Shown: one piece after another, positions 1-33,210 of the stretch
How the letters are laid out: each line of letters opens with the position of its first letter
Position numbering within the stretch: position 1 is the first letter of the stretch
Origin: a virus
DNA: 33,210 nt
Strand: one strand, 5' to 3'
Virus record (IMG/VR): IMGVR_UViG_3300044618_001730
Location: 1 to 33,210 of that record
Translations under genes and position numbers: made by a program
Notes under the pieces: generated by a model
Database searches by the model: none
What the model saw: only the letters and a program-made list of their open reading frames with translations
Told to the model about the DNA's origin: nothing

Positions 1-152
1 TTGTTGGCAGTGGACAGGGCCGTCATCAGGTACACGACGCAGCTAAACAGAATGGGGATAGCCGCAAAGACGACCTTCTCGATCAACGCCCCCTTAGAGG
101 CGTTGGCTGCCATTTGCTCGGACATCTGAGCCTGCTTGGCGGCGTCCGACAT
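1..152 (-). CDS. small membrane protein, 3' end outside window
   Basis: The minus strand opens with ATG at 152 and stays open to the window edge, so the C-terminus is missing. The visible 50 residues start with a polar, Ala/Gln/Met-rich segment of about 20 residues, followed by a Lys/Glu pair and a hydrophobic stretch (residues about 29-45, FAAIPILFSCVVYLMTAL) that should span the membrane. It starts 4 bases after the stop of the upstream gene at 157, so it is the next gene in the late operon. Its place beside another one-helix protein after the head genes suggests a lysis-type membrane protein, but no family was recognised. Confidence 0.6.
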   Translation of the reverse strand, partial: MSDAAKQAQMSEQMAANASKGALIEKVVFAAIPILFSCVVYLMTALSTAN

Positions 153-156
153 GGCG

Positions 157-354
157 TTAGTCCTGGCTCACTTCGGCAGGCTTCTTCTTGCCCAGAAGCT
201 TCTGAACCGTCTCGGTCTCGTAGATACGGATGCCAGTCCAGCAAATCGTGAAGATTGCCGCGATGCTCGGCAAAACGCCAGCTAAGGTAGCCACGACAGT
301 TCCTATAGAAACCGCATCAACAACGTTCTTCACTGCTTCCGTATCTTGGGTCAT
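157..354 (-). CDS. small membrane protein, holin-like
   Basis: A 65-residue protein with a polar N-terminus, one or two hydrophobic segments (residues about 15-41: VSIGTVVATLAGVLPSIAAI then FTICWTGIRIYE) and a Lys-rich tail (LLGKKKPAE). This layout, including an 'RIYETETVQ' block after the membrane segment, recalls small one-helix proteins near lysis genes of many podophages and siphophages, which are often guessed to be holins. The call rests on topology and position only. The gene begins 1 base after the stop of the upstream gene, consistent with translational coupling. No endolysin is visible in the window. Confidence 0.6.
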   Translation of the reverse strand: MTQDTEAVKNVVDAVSIGTVVATLAGVLPSIAAIFTICWTGIRIYETETVQKLLGKKKPAEVSQD

Positions 355-355
355 A

Positions 356-610
356 TCAGCAGTTCCAGGCCCGTAGGGACTTGTTGATACGAGAGTTGGG
401 ATCGTTGGCCGTCTTTGCCGATGTGAGCTTCTTCTTCATCCCCTTCATGCGCGCGCAAAAGCTATCCCGTCTGGGACCGCCTTCAGGCTGGGGAGGCTTC
501 AACCCAGGTTTCCCTGGGTTGGCCCGGTTATAAGAAGCTCGGCCTTTGGCATTCAGACCACCAGACTTGGACTTGCCTTCGGCACGCTGCCAAGCTGGGG
601 TCTTAGCCAT
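356..610 (-). CDS. conserved basic phage protein (DUF6321-like)
   Basis: An 84-residue, strongly basic protein rich in Gly, Pro, Lys and Arg. The composition suggests an unstructured or nucleic-acid-contacting protein. Recognisable blocks are 'GGLNAKGRASYNRANPGKPG' near residue 18, 'RRDSFCARMKGMKKKLT' mid-protein and a final 'NDPNSRINKSLRAWNC'. From memory this belongs to a conserved protein family of marine and environmental phages catalogued as a domain of unknown function (DUF6321 or a close relative; the number is not certain). It overlaps the end of the upstream gene by 8 bases. Function unknown. Confidence 0.7.
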   Translation of the reverse strand: MAKTPAWQRAEGKSKSGGLNAKGRASYNRANPGKPGLKPPQPEGGPRRDSFCARMKGMKKKLTSAKTANDPNSRINKSLRAWNC

Positions 611-905
611 AGATGACCATCACCGAGGCAACGTCCGTCAGGTCGGCAAAGATGCCGGTCTGGAAGAGAAGCCCCTCGCCCGGCATCAGAAGCCAGTTGG
701 TGCTGGTCGATCCGGTGATCGTATTCACAGTGATCTTGCTTGGACCAGCCACGGTAGAGCCGTCCCGAAAGACAACACTGCCCGCCCCGGCAGCAGGAAC
801 AATGTAGATACCCTTCACGCGGCAACGGCCAATCGCATTGCCCGCTTGGTCATTCATCACGCCGTCCGTCGTGCGGACGGCGCTAGCAAGGACATCTGTC
901 TGCAT
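603..905 (-). CDS. hypothetical virion-associated protein
   Basis: A 100-residue protein rich in Ala, Gly, Val, Thr and Ser, with alternating hydrophobic stretches typical of a small beta-structured protein. It shows no signal peptide or membrane segment. It lies between the decoration-like gene (928-1398) and the basic protein at 356-610, and overlaps the latter by 8 bases. Composition and position suggest a minor structural protein of head or tail, but I do not recognise the family. The ATG start at 905 is the only early start in the frame. Confidence 0.6.
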   Translation of the reverse strand: MQTDVLASAVRTTDGVMNDQAGNAIGRCRVKGIYIVPAAGAGSVVFRDGSTVAGPSKITVNTITGSTSTNWLLMPGEGLLFQTGIFADLTDVASVMVIYG

Positions 906-927
906 GACGCAGAGCCCTCCTTAGCTG

Positions 928-1398
928 TTAGGCGCTGGCAGGGTTCTGGGCGCCGTTCGGAGCGCGCTGGACGTAGGAGACGGTGATGATCGCACGACCA
1001 ACACCAGCCTCCGAGCCAACCGCATAGCGCACGAACACAGGCGTACCTGCCGAAGTCGAGGTCTGCCACGCAAGCTGCGTCGTCGCCGTGGCGGTACCAC
1101 GGAAGCGGCCACCAGCCGTCGTTGCCACGGCAGCCATAAGCTGTGCGCCGCCAGTCGCGTTACCAACCGACACAGTGGAGGTGGAGGTGCCGCCCGGAAC
1201 CACAACCTGATCGACCGTGATGTCCACGATCTGAGAACCCTGGGGCAGAATGCCGAGAGCGGCATCCACGTTGCCGACGCCAGCCGTCACAACGCCCGTG
1301 TCATAAGACTGGGTAAGAACAACAAGGCCCGTATTACGGGCAGCGCCCTCACGGACAGTGCCCGAGCGAACCGGGCCGGAAAACGTGGTGAACGCCAT
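928..1398 (-). CDS. putative head decoration / minor structural protein
   Basis: About 156 residues, rich in Gly, Ala, Thr and Val, with repeated short beta-like segments and no charged clusters, as in decoration or tail-tube-like virion proteins. The ATG at 1398 (MAFTTFSGPVRSG) is preferred over the GTG 12 bases upstream because GAG lies 7 bases in front of it. It is the first gene after the strong terminator that follows the major capsid gene, so it may need its own promoter or read-through. The N-terminal 'FSGPVRSGTVR' recalls capsid-associated proteins that begin by naming the same phage surface motif, but the assignment is inferential. Confidence 0.55.
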   Translation of the reverse strand: MAFTTFSGPVRSGTVREGAARNTGLVVLTQSYDTGVVTAGVGNVDAALGILPQGSQIVDITVDQVVVPGGTSTSTVSVGNATGGAQLMAAVATTAGGRFRGTATATTQLAWQTSTSAGTPVFVRYAVGSEAGVGRAIITVSYVQRAPNGAQNPASA

Positions 1399-1516
1399 CG
1401 TTTTTCTCACACACTATGGCTTCACTGTCTCGTTCATGTCTGCCGGGACAGTCAGTGAAGCCGGTTTGCCCGGAATCACCCACATTATGCCCGGTCTAGA
1501 AAGGTTACAGCAAGCA

Positions 1517-1546
1517 CAAAAAAAGCAGGGGGCCGAAGCCCCCTGC
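1517..1546 (-). terminator. rho-independent terminator after the major capsid gene
   Basis: On the minus strand a perfect 9-bp stem (1538-1546 with 1525-1533) closes a TTCG tetraloop and is followed directly by seven T (1518-1524). This is a textbook intrinsic terminator, 25 bases beyond the stop of the major capsid gene. It should strongly reduce transcription into the decoration-like and lysis-like genes, matching the usual need for far more capsid protein than downstream products. Confidence 0.9.
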
Positions 1547-1570
1547 CCGTTATTCGGCGTGCGGACCGTC

Positions 1571-2479
1571 TTACGACGAGCCGGGCGAACCGAAGATGCC
1601 CAGCGGGTCAGACACGCCGAAGCTGTAACGCTCGCGAGCCTTGTAGCGCGCGTTGCCCGTGTCGAAGTCCCCATCCATCGACGTGGCGAGCGGCGAACGC
1701 ACAAAGTGCTTCATGCCGTTCGGGATGTCGGTGATGAGGAACCACGCGTTCGGGTCGGTCAGGAAGTGGTTGACCGTATAGCCCTCGGGGATAGACCCGT
1801 TGGACTTCAGCGCGTTGATGTCGTTGTCAGCCGTGCCGGTACGGAGTTCCGTCTCCAGCAGTCGGGTGGCAACGAACATGTTCGACGGCGGCACAATCAG
1901 CTTACGCGGACGGGCCGCGATCAGCAGACCACGCTCATCCGTCCAGGCGGCGATCTGAATGACAGCAGCCTCAAGGCTGGTCTCGTTCAGGTCGGTCGCC
2001 GTGGCGGGGCGGTTGCTGTTGTAGCCACCCGACACCAGCGGATGCTGGGTGTTGAACAGCGTAACGCCGTCACCAGACTGGTAGCTGGTGAAGCCGTTGT
2101 TCAGCGGGAACGCAGCCTTCACCTGCTTCGTGAACGCCATCGAGCGCGCAAGCGCCTTGGTGTAACGAGCAGACAGGCTGTCGTACAGGTTGTCTTCCAT
2201 CGCCTCTTCGGTGATGGAAAAGCCGTACGCGATGGTCTCATGCGTATAACGAGCGGTCCAGGCTTCCTGGCCGTTGTCGTACGCAATCGCCGCACCTTCG
2301 TTCTTGACCGGGGCAGCAGCAAAGCCCGAGAGCTTCACTTCTTCTTCAAAGGAACGCTCCGAGTTTTCAGTCTCGTAGATTTCCTTATGCTCCTCAGCGT
2401 ACCGCTTGTACTCCAGACCGAACAGAGCGTTCAGGCCCGGAAGCAGTTCCTTGAGAAGCTGTGCGCGTGAAATAGCCAT
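1571..2479 (-). CDS. major capsid protein (gpT-like, HK97-type fold)
   Basis: A 302-residue protein recognised as a Mu gpT-like major head subunit: an N-terminal helical segment (LLKELLPGLNALFGLEYKRY), the 'YGFSITEEAMEDNLYD' block near residues 85-100, 'LFNTQHPLVSGGYNSN' near 138-153, and the 'PRKLIVPPSN' block near 190 that occurs in this fold. It should form the HK97-type icosahedral shell with the scaffold-like and portal proteins encoded upstream. The gene has a strong ribosome site (GGAGG, 9 bases before ATG) and is followed by a strong terminator. Length is typical for the family. Confidence 0.85.
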   Translation of the reverse strand: MAISRAQLLKELLPGLNALFGLEYKRYAEEHKEIYETENSERSFEEEVKLSGFAAAPVKNEGAAIAYDNGQEAWTARYTHETIAYGFSITEEAMEDNLYDSLSARYTKALARSMAFTKQVKAAFPLNNGFTSYQSGDGVTLFNTQHPLVSGGYNSNRPATATDLNETSLEAAVIQIAAWTDERGLLIAARPRKLIVPPSNMFVATRLLETELRTGTADNDINALKSNGSIPEGYTVNHFLTDPNAWFLITDIPNGMKHFVRSPLATSMDGDFDTGNARYKARERYSFGVSDPLGIFGSPGSS

Positions 2480-2493
2480 CTTTCACAGCCTCC

Positions 2494-3132
2494 TTAGCTA
2501 GCAGCCGTACCGGCAGAGCCGGTATTGCCGGTGCGGTGGAAGTGCGTGTTGATACGCACGATCACGTCGGTGAACGCATCACCAATCTGGCTGGTCGTGC
2601 TGTTGACGAAGTCAACAATGCGAACCGGCAGAGTGTTGGTCGTCGCGATGCTGGAGGCATCGAGGCCAACGCCAGAGTTGATGTTTACGCCGCTGCTGCC
2701 AGCAACCGTCTGGATCAGAGCCGCATTGCAGCCCAGAGCCGTCTGACCGAGGCTGTCGTCAGCCTGCACCTGGAACAGAGCGTCCGGGTCATCCACGACA
2801 TAAGCCTGGATGTCGGTCGCCGTGTTGCCAGCCGTATAGTTCTGGCGGAACACCGTGCCGTAAACCGGATCGGTGAACGTGACGCCCACGAACACGCCGA
2901 CATAACCAAAGCCACCACCCGTCGAGGTGATAGTCGCGGCGGTCGTGGTGGCGTTGAAGCGCGCCAGAGTACCACGGGTCGAACCCGTGTTGGTGATGAT
3001 CACCGGGTCGCCATACTGAATGTTCACGGCATAGCTAGCGGGAATCGCATACTCGCGAGTCGAACCAGCATAGCCCTGACCACCCAGAAGGTTGATGGGA
3101 CGAAGCCCATACGGGGAAGAGGTCGAAGCCAC
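2494..3132 (-). CDS. head protein upstream of major capsid protein
   Basis: A 212-residue Ser/Thr/Gly/Ala-rich protein, apparently mostly beta. It begins 'ASTSSPYGLRPINLLGGQ', a start seen in conserved proteins encoded directly before gpT-type capsid genes in several podophages and siphophages. Position and composition suggest a decoration or minor capsid protein; a precise role cannot be read from the sequence. The start codon is GTG at 3132 with GGAAA just upstream. The gene lies 14 bases before the major capsid start, so the two are probably co-transcribed. Confidence 0.7.
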   Translation of the reverse strand: MASTSSPYGLRPINLLGGQGYAGSTREYAIPASYAVNIQYGDPVIITNTGSTRGTLARFNATTTAATITSTGGGFGYVGVFVGVTFTDPVYGTVFRQNYTAGNTATDIQAYVVDDPDALFQVQADDSLGQTALGCNAALIQTVAGSSGVNINSGVGLDASSIATTNTLPVRIVDFVNSTTSQIGDAFTDVIVRINTHFHRTGNTGSAGTAAS

Positions 3133-3178
3133 TTTCCGTTACCTTTCCATGTGGGGTTGGGAGATATGGCCCAAAGAA

Positions 3179-3634
3179 TTATTCCCTGGGACCACGACCA
3201 AACGTGGTCCTCGAAGACCGCTCCGGACGAAGGACCGGCATACGAGGATCGCTCTCGCGCATCAGATTGTTGTCCACGCTGTCCATCTGCTGTTGCGCCA
3301 TATTCCCATAGTAAGCCGCACGCTGCCGCACGACTTCCTCCGGAATCTTACACAGAAGGAGACCACCGACTTCGATGTTGCCCTTAAAGCGACTGTCTTT
3401 GTCGGCTGCCAGCATCAGTTCAGGATGATCTTCGGCACGAACAGGCACATAGCCCTCGCGTAACTGCTTGCTGACATTGGTGTTGTCCACCGAGTTCATC
3501 ATGCTCGTGCGGACCCAGCGGAAGACATACCCCGGCTCAGGCTTAGGATCAGGAAGGATCGAAGGGGGGCGCCAAGAAGTCGGGCGAATCTGCTGTTCGC
3601 GCGTTTCAAGGTCGCGGGGGGTGCGGTCAGCCAT
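3179..3634 (-). CDS. conserved structural-module protein of unknown function
   Basis: A 151-residue protein starting 'ADRTPRDLETREQQIRPTSW', with a central 'PGYVFRWVRTSMMNSVDNTN' block and 'LREGYVPVRAEDHPEL'. These blocks are familiar from small proteins encoded between scaffold and capsid genes of many environmental phages, where the function is not established. The C-terminal half has a helix with 'IPEEVVRQRAAYYGNMAQQQ', and the tail is Arg/Gly-rich. It overlaps the scaffold-like gene by 8 bases and shares its operon. A head-assembly role is inferred from position alone. Confidence 0.7.
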   Translation of the reverse strand: MADRTPRDLETREQQIRPTSWRPPSILPDPKPEPGYVFRWVRTSMMNSVDNTNVSKQLREGYVPVRAEDHPELMLAADKDSRFKGNIEVGGLLLCKIPEEVVRQRAAYYGNMAQQQMDSVDNNLMRESDPRMPVLRPERSSRTTFGRGPRE

Positions 3635-4541
3635 GACCGTAATCCTTCAGATACTGAGCAACGTATTGCTCGGGGGTAAGGCCGAATCTCTTGGCTAGCG
3701 AAACCTGAGACGGCGTGAGACGCACTGTGCGGTTGGTCTTGGTGCTACGAGTAGCGGGAGCGACCACCGATGCCACCTTAGCCGTCGCGTCAATTTCCGG
3801 CTCAGGTTTCTGGAAGTACTCGGGGAAACGGCGCTGAACGCGCTGCGTGATTTCCTCGTAGTACTTATCACCACGCGGGTCGAGCTTATGCTCTCGGATC
3901 AGCATATCGCTGACAGCATAGGCGTAACCCGTCATCTCCTTCTCAAGCTCGTTCTGCCCCTCGAACCAGGAATTACGCCCGGCCCACTCGACGGCCTTTG
4001 CATCCGGCTGAGGACGAACTTGGGGAATCTCATACTGCGGCTCGGGCAGAGCAACCGGCTTGTAGTTCGCATACCGATCATGCTCATTCACGAAACGCTG
4101 AAGCTGCTCCTGATAGTCCAGGAACTTGTCGGTCTCGCCAGCCTCGAACGCTTCCTTCATCAGCCTCTTGGTGGCGCTGATGTCAGACTCGGCACGAGCC
4201 TTGGCTTGATCGGCAGCAAACTTCTCCGTGTTACCGGCGAGTTCGCGGTACTTCTTGTTCTCTTCAGCAAGGCGCTGGGCAAGCTGAATTGCCTCGTCGC
4301 GTTCCTTGGCGGCAAGCTCCTTGGCTCGCCGCTCGGCGTTGCTCTTGAAGGAAAGCTCCTTCAGGCGCTGCTTCCAAGACTCACGGTAGTTGGCGATCTC
4401 GTCGTCTTTTACCGTGATGTCGTCGTCGTTATCGGTGACCTCCGGGGCAATCGCTTTGCCGCGATCCTCGTCCGGGGTGTCATCCACAATTTCGACGGTG
4501 AAGTCCTCGTCGGACTCTTCAGCCTTCCGGGTCGCGCTCAT
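3627..4541 (-). CDS. scaffold-like head assembly protein
   Basis: A 304-residue protein with a very acidic N-terminus (residues 1-50, many Asp/Glu), then a long predicted coiled coil (about residues 60-150: ERRAKELAAKERDEAIQLAQ and following). The C-terminus is basic, with 'RTVRLTPSQVSLAKRFGLTP'. Acidic plus coiled-coil composition, and a location between portal and capsid genes, are the usual signs of a phage internal scaffolding protein; the C-terminal part would contact the capsid shell. No protease motif is seen. It overlaps the co-chaperonin gene by 4 bases and the next gene by 8, so synthesis is probably coupled. Confidence 0.7.
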   Translation of the reverse strand: MSATRKAEESDEDFTVEIVDDTPDEDRGKAIAPEVTDNDDDITVKDDEIANYRESWKQRLKELSFKSNAERRAKELAAKERDEAIQLAQRLAEENKKYRELAGNTEKFAADQAKARAESDISATKRLMKEAFEAGETDKFLDYQEQLQRFVNEHDRYANYKPVALPEPQYEIPQVRPQPDAKAVEWAGRNSWFEGQNELEKEMTGYAYAVSDMLIREHKLDPRGDKYYEEITQRVQRRFPEYFQKPEPEIDATAKVASVVAPATRSTKTNRTVRLTPSQVSLAKRFGLTPEQYVAQYLKDYGHG

Positions 4542-4918
4542 GCCCGTGCAATCCCACGCGGGTCTTCAACAACACCCTCGACAGTATCATCATTGATGAT
4601 CCGGAACTCCCGGCCATGAATCTTGATACGGGTGCCGCTGTAAGCACGGAACAAAACCCAATCCCCTTCCTTGCACCAAGCGCCATCCGGGAACTTGGCA
4701 GGGTCTTTATAGGCGAGTGACCCCATCTTTAGGACGAAGCCAACAACAGTTGCAAGAGATTCCTTTTCCCGCACCTGTTCCGGCAAGTAGATGCCAGAGT
4801 CCGTCTTTTCCTCAAGCTCAGGAAGAGCAATCAGAAGCTTGAAGCCAGCCGGTTGAGGAAGCTGAGTTGCCCCTCGAACAGCATCTCCGTCCGGCATCTT
4901 GATATCAACGTTAAGCAT
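4538..4918 (-). CDS. GroES-like co-chaperonin (Cpn10 family)
   Basis: A 126-residue protein that reads as a Cpn10 domain with an N-terminal extension of about 20 residues. Visible family features are 'GFKLLIALPELEEKTDSGIY' (first strand leading into the mobile-loop region, residues about 25-44), 'LPEQVREKESLATVVGFV' (the 'G-x-V-x-A-V-G' strand position) and 'WCKEGDWVLFRAYSGTRIKI' near residue 82 (the family's 'VKVGDKVLFPKYAGTEVK' strand). It should cap host GroEL and help fold the capsid protein, as T4 gp31 does. It is encoded between portal and scaffold with a 4-base overlap into the latter, and AAAGGA lies 5 bases before the ATG. Confidence 0.85.
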   Translation of the reverse strand: MLNVDIKMPDGDAVRGATQLPQPAGFKLLIALPELEEKTDSGIYLPEQVREKESLATVVGFVLKMGSLAYKDPAKFPDGAWCKEGDWVLFRAYSGTRIKIHGREFRIINDDTVEGVVEDPRGIARA

Positions 4919-4976
4919 GGTAGTCCTTTGAGCGCACTGTTAGGGTCGTGCGATACCCTGCACCCACAATGGGCGA

Positions 4977-5177
4977 TTAGTCCTGCCGACTGAGGCGTTC
5001 CTCTAGGTCAAGCAGTTCTCTTTCGGCTTTCGCCAAACCCTCAATAACACCAACCTGATGCCGATAATCGGCCCAGTCAACCACACCGCCAGTAGCAATG
5101 TGGTCTGCGTGGATGTTCATCATCTCCCGGAATTTCTGACGAAGAAACTCCAGGACGTTTTCCTCGGAAGCTGGCAT
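4977..5177 (-). CDS. small helical protein after portal
   Basis: A 66-residue, mostly helical charged protein (FLRQKFREMMNIHADHIATG, then GVIEGLAKAERELLDLEERL). Similar short proteins follow the portal gene in many podophages; their role is unknown, although a portal- or scaffold-binding factor is plausible. The ATG at 5177 overlaps the portal stop as TGATG, with GAAGGG six bases in front, so this start is preferred over the GTG one codon upstream. The 58-base gap to the co-chaperonin gene shows no clear promoter. Confidence 0.65.
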   Translation of the reverse strand: MPASEENVLEFLRQKFREMMNIHADHIATGGVVDWADYRHQVGVIEGLAKAERELLDLEERLSRQD

Positions 5178-7612
5178 CACTTGCCCTTCATCAGATCAGC
5201 GCCAAGACGCATGGCGTCGAGCTTGATCTTTGCGTTGTCGTAGTCGCCACGCTGGTCATTGGACTGCTTCTGGGACATTGCCTTGATCCCGGCATTGACC
5301 CCAGCAATCCGCTCCTGAGAGGCGATCCGCTCAAGTTCAATCTGCTGCTGACGCTGACGCGCCATCTGGTCGGCGCGATCCTTGAGCGTCTTCCTCTGGA
5401 TTTCAGCCGCCTTGTTCTGGGCGTCCTGCATCTGAGCCTGGACAACAGGGTCCTGCATCTTCTGCTGGATTTCCTGCATCTGGGCTTCGGCTTGGTCCTT
5501 CTGGAGAAGCTTGCCAGCCGCGTCTGCAATCAGCTTGGAGAGGGCAACCTCAATGTCTTCGGGCAGATGTTCGTCAGGCGGCGGCAGTTCGACGCCAAGC
5601 TGATCCTCGATCTCACGGCGATACTGGAATCCAATATGCTCTGCGATGTGAGCCATCGCCGCTGCCTGGATTGCAGACGCCTGGGGCGACTGCCCCACAA
5701 GCTGAAGAATCTTCGGGTCCTGCATCGCGGCCATGTGGACCTTAATGTGGGCTTCGTGATCTTGGTACAGAAACGCCTTCACGGGCTTACCAGACAGGAT
5801 CGCCATGTTCTCAGAGACAGGGTCCATCGGCTTCTTCTCATCCGTGCTAGGGATGATCTTACCGGGGTCCTGAATGCCAAGGACAGTCAGCATCTGTCGA
5901 TGAAGCTCGGGCAGATCGTACATCTGTGGGGCCTGAGCGGCCAACTGAAGCGCCGCCTGATACTGAACCACTCGCTGCGACAGAGAGGCAGCATTCGGGT
6001 CGGTGACGGGGATGACATCAATTCTGCCATCATAATCATCGGTGCGAGTCGCACCCATGTCCGTCTCGTATTCGTAGTTACCCTTCATGTGGACGCGGAT
6101 GATATCCACCAGAAGATCAAGCTCGTGCTTCATCGAGGCATGAAGACGCGCCTGCACGGCAGACATCACCTTCATCGCTCGCTCCATCAGAGCCAGCGTC
6201 GTTCCAACGGGGGCGCTCTGGTTGGCGTCACCAATCTGAAGATCAGCAATCGACGCAAAGCGACGGCCTTCCTCAACCAGCGTACCCAGGAGGCCAGCGA
6301 GAACCTGAGACGGCTCCTTGTAGGGCAGGAAGGTGATGTTGTCCTTAATGGCTCCGGACGAGATATCCACGTCCCGGAACTCGCCCGGCATCAGGGGCGT
6401 GCTGTCGCCTTTGATCCGAAGGCCGCGAGACTTCAGGCCAGCAGGAAGGTTGGCCAGCGTGCCCGCATCCACAAGCTGACGCAGGATCGACGTAGCAGAC
6501 TTGGCAATGCCGCCGACGAGATGAATCAGACCGAACGGGTAGAAGCCGAAACCAGGGATATACCCATACTGGACGAAGTGCTGACGCTTCAGCTTCAGTT
6601 CGTCGTCCTGCTTCCAGTTCCGGTAGATCGACAGGATCACGCCCGTCGAACGCTCGACCGTCACGACATAGGGAAGAGCGATGCCGGTCGGCTCGCCATC
6701 CTTGCCCACGTCCTCGTAGCCAGGAAGATCGAGATCGATGTGCATCTCCAGCAGCATGTGCCGGTCATCGGTATCGATCTGCTCTTCACCAGCCAGCTTG
6801 TCCTTGGTGCGTTGAATCTCGTTCCTGTCAGGAACGGGCTGAGAGAGATCAACGTCCCGATAGAAGCCCATGACCTGAAGCTTCCGAATCTCGTTCGGGT
6901 GCTTCCGCATGATATGCGTATAGCGATTGGCGGTCTGGAGATCGGATGCCCCATAAGGGGCAACAAAGTCCTCAGCCGGGACATAGATCGACGCCGGGCG
7001 ACCCAGTGTCGGGTCGAAGTACACCTTCTTGAATGCTGCCCCAGCCAACGGAAGAGCGAACAGCATCCGCTCATGCTCGTTCCTGTACTCGGACATCTTC
7101 TCGGTCAGGATGTAGTTCAGGTCATTCTTGACCCGCAGAGCCTGCCGCTCGCGCTCAGGAGTAATCCTGCCCACAATCTTGGTCTTCACGGGACCCCCAG
7201 CAGGGAAGGTCTCCATGATAGCCTGCGACTGGAAGCGAACTGCTGCCTCAGAGAGAATGGGATGGAAGACGCCGCACGCGCCCGGCCAGGGGCTAGAGCG
7301 GTCCTCGATCTTCAGTCCGAGGAGGTCGAGGCCCTTCTTGTATGTGTCTTCCCAATCTTCCCTGGAGCGGCTGTCAGATTCAAAATCATCCAGGAGTTCA
7401 TGGCCCAGAGCGCCAAGGTCGCTCGGGTCCATGTGTTCAGCCAGATTGTCATGGAACCCCGGCATCATCTCTTGGGAAAGCTCAGGCCCAAGAATGACCA
7501 GAGCGCCACCGTCTTCCGTCTCAATCGAGACAGCATCCGGATTCAGAATCTCAACCTCAAGGCCGCTGTCGGAGGGATTACCCAGCGGGTTCATCGCTTT
7601 ATCAACAGCCAC
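5177..7612 (-). CDS. portal protein
   Basis: About 811 residues, the size of large podophage-type portals. The protein forms the dodecameric ring at one capsid vertex through which DNA is packaged. Supporting blocks are 'RSSPWPGACGVFHPILSEAA' near residue 110 (clip/stem entry), 'ALPLAGAAFKKVYFDPTLGR' near 190, 'PGFGFYPFGLIHLVGGIAKS' near 355 and 'DANQSAPVGTTLALMERAMK' near 465. The last 150 residues form a Gln-rich coiled coil, typical of the barrel of such portals. The GTG at 7612 has AGGGGA six bases upstream, better placed than the TTG at 7618. It follows the large terminase gene by 11 bases, the classic order. Confidence 0.88.
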   Translation of the reverse strand: MAVDKAMNPLGNPSDSGLEVEILNPDAVSIETEDGGALVILGPELSQEMMPGFHDNLAEHMDPSDLGALGHELLDDFESDSRSREDWEDTYKKGLDLLGLKIEDRSSPWPGACGVFHPILSEAAVRFQSQAIMETFPAGGPVKTKIVGRITPERERQALRVKNDLNYILTEKMSEYRNEHERMLFALPLAGAAFKKVYFDPTLGRPASIYVPAEDFVAPYGASDLQTANRYTHIMRKHPNEIRKLQVMGFYRDVDLSQPVPDRNEIQRTKDKLAGEEQIDTDDRHMLLEMHIDLDLPGYEDVGKDGEPTGIALPYVVTVERSTGVILSIYRNWKQDDELKLKRQHFVQYGYIPGFGFYPFGLIHLVGGIAKSATSILRQLVDAGTLANLPAGLKSRGLRIKGDSTPLMPGEFRDVDISSGAIKDNITFLPYKEPSQVLAGLLGTLVEEGRRFASIADLQIGDANQSAPVGTTLALMERAMKVMSAVQARLHASMKHELDLLVDIIRVHMKGNYEYETDMGATRTDDYDGRIDVIPVTDPNAASLSQRVVQYQAALQLAAQAPQMYDLPELHRQMLTVLGIQDPGKIIPSTDEKKPMDPVSENMAILSGKPVKAFLYQDHEAHIKVHMAAMQDPKILQLVGQSPQASAIQAAAMAHIAEHIGFQYRREIEDQLGVELPPPDEHLPEDIEVALSKLIADAAGKLLQKDQAEAQMQEIQQKMQDPVVQAQMQDAQNKAAEIQRKTLKDRADQMARQRQQQIELERIASQERIAGVNAGIKAMSQKQSNDQRGDYDNAKIKLDAMRLGADLMKGK

Positions 7613-7623
7613 GGCCAATCCCC

Positions 7624-9132
7624 TCAGTAATAATCTGCACGACGCGGAAGCTCAGGCTCATCATCATAGTCAGACGGCAGTCGGACGAAACCACCCTGCC
7701 TGTATCTCATGAGAGCCATAATCACCGCGTCAACATAGTCATCGTGAGCCCCATTCGGGAAAGAGGCGCATTCCTCAATAACCTCATCGGCCCATCGCGT
7801 CTCGGGCGCCCACACTATACCAGAGGCAAACATATCGCTAACGCTATTTGCCCGCATGATCTTGTCGCCGGAAGCTCGCGTCGGGGTAAACTCCGACACA
7901 GGAATCCCAATCTGACGAAGCTCATGGATCAGAGGCAAGCCCGAAGCCTTGCCTTCGACCAGCATCGTATCCGGCTGCCACTCCTTATAGACCTCCAGAG
8001 CCCGCTGCTTCAGGTCCGGGAACTCCAGACGATCCTTAAAGGCGTCGAGGAGAATAATATTCTGCCCCTCGACTCCAGAATCATTCACCTTGTTAAACAC
8101 GCCCCAGACAGTGAAGGCGCTGTAGTCCGAGCGATTGTTCTTGGTGAAGGCGGTGTCGGCAGATATGATGATGTATTCGCACTCGGGCGGGCGGCCCCGA
8201 TCCCAACGCTTCCACCACTCTCTCTTGAGAATGGCTCCCTCAGCATTGGTCGGCTGCTGCTGATACTGAGCATTCCACTTGTGGGCGGGCAGTTCTGACT
8301 TCAGCGCCTGAAGCGCCTCGATCTTCCAGAACTGGGGCCACAGAGAGTTTCCCGATGGCAGAATGGCGGGAAGCTCAATGACCTCCCACTCAGACTCCCC
8401 ATCTCCCCGATCCATTGATGTCTGAATCAGACGGCCTGTCAGGTCTCGCTTGCCCCATCGAGTCATAACAATCACGATGCGGGCATCCGGCTGAAGGCGC
8501 TGCCGAGGACCGGACGTGTACCAGTCGAACGCCTTGTCGTAGATCGCAGGATCATGAGCGGCCAGAATGGCCTCTTGCTCCGTGTGCGGGTCATCAATGA
8601 TGAAGAGGTCCGCACCCTTACCGGCAATCGCACCACCAACACCCACGGCAAAGTACTCGCCGCCCTTGTTGGTCGCCCAGCGACCGGATGCCTTGGAGTC
8701 AGACTGAAGCTCTACGTCTGGAAAGATTTTCTGGAAGTCTTCAGTGTCCAGAAGGTTCCGGACCTTCCGACCAAAGTTCACTGCCAACTCAGCCGTGTGG
8801 GTGGCCTGGATGATCTTCTTGTCCGGGAAGTTCCCCATGAACCAAGCAGGCAGGAGGAAAGACGCAAACTCCGACTTCGTGTGTCGGGGCGGCATGTTGA
8901 TGATGAGCCGCTTGCAGTCTCCGAAGAGAACCTTCTCGAAGGCTTCTGCCATGATCTTGTGGTGGGCGCCGTCGATAAAGCCCGGCCACATCTGTCGGAC
9001 GAACGCCAGAAACTTCTTCCTGGAAGCCTCCCGGCCCTTGGCCAGTTCCAATTTCTCCACAAGCCTTAGCAGTTCTACCTGCTCAGACTCGGGAAGCTCT
9101 TTGATCTTGGGCAGAATGTCTTCGAGGTTCAC
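7624..9132 (-). CDS. terminase large subunit
   Basis: A 502-residue packaging motor with both halves visible. The ATPase half has a Walker A variant PPRHTKS at residues 81-87 and Walker B LFIIDD at 176-181, followed by a coupling motif region near MTRWG (223-227). The C-terminal nuclease half has the RNase H-like acidic residues: Asp326 in ISADTAF, Glu393 in VEGKASG and Asp464/465/468 in AHDDYVDA. It cuts and pumps DNA through the portal encoded next door. The start is GTG at 9132, directly after an intrinsic-terminator hairpin and without a visible Shine-Dalgarno. The N-terminal helix after it looks family-like, so this start is kept, with some doubt. Confidence 0.9.
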   Translation of the reverse strand: MNLEDILPKIKELPESEQVELLRLVEKLELAKGREASRKKFLAFVRQMWPGFIDGAHHKIMAEAFEKVLFGDCKRLIINMPPRHTKSEFASFLLPAWFMGNFPDKKIIQATHTAELAVNFGRKVRNLLDTEDFQKIFPDVELQSDSKASGRWATNKGGEYFAVGVGGAIAGKGADLFIIDDPHTEQEAILAAHDPAIYDKAFDWYTSGPRQRLQPDARIVIVMTRWGKRDLTGRLIQTSMDRGDGESEWEVIELPAILPSGNSLWPQFWKIEALQALKSELPAHKWNAQYQQQPTNAEGAILKREWWKRWDRGRPPECEYIIISADTAFTKNNRSDYSAFTVWGVFNKVNDSGVEGQNIILLDAFKDRLEFPDLKQRALEVYKEWQPDTMLVEGKASGLPLIHELRQIGIPVSEFTPTRASGDKIMRANSVSDMFASGIVWAPETRWADEVIEECASFPNGAHDDYVDAVIMALMRYRQGGFVRLPSDYDDEPELPRRADYY

Positions 9133-9133
9133 G

Positions 9134-9159
9134 AAAAAAGGCCCCCATTGCTGGGGGCC
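9134..9159 (-). terminator. intrinsic terminator hairpin abutting the large terminase start
   Basis: On the minus strand a perfect 7-bp GC stem (9153-9159 with 9140-9146, loop of 6) is followed by six T (9134-9139), then one C, then the GTG start of the large terminase. It would end transcripts coming from the LexA-like gene or from the promoter-like sequence at 9211-9239. It may therefore act as an attenuator. On the plus strand there is no T tract, so it is not bidirectional. Confidence 0.75.
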
Positions 9160-9210
9160 AAGTCACACTCACGGAGAGACTGAACCGTCAGACGACGGAG
9201 GTCCGAGCCC

Positions 9211-9239
9211 ATTCCATCAAATACTGCCCCAAGGGTCAA
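9211..9239 (-). promoter_or_regulatory. putative sigma70-type promoter for large terminase
   Basis: Reading the minus strand, TTGACC (9239-9234) is followed after 17 bases by TGGAAT (9216-9211). The start of transcription would fall near 9204, giving a leader of about 70 bases that contains the terminator hairpin and then the terminase start. The -35 box is good and the -10 box moderate (4 of 6). It lies in the short gap after the LexA-like gene. Confidence 0.45.
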
Positions 9240-9247
9240 GGAAATCA

Positions 9248-9496
9248 TCAAGCGGCCTTCTCAATGACAGCGAGCGAACGCGCTCGCCTTGGCAGAAGTT
9301 CCAGATGGCCGCGCTCAACGAGCGCATCAATCATCCGCTTCACACCAGACTTGGACGCAATGCCAACTGACTCACCAATCTCCTGATAGGATGGTGAGTA
9401 ACCCTTCTCAGCACAATACTTTTTCACAAACTCCAGCACCAAATGCTGCTTCATGGTCACGCCAAGTTTGCCCGAAGGGTATTTCCTGCCCGACAT
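9248..9496 (-). CDS. LexA-type winged-helix DNA-binding protein
   Basis: An 82-residue protein corresponding to the N-terminal DNA-binding domain of LexA without the peptidase half. 'VLEFVKKYCAEKGYSPSYQE' matches the LexA helix 1 region, followed by 'IGESVGIASKSGVKRMIDAL' (helix-turn-helix) and 'RGHLELLPRRARSLAV' (wing and end). The ATG at 9496 lies 1 base after the stop of the upstream gene (TAGGATG). It could be a repressor for the divergent region or for the late genes. Alternatively it could be an accessory packaging factor, since it sits between the two terminase genes. The missing Ser/Lys protease means it cannot self-cleave. Confidence 0.7.
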   Translation of the reverse strand: MSGRKYPSGKLGVTMKQHLVLEFVKKYCAEKGYSPSYQEIGESVGIASKSGVKRMIDALVERGHLELLPRRARSLAVIEKAA

Positions 9497-9497
9497 C

Positions 9498-9707
9498 CTA
9501 CTTACCCTTTGCCTTGATAAGCAAACCCATATGTCCATCGGCCAAACGCTTCTGAGACATCAGAATGTGCCCATCCCGATGAAGACCCCTGGCGTCAGGC
9601 ACGCTCACAACAGCATCCGGGATAGAGACCCAGCGAGAAAAGCCAGCGCCATGAACCCCAGAGTACTGAGACTCGGCAATCAACGTCCACGTCTCCGGTA
9701 TCTTCAT
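9498..9707 (-). CDS. hypothetical protein
   Basis: A 69-residue protein (MKIPETWTLIAESQYSGVHG...) with a middle segment 'FSRWVSIPDAVVSVPDARGL' and a basic tail. The ATG at 9707 is chosen because GGGGAAG stands 6 bases before it; in-frame ATG at 9740 and TTG at 9764 have weaker sites. It is directly followed by the LexA-like gene, so the two form a pair between small and large terminase. I do not recognise a family. Function unknown. Confidence 0.5.
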   Translation of the reverse strand: MKIPETWTLIAESQYSGVHGAGFSRWVSIPDAVVSVPDARGLHRDGHILMSQKRLADGHMGLLIKAKGK

Positions 9708-10168
9708 CCTAGGCTTCCCCAAACCTTCGGAACAAAGCATATCCAAAGCCGTGACTAAGCGCAATTCTGCCCCAGAACCAAGGAGCGAGCGCCATCTTAG
9801 GTAGAATGAGGGAGCCAGAAATGGGTCAAAACCCCGGCAAAAGCCAACCAGAGGGGGAAATCAGCCGTTTTTGCGATATCCCCGGCCTGGGTATGGGACC
9901 CAAAAAGGGAAGGGGGTGGGTCTCTGGGGAGAGAATGGCTGAGGAGGGGTGGGGAAATGAAGGGGGAGGAGGCTATCAAAGGTTATGGGATCGTTGGAGT
10001 GGAATAGTATGTATAGGCGGGCGGGTACGCGATGCTCGAACGGGGGTGTGCCCGGTGGGTGGGGTCAGCAGGACCGGCCTTTCATCACCGCCCGGCCTGC
10101 CAAGCCCCTGTTTTTCCCCGTTTTAGACCGCAACCTCCACCTCGCGCGATCTATCTAGACCGGCAGCC
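9708..10168. other. gene-poor gap with G tracts between terminase subunits
   Basis: No convincing gene lies here. Between about 9895 and 10000 the plus strand carries many runs of three to six G separated by short loops (for example GGGAAGGGGGTGGG at about 9908), a pattern able to form G-quadruplexes. Phage cos and pac sites commonly lie in or next to the small terminase gene, so this stretch is a candidate for the packaging recognition region. That role is inferred from position; no cos end or repeat was identified directly. Confidence 0.4.
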
Positions 10169-10732
10169 TCAGCCCGCCTTTGCCAGCATGGCCCTAAGCT
10201 TGGCCTCTAGCGTGGCGGCTAGGTCAGCCGGTGCAGCCTCTGCCGGTTCAGTGGCAACCCGTTCACGGAAGGCGCCGACAACATCCAGCTTGCCCAGTAG
10301 CTCAAGGGCGCGAACCCTGGCGGCGGGCGGGCTATCGGGATCGGTTGACTCAGCGTGCAAGCGTTCGATGACGTGTTGCCTGATCCGGGCGGCATCAAGC
10401 GATGTTTTCGCCTGCCTTTCCATAACTAGCTGGTTAACCCTTGCGGCGATCACGGGGTTTGCCATGAGGCGGCAAGCCTCGGCATGGACAGTGGCCGGTG
10501 CCATGTTGGCGGCGTCATATGCGGCCCGGTAGGACACTGCGAGGGTTTCGCCACGGGACCCGACGCCTTGTGCAAAAGCCTCTTGCTTGGCGGTCAATCC
10601 GTTTGCGTCTTTGCCTTGCCCATTGGCCAGGGGGACGACAACCCTATCGGGGGATGCTGCCACAACACGAAGGGCAGGGGGTTTGCGCTTACGCTTCGTC
10701 TTCTCTCCCCTAGGCTTATCGGACACGGCCAC
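10169..10732 (-). CDS. terminase small subunit (Terminase_2-like)
   Basis: A 187-residue protein with the recognisable core of the Terminase_2 family: 'LTAKQEAFAQGVGSRGETLA' near residue 46, 'SYRAAYDAANMAPATVHAEA' and 'CRLMANPVIAARVNQL' (residues about 67-102), a helix-turn-helix that binds the packaging site. The N-terminal 35 residues are basic and probably disordered; the C-terminus is a helical oligomerisation and terminase-binding tail. GTG at 10732 or GTG at 10726 could start translation; the second has a better spaced GAGG. Unusually, two small genes and a 460-base gap separate it from the large subunit gene. Confidence 0.82.
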   Translation of the reverse strand: MAVSDKPRGEKTKRKRKPPALRVVAASPDRVVVPLANGQGKDANGLTAKQEAFAQGVGSRGETLAVSYRAAYDAANMAPATVHAEACRLMANPVIAARVNQLVMERQAKTSLDAARIRQHVIERLHAESTDPDSPPAARVRALELLGKLDVVGAFRERVATEPAEAAPADLAATLEAKLRAMLAKAG

Positions 10733-10873
10733 CTCAAGGCGGCTTGCGCCGCTTGCTTCAGGAACAAACCGGGAACGCTCTCAGCTCCCCGATCTTGCCG
10801 CCCTATGCGGCCCGGCCATCCTACCAGCACGCCGGGGCAGCACACAACAAAACGATGGCGCAACCATAGGTCT

Positions 10874-10923
10874 AACCCATTGAGACATCGCACAACGCAT
10901 TGATGTGGATCGTAACCCGTTGA
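10874..10923. repeat. three direct repeats at exact 20-base spacing (operator or iteron candidate)
   Basis: AACCCATTGA (10874-10883), AACGCATTGA (10894-10903) and AACCCGTTGA (10914-10923) share the consensus AACSCRTTGA and start exactly 20 bases apart, close to two turns of the helix. All copies therefore face the same side. The word after copies 1 and 3 is also similar (ATCGCAC). They lie 45 bases upstream of the promoter at 10968 and would suit cooperative binding of a regulator or initiator. Confidence 0.7.
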
Positions 10924-10967
10924 AATCGCACCATGAAAAAAAATATCAGACAGGCGTCTTTTTTGTG

Positions 10968-10996
10968 TTGACCCGTCCGAAGCGCACCTTTAGAAG
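10968..10996 (+). promoter_or_regulatory. sigma70-type early promoter
   Basis: TTGACC (10968-10973), a 17-base spacer and TAGAAG (10991-10996). The spacer end and -10 read AGCGCACC-TT-TAGAA, matching the promoter at 15034-15061 almost perfectly over this part, which suggests shared regulation. Transcription would start near 11003 and run through a leader of more than 400 bases into the gene at 11435. Confidence 0.65.
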
Positions 10997-11219
10997 CATC
11001 TCCAGGCACGGACCACCTCACGGAGGACCCCGGCGCCACCGCTCTCTGAAACAGTGAATAAGGGCACAAGCATGATGGGCGGCTAGCAACCGCCCCCATG
11101 CAGAGAGCCACCACCGGATAGCGCAATCGGTCAGCAGCAGCGCGATAATCTACACGGGCAGGGCGTTCCTGTCCCGGAGTAGGGACCCGAGTAAACATGA
11201 CAACTCAGCCTAGGGGGCA

Positions 11220-11326
11220 GACATAAGCGCGCCGACACAAGATCGTGAGCCGGTCGCCCTAGGTGGTAGGGAGCAATTGAGCCGCCCGAGACGTAAGCGC
11301 GCCGCCCGCATGGGCGTGAGCCGGTC
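11220..11326 (+). repeat. paired direct repeats about 70 bases apart
   Basis: Copy 1 (11220-11255) has GACATAAGCGCGCCG, 10 bases, then GTGAGCCGGTC. Copy 2 (11290-11326) has GACGTAAGCGCGCCG, 11 bases, then GTGAGCCGGTC. The two blocks are conserved while the middle differs, as in a pair of RNA stem-loops or protein sites. They lie in the untranslated leader expected from the promoter at 10968. Confidence 0.65.
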
Positions 11327-11434
11327 AAGGGTGGCGCTGCACCGGGGGTCATGTGGTCCGGCGGGGATGCGTCCCCGCCTGCACCGGCAGCCTGCCGCAT
11401 CGCGCGGCGCGCTGCTGATGCAGAGGATCAGAAC

Positions 11435-11671
11435 ATGGACGGCAAGAAGATCGTTCAAGATATCCGCCACGCTGAACGCTGCCTGAAAGAGGCACGCAAG
11501 GCGCTGAGGGACGGAAATAGCGAGGCGCTACTTCAACGCCTCTCCCTAGTGGCACAATACGCCGCCCTAGCAGCGCACAACATGCCGGAAGATCAACCGG
11601 GCGTGCAAACACTGAGGGAAGCATGGAGCCCGGCCAGCAGGGCATGCGATGAGTCAATGAAATGGAGATAG
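11435..11671 (+). CDS. small helical hypothetical protein
   Basis: A 78-residue, mostly helical protein (IRHAERCLKEARKALRDGNS, then LSLVAQYAALAAHNMPEDQP) and the first gene of the rightward operon. The ATG at 11435 is chosen because AGAGGA stands 8 bases before it; longer versions of the frame run into the non-coding leader. No family was recognised. Small helical first genes of this kind are often host-takeover proteins, but nothing specific supports that here. Confidence 0.6.
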   Translation: MDGKKIVQDIRHAERCLKEARKALRDGNSEALLQRLSLVAQYAALAAHNMPEDQPGVQTLREAWSPASRACDESMKWR

Positions 11672-11722
11672 CGGCCAGCCAGAGGCTGGTGCGCCCGGAA
11701 CCGTAGGACAACGGAGGGAAAC

Positions 11723-11917
11723 ATGAACGAAGTGTGCGAGCTATACGTGGAATACCTAACGCCCCCGTCCTACTGGGCAGAAGATTACGAACCTCCCTTC
11801 ATGGGGGAACCCGGCTTCTACGTGTCCTCTAACGGGGACGTGGTTTCCGGGCCGTATGACACGAAGGCAGAGGCAGAGGCGGAACGCCGCTACCTGATCA
11901 GCCTCACGGCGGAATAA
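11723..11917 (+). CDS. small acidic hypothetical protein
   Basis: A 64-residue acidic protein with 'PGFYVSSNGDVVSGPYDTKA' followed by 'EAEAERRYLISLTAE'. The pattern of a short beta hairpin ending in G-P-Y/F-D-T-x-x-E-A is common in small phage proteins of unknown role. A strong ribosome site (GGAGGG) stands 5 bases before the ATG. The 51-base gap before it contains a perfect 6-bp hairpin (CCAGCC/GGCTGG) and the word CTGGTGCGCCC, which recurs before the next gene. Confidence 0.65.
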   Translation: MNEVCELYVEYLTPPSYWAEDYEPPFMGEPGFYVSSNGDVVSGPYDTKAEAEAERRYLISLTAE

Positions 11918-11974
11918 CTGGTGCGCCCTGCCGGGCGATATCTGACAGAACAACCCAACAACGGAGAGGCAACC

Positions 11975-12202
11975 ATGTATCAGGCGATTCAGACAAAGTT
12001 TCTCGGCCCCACCAACTTCCGGGGCGCCCGCGTGAAGGCAACCGCCGACGCTGGCAGCGTTACAGTGTCATGGGATTACGCCCTTGGCATTTACGAAAAC
12101 CACAAAGCCGCCGCCGTCGCCCTGGCGAACAAGTACGGGTGGAATACGAACATGCTGGGCGGTTCCCTGCCCGGCAAGGGGTACGCCTTCATCCAAGTCT
12201 GA
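11975..12202 (+). CDS. conserved small phage/plasmid protein
   Basis: A 75-residue protein beginning 'MYQAIQTKFLGPTNFRGARV' and ending 'LPGKGYAFIQV'. From memory, this small beta-alpha protein (Y-Q-x-I-x-T-K-x-x-G-P-T-N-x-R-G start, W-D-Y-A-L middle, G-G-x-L-P-G-x-G-Y-x-F end) is widespread on phages and conjugative plasmids; its function is not established. The ATG at 11975 follows GGAGAGG by 5 bases. The C-terminus is followed by a hairpin that may be a weak terminator. Confidence 0.75.
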   Translation: MYQAIQTKFLGPTNFRGARVKATADAGSVTVSWDYALGIYENHKAAAVALANKYGWNTNMLGGSLPGKGYAFIQV

Positions 12203-12213
12203 CGCCCCGGCTT

Positions 12214-12236
12214 CCCACCGCCTTTGCGGTGGGTTT
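12214..12236 (+). terminator. hairpin, possible weak terminator
   Basis: CCCACCGC (12214-12221) and GCGGTGGG (12226-12233) form an 8-bp stem with a CTTT loop, followed by only three T. It lies 11 bases after the stop of the preceding gene. The short T tract suggests partial termination or transcript-end protection rather than a full stop. Confidence 0.5.
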
Positions 12237-12283
12237 CCCGGTCGCCAGTGGCGCCGACACTTCAACACCAGAGGAGCATGGAC

Positions 12284-13663
12284 ATGCCTCGCAAGGCACG
12301 TTTTGCCACGCCCGCCGACGCTGAAAGGTGGGCAGTAAACAAGGGCGCCCCGGTTCGCGGATCGGGGCATTCGATCACCAGCGCCACCCGTGGACTGGTG
12401 CGCTTTTGGCTAACCGCGTCTGGCATCCCGTCTGAAAGGGCCGTGCTTTTCAGCGTCGGGCAGATGACCGCCGCATGGCATGACCTCAGCGGCGCCGCCC
12501 TGGCAGCACTGAAGGACGGCAACCCCGTCCCCAGCCCGGTGCCAGCACCCACCCCCACCCCGGCGCGCTTCAAGCCCGAGGACTTCCCCATCCCTGTCAA
12601 GAACGAAAAGGACACTGCACCCGTGAACACGAACGATCACGCCGCCGCCCTCGACGCCCTCAAGCGTATCCTGGCGCCGGATGCCACCCCGCTGGATGAA
12701 AACGCGGTGGTCGAGATTGTCACCCGACGCATGGGCGACACGGTGAAGGCTGCCGTGAACGACGCCGCCGACAAGGCCCGGATGGACCTCTCCGACCTAC
12801 TTGAGGAAGCGCGCTCTATCGTGAACGGCGCGCCCCGCGTGCTGCGGATCGAGGTGGCCGGGCGTATTAAGGAAATGCCCGCCACGCCCCGGCATTGCAT
12901 GTTCGACACCTTCCTGGCGATGGTTATCGCCAGCCGGTTGACGGGTGGGCAGATGCCTATGCTGGTCGGCCCGGCGGCTGGTGGCAAAACCACCGCCTGC
13001 GAGCAAGTCGCAACGGCCCTGGGCCTGCCCTTCTATTCGGACGGCGCCTTGACCGGGAAGCATGAACTGACCGGCTATAAGGACGGCGCCGGGCAGTATC
13101 ATACCACCCCCTTCCGCCAAGCGTTCGAGCATGGCGGCGTCTACCTCATGGACGAATTGGATCGGTCGGACCCTAGCGTTCCGCTGACCCTCAATTCTGC
13201 CCTCGCAAACGGGTTCATGTCTTTCCCCGACCGGGCCGAGCCGGTGCGTCGTCATCCGGACTTTGTCCCCATCGTCGCGGCCAACACCTTCGGGCGGGGC
13301 GCCGATCGGATTTATGTCGGCGCGAACCAACTGGACGGCGCGACCATTGACCGCACGGCCCCGCTGGTTTGGGATTATGACGAAGTGCTTGAGCGCGCCC
13401 TTGCTGGTGATGACGCCTGGGTGGCTTACGTCCAGGCCGCGCGCAACGCCGCCTTCAAGCACAAAATCCGCCACATCATCAGCCCTCGCGCGAGCATTGG
13501 CGGCGCGAACCTTCGGCGGGTTGGGCTGCCCTTCGATGTGGTGGCCGAGGCTTCCATCTGGAAGGGCCTCGACACTGAGCAGCGTGCCCGCATCATCGCG
13601 GATATCCCCGACAACGTGACGCGCCGGGCTCAGGCAGCCCGCGTGATCCTGGCAGCGGAATAA
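12284..13663 (+). CDS. MoxR/CobS-like AAA+ ATPase
   Basis: About 459 residues. Residues 1-80 form a small unknown domain, followed by a Pro-rich linker (about 82-96), a helical region, and an AAA+ domain from about residue 200. Walker A is GPAAGGKT (229-236); Walker B is VYLMDELDRSD (286-296). 'AANTFGRGADRIYVGANQLD' with an R after it carries the sensor and arginine-finger region of the AAA_5/CobS group. Such ATPases remodel partner complexes and usually pair with a VWA-type protein; the next gene lies 5 bases downstream and is the likely partner. The second ATG (12284) is spaced 7 bases from AGGAG and is preferred over the first (12278). Confidence 0.8.
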   Translation: MPRKARFATPADAERWAVNKGAPVRGSGHSITSATRGLVRFWLTASGIPSERAVLFSVGQMTAAWHDLSGAALAALKDGNPVPSPVPAPTPTPARFKPEDFPIPVKNEKDTAPVNTNDHAAALDALKRILAPDATPLDENAVVEIVTRRMGDTVKAAVNDAADKARMDLSDLLEEARSIVNGAPRVLRIEVAGRIKEMPATPRHCMFDTFLAMVIASRLTGGQMPMLVGPAAGGKTTACEQVATALGLPFYSDGALTGKHELTGYKDGAGQYHTTPFRQAFEHGGVYLMDELDRSDPSVPLTLNSALANGFMSFPDRAEPVRRHPDFVPIVAANTFGRGADRIYVGANQLDGATIDRTAPLVWDYDEVLERALAGDDAWVAYVQAARNAAFKHKIRHIISPRASIGGANLRRVGLPFDVVAEASIWKGLDTEQRARIIADIPDNVTRRAQAARVILAAE

Positions 13664-13668
13664 AAGAC

Positions 13669-14583
13669 ATGCGCGACCTTCGATCCCTCCCGACCGACCC
13701 CAACCGGGCGCAATTCGCGCCCTACCTTCCCGCCTTTCATGAGGCGGCGAAAAGCGTCGCCTCCATTCACTTCGACACGATGGCAGAACTAATGGAGTAC
13801 GTGCCCCCGAATGATCCTCGCGGGGACCGACACTGCGGATCGGCATGGTCGGGCGGCAAAGAGTTCTGCGGCACGAGAAACATGGTCGAGGCGCTGAAAT
13901 ACGCCCGAGACGGGTGGGAGGAGGGCGCCGAGCGCGCCCGACCCCTGCTGGACAAGATCAAGACGGCCCGCCCCGTCCGCAGGGCGCTGGTCAAGTGGAG
14001 TGTGGCCGGGGCGATCCCGAGTGTGCCCCGCTATCTGTCGGGCGACCCCATGCACATGCGGACTGTCGGCATGACCGCCAGCAGCAGGCAGCCGGTCATC
14101 ACCCTGGTCGCCAACTGGTCCACCCCGGCGCACGTTAGCTCCCGCGTGTTCGAGTGCAGCGCCGTGGCTGCTGCTGCCATCTGCGACCGGCTGGAAGATG
14201 CAGGCTACCGCGTGGAGATTATTGCCGGACGGCGATGCTCTAGCGATACCGGCGGGCAGAAGGGGCACGTCGCGGATATGTTCGCTCGCCTCAAGGCAGC
14301 CGAGGATGCGATGGACCTCGCGCGCATGGCCTTTGGTCTGGGGCATCCCTCTGCCCTGCGGCGCCTGTCTTTTGCGATTGCCTCCATCCATCCGGGCTTT
14401 CGGGCAGCAACCGAATACGGACAGGGGTATGCGTCGGACTTCGGGGAACTGGAGATGCCGCCCGGCACATACTTCCTGCCTGCCAACAAGAACGTCGCAA
14501 GCGAGTGCGGCGTCGATCCCATGAAGTCTTTCGACTACGTGCTGGCATCCCTCATCAAGCAGGGTTGCCCCGGTCTGGAATGA
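13669..14583 (+). CDS. partner protein of the AAA+ ATPase, possible VWA-like domain
   Basis: A 304-residue protein that starts 5 bases after the ATPase gene. Residues about 40-75 contain 'RGDRHCGSAWSGGKEFCGTR', and the centre has 'PVITLVANWSTPAHVSSRVF' then 'AICDRLEDAGYRVEIIAGRR'. That beta strand, Ser/Thr loop, helix, strand arrangement resembles a von Willebrand A fold without a canonical DxSxS metal site. From memory, phage proteins of this type (DUF7192-like) are encoded beside CobS-like ATPases. The pair would form a MoxR-VWA type remodelling complex; the target is unknown. A hairpin with TTT follows the stop. Confidence 0.65.
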   Translation: MRDLRSLPTDPNRAQFAPYLPAFHEAAKSVASIHFDTMAELMEYVPPNDPRGDRHCGSAWSGGKEFCGTRNMVEALKYARDGWEEGAERARPLLDKIKTARPVRRALVKWSVAGAIPSVPRYLSGDPMHMRTVGMTASSRQPVITLVANWSTPAHVSSRVFECSAVAAAAICDRLEDAGYRVEIIAGRRCSSDTGGQKGHVADMFARLKAAEDAMDLARMAFGLGHPSALRRLSFAIASIHPGFRAATEYGQGYASDFGELEMPPGTYFLPANKNVASECGVDPMKSFDYVLASLIKQGCPGLE

Positions 14584-14585
14584 GG

Positions 14586-14610
14586 GGAGGGGGCTAACGC
14601 CCCTTCCTTT
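14586..14610 (+). terminator. hairpin with short T tract after the ATPase pair
   Basis: GGAGGGGGC (14586-14594) pairs with GCCCCTTCC (14599-14607) through one G-T wobble around a TAAC loop, followed by TTT. It sits 3 bases after the stop at 14583 and probably limits read-through from the ATPase operon into the next gene. Confidence 0.6.
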
Positions 14611-14644
14611 CAGAACAATTAGACGACGCAAAGGATACTAGACC

Positions 14645-15037
14645 ATGCTTTTCTTCTGCCCCCTCGACAACATCAGCAAGCCCTCGCGCACCACCCTGGC
14701 CGAGCAGCAAGCCGCCATCGCCCTGGACGGAACCCGCAAGCGCCAGGGGCTATGCGTCGAGGCGCCCAACGCCAAGGCCGCGACCGATACAGTCACCGCG
14801 TACCTTCTGGATTGCATCCGCTCCGGGCAGGAAACCTACCGCCCGACCGTCGAGATAGAGGACATGGACGGCGTGCCTGTCGCCACCCTTATGGACGGTG
14901 CCCCTACCCCTACCCCTGCCGAGACAGCAGGCATCAATGCCCTGGTCGCCAGGGCCAAGGGCAACAAGCCGAAGCCGCCTGCCAACGACACGCTTGTGGG
15001 CAGCACCCCTGCCGCACCCGCAACAGATAACTATTGA
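14645..15037 (+). CDS. hypothetical protein with Pro/Ala-rich tail
   Basis: A 130-residue protein with an ordered N-terminal two thirds ('AATDTVTAYLLDCIRSGQET' near residue 46, 'PTVEIEDMDGVPVATLMDGA' near 75) and a Pro/Ala/Thr-rich C-terminus that is probably disordered. AAAGGA stands 9 bases before the ATG. Its stop codon overlaps the -35 box of the promoter that drives the following MarR-like gene. The family was not recognised. Confidence 0.6.
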   Translation: MLFFCPLDNISKPSRTTLAEQQAAIALDGTRKRQGLCVEAPNAKAATDTVTAYLLDCIRSGQETYRPTVEIEDMDGVPVATLMDGAPTPTPAETAGINALVARAKGNKPKPPANDTLVGSTPAAPATDNY

Positions 15038-15061
15038 CACACATCAGCGCACCGATAGAAT
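15034..15061 (+). promoter_or_regulatory. strong sigma70-type promoter before MarR-like gene
   Basis: A perfect -35 TTGACA (15034-15039), a 16-base spacer and TAGAAT (15056-15061), with AGCGCACC at 15046-15053. The AGCGCACC-N2-TAGAA block is the same as in the promoter at 10968-10996. Transcription would start near 15068, about 24 bases before the ATG of the regulator at 15092. It is the best promoter seen in the right arm. Confidence 0.75.
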
Positions 15062-15091
15062 GCACCCACAACAGAACGAAAGGACAGCACC

Positions 15092-15394
15092 ATGACCAAG
15101 CCCGCCATCGAACAGTCCAACAAGGTGACCATCCCGGATGATGTTCTGCCCCTCCTGCGGTGGGCAAACGCCGACCAACTGACATGCAGGCAGGCCGCGA
15201 TCCTGCGGATGATCGAACACAACCCCGGCTGCACCGTTGGTGCCATCGCTCATGTGCTGAAGGTGCCGAAGCCTGCCGTCACGCGAGCCGCCGATAAGCT
15301 CAGTGACTGGAACCTTATCCACCGAAGGGTGGAACCCGCCGACCTCCGTCTGGTTCAGCTTTGGCCCGGTCGCGGCAAGGGACGCCGCAAGTAA
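15092..15394 (+). CDS. MarR-like winged-helix transcription regulator
   Basis: A 100-residue protein with a clear winged helix-turn-helix: 'LTCRQAAILRMIEHNPGCTV' (first helix, residues about 30-49), 'GAIAHVLKVPKPAVTRAADK' (HTH, 50-69) and 'LSDWNLIHRRVEPADLRLVQ' (wing, 70-89). This matches the MarR family core but lacks the N- and C-terminal dimerisation helices of full-length members (about 140-150 residues). It has its own strong promoter and may autoregulate, and it could also act on the related promoter at 10968. AAAGGA lies 7 bases before the ATG. Confidence 0.8.
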   Translation: MTKPAIEQSNKVTIPDDVLPLLRWANADQLTCRQAAILRMIEHNPGCTVGAIAHVLKVPKPAVTRAADKLSDWNLIHRRVEPADLRLVQLWPGRGKGRRK

Positions 15395-15474
15395 AGGACA
15401 GACCCTCCCACCTGCGTCACCCTCCGGGGTGGCGCATAGGGAAGGCCCGGCCTTCTGTCTGGAAAGGGAAACCC

Positions 15475-15699
15475 ATGAAAGAAAAGAGCGATCCTTTAGA
15501 GACACGGTATCAGCACCGCATCGAGGGCCTTGAGAAGGAGGTTGAGGACTGGAAGTGGCAGAGCAGCCGCTTGCTCGCCGCCCTGATCCTGATCGGGGAC
15601 TTCCCCAACCAACGCCAGAACAAAGACCTTACCTTCAGTGAGGCCGTCGATGCGATGGCCGAGCTTGCGCTTAGTGCTGCCCGCAACGCCAGAGTTTGA
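15475..15699 (+). CDS. small coiled-coil protein
   Basis: A 74-residue protein with a charged coiled-coil start ('LETRYQHRIEGLEKEVEDWK') and 'LLAALILIGDFPNQRQNKDL' in the middle. It resembles the many short helical proteins further along this operon. The ATG at 15475 has AAAGGGA in front. The 80-base leader holds two small hairpins (GAAGGC/GCCTTC at about 15440), so expression may be separately tuned. Function unknown. Confidence 0.6.
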   Translation: MKEKSDPLETRYQHRIEGLEKEVEDWKWQSSRLLAALILIGDFPNQRQNKDLTFSEAVDAMAELALSAARNARV

Positions 15700-15709
15700 G
15701 GAGCAACCC

Positions 15710-16021
15710 ATGCTGAAAGCACCAGCCCGGAATGAGTTCGCCGCCGAGGTAGAGGAGGGGCCGATCCTCGTCACGCCCGGCGTTGTGGACAGCTTCAAGC
15801 CTTGGGAGGTGAAGCGCGCCCTGGAGCGGCACCTCTCCCTCGACTGGTCCGACATGGACGAAGAGGATCAAGCCGTGAACCTTATCGCCGCAATGGAAGG
15901 GGGCAGGCGCGTGTTCTCTGCCTATCGCGTGCGAGCCAAGGCCGACGAGCGGTGCGACCTTTGGATTATCACCGAGGCCGACCGCAGCAGCACCACCATC
16001 CTGACCCCGGACGAATACTGA
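15710..16021 (+). CDS. conserved plasmid/phage protein
   Basis: A 103-residue acidic protein. The second half, 'LDWSDMDEEDQAVNLIAAME', 'GGRRVFSAYRVRAKADERCD' and 'LWIITEADRSSTTILTPDEY', matches from memory a family common on plasmids and integrative elements (signature W-G/S-D-x-D-x-x-D followed by I-T-E-A-D-R-S-x-T-T-x-L-x-P-x-x-Y). No function has been assigned. The stop overlaps the next ATG as TGATG. GAGGAG precedes the start by 6 bases. Confidence 0.7.
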   Translation: MLKAPARNEFAAEVEEGPILVTPGVVDSFKPWEVKRALERHLSLDWSDMDEEDQAVNLIAAMEGGRRVFSAYRVRAKADERCDLWIITEADRSSTTILTPDEY

Positions 16022-16098
16022 TGCGCGCCGAACGCCTTACGAATGTGTGCTTCGTGCTGGCAATGGTGCTGGCATTCGTGCTAATCTTCACACCATAA
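16021..16098 (+). CDS. 25-residue membrane peptide
   Basis: A tiny frame (MRAERLTNVC then FVLAMVLAFVLIFTP) whose start overlaps the previous stop as TGATG, so reinitiation can supply translation. It has a short basic N-terminus and one hydrophobic segment of about 15 residues. The frame-perfect junction supports it as a real gene despite its size. Similar one-helix peptides recur in this operon (16731, 25615, 26006). Function unknown. Confidence 0.5.
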   Translation: MRAERLTNVCFVLAMVLAFVLIFTP

Positions 16099-16117
16099 AA
16101 GACAGGAGAGATACCAA

Positions 16118-16426
16118 ATGTCCGACGAAAAAGAGATGATTAGCGATGGCGAAATGGCCCAGATCATCGAGATGAGCGAACACATCAAGGCTGCGGTTCT
16201 TGGTCTCGCCGTTCTCAATGGCGCCAAGCCGTCCCGGATGCTGGCTGCGGTTGTTGTGGCAGCCACCGAACTGAACTTCGATCACACCAAGCCCGGCCAC
16301 GAGGAGTGGTCCCTTGAGCAGATGATTGACGGCATCCGAGCCATGCACGCCGACTTGATGGAGGCGAAAAAAGAGCGGGACATTGCCGAGGCAAACGAGG
16401 CCCGCGAACGGGGCACGATCCAGTGA
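16118..16426 (+). CDS. helical protein, first of a tandem paralogue pair
   Basis: A 102-residue acidic helical protein. 'PSRMLAAVVVAATELNFDHT', 'KPGHEEWSLEQMIDGIRAMH' and 'ADLMEAKKERD' align residue by residue with the next gene (16438-16734), showing a tandem duplication with divergence. AGGAGAG stands 6 bases before the ATG. The family was not recognised. Absence of membrane or HTH signs points to a soluble protein-binding factor, which is inference. Confidence 0.65.
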   Translation: MSDEKEMISDGEMAQIIEMSEHIKAAVLGLAVLNGAKPSRMLAAVVVAATELNFDHTKPGHEEWSLEQMIDGIRAMHADLMEAKKERDIAEANEARERGTIQ

Positions 16427-16437
16427 AGGGGATTAAC

Positions 16438-16734
16438 ATGGAAGAATTAGACGAGCGCACCATTGGCCTTGTCCGACATATGTCGGGGGCCTTCGGGGAC
16501 TTTGCCGAGTTCATGGCGATCAAGAACAACGCCAACCCCCGTGTCCTTATTGCTGCGGTCGCCCTGACCCTGACTGAACTGAGCTTCAAGCATTCCAAGC
16601 CGGGTCAGGAAGAGGACGCGATTGAGACAGCGATCAATGGCATCCGGGTGATGCATCAAGACCTGATGGAAGAGCAGCAGGGTGACGCAATGGCTGAGGC
16701 TGAGGAAGCCAAGGCCAGGGGCAGCATGCAATGA
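16438..16734 (+). CDS. helical protein, second of a tandem paralogue pair
   Basis: About 98 residues. It shares with the preceding gene the order 'NPRVLIAAVALTLTELSFKH', 'SKPGQEEDAIETAINGIRVM' and 'HQDLMEEQQGD', with changes mostly at exposed positions. The ATG at 16438 follows GAAGGGG and is preferred over the GTG at 16423, which would give a 4-base overlap. The C-terminal 15 residues (AEAEEAKARGSMQ) are Ala/Glu-rich like its partner's. Function unknown. Confidence 0.65.
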   Translation: MEELDERTIGLVRHMSGAFGDFAEFMAIKNNANPRVLIAAVALTLTELSFKHSKPGQEEDAIETAINGIRVMHQDLMEEQQGDAMAEAEEAKARGSMQ

Positions 16735-16817
16735 GTGAGAAGCAAACCATCCTCGTGGTTGCCATCGCCATGCTGGCCGTGATGGTCGGATACGTCATCG
16801 CAGGGGCAGTGCAATGA
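16731..16817 (+). CDS. 28-residue membrane peptide
   Basis: A short frame (MSEKQTILVVAIAMLAVMVG then YVIAGAVQ) with ATGA overlaps at both ends: its start overlaps the previous stop and its stop overlaps the next start. That double coupling makes it a credible gene. It has a charged N-terminus of four residues and one hydrophobic helix of about 20 residues. Too short to assign a family. Confidence 0.55.
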   Translation: MSEKQTILVVAIAMLAVMVGYVIAGAVQ

Positions 16818-17134
16818 CCGGCGCATGGGATGGATACCCTAAGAACCGCAAGCAGAGTGGATGGCACTGGCTGGCCGATGAAAGGGGTCCAGAACCGGAT
16901 TACTGGATCGCAGACTTGCAGGGTTGGCGATATGTCGGACTGCCCGAGCGCGCAAAGGTTCGTGCGGCTGGCTACCTTGGTCCCTGCCACAGCCCGAGTG
17001 AGGTTGCTGCAATCAAGACCGAGCGCGACAAGCTAAGGGATGCGCTGGATGGCGTGATGAACTCGCACGGCGAGCAACTTCACGATGCCTTTTCCGTCGC
17101 CCGCACTGCACTCGGGGAGACAGGCAGTGACTGA
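16814..17134 (+). CDS. hypothetical protein with ERD-coil C-terminus
   Basis: A 106-residue protein in two parts. Residues 1-55 are aromatic-rich ('GWHWLADERGPEPDYWIADL') and may form a small beta domain. Residues 60-106 carry 'VAAIKTERDKLRDALDGVMN' and end 'ARTALGETGSD', the C-terminal module shared with the following tandem family. ATGA overlap at the start and an 8-base overlap with the next gene. It looks like a fusion of a different N-terminal domain to the family tail. Function unknown. Confidence 0.65.
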   Translation: MTGAWDGYPKNRKQSGWHWLADERGPEPDYWIADLQGWRYVGLPERAKVRAAGYLGPCHSPSEVAAIKTERDKLRDALDGVMNSHGEQLHDAFSVARTALGETGSD

Positions 17135-17336
17135 TATCGTGGAGCGGTTGCGTGTTCATGCGTGGAGAAGCGACGGATGGACTCGGCAGGATGCTGCCGA
17201 AGCTGCCGACGAGATCGAGCGGCTACGGAACGGCATCCGCCATGCACTGTCCGAGATTGAGGACGGAGGACCAAAGGCGCTGAAGTACGCCGCTCAAGAG
17301 CTTCGTATCGCACTCGGGGAGACAAGCAGTGACTGA
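17127..17336 (+). CDS. DIVERLR family coiled-coil protein 1
   Basis: A 69-residue protein that starts with GTG at 17127, inside the end of the previous gene (8-base overlap GTGACTGA). Layout: N-terminal 'TDIVERLR', then 'AAEAADEIERLRNGIRHAL', then 'LRIALGETSSD'. The same three blocks recur in the next genes, so this is one member of a tandem family. The C-terminal codons form the ribosome site and junction for the next gene. Such 'TDIVxRLR...AADEIxRLR' proteins are common in phages and have no established function. Confidence 0.7.
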   Translation: MTDIVERLRVHAWRSDGWTRQDAAEAADEIERLRNGIRHALSEIEDGGPKALKYAAQELRIALGETSSD

Positions 17337-17577
17337 TATCGTGGACCGACTGCGGCTGACCAACGCAGACTTTCTCCATGAAGAAGCTGCCGACGAGATA
17401 GAGCGGCTGAGGAATGCACTCCGGGAGATCGCTGAAGGTGGCGTCCAAATACCACTAGACGAGGAAGGAGAAGGGCCGAACTGGCCGATGCACATATACG
17501 CAATGAAGTGGGCCAGCTTTTCCGGAGAGTTGCAGAACATCGCGCGCATCGCGCTCAAGGAATCAGACCGTGACTGA
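17329..17577 (+). CDS. DIVERLR family coiled-coil protein 2
   Basis: An 82-residue family member with GTG start at 17329. It has 'TDIVDRLRLTNADFLHEEAA' and 'DEIERLRNALREIAEGG', then a unique insert 'NWPMHIYAMKWASFSGELQN' before the tail 'IARIALKESDRD'. Start and stop each lie in 8-base overlaps. The DNA at its 5' junction (CTCGGGGAGACAAGCAGTGA) is nearly identical to that at 17110, direct evidence of duplication. Function unknown. Confidence 0.7.
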   Translation: MTDIVDRLRLTNADFLHEEAADEIERLRNALREIAEGGVQIPLDEEGEGPNWPMHIYAMKWASFSGELQNIARIALKESDRD

Positions 17578-18124
17578 TATCGTGAAGCGACTGCGATCCT
17601 TCGATGTGTTCAGCGCACCGATGGAAATTAACGGCATCATGGTTAGCCCGGTGGCGCTGATGGCAGCGGACGAGATCGTGCGGCTCAGGGAAGAGAGAGA
17701 CGCGGCACGCGCCCAGGCCGCGAACGCCGACGCCCAATGCGAACGCGACGCCGAACGGGCCGAGCGCGCTGAGGCCGAGCGCGACCAACTCAAGACGGCG
17801 GCAGGGATAGACGAGTGGTGCAAGCAGTTCGAGCGCGCCAACATAACCCTGAATGAGAAGCTGTTCGCCCTGCACGAGAGTCTTGAAAAGACAGAGGCGG
17901 AACGCGACCGACTGCTGGAGAGCGTCAAGCTTCTGGATGCCCTTTGGCATGAGTATCACGATGCCTGTGCCTCACAGTTGGAAGATAACGAACGCCTAAA
18001 GGGCGCGCTCTTGCAGATCGCCAGCAGTGGAGTGAATGGGGAAAGCCTGAACCTCAGCCGGATCGGACATGCTGGCTGCATCAACGTGGCCAAGGATGCA
18101 CTCAAGGAGAACGAACATGACTGA
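17570..18124 (+). CDS. DIVERLR family long coiled-coil protein 3
   Basis: At 184 residues, the longest member. After 'TDIVKRLR' comes an insert ('SAPMEINGIMVSPVALMAAD'), then 'EIVRLREERDAARAQAANAD' and a long coiled coil to about residue 120 with repeated 'AERDxL' units, and a C-terminal part ending 'VAKDALKENEHD'. GTG start in an 8-base overlap. The repeated Glu-Arg-Asp heptads suggest a rod-like oligomer. It looks like an internally expanded version of its neighbours. Function unknown. Confidence 0.7.
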   Translation: MTDIVKRLRSFDVFSAPMEINGIMVSPVALMAADEIVRLREERDAARAQAANADAQCERDAERAERAEAERDQLKTAAGIDEWCKQFERANITLNEKLFALHESLEKTEAERDRLLESVKLLDALWHEYHDACASQLEDNERLKGALLQIASSGVNGESLNLSRIGHAGCINVAKDALKENEHD

Positions 18125-18338
18125 GATGGACACCCTTACTCTGGTGCGATGGAGGTTGGCTGAAGGCCGCACCATTGCAGACGCCGACGTGCATAAGCTG
18201 GTGGCTCAGATCGACAGAATGACGGATGCGCTGAAGAAGATCGGCGGCATCACCATGAGCATGTGCCTCAACTACAAAGACATGGCCGAGACGCAACGGG
18301 ATATCGCCCGTGCCGCACTCAAGGAGAACGATCAATGA
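18117..18338 (+). CDS. DIVERLR family member 4 (reduced)
   Basis: A 73-residue protein starting at ATG 18117 in an 8-base overlap (ATGACTGA). The N-terminal block is changed ('TEMDTLTLVRWRLAEGRTIA'); the centre 'LVAQIDRMTDALKKIGGI' and the tail 'IARAALKENDQ' keep the family pattern of a short coil, a variable loop and the A-L-K-E tail. AAGGAG inside the codons for the previous gene's L-K-E serves as its ribosome site. Function unknown. Confidence 0.65.
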   Translation: MTEMDTLTLVRWRLAEGRTIADADVHKLVAQIDRMTDALKKIGGITMSMCLNYKDMAETQRDIARAALKENDQ

Positions 18339-18664
18339 ACGAAGACAACGCGACCAGGGCTGAACTCTTGGAAGTCTTGGCGAAACAGGCCGTCCGTCTT
18401 ACGCGCGTCGAAAACGAGCGCGATATGTGGCGCAACGAGAACGTCAAAAAGACAGCCGCGTGTGAGCAGATGGGCAACAGGATATGCACGCTTGAAATCG
18501 AGCGCGACCGAATGAAGGGCGCGCTGCGTGATCTGCACGCCAGCGCAACGCACGCATACAAATACCGACCCACCGACACACCTTCCGGGTTTAAAAACGC
18601 AATGCGCGAATTGGCCGAAACGATGGAGCGCGCACGCGCCGCTCTCATGGAGAGCGGCGAATGA
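18335..18664 (+). CDS. coiled-coil family member 5
   Basis: A 109-residue protein with ATGA overlaps at both ends. It has 'LLEVLAKQAVRLTRVENERD', a second coil 'ICTLEIERDRMKGALRDLHA' and a C-terminus 'MERARAALMESGE'. The N-x-E-R-D and I-E-R-D-R-M-K-x-A-L blocks are the same elements as in members at 18661 and 18954. There is no N-terminal DIV motif. Soluble, highly charged, probably oligomeric. Function unknown. Confidence 0.65.
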   Translation: MNEDNATRAELLEVLAKQAVRLTRVENERDMWRNENVKKTAACEQMGNRICTLEIERDRMKGALRDLHASATHAYKYRPTDTPSGFKNAMRELAETMERARAALMESGE

Positions 18665-18957
18665 CCAACATCATCGACCGCTTGCTAGACGAAGCCGAGA
18701 AGGCCCAGCGAAAGGGGCATCTTCTTCTGGCTGAGGTCTGCCGCGATGCGTCGGATCAGCTTGGCCTTGTCATGGAAGAACGTGACCGGCTGAGGAATGC
18801 CCTGCTGATCGCAGACACTGCGTGTCGTTCGTATTGGGGCTGGGAGTATGGCCGACCCGGCGATGTGGACGACGATGATGTTCCTGATAGCAGCCTGCTA
18901 GTGAAGTGGCGGCGAGACTACGAGGCTCGCGCCAAACTCAAGGAGAACGACCAATGA
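18661..18957 (+). CDS. DIVERLR family member 6
   Basis: A 98-residue protein: 'TNIIDRLLDEAEKAQRKGH' (variant of the DIVxRL block), 'CRDASDQLGLVMEERDRLRN' (the AADEI-ERLR block), an aromatic and acidic insert 'SYWGWEYGRPGDVDDDDVPD', then the tail 'EARAKLKENDQ'. ATGA overlaps at both ends. The insert differs from every other family member, showing that the loop between the coil and the tail is the variable part. Function unknown. Confidence 0.65.
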   Translation: MTNIIDRLLDEAEKAQRKGHLLLAEVCRDASDQLGLVMEERDRLRNALLIADTACRSYWGWEYGRPGDVDDDDVPDSSLLVKWRRDYEARAKLKENDQ

Positions 18958-19193
18958 CCGACACCAGCAACGAGGCCATTGAGCGCGCTATTCAGAACGC
19001 GCTTCATGGCGAATGGCCCGAGACAACAGCCGCCATACTGCGTGCCCTTCGGGCCGAGCGCGACCGGATGAAGAAGGCCCTGCAAGAGATCGAAGACCCT
19101 CCGTCTATGGTGTTCGATATTGATGACGGGTGTGGCGTGTGCGCCTGGATGAGCAACCGAGCCGAAGATGCACTCAAGGGAGACGACCAATGA
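18954..19193 (+). CDS. coiled-coil family member 7
   Basis: A 79-residue protein with 'AIERAIQNALHGEWPETTAA', then 'ILRALRAERDRMKKALQEIE' (family coil), a variable loop with 'DIDDGCGVCAWMSNRA' and the tail 'EDALKGDDQ'. The loop has a Cys-Gly-Val-Cys pair. Its start overlaps the previous stop (ATGA), and its final codons CTC AAG GGA encode the ribosome site for the gene at 19190. Function unknown. Confidence 0.65.
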   Translation: MTDTSNEAIERAIQNALHGEWPETTAAILRALRAERDRMKKALQEIEDPPSMVFDIDDGCGVCAWMSNRAEDALKGDDQ

Positions 19194-19366
19194 GCGGAAT
19201 CGTAGACGTTTTTGCTTACTCCGACCGAGGAAAAATCTTGGTCTCATTGCAGACGGTAGATGTCAGGGATGAGTTGCACGTCGCGCTCTATCCCGAGATG
19301 GCCCTGAAACTGATCGAAACTCTGAGCAAAGCCCTCCGAGACAACATCACGGACGCAAAGCGATGA
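19190..19366 (+). CDS. small protein, first of a second paralogue pair
   Basis: A 58-residue protein (SGIVDVFAYSDRGKILVSLQ, then 'LHVALYPEMALKLIETLSKA' and 'LRDNITDAKR'). It aligns with the next gene over the whole length: V-F-A-Y-x-x-x-G-x-I-x-V, then H-x-A-L-x-P-x-x-A-L-x-L-x-E-x-L. A beta hairpin followed by one helix is likely. ATGA overlaps at both ends. Function unknown. Confidence 0.65.
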   Translation: MSGIVDVFAYSDRGKILVSLQTVDVRDELHVALYPEMALKLIETLSKALRDNITDAKR

Positions 19367-19551
19367 GCGCCCTTCTGCCCCCGATGAAAGAGGTATTCGC
19401 CTACATCCGGGATGGCGAGATTATCGTGGCCATGCACGGGCATGAGTTCGCAGATGACAGGCACGCCGCACTGACCCCGGCGCTGGCCCTGCAACTGGCA
19501 GAGGCGCTGATCCGGGCCGTCCGCAATCCCTATGCGGACAAAGAATCATGA
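19363..19551 (+). CDS. small protein, second of a second paralogue pair
   Basis: A 62-residue protein, tandem copy of the preceding gene: 'EVFAYIRDGEIIVAMHGHEF', 'RHAALTPALALQLAEALIRA' and 'VRNPYADKES'. ATGA overlaps at both ends. The conserved H-A-A-L-T-P-x-x-A-L segment is the best family anchor. Nothing in the sequence indicates a catalytic role. Confidence 0.65.
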   Translation: MSALLPPMKEVFAYIRDGEIIVAMHGHEFADDRHAALTPALALQLAEALIRAVRNPYADKES

Positions 19552-19742
19552 GCATGTTGCGCCTGGACCCACCGATCCCCGTCATCACGCCGAAGGGGAA
19601 GGCATGGGCGCACGTCCTCATCGACTACAGCCAGGAGCATCACCTCGTTTGGGTGTGCTTCCAAGATGACACGGGCGAATGCTGGTCTTGGGAAAACAAG
19701 GCCGTCCGAATCCAACCAAACCCAACGCTAGGGAGAGACTGA
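19548..19742 (+). CDS. conserved small phage protein
   Basis: A 64-residue protein with 'DPPIPVITPKGKAWAHVLID', 'YSQEHHLVWVCFQDDTGECW' and 'SWENKAVRIQPNPTLGRD'. From memory, this P-I-P-V-x-T-P-K-G-K-x-x-A-H ... C-F-x-D-D-T-G-E-C-W pattern is widespread among phages and prophages of Gram-negative bacteria and remains uncharacterised. A compact beta protein is likely. ATGA overlap at the start. Its end contains GGGAGA, the ribosome site of the next gene. Confidence 0.75.
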   Translation: MSMLRLDPPIPVITPKGKAWAHVLIDYSQEHHLVWVCFQDDTGECWSWENKAVRIQPNPTLGRD

Positions 19743-19744
19743 AG

Positions 19745-20104
19745 ATGATGATCGGAACCGACGCGGTTGAGGTGCAAATCAGACACCGGCTGACGCAGAA
19801 CGTGCCGCACAACGACCTGTTCATTGAGGTCGATGACCTCCAGGGGAACCCGGTCGCGGCCTTCAACACTCCCAGGCAGGCGGCTGTCTGGCTGCACGAA
19901 AATAACTTTCAGTACATCGAAGGCAGCAGCGGCATTTGGACGCGCAAAAAAGACAGGCTCATCAGCCTCGACTTCCTCGACGGCAGGGCCATCACCAACC
20001 GCCAGCTTTACAAACACCGATCCATCTTCACCGTGGATCACGTCACTGTGTGCTGGACCATTGGCCTGTGCGCCATCGCCTTTGTGCTTTTTGCCCTGGG
20101 ATAG
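19745..20104 (+). CDS. hypothetical protein with C-terminal membrane anchor
   Basis: About 120 residues: a soluble N-terminal part ('PHNDLFIEVDDLQGNPVAAF', 'WLHENNFQYIEGSSGIWTRK') and one C-terminal hydrophobic helix (VCWTIGLCAIAFVLFALG) that ends the protein, so it is tail-anchored with the bulk inside the cell. ATG at 19745 is 8 bases from GGGAGA; an ATG one codon later is possible. It is the last gene before the 700-base non-coding stretch. Function unknown. Confidence 0.6.
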   Translation: MMIGTDAVEVQIRHRLTQNVPHNDLFIEVDDLQGNPVAAFNTPRQAAVWLHENNFQYIEGSSGIWTRKKDRLISLDFLDGRAITNRQLYKHRSIFTVDHVTVCWTIGLCAIAFVLFALG

Positions 20105-20361
20105 CGCGCCCAGGAAAAGCCCTTGCGTCCGGTCGGGCGATCTGGATATACCGAAAAGCGAAAGGGCTGCCTTGCCGGGCAGCCCTCTCAAATGCACCCT
20201 GACGGAACCAGGGTGGGCGACAAACGCCATGTGCGTCTATCCCCCACCATACCCGGCTGCGTCAAGGGCTTTCATAGCCACCCACCCTGTGTGGGGCGAC
20301 CTGTCGGCCATAGGGACCGGGCAGGCAACGCGATAGCCAAGGGCATGGCGCACTACAATGA

Positions 20362-20509
20362 AGCCGGAAGTATGTCCGGTGGAAAGGCGGGTGAAAGTCC
20401 CGAACGAAGCGCGATGGTTGTCTGCATGGCCTCGCGTTGACCGACATTGCCGCAAGGCAGAACTCCGTGCTGATGCCGCCCTCACAGGATGTCCCCGGCT
20501 GATAAAGGC
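20362..20509 (+). ncRNA. candidate structured RNA
   Basis: AGCCGG (20362) and CCGGCT (about 20504) can close a multibranched fold. Inside are CCGGA/TCCGG (20364-20379), CGGG-TGAAAGT-CCCG (about 20388-20401), CGCGA/TCGCG (about 20411-20439) and TTGCC-GCAA-GGCAG with a GNRA tetraloop (near 20447-20460). The closing pair and the first hairpin compete for CCGG, so the alternatives are exclusive. GGGTGAAAGTCCC is a phrase also seen in large ribozyme-like RNAs, but no known family could be identified by eye. Confidence 0.35.
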
Positions 20510-20666
20510 ACGATGCAGATTGACGACGGCTCACCGATAGATGGAACCGGCGGAACAGGTTTCCCCCCGCAAAGGGGGAACTTTGTCCTCAAGCTACCTC
20601 AACCCAGCAGAACAGGTAGGTACAGGCACACAGTCATAGGCTGGTAGCTTAGGCTACTAGCTATGC

Positions 20667-20696
20667 CGCAACATATCGCTCCAACGATATGTTGCG
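20667..20696. repeat. perfect 12-bp inverted repeat
   Basis: CGCAACATATCG (20667-20678) and CGATATGTTGCG (20685-20696) are exact reverse complements around CTCCAA. The half-site GCAACATAT occurs again at 23168, in the divergent gap between RusA and the exonuclease, so a shared DNA-binding protein is plausible. As RNA it would be a stable hairpin, but the following TCTCTTAGG is a poor terminator tail. Confidence 0.7.
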
Positions 20697-20751
20697 TCTC
20701 TTAGGTTAGCTTGTAGCTATATCTAGTGTAGTCTTAGACATCTAAAACACC

Positions 20752-20780
20752 TTGTGTTGGTGTTCTTCTTTGTGTATCCT
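20752..20780 (+). promoter_or_regulatory. possible promoter before primase-helicase
   Basis: TTGTGT (20752-20757), a 17-base spacer and TATCCT (20775-20780) fit a sigma70 pattern with one or two mismatches in each box. Transcription would begin near 20787 and give a very short leader with CTTC/GAAG and the strong ribosome site GGGGGAAG before the ATG at 20803. Position supports it; the boxes alone are moderate. Confidence 0.4.
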
Positions 20781-20802
20781 GCATGTCCTTCGGGGGAAGA
20801 AG

Positions 20803-22518
20803 ATGCAAGCCATTGAAAAAGAATACATCCTAGCAAGAGCTAAGGATGGACAGACTCGGGTAGCCTGCCCTGCCTGTGGACCGGACAGGAAAACCAAGAA
20901 TGATCCTACCCTTTCCATCAAGCAGGATGCGGCGGGCATCCTCTGGAATTGCCACCACTGCGGCGTCAACGGTTCGATGGGAAGAGGTGGCAAGGTGACT
21001 GCGGTTGTCCCGATCAAGACCTACACGACCGGCGATCTGGATTTCGCTGGCCTGGACTACATGGCAGACCGGGGCATCTCCGATGAGACAGCTAAGTCTC
21101 TCGGCGTTTGCTCAGGCAGGAAGTTCTTCAAGAAATCTGCGACCGAGTTGGATGCGGTCGGCTTCCCCTACCGGCATCAAGGTAGGGTGACGGCGATCAA
21201 GTGGCGGTCCATCTCCACCAAAGAGTTTACCCAGGACGGCAGCGCACAGACCCTGTTCCTGGCTGACAAGATCGAGCCGGGGCAGGATATCGTCATCACC
21301 GAAGGTGAGATCGACGCCCTGTCCTTCTGGGAGGCAGGCATCCCTGCCCTGTCCATCCCGTCCGGGGCTCTGTCCGAAGGCGCCGCCGACGATACTGCCC
21401 GTCTGAAATGGCTGTCGCATCATGACGAACTAATCAAGGCAGCGCCCAATGTCTTCCTTGCGGTGGACATGGACGGGCCGGGCGAGACCACCGCACAGGA
21501 ACTGGCTCGCCGTATCGGTAAGCTGAAGTGCTGGCGCGTCTCCTTCCCTCATGGCAGCAAGGACGCCAACGACGTTCTGCTGAAGGCAGGCAAGGAAGCT
21601 CTCGCCAAGTGCAAGGCTGATGCGGCACGCTGGCCGGTCGAAGGCTTGGCCTCACCGGCTGACTTCATGGACAAGGTGCAGACCCTTTACCGGGATGGCC
21701 TGCCCCGAGGCGCCAGCACTGGCTGGTCCAACGTGGACGAACTGTTCACGCTGAACCCTGGCAATCTCGTCATCGTCACGGGCACGCCCGGCTCAGGCAA
21801 ATCCCAGATCATCGACAACATGCTGGTCAGCGCGATGGCTCGCTATAACTGGCGTGTCGCCTATGCCAGCTTTGAGAATCCGCCCGAGCTTCACCTTGCC
21901 AAGCTCATCTCTCTCCGGGCAGGCAAGCCCTTCGGGGATGGGCCGACGCCCCGGATGAGTGAGGACGAGATGCTTGAAGCCCTTGGCTGGGTGAATGAGC
22001 ATCTGACCTTCCTCACCAACGAAGGCGTGATGCCGACCGTCGAAAGCCTTATCGAAAGGTTTGAGGCTGCGGTTCGCCGGGATGGGGTGAAGGCCGTAGT
22101 CGTGGACCCCGTGAACTTCATCAAGCTCAGTCAGAAAAAAGACGGCGGCGTTGATACTGAAAGTGTTAACGAGATGCTGTCTCAGTTTAAGACGTTCGCA
22201 GCACGGGCAGAAGTTACCTTCTTCTTGATCGCCCACCCGGCCAAGCCCATGAATGTTTCGGCTGACTGGGTTCCGACCGGCTACTCCATCTCGGGTTCTG
22301 CCCACTACTACAATCGTGCGGACTTCGGGCTTACCATCCAGCGCAAGATGGATCAGACCATCTTCCATGTGTGGAAGTGCCGCTTTGCATGGCAGGGGCA
22401 GATTGGTGAAGCCAACCTCTACTACGACAAGGCGACCGGCCTCTTCTCAGAAACCCAGGGCGAGACGCAGGATGACAAGCTTTGGCTGAAGGGTTTCGAT
22501 GAGGTCTACAATTTCTGA
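20803..22518 (+). CDS. primase-helicase (T7 gp4 / Twinkle type)
   Basis: A 571-residue bifunctional replication protein. The N-terminal zinc finger has Cys22-x2-Cys25 and Cys50-x2-Cys53 (CPAC, CHHC). The TOPRIM primase domain has EGEID at 167-171 and Asp222-x-Asp224 (VDMDGPG). The C-terminal DnaB-like helicase has Walker A GTPGSGKS at 327-334 and Walker B ending in Asp435 (VVVDP), followed by an 'IAHPAKP' motif. It unwinds the phage fork and makes primers. It lies directly after the long non-coding region, which would suit an origin, and is followed by a terminator. No DNA polymerase is visible in this window. Confidence 0.9.
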   Translation: MQAIEKEYILARAKDGQTRVACPACGPDRKTKNDPTLSIKQDAAGILWNCHHCGVNGSMGRGGKVTAVVPIKTYTTGDLDFAGLDYMADRGISDETAKSLGVCSGRKFFKKSATELDAVGFPYRHQGRVTAIKWRSISTKEFTQDGSAQTLFLADKIEPGQDIVITEGEIDALSFWEAGIPALSIPSGALSEGAADDTARLKWLSHHDELIKAAPNVFLAVDMDGPGETTAQELARRIGKLKCWRVSFPHGSKDANDVLLKAGKEALAKCKADAARWPVEGLASPADFMDKVQTLYRDGLPRGASTGWSNVDELFTLNPGNLVIVTGTPGSGKSQIIDNMLVSAMARYNWRVAYASFENPPELHLAKLISLRAGKPFGDGPTPRMSEDEMLEALGWVNEHLTFLTNEGVMPTVESLIERFEAAVRRDGVKAVVVDPVNFIKLSQKKDGGVDTESVNEMLSQFKTFAARAEVTFFLIAHPAKPMNVSADWVPTGYSISGSAHYYNRADFGLTIQRKMDQTIFHVWKCRFAWQGQIGEANLYYDKATGLFSETQGETQDDKLWLKGFDEVYNF

Positions 22519-22759
22519 CAACGGTTAGCCTCACCGTTGGCCGCAAAGTTTTGTGTTGCACTAGGCTTCGATGCACACTATGTTGCCTTTGCTCCGGGAC
22601 CAATGGACCCGTCAAGCTTGGGTAGGTCCCCCGACCTCGTAATCCCAGGCAGCCAAGGCAAAGCGTGAGCCTTGGCCTACTTCCCTCAGCCGAATACGAT
22701 GCAGACATTACGGGCGACCCCTCTGCACCTCATGGTGTACGGGTCGCTTTTCGTTTGAC
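22519..22759. other. hairpin-rich gap between convergent genes
   Basis: It holds a 7-bp hairpin directly after the primase-helicase stop (CAACGGT 22519-22525 with ACCGTTG 22533-22539), AGGTC/GACCT near 22624-22637, an 8-bp hairpin GCCAAGGC/GCCTTGGC (22652-22676) and the terminator listed next. No gene or tRNA was found. The density of inverted repeats suggests a structured 3' leader or a small RNA, but nothing more specific can be said. Confidence 0.45.
22714..22756 (+). terminator. rho-independent terminator after primase-helicase
   Basis: GCGACCC (22714-22720) pairs with GGGTCGC (22741-22747) with an inner CACC/GGTG hairpin, followed by TTTTCGTTT. It ends plus-strand transcripts before they run into the convergent RusA gene. 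On the minus strand no T tract follows. Confidence 0.75.
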
Positions 22760-23155
22760 CTACTTCCCCTTCAGCCTTTGAAGTTCTGCCACAGCGAACA
22801 ATGGATCGCGGTGCTGGATGATGACCTCAATCCGTGGGTTGGCCTTGTCTATGCAGTGATAGACATGGCGCTCCCGGACCTGTCTGTCATTCTTGTAGAC
22901 CTTGCCCTGGAGCAGATCGAGGATAAGGCTTTCGTCTAGATCGGGGCGCTGGCTGGCATAGTAAATCCAGAGGTCCATCCGTAGCTCGCCCTCAAGCAAG
23001 GGGTCGAGTGGCCGCACCTGTAACAGAAAGTCACGGGCATAGCCGCGAGCTTTGTCCGACTTGATGGAGGCAGGCCGGTTGCCGAACAGCACAAGCTTGC
23101 GACTGTTGGCCTTACTGGCTGGCTCGCCATAGACCACAAGATGCACGGGCTTCAT
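22760..23155 (-). CDS. rusA: RusA-like Holliday junction resolvase
   Basis: A 131-residue protein with the RusA family layout: N-terminal 'VYGEPASKANSRKLV', 'MDLWIYYASQRPDLDESLIL' with the catalytic acidic pair (R-P-D-L-D), then 'DLLQGKVYKNDRQVRERHVY' with the third Asp in K-N-D-R-Q, and a final strand 'PRIEVIIQ'. It resolves four-way junctions as a dimer during phage recombination. Length is normal (about 120-130). It is the only minus-strand gene of the right arm and is divergent from the exonuclease gene, so the 117-base gap between them probably holds both promoters. Confidence 0.88.
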   Translation of the reverse strand: MKPVHLVVYGEPASKANSRKLVLFGNRPASIKSDKARGYARDFLLQVRPLDPLLEGELRMDLWIYYASQRPDLDESLILDLLQGKVYKNDRQVRERHVYHCIDKANPRIEVIIQHRDPLFAVAELQRLKGK

Positions 23156-23237
23156 GGCCCAATCATGCGCAACATATTGTGCCTAATCAAGCGCACTCAT
23201 CGCCCAACTTTTTTATGCCTAAGTCAACGATACCCAG

Positions 23238-23265
23238 TTGATCTGGGGCAGAATACATGTATCTT
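23238..23265 (+). promoter_or_regulatory. promoter for exonuclease gene, leaderless mRNA possible
   Basis: TTGATC (23238-23243), a 16-base spacer and TATCTT (23260-23265). The expected transcription start, 6-8 bases after the -10 box, falls at or next to the ATG at 23273, and no clear Shine-Dalgarno precedes that ATG. The transcript may therefore be leaderless. Confidence 0.5.
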
Positions 23266-23272
23266 AGAGTGC

Positions 23273-24157
23273 ATGGCGAACATCACCAACAACCACAACC
23301 TACCGCAGACGCTGGTCAATCTCGCACTGCGAGACACCTATAGCCGGGGCAATGCGAACATCTCAGTGACCGAGCTTATCGGCTCTCCTCGTATTCGCAT
23401 CCTCCGTAGTGAGAAGCGGAAGGAGATCGTCACTGATGTCTCTGAACTCCTGTGGCCGCTGCTGGGTCGCGCCCTCCACAATGTCGTGGAGCAGGGCGCC
23501 GATGAGCAGCACGTTGCAGAGGAGCGCCTGTTCACTGAGGTTGCAGGCTGGCGCCTAAGCGGCGGCATTGATCTGCAAATCCTGGGCACGGGCGCCGATG
23601 GCGAACGTCAGGTTGCCATCTCCGACTACAAGATGACGACGGCATGGGCTGTCATGAACCCAAAGCCCGACTGGGAACGTCAGCTTAATTGCTATGCCTA
23701 CCTTGCTGAGAAGCTTCGTGGCTGGACGGTAGTTGGCCTGACGATCAACGCTGTCGTCCGCGACTGGAACAAGCACGAGGCCGAGCGGCGCGAGGGTTAT
23801 CCTGCCGTCCCTCTTGTTGTTCTGCCCCAAACACTCTGGTCGTTCGCTGAACGCGAGCGATACGTCACTGAGCGTATGGCTCTTCATCAGGATGCGGAAC
23901 GCCGCTTCGACTGGGGTGAGCCAATGCCTGAATGCACCGACGAAGAACGTTGGTTCAGACCCGGTAAGCTGGCCGTGATGAAAGAAGGCCGCGTCCGGGC
24001 GCTGAGGTTGTTCAACACGCACGAGAGAGAAGAGGCCGAAGAATATGCGAGAGAAAATAAGGGCTACATTGAAGAGCGCCCTGGAGAGAACACGCGCTGC
24101 GATAGCTACTGTCAGGTCGCGCGCTGGTGCGACCAATACGCACGGCTCAAGGCGTGA
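23273..24157 (+). CDS. RecB/Cas4-type PD-(D/E)XK exonuclease
   Basis: A 294-residue nuclease with the motifs of the RecB/Cas4 group: 'GRALHNVVEQ' with His69, 'SGGIDLQI' with Asp100, 'ISDYKM' with Asp118 and Lys120, and 'RQLNCYAYL' (Gln motif) near residue 140. The C-terminus has 'PECTDEERW' and 'RCDSYCQVARWCDQY', a set of Cys that could hold an iron-sulfur cluster or zinc as in Cas4/AddB relatives. It would degrade DNA ends for ERF/SSB-mediated annealing. The upstream ATG in the frame (23141) lies in the promoter region, so 23273 is preferred. Confidence 0.8.
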   Translation: MANITNNHNLPQTLVNLALRDTYSRGNANISVTELIGSPRIRILRSEKRKEIVTDVSELLWPLLGRALHNVVEQGADEQHVAEERLFTEVAGWRLSGGIDLQILGTGADGERQVAISDYKMTTAWAVMNPKPDWERQLNCYAYLAEKLRGWTVVGLTINAVVRDWNKHEAERREGYPAVPLVVLPQTLWSFAERERYVTERMALHQDAERRFDWGEPMPECTDEERWFRPGKLAVMKEGRVRALRLFNTHEREEAEEYARENKGYIEERPGENTRCDSYCQVARWCDQYARLKA

Positions 24158-24254
24158 CTGGGGAGCCGCCGCTGTTGCCCTGCTCCTGATCTTCCTTGGT
24201 GGTTTCTTCGGCAGCTTGGCTGCTGGCGTGATTATCCGCTGGCTCTTCCAATGA
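24045..24254 (+). CDS. small membrane protein overlapping the exonuclease gene
   Basis: A 69-residue protein with a strongly basic N-terminus (IRATLKSALERTRAAIATVR) and one C-terminal hydrophobic helix (AAAVALLLIFLGGFFGSLAA and on). Its first 113 bases overlap the 3' end of the exonuclease gene in another frame, unusually long for this phage. The ATGA link to the next gene supports that it is translated. A shorter version starting later is not offered by any ATG, GTG or TTG before the membrane segment. Function unknown. Confidence 0.55.
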   Translation: MREKIRATLKSALERTRAAIATVRSRAGATNTHGSRRDWGAAAVALLLIFLGGFFGSLAAGVIIRWLFQ

Positions 24255-24478
24255 AGATCACCAAGCAAGTCAGAGAGTACATCGCTCTTGCCGTCCAAGA
24301 CCTCGATGATGCTGGAATCCCCTGGCAGATCGAGCTTGGAAGGAAGCACCACAAGTTACTCTACGAAGTTGATGGAAAGGGATGGACCATGACTGTCTCA
24401 GCCAGTCCGTCTGATAAGCGATCCGCTCTCAACTTCCGAAGCCAAGTCCGCAACTCCATTCGCAATAGGGCAGCATGA
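24251..24478 (+). CDS. small conserved protein, possible HicA-like fold
   Basis: A 75-residue protein: 'ALAVQDLDDAGIPWQIELGR', 'KHHKLLYEVDGKGWTMTVSA', then 'SPSDKRSALNFRSQVRNSIR'. The order helix, G-R-K-H-H-K-L strand, G-K strand, S-x-S-D-x-R-A-x-x-N-x-x-x-x-x-R helix is common to many phage proteins related to the HicA double-stranded RNA-binding fold. The active His of HicA is matched loosely by the HH pair. ATGA overlaps at both ends. No HicB-type antitoxin lies beside it, so toxin function is unlikely. Confidence 0.55.
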   Translation: MKITKQVREYIALAVQDLDDAGIPWQIELGRKHHKLLYEVDGKGWTMTVSASPSDKRSALNFRSQVRNSIRNRAA

Positions 24479-24885
24479 CCTGGGAACGTATTGAGACATC
24501 AGCCAACAGGAACAACGGAGTGACCGTCGCTTGGCGCGTGCCGAACGGCAGGAAGAACCCGGCTCTTGCGATCTCCATGACCAAGAAGGTCGCCGCCGAA
24601 ATCGCACTCGGCCCGAAGGGCAACAGAAAGGTTCTCGTTGAGCGCAACCGGATGGCAGGCAAGCTTCGGATTCGCATGGCTCCGGAGGACGCGCTTGCTC
24701 ATGAATGCAGGCACGCAACTTGGAGGACCGGCGGATGCAGCATTGCCGCTCCCTTCGATGACGTGAATCTGAAGGAGAGCAAGCCAGCGCAAGATGTGCG
24801 TTGGTCTGTTGAGGACGGCTGGCTTGTCATCAAGCTCCCTCACTGGGCGTGCCCGATGATCCAAGTTTCTGGGAGAGTGGCATGA
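24475..24885 (+). CDS. hypothetical protein
   Basis: A 136-residue protein with ATGA overlaps at both ends. N-terminal 'TWERIETSANRNNGVTVAWR', 'KNPALAISMTKKVAAEIALG', a basic stretch, then 'LAHECRHATWRTGGCSIAAP' and C-terminal 'VEDGWLVIKLPHWACP'. Similar short beta-rich proteins occur in alphaproteobacterial phages, without known function. No catalytic motif can be defended. Confidence 0.6.
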   Translation: MTWERIETSANRNNGVTVAWRVPNGRKNPALAISMTKKVAAEIALGPKGNRKVLVERNRMAGKLRIRMAPEDALAHECRHATWRTGGCSIAAPFDDVNLKESKPAQDVRWSVEDGWLVIKLPHWACPMIQVSGRVA

Positions 24886-25109
24886 GAGACCACCAACTCT
24901 GTCTTTTTCTCACGTCAACGAAGCTCGCTGACTATGCGAGACGGGCAGCATCAGAAGGAAACAACCAGCGCGCCATGCGCGCCTTGGCTCTCTCTGAAGC
25001 AAAGCATCACGCATCCCTTGGCGATCATGTCGGAAAGCGGCTCGCCCTGGCCGATGCCAAGTTCCACAACCAAGCAGAAAGAAGGGGCCGAACGGTCCCG
25101 GCTGAATAG
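24882..25109 (+). CDS. small helical protein
   Basis: A 75-residue helical, basic protein ('TKLADYARRAASEGNNQRAM', 'RALALSEAKHHASLGDHVGK', 'RLALADAKFHNQAERRGRTV'). The start at ATG 24882 overlaps the previous stop (ATGA). The tetratrico-like pattern of Ala and Arg suggests helical hairpins. No family was recognised. It is followed after 9 bases by the HTH gene, whose ribosome site (AGGAGA) lies in the gap. Confidence 0.6.
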   Translation: MRDHQLCLFLTSTKLADYARRAASEGNNQRAMRALALSEAKHHASLGDHVGKRLALADAKFHNQAERRGRTVPAE

Positions 25110-25118
25110 GAGAGACAA

Positions 25119-25580
25119 GTGATTAAGAGCATGTTGAAGTTGAACAACGACGTTCGAGCAAAGGCAGGAGAGTTCCTTGTCCTGCATGAGAACGGCAACG
25201 TCTATGTCGTGGACGAGGATGCGCTGTCTTCCCTTCTCGGGGTGAAGAGCGAAAACGAAAAGCCTTGGTTGACGACCGCCAAGGAGAAGATCGAACACAA
25301 GCGGCGCAAGCCGACCAAGATGGAAGAGGTTGACGACATGCTTCTTCGTGGTCGCCCTGTGAATGACATCGCCCTTCAGGTTGGTCTGTCTCGCAGGATC
25401 GTTGGTCTGCGTCGCGCCACGATGGTTGAGGAAGGATTGCTGCCTCCCCTGACCAAGAAGACGCCGGTTAAGCACCATTGGTACAAGAGCGCCGAGGCCC
25501 TTGAGGCGGCACGAGATCGCGCTCGTCACGCATGGCGAGTTCGTATGGAAAAGTTTGCCAAGAAGGAGACCGGCAAGTGA
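25119..25580 (+). CDS. HTH protein, putative regulator
   Basis: A 153-residue protein starting with GTG at 25119 (AGGAGA 5-6 bases in front). Residues 1-45 look like a small beta domain ('FLVLHENGNVYVVDEDALSS'). Residues about 66-105 hold a helix-turn-helix: 'MEEVDDMLLRGRPVNDIALQ' then 'VGLSRRIVGLRRATMVEEGL'. The basic tail (KHHWYKSAEALEAARDRARH) could contact DNA. A regulator or DNA-recruiting factor fits, but the target is unknown. Confidence 0.6.
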   Translation: MIKSMLKLNNDVRAKAGEFLVLHENGNVYVVDEDALSSLLGVKSENEKPWLTTAKEKIEHKRRKPTKMEEVDDMLLRGRPVNDIALQVGLSRRIVGLRRATMVEEGLLPPLTKKTPVKHHWYKSAEALEAARDRARHAWRVRMEKFAKKETGK

Positions 25581-25614
25581 GCGATGTTCTTGGGGCGCTG
25601 ACGGGCTTCTGGTG

Positions 25615-25782
25615 ATGGGCAGCGACAGAAAGCTTTGGATCGCGGCGCTGGTGGCCGTTGCCATGCTGACCGCGATCTTCGGCGCGCTGCTTTCATACGA
25701 AGCCTACAACGCGGCTGAACTCAGAAACATTCAGTGCATCAATCCCAATAGGGTGGTTTGCGCTTTGGAGGTACGGCGATGA
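25615..25782 (+). CDS. 55-residue membrane protein, copy 1
   Basis: A short N-terminus, one membrane helix (LWIAALVAVAMLTAIFGALL) and a tail ending 'CINPNRVVCALEVRR'. The protein at 26006-26173 has the same length, layout and tail pattern C-I/V-N-P-x-x-V-x-C-A-L-x-V-R, so the two are duplicates separated by one HTH gene. The tail with two Cys would lie outside the cytoplasm. ATG at 25615 overlaps the stop of a 12-codon frame as TGATG. Function unknown. Confidence 0.65.
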   Translation: MGSDRKLWIAALVAVAMLTAIFGALLSYEAYNAAELRNIQCINPNRVVCALEVRR

Positions 25783-26006
25783 GCGGCATCTATCTGGATT
25801 CGGTCGAGGTGTGTCGCCGCCTCTCTGCTGCCTGCAAGAATGCAGGGAGTCAGAAAGCTTTCGCTGAGAAGCACAGCCTGTCAGCGGCCTACGTCTGCGA
25901 CGTATTGAACGCGCGACGTGAGCCGGGTCAGTCCATCTTGGATGCGCTTGGTCTGGTTCGTGTTGTCCGATACCGGGTCAGGTCTATTAAGAAGGGGGAA
26001 GAGTGA
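25779..26006 (+). CDS. small HTH protein (Cro/CI-like)
   Basis: A 75-residue protein linked by ATGA to the first membrane protein and by TGATG to the second. 'LSAACKNAGSQKAFAEKHSL' and 'SAAYVCDVLNARREPGQSIL' fit a Cro/CI-type helix-turn-helix (Q-K-A-F-A-E-x-x-x-L-S-x-x-Y-V). The tail 'VRYRVRSIKKGEE' could form a dimer strand. Between two related membrane proteins it resembles a self-regulating module, an inference from gene order only. Confidence 0.65.
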   Translation: MSGIYLDSVEVCRRLSAACKNAGSQKAFAEKHSLSAAYVCDVLNARREPGQSILDALGLVRVVRYRVRSIKKGEE

Positions 26007-26173
26007 TGAACGGCGAGAACAAGGTGTGGATTGCCGTCATCTGCTTGGTGGGAGTCTTTGTTGTTGGCTCCGGGGTTTTGATCTGGAACGACAGCAACCA
26101 CAAAGCATCACTGCGGCATGCCGCGTGCGTCAATCCTGACAGCGTGGCTTGCGCCCTGGCGGTGCGGCAGTGA
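26006..26173 (+). CDS. 55-residue membrane protein, copy 2
   Basis: Read directly from the sequence: start ATG at 26006 (TGATG with the HTH gene stop), stop TGA at 26171-26173. It begins 'MNGENKVWIAVICLVGVFVV', has one membrane helix and ends 'CVNPDSVACALAVRQ', the same tail as the 25615 protein. Its stop overlaps the GTG start of the next gene (GTGA). Shared length and tail show duplication. Function unknown. Confidence 0.65.
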   Translation: MNGENKVWIAVICLVGVFVVGSGVLIWNDSNHKASLRHAACVNPDSVACALAVRQ

Positions 26174-26496
26174 CGGGCCTTGATGAGAAGCCGGTCTGCT
26201 CTTGCGGACTTTACAGCGGACAGACTTGCTCTCGTCAGCCCTGCCTTCTGAGGGGCATTTCTGCTGAGGATGTGCGGCAAGCCTACCATCAGGGCGTCGC
26301 AAGCGCGACGTGGAAGTATGCGGCTCAGAATCACCAGTTTCCGCTGGTGCCGCAGATGCTGACGCCGCAGATGCCGTTCTTTCATGGCGTGATGCAGCCC
26401 GTTGGTTGCATCTGCCCGCCGGGCGCGAACAAGGAATGCGAGAACCCGGCATGTCCTCGTAAGTCTCACGTCAACGTCACGTCTTCGGGAGTTTAG
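26170..26496 (+). CDS. Cys-rich protein, likely metal-binding
   Basis: A 108-residue protein that starts with GTG in a GTGA overlap. Two Cys clusters, 'PVCSCGLYSGQTCSRQPC' near the N-terminus and 'CICPPGANKECENPACPRK' near the C-terminus, are separated by an unclustered stretch 'AYHQGVASATWKYAAQNHQF'. The spacing suggests one or two zinc sites. No family was recognised. Confidence 0.6.
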   Translation: MTGLDEKPVCSCGLYSGQTCSRQPCLLRGISAEDVRQAYHQGVASATWKYAAQNHQFPLVPQMLTPQMPFFHGVMQPVGCICPPGANKECENPACPRKSHVNVTSSGV

Positions 26497-26498
26497 GC

Positions 26499-26741
26499 AT
26501 GAACGCAGAAGAATGGGCCGACGAGATTTACGCGGCCACCGGCATGGTGGTGAACGCCGAGCAGGCGACCGCCATCAGTAAGATGATCCTGAACGCACGC
26601 ATCCTTGCGCTCGATGAAGCATGGGAAGTCATTGCAGACAGGCCCGTGAATGAAGACGGTCTCACGTTCACCGAGATCATGAACCGCGATCAAGAGATGA
26701 TGGACGCCATCAGGGCTCTGAAGAGGACCGGCTATGTCTGA
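26499..26741 (+). CDS. small acidic helical protein
   Basis: An 80-residue acidic helical protein ('AEEWADEIYAATGMVVNAEQ', 'RILALDEAWEVIADRPVNED', 'MMDAIRALKRTGYV'). It starts 2 bases after the previous stop and overlaps the next gene by 8 bases. The frame is intact and family-like for phage accessory proteins, but nothing specific can be assigned. Confidence 0.55.
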   Translation: MNAEEWADEIYAATGMVVNAEQATAISKMILNARILALDEAWEVIADRPVNEDGLTFTEIMNRDQEMMDAIRALKRTGYV

Positions 26742-26979
26742 CGACAACGTGGTCATCCTGCCCGTGATCTCCACCCTTCCCGTCCCGGTGGGGCGCATCC
26801 TTGAGCAGGCCATGAAGGCCGATCTCAAGATGTGCATCGTCATCGGCATGAACCAAGACGAGTCTCCGTATTTCGCCAGCAGCGAACCAGACGGCGGTGA
26901 CATTCTCTGGTGGATCGAGAAGACGAAGCTGGCGCTGCTTCATGTCGGCGGCGCTTGGCCTGGGACTGAGGGGCAGTAG
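26734..26979 (+). CDS. small hypothetical protein
   Basis: An 81-residue protein: 'NVVILPVISTLPVPVGRILE', 'AMKADLKMCIVIGMNQDESP', then 'ILWWIEKTKLALLHVGG'. From memory, short proteins of the form 'ASSxxDGGxxLWxxExAKxxLL' occur in phages and may share ancestry. It starts inside an 8-base overlap. Function unknown. Confidence 0.6.
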   Translation: MSDDNVVILPVISTLPVPVGRILEQAMKADLKMCIVIGMNQDESPYFASSEPDGGDILWWIEKTKLALLHVGGAWPGTEGQ

Positions 26980-26981
26980 CG

Positions 26982-27404
26982 ATGGCTGATGATATCGTAG
27001 ATCGGCTCTTGGCAGAGGCCGAAGGATGGCGAGAAGAGATGCGCCCGGAGTGCGGTCGCACGCTTGATGAAGCCGCCAATGAGATCAAGCTGCTGCGTCA
27101 GGTGTGCGCTCGTCTCGCTCGTGACCTCAGCACGGCGCAAACTGACATCCTGCCCTGGATCGAGAAAGTCCAGCACCTGACAGCCACGAACATGGAACAT
27201 GCTGCCGCTCTCCGACAGCAGGATGGCAAGGTGACTGTCAGCCGCGAGTTGGTTGAGAGCGTGCTTGAGGATGCTGAGGCATTTGTGGCTTCGGAGTACG
27301 TCATCAACGGTGAGGTCCACCGATCCGAACGCCGCAGATATTTCCGGGATATGGATGACATTTGGAAGCTGAAGGCAGAACTGAGGGAGGTGAAGGGTGA
27401 GTGA
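26982..27404 (+). CDS. DIVDRL family coiled-coil protein (second locus)
   Basis: A 140-residue protein starting 'ADDIVDRLLAEAEGWREEMR', then 'CGRTLDEAANEIKLLRQVCA', matching the blocks of the tandem family at 17127-18957, and a C-terminal part with 'VTVSRELVESVLEDAEAFVA'. It is a distant copy of that family 8 kb away. The start lies 2 bases after the previous stop, and its end overlaps the next gene by 8 bases (GTGAGTGA). Function unknown. Confidence 0.65.
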   Translation: MADDIVDRLLAEAEGWREEMRPECGRTLDEAANEIKLLRQVCARLARDLSTAQTDILPWIEKVQHLTATNMEHAAALRQQDGKVTVSRELVESVLEDAEAFVASEYVINGEVHRSERRRYFRDMDDIWKLKAELREVKGE

Positions 27405-27675
27405 GCAGAACAACGCCGCCGCCGAACGCAGCGCCCACGTCACTCGGGGTTCTGCCCCAACGATCAAGGAGAACATCCTTGTCGAGGTGTCGAAGGGCGT
27501 CTTCCAACTGAAGGCCGTCGCTGAGGCAGAGAAGGAAGTTGCTCGTCTCCGGGCAGCACTGGAGAAGATCGCTCACTCAGCAGACTACGACACCATCGTC
27601 AGCCCCGATGGGGATCGGCACGAGATGGCAATTCAGACGGCGCTAGATGCGCTTAGGGAGAAAGGAAATGAGTGA
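27397..27675 (+). CDS. hypothetical protein with coiled-coil tail
   Basis: A 92-residue protein starting with GTG at 27397. The middle has 'LVEVSKGVFQLKAVAEAEKE', and the C-terminal half 'VARLRAALEKIAHSADYDTI' through 'ALDALREKGNE' carries the coil-loop-tail arrangement of the DIVERLR family without its N-terminus. The AAAGGA used by the next gene falls in its last codons. Function unknown. Confidence 0.6.
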   Translation: MSEQNNAAAERSAHVTRGSAPTIKENILVEVSKGVFQLKAVAEAEKEVARLRAALEKIAHSADYDTIVSPDGDRHEMAIQTALDALREKGNE

Positions 27676-27838
27676 CTATGACCGGCTCTTCCGCCTGTTC
27701 GATGAGGCGATGGGCGCGTTGAAGACGCTGGCCGACGAGGCTGAGGTGAAGGGCGCGACATACGCCTCAAGGCTGATTGATGAGATGATCGACCACCTCG
27801 TGACCGCAAGGCAGGTGGTGGAGGGGGACGATGACTGA
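27668..27838 (+). CDS. 56-residue helical protein
   Basis: A short acidic helical protein ('SDYDRLFRLFDEAMGALKTL', 'ADEAEVKGATYASRLIDEMI'). It starts at ATG 27668 in an 8-base overlap with the previous stop, and its stop lies in the ATGACTGA of the next gene. Gene spacing supports it as real; the family is unknown. Confidence 0.55.
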   Translation: MSDYDRLFRLFDEAMGALKTLADEAEVKGATYASRLIDEMIDHLVTARQVVEGDDD

Positions 27839-28094
27839 TGGCGTCTATCACTGCGAGTGCGATCCGCATGGCGACAATGCCAAGTGCGACAGGCCCTGTG
27901 CGAAACCCTGGGGAGTGCCGATGAAGAACGAGCGCATCACTACCGACTTTGCTGAGGGCTGGCGCGCTGGCTTTGAGGCAGCACGAGTGCAGCTTGAGGC
28001 TGCGGCAGAGAGGGCAATGGCCGACTACAGGTCTGTGATGAAGGCGATGAGGGCGGTGGAAACTCCTGCCCCGACGAGAAAGGAAGAAGGATGA
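27831..28094 (+). CDS. hypothetical protein with Cys cluster and helical tail
   Basis: An 87-residue protein with an N-terminal cluster 'YHCECDPHGDNAKCDRPC' that could hold one metal ion, then a helical part 'AEGWRAGFEAARVQLEAAAE'. Overlaps on both sides (8 bases and ATGA). The 'F-A-E-G-W-R-A-G-F-E-A-A-R' helix is a common phrase in small phage proteins. Function unknown. Confidence 0.55.
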   Translation: MTDGVYHCECDPHGDNAKCDRPCAKPWGVPMKNERITTDFAEGWRAGFEAARVQLEAAAERAMADYRSVMKAMRAVETPAPTRKEEG

Positions 28095-28315
28095 GCGAAC
28101 ACGAGACGGCCAACTGCTTGGCTGACTTCAGCGAGACGGACTTCAAGAAGTTCGCCACGAGGATCGGGGATCGGTGGTCCTTCACCCTCCCCGTTCATGA
28201 GTTGCAGAACATTGACGACCTCCTGCCAGACCATGTGCTGTCGGTGGAGAAGGTTCCCCTGTCGCCCGGTGGGGAGATCATGCTGGGCAAGCTGACGAGG
28301 AAGAAGGGAGTTTGA
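28091..28315 (+). CDS. hypothetical protein
   Basis: A 74-residue acidic protein with 'SETDFKKFATRIGDRWSFTL', 'PVHELQNIDDLLPDHVLSVE' and a Lys-rich end. ATGA overlap at the start. It immediately precedes the Acb2/Tad1-like gene (2 bases apart) and shares its transcript. No family was recognised. Confidence 0.55.
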   Translation: MSEHETANCLADFSETDFKKFATRIGDRWSFTLPVHELQNIDDLLPDHVLSVEKVPLSPGGEIMLGKLTRKKGV

Positions 28316-28317
28316 CT

Positions 28318-28566
28318 ATGAGCCATGTCTTTGATGGCGCCCCCGATGGGCGGCAGTCGAGCGACGTGAGTGAGCCTGTGAGCCGCTTTAGGCCCCGTTA
28401 CCGGGCGCTTACCGACAGCGAAAAGGCTTTGCACGATGCCATCAAGTCGAAGGCTTCCGAGCTTGAGGCTTTGATCGAACAGGTGAAGCCTGGGCGCTAT
28501 CGCTCCCTTGGCATCACTGCCCTTGAAGAGAGCATTATGTGGACGGTGAAGGAGCTTACTTCCTAA
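28318..28566 (+). CDS. Acb2/Tad1-like protein (candidate anti-CBASS/anti-Thoeris nucleotide sponge)
   Basis: An 82-residue protein with a disordered first 23 residues, then the two-helix hairpin of the Acb2/Tad1 domain: 'RYRALTDSEKALHDAIKSKA' and 'YRSLGITALEESIMWTVKEL'. Family members bind cyclic oligonucleotides (Acb2) or cyclic ADP-ribose signals (Tad1) and so block CBASS or Thoeris defence. Tyr28 and Lys43 have the 15-residue spacing I recall for the binding pair Tyr11/Lys26 of the Pseudomonas phage protein. ATG at 28318 follows AAGGGAG by 7 bases. Family membership is from remembered patterns; activity is untested. Confidence 0.65.
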   Translation: MSHVFDGAPDGRQSSDVSEPVSRFRPRYRALTDSEKALHDAIKSKASELEALIEQVKPGRYRSLGITALEESIMWTVKELTS

Positions 28567-28931
28567 TGAACGTGTTTGAAGAACAGGCCAAGTTCATGCT
28601 GGCCTGCGGCCAGACGGTCGGCAGGATGAACGAAGAGCAGACCGCGCTCTATGTCGGTCTCATCATGGAAGAGATGACGGAACTCTTCGAGGCTGTCGCA
28701 GAGAGAAACAAGGCAGAGATTTTTGACGCACTTCTCGACATCATCGTCGTGTGCATTGGGGCAGGACACTCTGCCGGTCTTCCGCTTGAGGCTGGATGGA
28801 GAGAAGTGATCCGGTCTAATATGGCAAAGGTTGATCCTGAGACCGGCTTTGTGAAAAAGCGCGCCGATGGAAAAATCTTGAAGCCTGAAGGATGGACGCC
28901 TCCTAGGCTTGCGGCACTCATCGAAAGCTGA
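28566..28931 (+). CDS. MazG-like nucleotide pyrophosphohydrolase
   Basis: A 121-residue all-helical protein of the MazG / PRA-PH group. 'YVGLIMEEMTELFEAVAERN' supplies the E-E-x-x-E metal site (Glu35, 36, 39), and 'IFDALLDIIVVCIGAGHSAG' gives the D-x-x-x-D pair (Asp54, Asp58). The C-terminal 'NMAKVDPETGFVKKRADGKI' and 'LKPEGWTPPRLA' are typical of phage members. It would hydrolyse (d)NTPs or related signals to monophosphates. TAATG overlap with the Acb2-like gene suggests linked expression. Confidence 0.8.
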   Translation: MNVFEEQAKFMLACGQTVGRMNEEQTALYVGLIMEEMTELFEAVAERNKAEIFDALLDIIVVCIGAGHSAGLPLEAGWREVIRSNMAKVDPETGFVKKRADGKILKPEGWTPPRLAALIES

Positions 28932-28959
28932 TAGGTTAGGCGCACTGAAGGAGAGACGA

Positions 28960-29631
28960 ATGAAACCTGAGACGATCAAGGCGATCATCGCCACACGCGA
29001 ACAGGTCGGCAGCCTGGGCAAGTCTGCCATGAACCCGCACGGGCGGTACAAGTACGTGTCCATCGACACCTACTATGAGAAGGTTGCCACGACCGCAGCC
29101 AAGAACGGCCTGTCTTGGATCGCCTCTGAGACTGCCTTCGAGGTGATGGCTGACGTGGGGAAGACTGGCGTCATCAAGGCCACCTACGACGTGGCGCTGA
29201 TGCACGAGAAGGGCGACTACATTCCGAAGTTCAGCACCCTCACGATCATCCATCCGATCCAGGGCGCTCAGACCGTTGGCTCTGCCATGTCCTACTTGGA
29301 CAAGGTGTTCATGCGTCAGTTGTTCTCCGTCGCCACTGGCGAGAAGGACAGCGATGCTGACGAGACCAACCCGGCTGATATCATCGGGATCGGCACGGAC
29401 AGCCCCAAGAAGGATGCTGCCCCCGAGGTCAACACGGAGCAGGCCGAGAAGGTCTTTCTGGAGTTTGTCCCGATCTGTGCCAGCCTCGAAGACCTGAAGC
29501 TCTTCTGGTCCGAGAACTACAAGGCACGCAACCTCCTCAAGGAACACAACCCCGATGCGCTGAAGCGCGTCACCGCCGCTTTCACCAAGCGGAAGGAAGA
29601 ACTCCAGAAGGAATCCAACGATGGAAACTAA
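28960..29631 (+). CDS. erf: ERF family single-strand annealing protein
   Basis: A 223-residue recombinase. The ERF core is visible: 'YKYVSIDTYYEKVATTAAKN' (residues about 28-47), 'GLSWIASETAFEV', 'FSTLTIIHPIQGAQTVGSAM' and 'SYLDKVFMRQLFSVATGEKD' followed by an acidic 'DADETNPAD' hinge. The C-terminal third is a separate helical domain. It anneals complementary single strands made by the exonuclease at 23273 and cooperates with the SSB-like protein that overlaps its end. AAGGAGAG stands directly before the ATG. Confidence 0.88.
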   Translation: MKPETIKAIIATREQVGSLGKSAMNPHGRYKYVSIDTYYEKVATTAAKNGLSWIASETAFEVMADVGKTGVIKATYDVALMHEKGDYIPKFSTLTIIHPIQGAQTVGSAMSYLDKVFMRQLFSVATGEKDSDADETNPADIIGIGTDSPKKDAAPEVNTEQAEKVFLEFVPICASLEDLKLFWSENYKARNLLKEHNPDALKRVTAAFTKRKEELQKESNDGN

Positions 29632-29896
29632 GAAGTATTACGGCGGCGCGCTCTTCATCAACCGCAATAAGACCAACGAGAAGGCTCCTGACCTCAGCGG
29701 CGACGTTGAGATCAACATGGAGACGCTGAAGGTTCTGGTCGAACTGGCCAAGAAGAACGAGCCGCTGAAGCTGCGGATGGCTGCCTGGGTCAAGGAAGGC
29801 AAGAGCGGCAAGTTCTATTCGGTCCAGCTTTCCGAGAACAAGCAGCCCGCCAAGCCCGCCCAGAAGAACGTCTTTGACGACGACATCCCCTTCTGA
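29621..29896 (+). CDS. SSB-like protein with DDDIPF tail
   Basis: A 91-residue protein ('GGALFINRNKTNEKAPDLSG', 'LKLRMAAWVKEGKSGKFYSV', 'QLSENKQPAKPAQKNV') with a compact beta domain and a flexible Pro/Lys linker. It ends in DDDIPF, the hexapeptide by which bacterial SSB recruits RecO, PriA and other repair proteins. The K-T-x-x-K-A-P-D-x-x-G and A-W-V-K-x-G-K-x-G-K-x-Y blocks are familiar from phage ssDNA-binding proteins encoded next to ERF. It starts 11 bases inside the ERF gene. Confidence 0.75.
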   Translation: METKKYYGGALFINRNKTNEKAPDLSGDVEINMETLKVLVELAKKNEPLKLRMAAWVKEGKSGKFYSVQLSENKQPAKPAQKNVFDDDIPF

Positions 29897-29904
29897 GGTA
29901 GGTC

Positions 29905-30369
29905 ATGCTCATCCGCCTGGACGAGTTAGAGATTGCGATAGGCCAAACAATCGGCCTGAAGAGGCACGAGAACGGCCAGAACCGCAGGACGACTCGCGGG
30001 CTGGCGGCTGAGTATTCCCTGGACTTCCATACTCTCGGGGCCTTTGGAGAGCTTGCTGTTGCGAGAATCCTGAACGTCTATCCGGGGTTCATCCTCAACA
30101 CATTCAAAGGCCCCGACATCGAACCCGACGTTCAGGTTCGCACCACCAGACACAAGAACGGCAGGCTCATCATGACCGATGATGACCCGCCCTTTCACAG
30201 ATACGTCCTTGTGACTGGTGATGCGCCTGAACTGGAGATCGTTGGCTGGATGTGGGGATACGATGGCCAGGAAAAGAAGTGGCTGACTGATCCGAAGAAC
30301 AACAGACCGCCCGCCTACTTCGTCCCCAGGGATGCACTCAAGCCTATCGAGACGCTGAATGAGGGTTAA
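29905..30369 (+). CDS. putative PD-(D/E)XK-fold protein
   Basis: A 154-residue protein. 'LGAFGELAVARILNVYPGFI' (helix with Glu), 'GPDIEPDVQVRTTRHKNGRL' (Asp followed by V-Q-V-R) and 'HRYVLVTGDAPELEIVGWMW' follow the order of a nuclease fold: Glu helix, Asp strand, Gln/Lys strand, beta strand, with Q-V-R in place of E-x-K. This may be a nuclease or a substrate-binding relative. Its place after ERF/SSB and directly before an HNH-like gene supports a recombination role. It overlaps the next gene by 11 bases. Confidence 0.55.
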   Translation: MLIRLDELEIAIGQTIGLKRHENGQNRRTTRGLAAEYSLDFHTLGAFGELAVARILNVYPGFILNTFKGPDIEPDVQVRTTRHKNGRLIMTDDDPPFHRYVLVTGDAPELEIVGWMWGYDGQEKKWLTDPKNNRPPAYFVPRDALKPIETLNEG

Positions 30370-30616
30370 GAACACAAAGCATCTGACGTGGGTCAGGACG
30401 CAAGGCTGTCTGATTTGCGAAAGATGGGCACAGGCACACCACCTAATGTTTGCCGAGCCTTCGGCTATGGGCAGAAAGAGTGGTGATGATTGGGCCGTTC
30501 CTTTGTGCGCCGACCATCACACAGAACTGCATGCTTATGGGGATGAGAAGACATGGTGGGACCTGAAGGGTGTGGACCCGGTGGAGTGGTGCAAGCGACA
30601 CGGGTCAAAGCAATGA
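30359..30616 (+). CDS. HNH-like protein (DUF968-like)
   Basis: An 85-residue protein with 'TQGCLICERWAQAHHLMFAE' (C-x2-C and His-His), 'DDWAVPLCADHHTELHAYGD' (C-x2-H-H, H) and 'WWDLKGVDPVEWCKRH'. This is the ββα-metal layout of small HNH proteins such as DUF968/Ref-like recombination nucleases. The first Cys pair and the later Cys/His would hold zinc; the His-His is the catalytic candidate. It begins inside the previous gene and overlaps the next start as ATGA. Confidence 0.75.
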   Translation: MRVKNTKHLTWVRTQGCLICERWAQAHHLMFAEPSAMGRKSGDDWAVPLCADHHTELHAYGDEKTWWDLKGVDPVEWCKRHGSKQ

Positions 30617-30786
30617 ACCCGCACTATGCGGGACAGATCATGCGTGAAGTTGACGTTCTGCCCCGTGCTGATGGGCAGAATTGGAAGGTCGGGGACGAAG
30701 TTGGTCTGCATGGAGCGGTTTGGACCGAACGCGGCGACGCCAAGGTCTATGCAGTAATTACGGAGATTGTTGATGTTCGAGATTGA
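30613..30786 (+). CDS. 57-residue beta protein
   Basis: A short protein starting at ATG 30613 (ATGA overlap): 'PHYAGQIMREVDVLPRADGQ', 'NWKVGDEVGLHGAVWTERGD', 'AKVYAVITEIVDVRD'. Glycines at strand turns suggest an SH3-like small barrel. Function unknown. It overlaps the next gene by 14 bases. Confidence 0.55.
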   Translation: MNPHYAGQIMREVDVLPRADGQNWKVGDEVGLHGAVWTERGDAKVYAVITEIVDVRD

Positions 30787-31003
30787 GAAAGGCGTCCCTG
30801 TTCCGCGTAACTACATGGGCCGCAAGTCGAAGAAGCGTGAAGCCATGATCGCCACCATGAATGCCATGAATGTGGGTGACAGCTTCCGCGTTGAGTACAA
30901 GCTGCCGTCTATGCGTAACTTCATCCGCAACTGTGGGATCGACGGCTCGTTCCGTGCGGCCCAGGAGAGCGACACGCACATCCGCGTCTGGCGGGTGGGC
31001 TAA
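30773..31003 (+). CDS. conserved small phage protein
   Basis: A 76-residue protein of the type 'M-F-E-I-E-K-G-V-P-V-P' followed by a Lys-rich segment 'GRKSKKREAMIATMNAM', then 'NVGDSFRVEYKLPSMRNFIR' and a last strand 'DTHIRVWRVG'. Small phage proteins with 'I-E-K-G-x-P-x-P' and 'M-x-V-G-D-S-F' are widespread; function unknown. ATG at 30773 has GGAG 7 bases upstream and is preferred over TTG at 30767. Confidence 0.65.
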   Translation: MFEIEKGVPVPRNYMGRKSKKREAMIATMNAMNVGDSFRVEYKLPSMRNFIRNCGIDGSFRAAQESDTHIRVWRVG

Positions 31004-31007
31004 TGGG

Positions 31008-31025
31008 TGGGGGCGAAAGCCCCCA
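31008..31025 (+). promoter_or_regulatory. GNRA-loop hairpin in the leader of the IS110-type gene
   Basis: TGGGGGC (31008-31014) and GCCCCCA (31019-31025) form a perfect 7-bp stem around GAAA, extendable by GG/CC across one bulged base. No T tract follows, so it is not a classical terminator. It sits 25 bases before the ATG at 31050 and could shield the transcript or bind a protein. Confidence 0.55.
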
Positions 31026-31049
31026 TACCAAGAACCACGGAGAGAACAA

Positions 31050-31871
31050 ATGAGTGACATAGACCTGATGCCGGTCATCCGGCTGACCAAAGACCTGAAG
31101 AGCGCCGCCCGCACACTGTCGAGCGACGAGGCGCGCTTCCTTGTGGACGCCTATTACGCCATGCAGGAGGACCGCATTCGCGCCGCCCACCAGCATCGCA
31201 GTCTGACTGAATCCGGGGAGCCCGCCGATGTGATGACGTGGCTGATGGATCAGCGTGAGGTTCTTGAGAAGCAAGTGGCCCGTGCGCTGGATGCGTATAG
31301 CGGCTCCAATCAGGTTGGCTCCTGGGCGCGCTCCATCGTCGGCATTGGCCCCGTCATCTCGGCTGGTCTGCTGGCTCACATCGACATCACCAAGGCTCCG
31401 ACCGTGGGCCACATCTGGCGCTATGCCGGTCTTGATCCGACCCAGACCTGGGAGAAGGGGCAGAAGCGTCCTTGGAACGCTCGCCTCAAGACGCTGTGCT
31501 GGAAGATTGGCGAGAGCTTCGTGAAGGTGTCTGGAAACGAGAAGGACATCTACGGCAAGGTCTACAAGGAGCGGAAGGAGATCGAGGCCGCTCGCAACGA
31601 GAAGCTTGAGTTCTCGGAGCAGGCCATCGCCATCCTGGGCAAGAAGCGGTTTGGCGCTGATACCCAGGCCAAGAAGTTCTACGAGCAGCAGATGCTGCCC
31701 CCTGCCCACATTCATGCGCGAGCCAAGCGGTACGCGGTGAAGCTGTTCCTCTCGCACCTTCACCATGTCTGGTGGGAAGTGCAGACGGGCGAGAAGCCGC
31801 CCAAGCCGTATGTGCTGACCCACATGGGCCATGCCCACTACATCGCGCCGCCTAACTGGCCGATGAGCTAA
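31050..31871 (+). CDS. IS110-type helix-hairpin-helix protein (Transposase_20-like), no transposase active site seen
   Basis: A 273-residue protein. Residues 98-113 'GIGPVISAGLLAHIDI' and the following 'VGHIWRYAGLDP' match the C-terminal helix-hairpin-helix domain of IS110/IS116/IS902 transposases. Two parts needed for transposition are missing: the N-terminal RuvC-like DEDD domain (the first 95 residues are a helical region) and the Ser-Gly after 'YAGLxP', which here reads 'TQTWEKGQ'. It is probably a phage DNA- or RNA-binding protein derived from that domain. The C-terminal 'AKRYAVKLFLSHLHHVWWEV' is typical of phage homologues. The repeat array begins 13 bases after its stop. Confidence 0.75.
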   Translation: MSDIDLMPVIRLTKDLKSAARTLSSDEARFLVDAYYAMQEDRIRAAHQHRSLTESGEPADVMTWLMDQREVLEKQVARALDAYSGSNQVGSWARSIVGIGPVISAGLLAHIDITKAPTVGHIWRYAGLDPTQTWEKGQKRPWNARLKTLCWKIGESFVKVSGNEKDIYGKVYKERKEIEAARNEKLEFSEQAIAILGKKRFGADTQAKKFYEQQMLPPAHIHARAKRYAVKLFLSHLHHVWWEVQTGEKPPKPYVLTHMGHAHYIAPPNWPMS

Positions 31872-31883
31872 GTCAACTTTCAG

Positions 31884-32921
31884 GAGAGTACCAGAAACGG
31901 AAAGCGAACCAGACGAAAAAGAAAGTCCCAGGACGAGTGAGTGAGTCTAGGCGGCGCGAGAGTTCCACAAGCGACGAACGAACCAACATATGAGAGAGCG
32001 CCATCTCGCGTGAGTGAACCATCATGGCTGAGAGTTCCACAGACGAAAAGTGAACCAAGGTACGAAAGAGTCTCAACCACTGCGAGTGAACCACTGAGCA
32101 TGAGAGTGCCTAGTGTGGAGAGTGAACCATTGAAAGCGAGAGTGCCGCGTCGTCGGAGTGAACCACGCTACATAAGTGTGCCACCGTAGCAGAGTGAGCC
32201 AGTGCCTAAGATAGCTTCATGGTAATCGAGCGAGTCAAACCGTAGGAGAGTTCCATATGGCCCGAACGAGACTTGGAATGCGACAGCGCCATAGCACGGA
32301 TCGAACCATGACTTACGAGAGTTCCAGTTTTCGGGAGTGAATCAATTGACCAGAGAGCGCCAAAAGGAGGGAGTGAACCAACCATAGGGAGAGTTCCATC
32401 GTTCGAGAGTGAACCGCACTGACAGAGAGCGCCAACGTTCCTGAGTGAGACATGAGACCAGAGAGTTCCACGGTCTAAGATCGAACCACTACCAAGGTAG
32501 AGTTCCAGAAGACTGGAGTGATCCATTAGGCGTAAGAGTACCATCCCGCCGGAGTGAACCATCGTCGTCAAGAGTTCCATCGTAAGTGAGTGAACCACTG
32601 GTTCGGAGAGTTCCATTACGAAGGAGTGAACCAAGTCTAGCGAGAGCGCCTAGGCCCCTGAGTGAACCATCCGGGTAGAGAGTTCCGCACCCTGAGAGTG
32701 AACCATCACAGTGGAGAGTTCCATAGACAATGAGTGAGCCATTGAGGCCGAGAGTTCCAGCGATCACGAGTGAACCATCGCAGACGAGAGTTCCATAATC
32801 GACAAGTGAACCACTGATGCAGAGAGCTCCAATTTGAGGAAGTGATCCAAGTGCCTTGAGAGTACCATCGGAGTTGAGAGAGGCATCACGTCCGAGAGCG
32901 CCATGAAAAGCGAACGAAAGG
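31884..32921. repeat. 18-base periodic array of 58 alternating ten-base words with variable spacers
   Basis: Fifty-eight words of 10 bases alternate strictly: type B (GAGAGTTCCA and variants, 29 copies) and type A (GAGTGAACCA and variants, 29 copies). Spacers are 8 bases in 53 of 57 cases; the exceptions are 31912-31920, 31949-31957 and 32489-32497 (9 bases) and 32292-32298 (7). From 32498 to 32912 the rhythm is exact for 23 steps. All 57 spacers differ. Eleven A words and ten B words match their consensus exactly. Common B variants are GAGAGCGCCA and GAGAGTACCA. Reading the minus strand in one frame gives a hexapeptide repeat G-S-L-x-x-x-G-T-L-x-x-x, interrupted by the length changes and one TAG at 32168-32170. 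Confidence 0.93.
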
Positions 32922-32927
32922 TCTAGA

Positions 32928-33210
32928 ATGGCAGAACCCAAACAGCCTTGGCTGAAGTTCGAGGCGATCAAGACATCCATGCGGCAGGATGGAAAAGGGA
33001 CATACATGACCCTGACCATCCACCCGGATGAAGTGCCGGTCGATCTTCTCGCCGCCCGGCCCGGCACGCGATACATGGTCGGAATGCTGCCCGTCGATGA
33101 CCATGACCGGCCCGTCAAAGGCAAGGACATGGAAGACGGCGAGCGCGCCGTTCAGTCCGCAGGCATGCTCTGCCGCAACATCAAGTTCCAGAAGTGGATG
33201 ATGGACAACG
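32928..33210 (+). CDS. conserved phage protein, 3' end outside window
   Basis: The ATG at 32928 begins a frame open to the window end (94 residues visible): 'AEPKQPWLKFEAIKTSMRQD', 'GTYMTLTIHPDEVPVDLLAA', then 'TRYMVGMLPVDDHDRPVKGK' and 'SAGMLCRNIKFQKWM'. Proteins of the form 'W-L-K-x-E-A-I-K-x-S-x-x-x-D ... T-L-x-I-H-P-D-E-V-P' are common in phages near recombination or replication genes, with unknown function. The ribosome site AAAGG lies in the last, degenerate word of the repeat array, only 6 bases before the ATG. Confidence 0.75.
   Translation, partial: MAEPKQPWLKFEAIKTSMRQDGKGTYMTLTIHPDEVPVDLLAARPGTRYMVGMLPVDDHDRPVKGKDMEDGERAVQSAGMLCRNIKFQKWMMDN

Follow-up and report, generated by a model that had tools for sequence, protein, structure and literature searches.

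The 82-residue protein encoded by the acb2-like gene is, in our judgement, very probably an Acb2-family sponge for CBASS nucleotides, carried as cargo in a fixed operon slot, with the adjacent MazG-like enzyme working independently of it. The window, which is the whole stretch of DNA that was analysed, is a 33,210-base virus record of a tailed phage, with the portal and terminase genes on the minus strand and the primase/helicase and exonuclease genes on the plus strand. The features of interest lie toward its right end:

28091..28315, plus strand: 74-aa ORF directly 5′ of acb2 (tblastn synteny in six related contigs, L087-L092)
28318..28566, plus strand: acb2-like gene, 82 aa, predicted alpha-hairpin nucleotide sponge (PF24729, PDB profile, Foldseek)
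28399..28446, plus strand: codons 28-43, Tyr28 to Lys43, candidate cyclic dinucleotide site (alignments)
28489..28545, plus strand: codons 58-76, PGRY-x(5)-TALEESIMWT motif opening helix 2 (alignment of 56 relatives)
28566..28931, plus strand: mazG-like gene, 121 aa, predicted all-alpha NTP pyrophosphohydrolase (PF01503, phrog_671, DR2231)
28960..29631, plus strand: ERF-type ssDNA annealing protein, same operon, 3′ of mazG (PF04404 57 bits, phrog_155)
29621..29896, plus strand: probable ssDNA-binding protein (phrog_18154, E 2e-5)
30359..30616, plus strand: HNH endonuclease-like / DUF968 (PF06147 49 bits, phrog_96)

The acb2-like reading frame runs from the ATG at 28318 to the TAA at 28564-28566 (coding 28318-28563), 2 bp after the end of the 74-aa ORF, and the mazG ATG shares the last A of that stop codon, giving a 1-base overlap, TAATG. 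Searches of Pfam, PHROG, PADLOC and NCBIfam returned no family match for the 74-aa ORF. Elsewhere in the window, a 479-aa protein (12224-13663) matches phrog_249 “porphyrin biosynthesis” (moron category), and off-diagonal blastn matches at the right end (31958-32852) mark imperfect repeats of ~100-270 bases with 67-75% identity.

Family, fold and conserved residues of the 82-residue protein

The first-pass annotation had read the 82-residue protein as a two-helix protein of the Acb2/Tad1 type, and the profile search it proposed bears this out: the protein matches PF24729 (Acb2_Tad1_hairpin) at 55 bits (E 9.5e-15, cut-off 27), and a whole-record search of the window finds a PF24729 match at 54.5 bits. 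By sequence profile it is a clear member of the family, with a match far above chance. Against the PDB, single-sequence phmmer placed Acb2 (E 1.6) under an amino-acid transporter (0.05), a profile of 12 relatives reached Acb2 at E 7e-4, and a profile of 56 relatives reached Acb2 8h2j at 4.5e-5 and “Acb2 homolog 43” at 3e-4, with weaker matches to Tad1 (0.004-0.006) and T4 Vs.4 (0.06); the ten best PDB matches of this last profile are nucleotide sponges only. Identity to characterised Acb2 is ~20-27%, and neither PADLOC nor NCBIfam matched the 82-residue or the MazG-like protein. Purifying selection acts on acb2, with dN/dS of 0.04-0.15 and synonymous sites near saturation except in the comparison with L004, a second species of the group.

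AlphaFold2 predicts two helices, at residues 33-53 and 60-81 (mean pLDDT 88.9), that is, a hairpin without further domains, as in Acb2. The best Foldseek hits were Acb2 and Vs.4 in the PDB (probability 0.8-0.99, E >0.1) and Acb2/Tad1-domain proteins in the viral library BFVD, with no E-value below 0.006 in either. The alpha-hairpin is a common shape, and in VIA-align Acb2 was not separable by Z from unrelated helical hairpins, many of which scored equally high. Since neither structural comparison discriminates, we base the family claim on sequence profiles and residue register, and not on the fold alone.

That register is observed directly. In the alignments Tyr28 falls on Tyr8 of T4 Vs.4 and Tyr11 of Pseudomonas-phage Acb2 (8h2j), and Lys43 on their Lys23 and Lys26, respectively, the tyrosine-to-lysine spacing being 15 residues in all three, and the two positions earlier proposed to match Acb2 ligand residues are correct. 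Lys43 is invariant across the 56 relatives, as are Arg60, Thr67, Glu70, Glu71, Trp75, Val77 and Lys78, and Tyr28 is conserved in at least 90% of them. The base-stacking Phe82 of T4 aligns with Thr81, at an alignment end that is itself uncertain; a C-terminal base-stacking aromatic is reported for T4 only and is not known to define the Acb2 family. In T4 Acb2, the Y8A exchange disrupts the binding of cyclic dinucleotides (PMC12657218). Motifs like PGRY-x(5)-TALEESIMWT are also found in 9ptq (“Acb2 homolog 43”) and in Tad1; this stretch is a candidate cyclic trinucleotide/trimer interface, for which we infer a role in ligand contact.

The same evidence bears on the choice of ligand. A Tad1-like function, in which the sponge mainly sequesters the cyclic ADP-ribose signals of Thoeris, a role the first-pass annotation had also considered, would agree with the hairpin domain in common and with the profile matches to PDB Tad1. 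Against it, loops that are conserved and a beta-sheet region at the N terminus, which is absent from Acb2, contribute to the gcADPR pocket of Tad1 (PMC12043709). That N-terminal beta-sheet domain is missing from the predicted structure of the 82-residue protein, in which AlphaFold2 places no strand of three or more residues over the full length, and the alignments of the 56-relative profile to PDB Tad1 span the second helix only. We consider this function very unlikely indeed; with the Tad1 N-terminal beta-domain absent, the ligands are more likely to be CBASS-type cyclic di- or trinucleotides than signals of Thoeris.

The relatives of acb2 occur in varied settings. Our IMG/VR scan gave 331 confirmed stretches with short-linker Acb2-like proteins, a large set to add to a family of sponges that has been called relatively rare (PMC11722364). 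In other phages they adjoin terminase, head-tail, tail, holin, RuvC or ssb genes, and proximity to terminase, head-tail adaptor, tail and holin genes is what one would expect had the hairpin been re-used outside immune signalling, for instance as a structural or regulatory phage protein. This is, however, highly improbable: Tyr28, Lys43, Arg60 and Thr67 are conserved in the 56 relatives despite their differing location, and the scattered locations suggest cargo over a fixed virion role. The sponge interpretation, as a reading of sequence, is well supported. The closest relatives in genome bins (L017, Phenylobacterium, 85%; L018, Rhodospirillaceae, 78%) hint at alphaproteobacterial hosts.

Other annotated phages carry further examples. 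In the Curtobacterium phages AddiRose and Yotsuba (L173 2468-3532, L174 2498-3438), a sponge gene (PF24729 match, tested in AddiRose) is immediately followed by a gene annotated as “nicotinate ribosyltransferase”, without a Pfam match, which is possibly another nucleotide-metabolism neighbour of sponges. Paenibacillus phage Xenia has an Acb2-like protein (L180 2474-2677) adjoining a serine recombinase and HicAB, and in several Paenibacillus larvae phages the Acb2-like protein bears the label “phosphomannomutase”, probably a misannotation.

The MazG-like enzyme and its association with acb2

The gene joined to acb2 by TAATG was rightly called a nucleotide pyrophosphohydrolase. Its 121-aa product scores 41.3 bits against PF01503 (PRA-PH; cut-off 21.3) and 117 bits against phrog_671 “nucleotide pyrophosphohydrolase”, while PF03819 (MazG) scores 16 bits, under the cut-off of 22. 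The closest solved relative is DR2231, an NTP pyrophosphohydrolase (PDB, E 4e-8), the predicted structure is all-alpha, and the EExxE and downstream acidic metal-binding residues are intact, with E35, E36, E39, D54 and D58 invariant in 34 relatives. A suggested clearing of stringent-response nucleotides is unsupported: the one cyanophage MazG that has been assayed prefers dGTP/dCTP and neither binds nor hydrolyses (p)ppGpp (PMC6850273), and DR2231 is an NTP pyrophosphohydrolase. On the cyanophage precedent, trimming of nucleotide pools is the default reading of MazG. Since Atd1, a MazG-like phage protein, reportedly counters TIR-based defence (review PMC10419184), an anti-defence role for the enzyme may still be entertained.

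Whether the two genes form a unit is best judged from the relatives. In one form of the coupled pair suggested by the first-pass annotation, acb2 and mazG would be a functional anti-defence pair that blocks two nucleotide-based alarms together: the sponge would hold the cyclic signal, and MazG would reduce the levels of linear products, precursor NTPs or (p)ppGpp. The TAATG coupling and the Atd1 report speak for such a pair, as does the acb2-mazG segment itself, over which the window and L004 are 91-99% alike, with less likeness in most stretches on either side. The synteny, observed directly by tblastn, points the other way. Six contigs from the window's phage group (L087-L092) keep an 87-aa ORF, the 74-aa ORF, mazG, ERF and SSB, with acb2 absent at precisely the junction of the 74-aa ORF and mazG. 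In relatives without acb2, the gene consistently next to mazG is the 74-aa ORF. In L091 the flanks of the empty slot are 83-90% identical to the window, and whole-record searches of the six contigs, which may be fragments, found no PF24729 gene elsewhere. The 5′ part of mazG in these contigs is also more diverged at the acb2 junction (62% in L091), a pattern that looks as if recombination had exchanged acb2 together with the start of mazG.

Both genes were present at the fetched loci only in the window, L002, L003 and L004, of which L002 and L003 are the window's own species (99.8-100%). A search of 49 acb2-bearing virus records for four MazG-type families found an adjacent mazG in a single record, L003, leaving 48 of the 49 without one; about five others have a MazG-type gene away from acb2. 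With ~6 of 49 records having MazG and two adjacent places among ~60 genes, ~0.2 adjacencies would be expected against one seen, a rough estimate, independent lineages being too few for formal statistics on the recurrence.

Outside the window's group, across IMG/VR and annotated phages, the linkage was found only in Squashvirus-related Microbacterium phages. There, SallyK (L166 12489-13183) has mazG immediately followed by a PF24729 gene with a TGATG overlap, an independent adjacency that counts in favour of a pair; the gene order is, however, opposite to that of the window, and the MazG proteins belong to separate PHROG families (phrog_3301 in SallyK, phrog_671 in the window). SallyK gp57, the Acb2-family protein, is annotated merely as hypothetical. 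In its relatives RubyRalph and OneinaGillian, acb2 lies between ssb and ruvC with no mazG at the acb2 locus, and in Squash an endonuclease VII gene separates mazG and acb2; mazG is the dispensable gene of the two in these Microbacterium phages.

The genes thus do not stay together across lineages as a conserved two-gene system would, and because there are both acb2-less alleles and acb2 loci without mazG, each is dispensable to the other. They share a kind of neighbourhood, that of recombination/ssDNA genes, and with both common in the same early region it is plausible that they came to adjoin once or twice by chance. The “pair” is probably two neighbours, and joint action of the kind first proposed is improbable. 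A bind-and-clear anti-CBASS module, with MazG translationally coupled to Acb2 at least twice independently and clearing what the same alarm nucleotides are made from or broken down to, strikes us as very doubtful. Given the L004 likeness and the recurrence in Microbacterium phages, some shared advantage of adjacency may exist; adjacency alone is insufficient to call a neighbouring MazG gene a counter-defence partner.

Proposed function and comparison with known sponges and hydrolases

For the preferred reading, an independent Acb2-family sponge, we infer the oligomer, the ligand, the anti-CBASS effect and the MazG substrate by analogy. The alpha-hairpin would assemble into a hexamer, as in solved Acb2, and take up the cyclic di- and/or trinucleotides that CBASS enzymes of the host produce; with the signal soaked up, the killing effectors would stay off and the infected cell would be spared. 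The gene would be a small, mobile piece of anti-CBASS cargo, gained at, or lost from, a fixed slot in the early recombination/ssDNA operon, and the MazG-like enzyme would most likely trim (d)NTP pools for phage replication independently of the sponge. Carrying this sponge could turn into a disadvantage where the host has Panoptes (PMC12657218), and the window's phage group offers a natural comparison of phages with and without acb2.

Acb2 of Pseudomonas phages (PDB 8h2j, 8ixz, chain name p26) has in common with the 82-residue protein the alpha-hairpin, the tyrosine and lysine 15 residues apart in the region of helix 1, and PGR-(W/Y)-x(5)-T at the start of helix 2; it differs by an inter-helix linker longer by ~24 residues. 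T4 Acb2 (Vs.4, PDB 7uq2) shares the threonine and Met-Trp of helix 2, but is without the Gly-Arg and also has a longer linker. Among the solved chains, the closest build is that of “Acb2 homolog 43” (PDB 9ptq, 76 aa), with a similarly short linker and GR-x(2)-S-x(3)-T-x-LEE in helix 2, although the first helix aligns only partially. Tad1 (PDB 7uav, 8kbb) resembles the protein in its second helix, with the R...T..E...MW motif, and is set apart by its N-terminal beta-domain, without which the 82-residue protein would have no Tad1-type gcADPR pocket.

On the side of the hydrolase, residues 42-120 align with DR2231 (PDB 2yeu, 5i0m), the RADGK-LKPEGW tail included, while the N-terminal part differs. 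Atd1, set beside the window's MazG by description, is likewise a phage MazG-like enzyme adjoining a nucleotide-signal gene; the neighbour of Atd1 is a nucleotidyltransferase, whereas that of the window's mazG is a sponge gene.

What the first reader, a model, noticed from the sequence alone, without database searches (positions are those of the whole stretch)
31884..32921. A 58-word, 18-base periodic array of two alternating words with all-different spacers
The sequence shows 29 B words (GAGAGTTCCA type) and 29 A words (GAGTGAACCA type) in strict alternation, with 8-base spacers in 53 of 57 cases and no repeated spacer. The words share GAG-N-G-NN-CCA and differ at position 4 (T or C versus A) and positions 6-7 (AA versus mostly TT, CG or TA). 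GAAC in A can pair with GTTC in B, so each neighbour pair could form a weak 4-bp stem in RNA. Unit and spacer are too short for CRISPR, and diverged copies with a kept rhythm point to selection on spacing. Possible roles: a dense protein-binding platform (partition, packaging, decoy), a repetitive RNA, or a decayed repeat gene on the minus strand. I know of no described element of this form.
Basis: partly seen in the sequence, partly recalled or inferred. Interest (0 to 1): 0.95.

Follow-up and report, generated by a model that had tools for sequence, protein, structure and literature searches.

The report
TIGR guide-RNA array beside phage TasA
The strange two-word repeat is a guide-RNA array of the recently described TIGR-Tas kind, in which a phage protein uses pairs of 8-letter guides to find DNA; it is a known kind of system, but this array is unusually long and its relatives show how whole guide units come and go.

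Summary
The array is real: 57 full words plus truncated ends, two alternating 10-nt repeats, 8-nt spacers, all 57 spacers different, 52 of 56 steps exactly 18 bp. The gene just upstream (31050-31871) is its Tas protein: NCBIfam NF052498 TIGR_Tas, 226 bits against a cut-off of 100. Its predicted structure matches TasH and TasR RNP structures best (Z 18-19) and has no room for a nuclease domain, so it is a TasA. Relatives in phages and bacterial chromosomes carry the same pairing. The published Salicola phage TasH array has near-identical repeats. Clean gaps between related arrays are whole 36-bp units beginning at GAGTGAACCA, so that is the edge repeat and GAGAGTTCCA the loop. The array predicts 29 tigRNAs; 5-15 units is usual. 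Protein coding and RNA stems were tested and rejected. No target was found for this array. One relative gives an exact match in a co-resident integrated phage element: a lead, not statistically secure.

The parts
31050..31871 (+). tasA: Nop-domain (IS110 C-terminal-like) TIGR-associated protein, 273 aa, no nuclease domain
   Evidence: NCBIfam NF052498 226 bits; phrog_4285; AF2 model against TasH/TasR Z 18-19; model residues 22-272 align to the Nop part of TasH only
31868..31875 (+). 5'-truncated edge repeat overlapping the tasA stop codon (..TAAGTCA)
   Evidence: read from the sequence in register with the array; the same place in L016 (TAAGTCA) and L004/L010 (AAGTAATCCG)
31876..32911 (+). TIGR dual-repeat array: 29 units [edge GAGTGAACCA - 8-nt spacer A - loop GAGAGTTCCA - 8-nt spacer B]
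   Evidence: which repeat is edge and which is loop follows from indel boundaries between related arrays
32912..32917 (+). 3'-truncated edge repeat (GAACGA), 10 bp before the next start codon
   Evidence: read from the sequence and conserved in L016
32928..33210 (+). downstream gene (cut by the contig end), conserved after the array in close relatives; same strand, so array and genes may share a transcript
   Evidence: no + strand terminator found between array and gene

Best explanation
This is a TIGR-TasA locus of a tailed phage. The array is transcribed on the + strand, probably together with tasA and the next gene, and cut in the middle of each GAGTGAACCA edge repeat into 36-nt tigRNAs: half edge, spacer A, loop GAGAGTTCCA, spacer B, half edge. 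A TasA dimer holds each tigRNA by the shared repeat motifs. It binds DNA in which spacer A pairs with one strand and spacer B with the other, that is, sites reading spacer A + 0-2 bp + reverse complement of spacer B. As TasA has no nuclease domain, it most likely acts by binding, bending and blocking its target, probably on rival mobile DNA. Shown here: anatomy, protein family, fold, unit structure, conservation and turnover. Inferred from the published systems: processing, pairing rule, DNA binding. Speculative: who the targets are and the effect on them.
For: NF052498 TIGR_Tas at 226 bits. phmmer and profile hits to TasR 9mty (2e-21) and TasH 21kl (8e-13). Fold match: TasH Z 19.1, TasR Z 18.0, IS621 Z 13.1. 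The array layout meets the defining features in Faure et al.. The published Salicola CGphi29 TasH locus has edge AAGCGAGCCA, loop AAGACAACCA and 8-nt spacers, downstream of tas like here. Different phage groups use different but matched repeat pairs: GAGTGAACCA/GAGAGTTCCA, GATCGAGACA/GAGAGAACCA, GAGCGAGCCG/GAGAGTGCCG. In the last, the final A has become G in both repeats, as expected if a symmetric dimer reads both. All nine clean gaps between related arrays (about six separate events) are whole 36-bp units bounded at the edge repeat; adjacency of a spacer pair is kept 43 of 49 times inside a unit against 21 of 44 across units, Fisher p=4e-5, though three of the four comparisons share phages.
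Against: No RNA data; processing and targeting are not tested here. No terminator was found after the array, while published arrays usually have one. No target for the window array was found in its own or related phage DNA: the TIGR configuration gave no more hits than wrong configurations. Two conserved spacer pairs gave 31 and 57 viral contigs against 49 for a wrong-configuration control. The family model is named 'endonuclease', but no nuclease domain is present.
Confidence: 0.95

Rival explanations
1. A decayed hexapeptide-repeat gene on the minus strand (x-G-S-L-x-x / x-G-T-L-x-x).
For: 18 bp is 6 codons; the variable repeat positions 1, 4 and 7 are third codon positions on the minus strand, and the minus frame reads GSL/GTL for long runs.
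Against: Stops in the spacers at about chance rate in that frame (13 against 17.6 expected). Frame breaks and stops in the diverged relatives that keep the rhythm. No intact version in any relative found. Linked to a Tas gene.
Confidence: 0.01
2. A DNA platform of protein-binding sites (partition, packaging or decoy) bound by the neighbouring protein or a host factor, with the spacers mere filler.
For: Dense regular words; the neighbouring gene is linked to the array in nearly every relative examined.
Against: Spacers travel in fixed pairs as 36-bp units, which filler would not need. The neighbour belongs to a family of RNA-guided proteins with solved tigRNA complexes. Both repeats change together between phage groups.
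Confidence: 0.02
3. A relic TIGR array that is no longer used: repeats and spacers drift and the units are inherited but idle.
For: Several units have damaged repeats, for example at 31921, 31939, 32210, 32264. Spacers of shared units differ at 13% of positions between window and L016, about as much as the flanking DNA.
Against: Many units have perfect repeats; C at position 9 never changes in 379 words and position 2 is A in 377 (which includes near-identical copies). tasA is 97% conserved between window and L016. Unit gain and loss continues in close relatives.
Confidence: 0.1

Closest known systems
TIGR-TasH of Salicola phage CGphi29 (SpTIGR; Faure et al. 2025, PMC12045711; PDB 21kl, 9vzx, 9w02-9w04)
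   Same: Array directly downstream of the tas gene; 10-nt repeats RAG-N-N-N-N-CCA; 8-nt spacers; 36-nt unit; same Nop fold
   Different: TasH has an N-terminal HNH nuclease and about 10 units with a terminator; the window protein has no nuclease part and 29 units with no terminator found; about 30% protein identity
TIGR-TasA (Flavonifractor plautii FpTIGR and other solo-Nop systems, PMC12045711)
   Same: Solo Nop-domain protein with a dual-repeat array
   Different: FpTIGR has 9-nt spacers (18 nt in all) according to the paper; here 8-nt spacers, and longer and more degenerate arrays. No sequence comparison was made
TIGR-TasR (TaTasR, PDB 9mty)
   Same: Nop fold, edge and loop repeats ending in CCA, 36-nt unit
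   Different: TasR has an N-terminal RuvC nuclease; its repeats begin with UG, while here the conserved core is GAG-N-G..CCA
IS110-family RNA-guided transposases (IS621, PDB 8wt6)
   Same: Related C-terminal/Nop-like domain (Pfam Transposase_20; Z 13)
   Different: No DEDD catalytic domain, no bridge RNA of that form; scores 23 bits against a cut-off of 140 for the IS110 NCBIfam model

Membership tests
TIGR-Tas (dual-repeat type) | Nop-domain Tas protein encoded next to the array | tested here: met
   NF052498 226 bits, cut-off 100; fold Z 18-19 to TasH/TasR
TIGR-Tas (dual-repeat type) | Two distinct alternating 8-12-nt repeats with short spacers (8-9, up to 12 nt), 36-nt unit | tested here: met
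   10-nt repeats, 8-nt spacers, period 36
TIGR-Tas (dual-repeat type) | Box C/D-like motifs shared by both repeats and varying together between loci | tested here: met
   Shared GAG-N-G..CCA; CCA becomes CCG in both repeats of L026-L028. Partial exception: GATCGAGACA/GAGAGAACCA in L020-L024
[quoted passage not shown]
   TAAGTCA at 31869-31875 and GAACGA at 32912-32917, once the edge is assigned
TIGR-Tas (dual-repeat type) | Rho-independent terminator after the array (usual, not defining) | tested here: not met
   No + strand terminator-like site in 30300-33210; a same-strand gene follows at 32928
TIGR-Tas (dual-repeat type) | Processing into 36-nt tigRNAs bound by Tas | not testable with these tools
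   needs small-RNA sequencing
TIGR-Tas (dual-repeat type) | Tandem-spacer DNA targeting (A on one strand, B on the other) | tested here: inconclusive
   No excess of correctly configured matches for the window array; one exact match for a relative
TasA subtype (no nuclease domain) | Solo Nop domain, no HNH or RuvC | tested here: met
   273 aa; residues 22-272 align to TasH 65-309 and 24-271 to TasR 110-322; no nuclease family in Pfam
IS110 transposase | DEDD RuvC-like N-terminal domain | tested here: not met
   only Transposase_20 matches; NF033542 23 bits against 140
CRISPR | One repeat of 25-36 nt with similar-sized spacers and cas genes | tested here: not met
   two 10-nt repeats, 8-nt spacers; no Pfam, PHROGs or PADLOC match of the neighbouring genes to a cas gene

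The most novel reading that the evidence does not exclude
TIGR-TasA in phages is an RNA-guided weapon in which one mobile element silences others. The array of a chromosomal relative (Acidobacteriaceae KBS 96) holds a unit whose predicted target matches exactly, without a gap, the start of the excisionase-type HTH gene of a second integrated element (integrase, repressor, capsid, protease) in the same genome. Such arrays would be reshuffled by gain and loss of whole 36-bp units in the middle of the array, not by duplication of resident units.
Probability: 0.25. Interest if true: 0.8.

Novelty: new member of a known kind. Interest (0 to 1): 0.42.

Why it matters
What TIGR-TasA systems target and how their arrays grow are named as open questions in the founding paper. 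This phage group offers long arrays (29 units here, about 46 in L021), several arrays per genome (L026, L027) and sets of closely related arrays that differ by whole 36-bp units. That makes unit turnover, the edge/loop assignment and the search for targets tractable by comparison alone. If the satellite match holds, it would be a natural target and would support interference between mobile elements without cutting.

Tried and rejected
Minus-strand hexapeptide gene: stops at about chance rate in spacers and in relatives. RNA stems between neighbouring words: no excess folding; the loop repeat has TT at positions 6-7 in only 87 of 192 words, so GTTC is often absent. Rfam: nothing. tRNAs: none. 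PADLOC: nothing. My first assignment (edge = GAGAGTTCCA, because word chains began and ended with it) was wrong; indel boundaries and truncated ends show edge = GAGTGAACCA. Targets: units of the window array and of related arrays against own and related phage DNA, four configurations and both phases, no excess; IMG/VR scans for two conserved pairs at chance level; four Halomonas sp. NO4 units against its own genome, none. New units are not copies of resident units: no excess of similar unit pairs in most arrays (one pair at 12 of 16 in L010, 0.03 expected). Pair 3-8 covariation inside the edge repeat is suggestive between phage groups (G-C against T-A) but not within the window group. BLASTN of the region against phage records: no match.

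Full report
Observation. The array is as described, with small corrections. Words of 10 nt alternate: GAGAGTTCCA type and GAGTGAACCA type, 8-nt spacers, 57 full words, all 57 spacers different. Of the 56 steps, 52 are exactly 18 bp, three are 19 and one is 17. Autocorrelation at lag 36 is z=17, with nothing comparable elsewhere in the window. The window is a whole IMG/VR virus record of 33,210 bases with terminase, portal, capsid, primase-helicase and Erf genes.

The neighbour gives the identity. The gene ending just before the array (31050-31871) matches Pfam Transposase_20 weakly and phrog_4285 'transposase' strongly. By sequence it matches solved TasR (9mty) and TasH (21kl), and above all the curated NCBIfam model NF052498 TIGR_Tas at 226 bits, cut-off 100. 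An AlphaFold2 model from 12 homologues (pLDDT 83) matches TasH-tigRNA complexes (Z 19.1), TasR (Z 18.0) and, less well, IS621 transposase (Z 13.1); unrelated chains reach about Z 9. The match covers model residues 22-272 and the Nop part of TasH (65-309) and TasR (110-322). Only some 21 residues are left at the N terminus, so there is no HNH or RuvC domain: it is the TasA type.

What TIGR arrays are (Faure et al. 2025, PMC12045711): two alternating 8-12-nt repeats (edge, loop) with spacers of about 9 nt, next to a Nop-domain Tas gene; truncated edge repeats at both ends; processing into 36-nt tigRNAs cut within the edge repeat; spacer A pairs with one strand and spacer B with the other; natural targets and the mode of array growth unknown; usually 5-15 units. 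From the cleavage rule in that paper I derived that a target reads, on one strand, spacer A + 0-2 bp + reverse complement of spacer B (inference).

Direct comparison with a published member. The Salicola phage CGphi29 TasH locus, used in that paper, has repeats AAGCGAGCCA and AAGACAACCA with 8-nt spacers downstream of tas, ending in a truncated edge fused to a terminator. The window repeats differ from these at a few positions only. Microcystis phage Mvi-JY20 has a similar unannotated array after a distant Tas gene.

Relatives. A scan of IMG/VR with the two-word pattern and another with the protein gave contigs that carry arrays with the Tas gene on the same contig: near-identical copies (L002/L005/L012/L014/L015, L013/L018), close relatives (L016/L017; L004, L010, L019), and more distant ones (L006, L020-L024, L026-L029). 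L011 carries the array but is cut before tasA. One homologue, L025, showed no array. Distant groups have their own repeat pairs: GATCGAGACA with GAGAGAACCA (L020-L024, up to 93 words) and GAGCGAGCCG with GAGAGTGCCG (L026-L028, several arrays per contig). In the latter the final A has become G in both repeats, which fits a symmetric dimer reading both. None of seven neighbouring genes of the window is found in the DNA held for the distant groups; tasA plus array is the common module. Relatives also lie in bacterial chromosomes (Halomonas, Acidobacteriota and others), with arrays.

Which repeat is the edge, and how arrays change. I aligned the spacer order of window against L016 and of L010, L011 and L004 with each other. 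All nine clean gaps are even numbers of spacers lying between a spacer that follows GAGAGTTCCA and a GAGTGAACCA word; they stand for about six separate events. Adjacency is kept 43 of 49 times inside [GAGTGAACCA spacer GAGAGTTCCA spacer] and 21 of 44 times across such units (Fisher p=4e-5; the comparisons are not all independent). So the unit is 36 bp and starts in GAGTGAACCA, the edge. The array ends agree: TAAGTCA overlapping the tasA stop codon and GAACGA at 32912-32917 are the truncated edges. With 29 loop repeats, 29 tigRNAs are predicted. Between L004 and L011 two units are in swapped order (read). Units are gained or lost inside the array, not at one end, and in most arrays they are not similar to resident units beyond chance. 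Spacers in shared units differ at 13% of positions between window and L016, close to the divergence of the flanking DNA.

Rejected readings. Minus-strand protein: the repeats do read G-[ST]-L with variation at third positions, but stops occur in spacer codons at about the chance rate (13 against 17.6 expected) and relatives have stops and frame breaks. RNA stem of neighbouring words: folding energy equals that of shuffles, and the loop repeat often lacks GTTC. CRISPR and IS110 fail defining features (see membership test).

Targets. For the window and related arrays, correctly configured matches in own and related phage DNA are no more frequent than wrongly configured ones. IMG/VR scans for two spacer pairs conserved between window and L016 gave 31 and 57 contigs, against 49 for a wrong-configuration control. 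For Acidobacteriaceae KBS 96 (L170), whose prophage-like tasA locus has six units, one unit (TAAAAGCA / TTCGATTC) matches its own 6.7-Mb genome exactly and without a gap at 6,329,962-6,329,977. The site lies about 25-40 nt inside a small HTH/excisionase-type gene (HTH_17, phrog_66). That gene is divergent from a repressor and an integrase and on the same strand as capsid and prohead protease genes: an integrated phage or satellite. A second unit matches the same element about 900 bp away with two mismatches. Caution: the exact match has a chance expectation of about 0.06 for six units in that genome; the other five units gave no exact match there. Four Halomonas units gave none in their own genome. 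One exact match also fell in a foreign genome, where it must be chance, in a gene that looks like phosphatidylserine decarboxylase. I treat the site as a lead.

Mechanism. Shown: anatomy, family, fold, unit structure, conservation, unit turnover. Inferred from published TIGR systems: transcription, cutting in the edge repeat, loading on a TasA dimer, two-strand pairing. Speculative: blocking transcription or replication of rival mobile elements. The absence of a terminator and the same-strand gene 10 bp after the array suggest one transcript through tasA, array and the next gene (inference).

Verdict. A new, unusually long member of a known kind.

Noticed in passing
L026 (835-10952) and L027 (4657-15111): Five to six separate dual-repeat arrays within about 10 kb around one tasA, all with the GAGCGAGCCG/GAGAGTGCCG pair.
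   Followed up: partly
L021 2326-3991: Very long array, 93 words (about 46 units) with no irregular step, upstream of tasA.
   Followed up: partly
L192 1501-1516 (G001:C1:6329962-6329977): Exact, gapless candidate target of a TIGR unit of the same genome (L170 array), in the excisionase-type gene of an integrated element with capsid, protease, repressor and integrase genes.
   Followed up: partly
window array and relatives, spacer position 1: First spacer base is T in 48% (after edge) and 41% (after loop) of distinct spacers; reason unknown.
   Followed up: no
L016 1436-1689: The small HNH/DUF968 gene three genes upstream of tasA appears in two pieces (frame break) in this relative but intact in the window (30359-30616).
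   Followed up: no
L003 about 8700-9300: A weak 36-bp periodic array on the minus strand in a contig where no tasA relative was found in the DNA held.
   Followed up: no
L031 3620-3960: Microcystis phage Mvi-JY20 has an unannotated dual-repeat array (ATGCGAGCC / ACGAAACCC) ending in a terminator after a distant Tas gene annotated as hypothetical.
   Followed up: no
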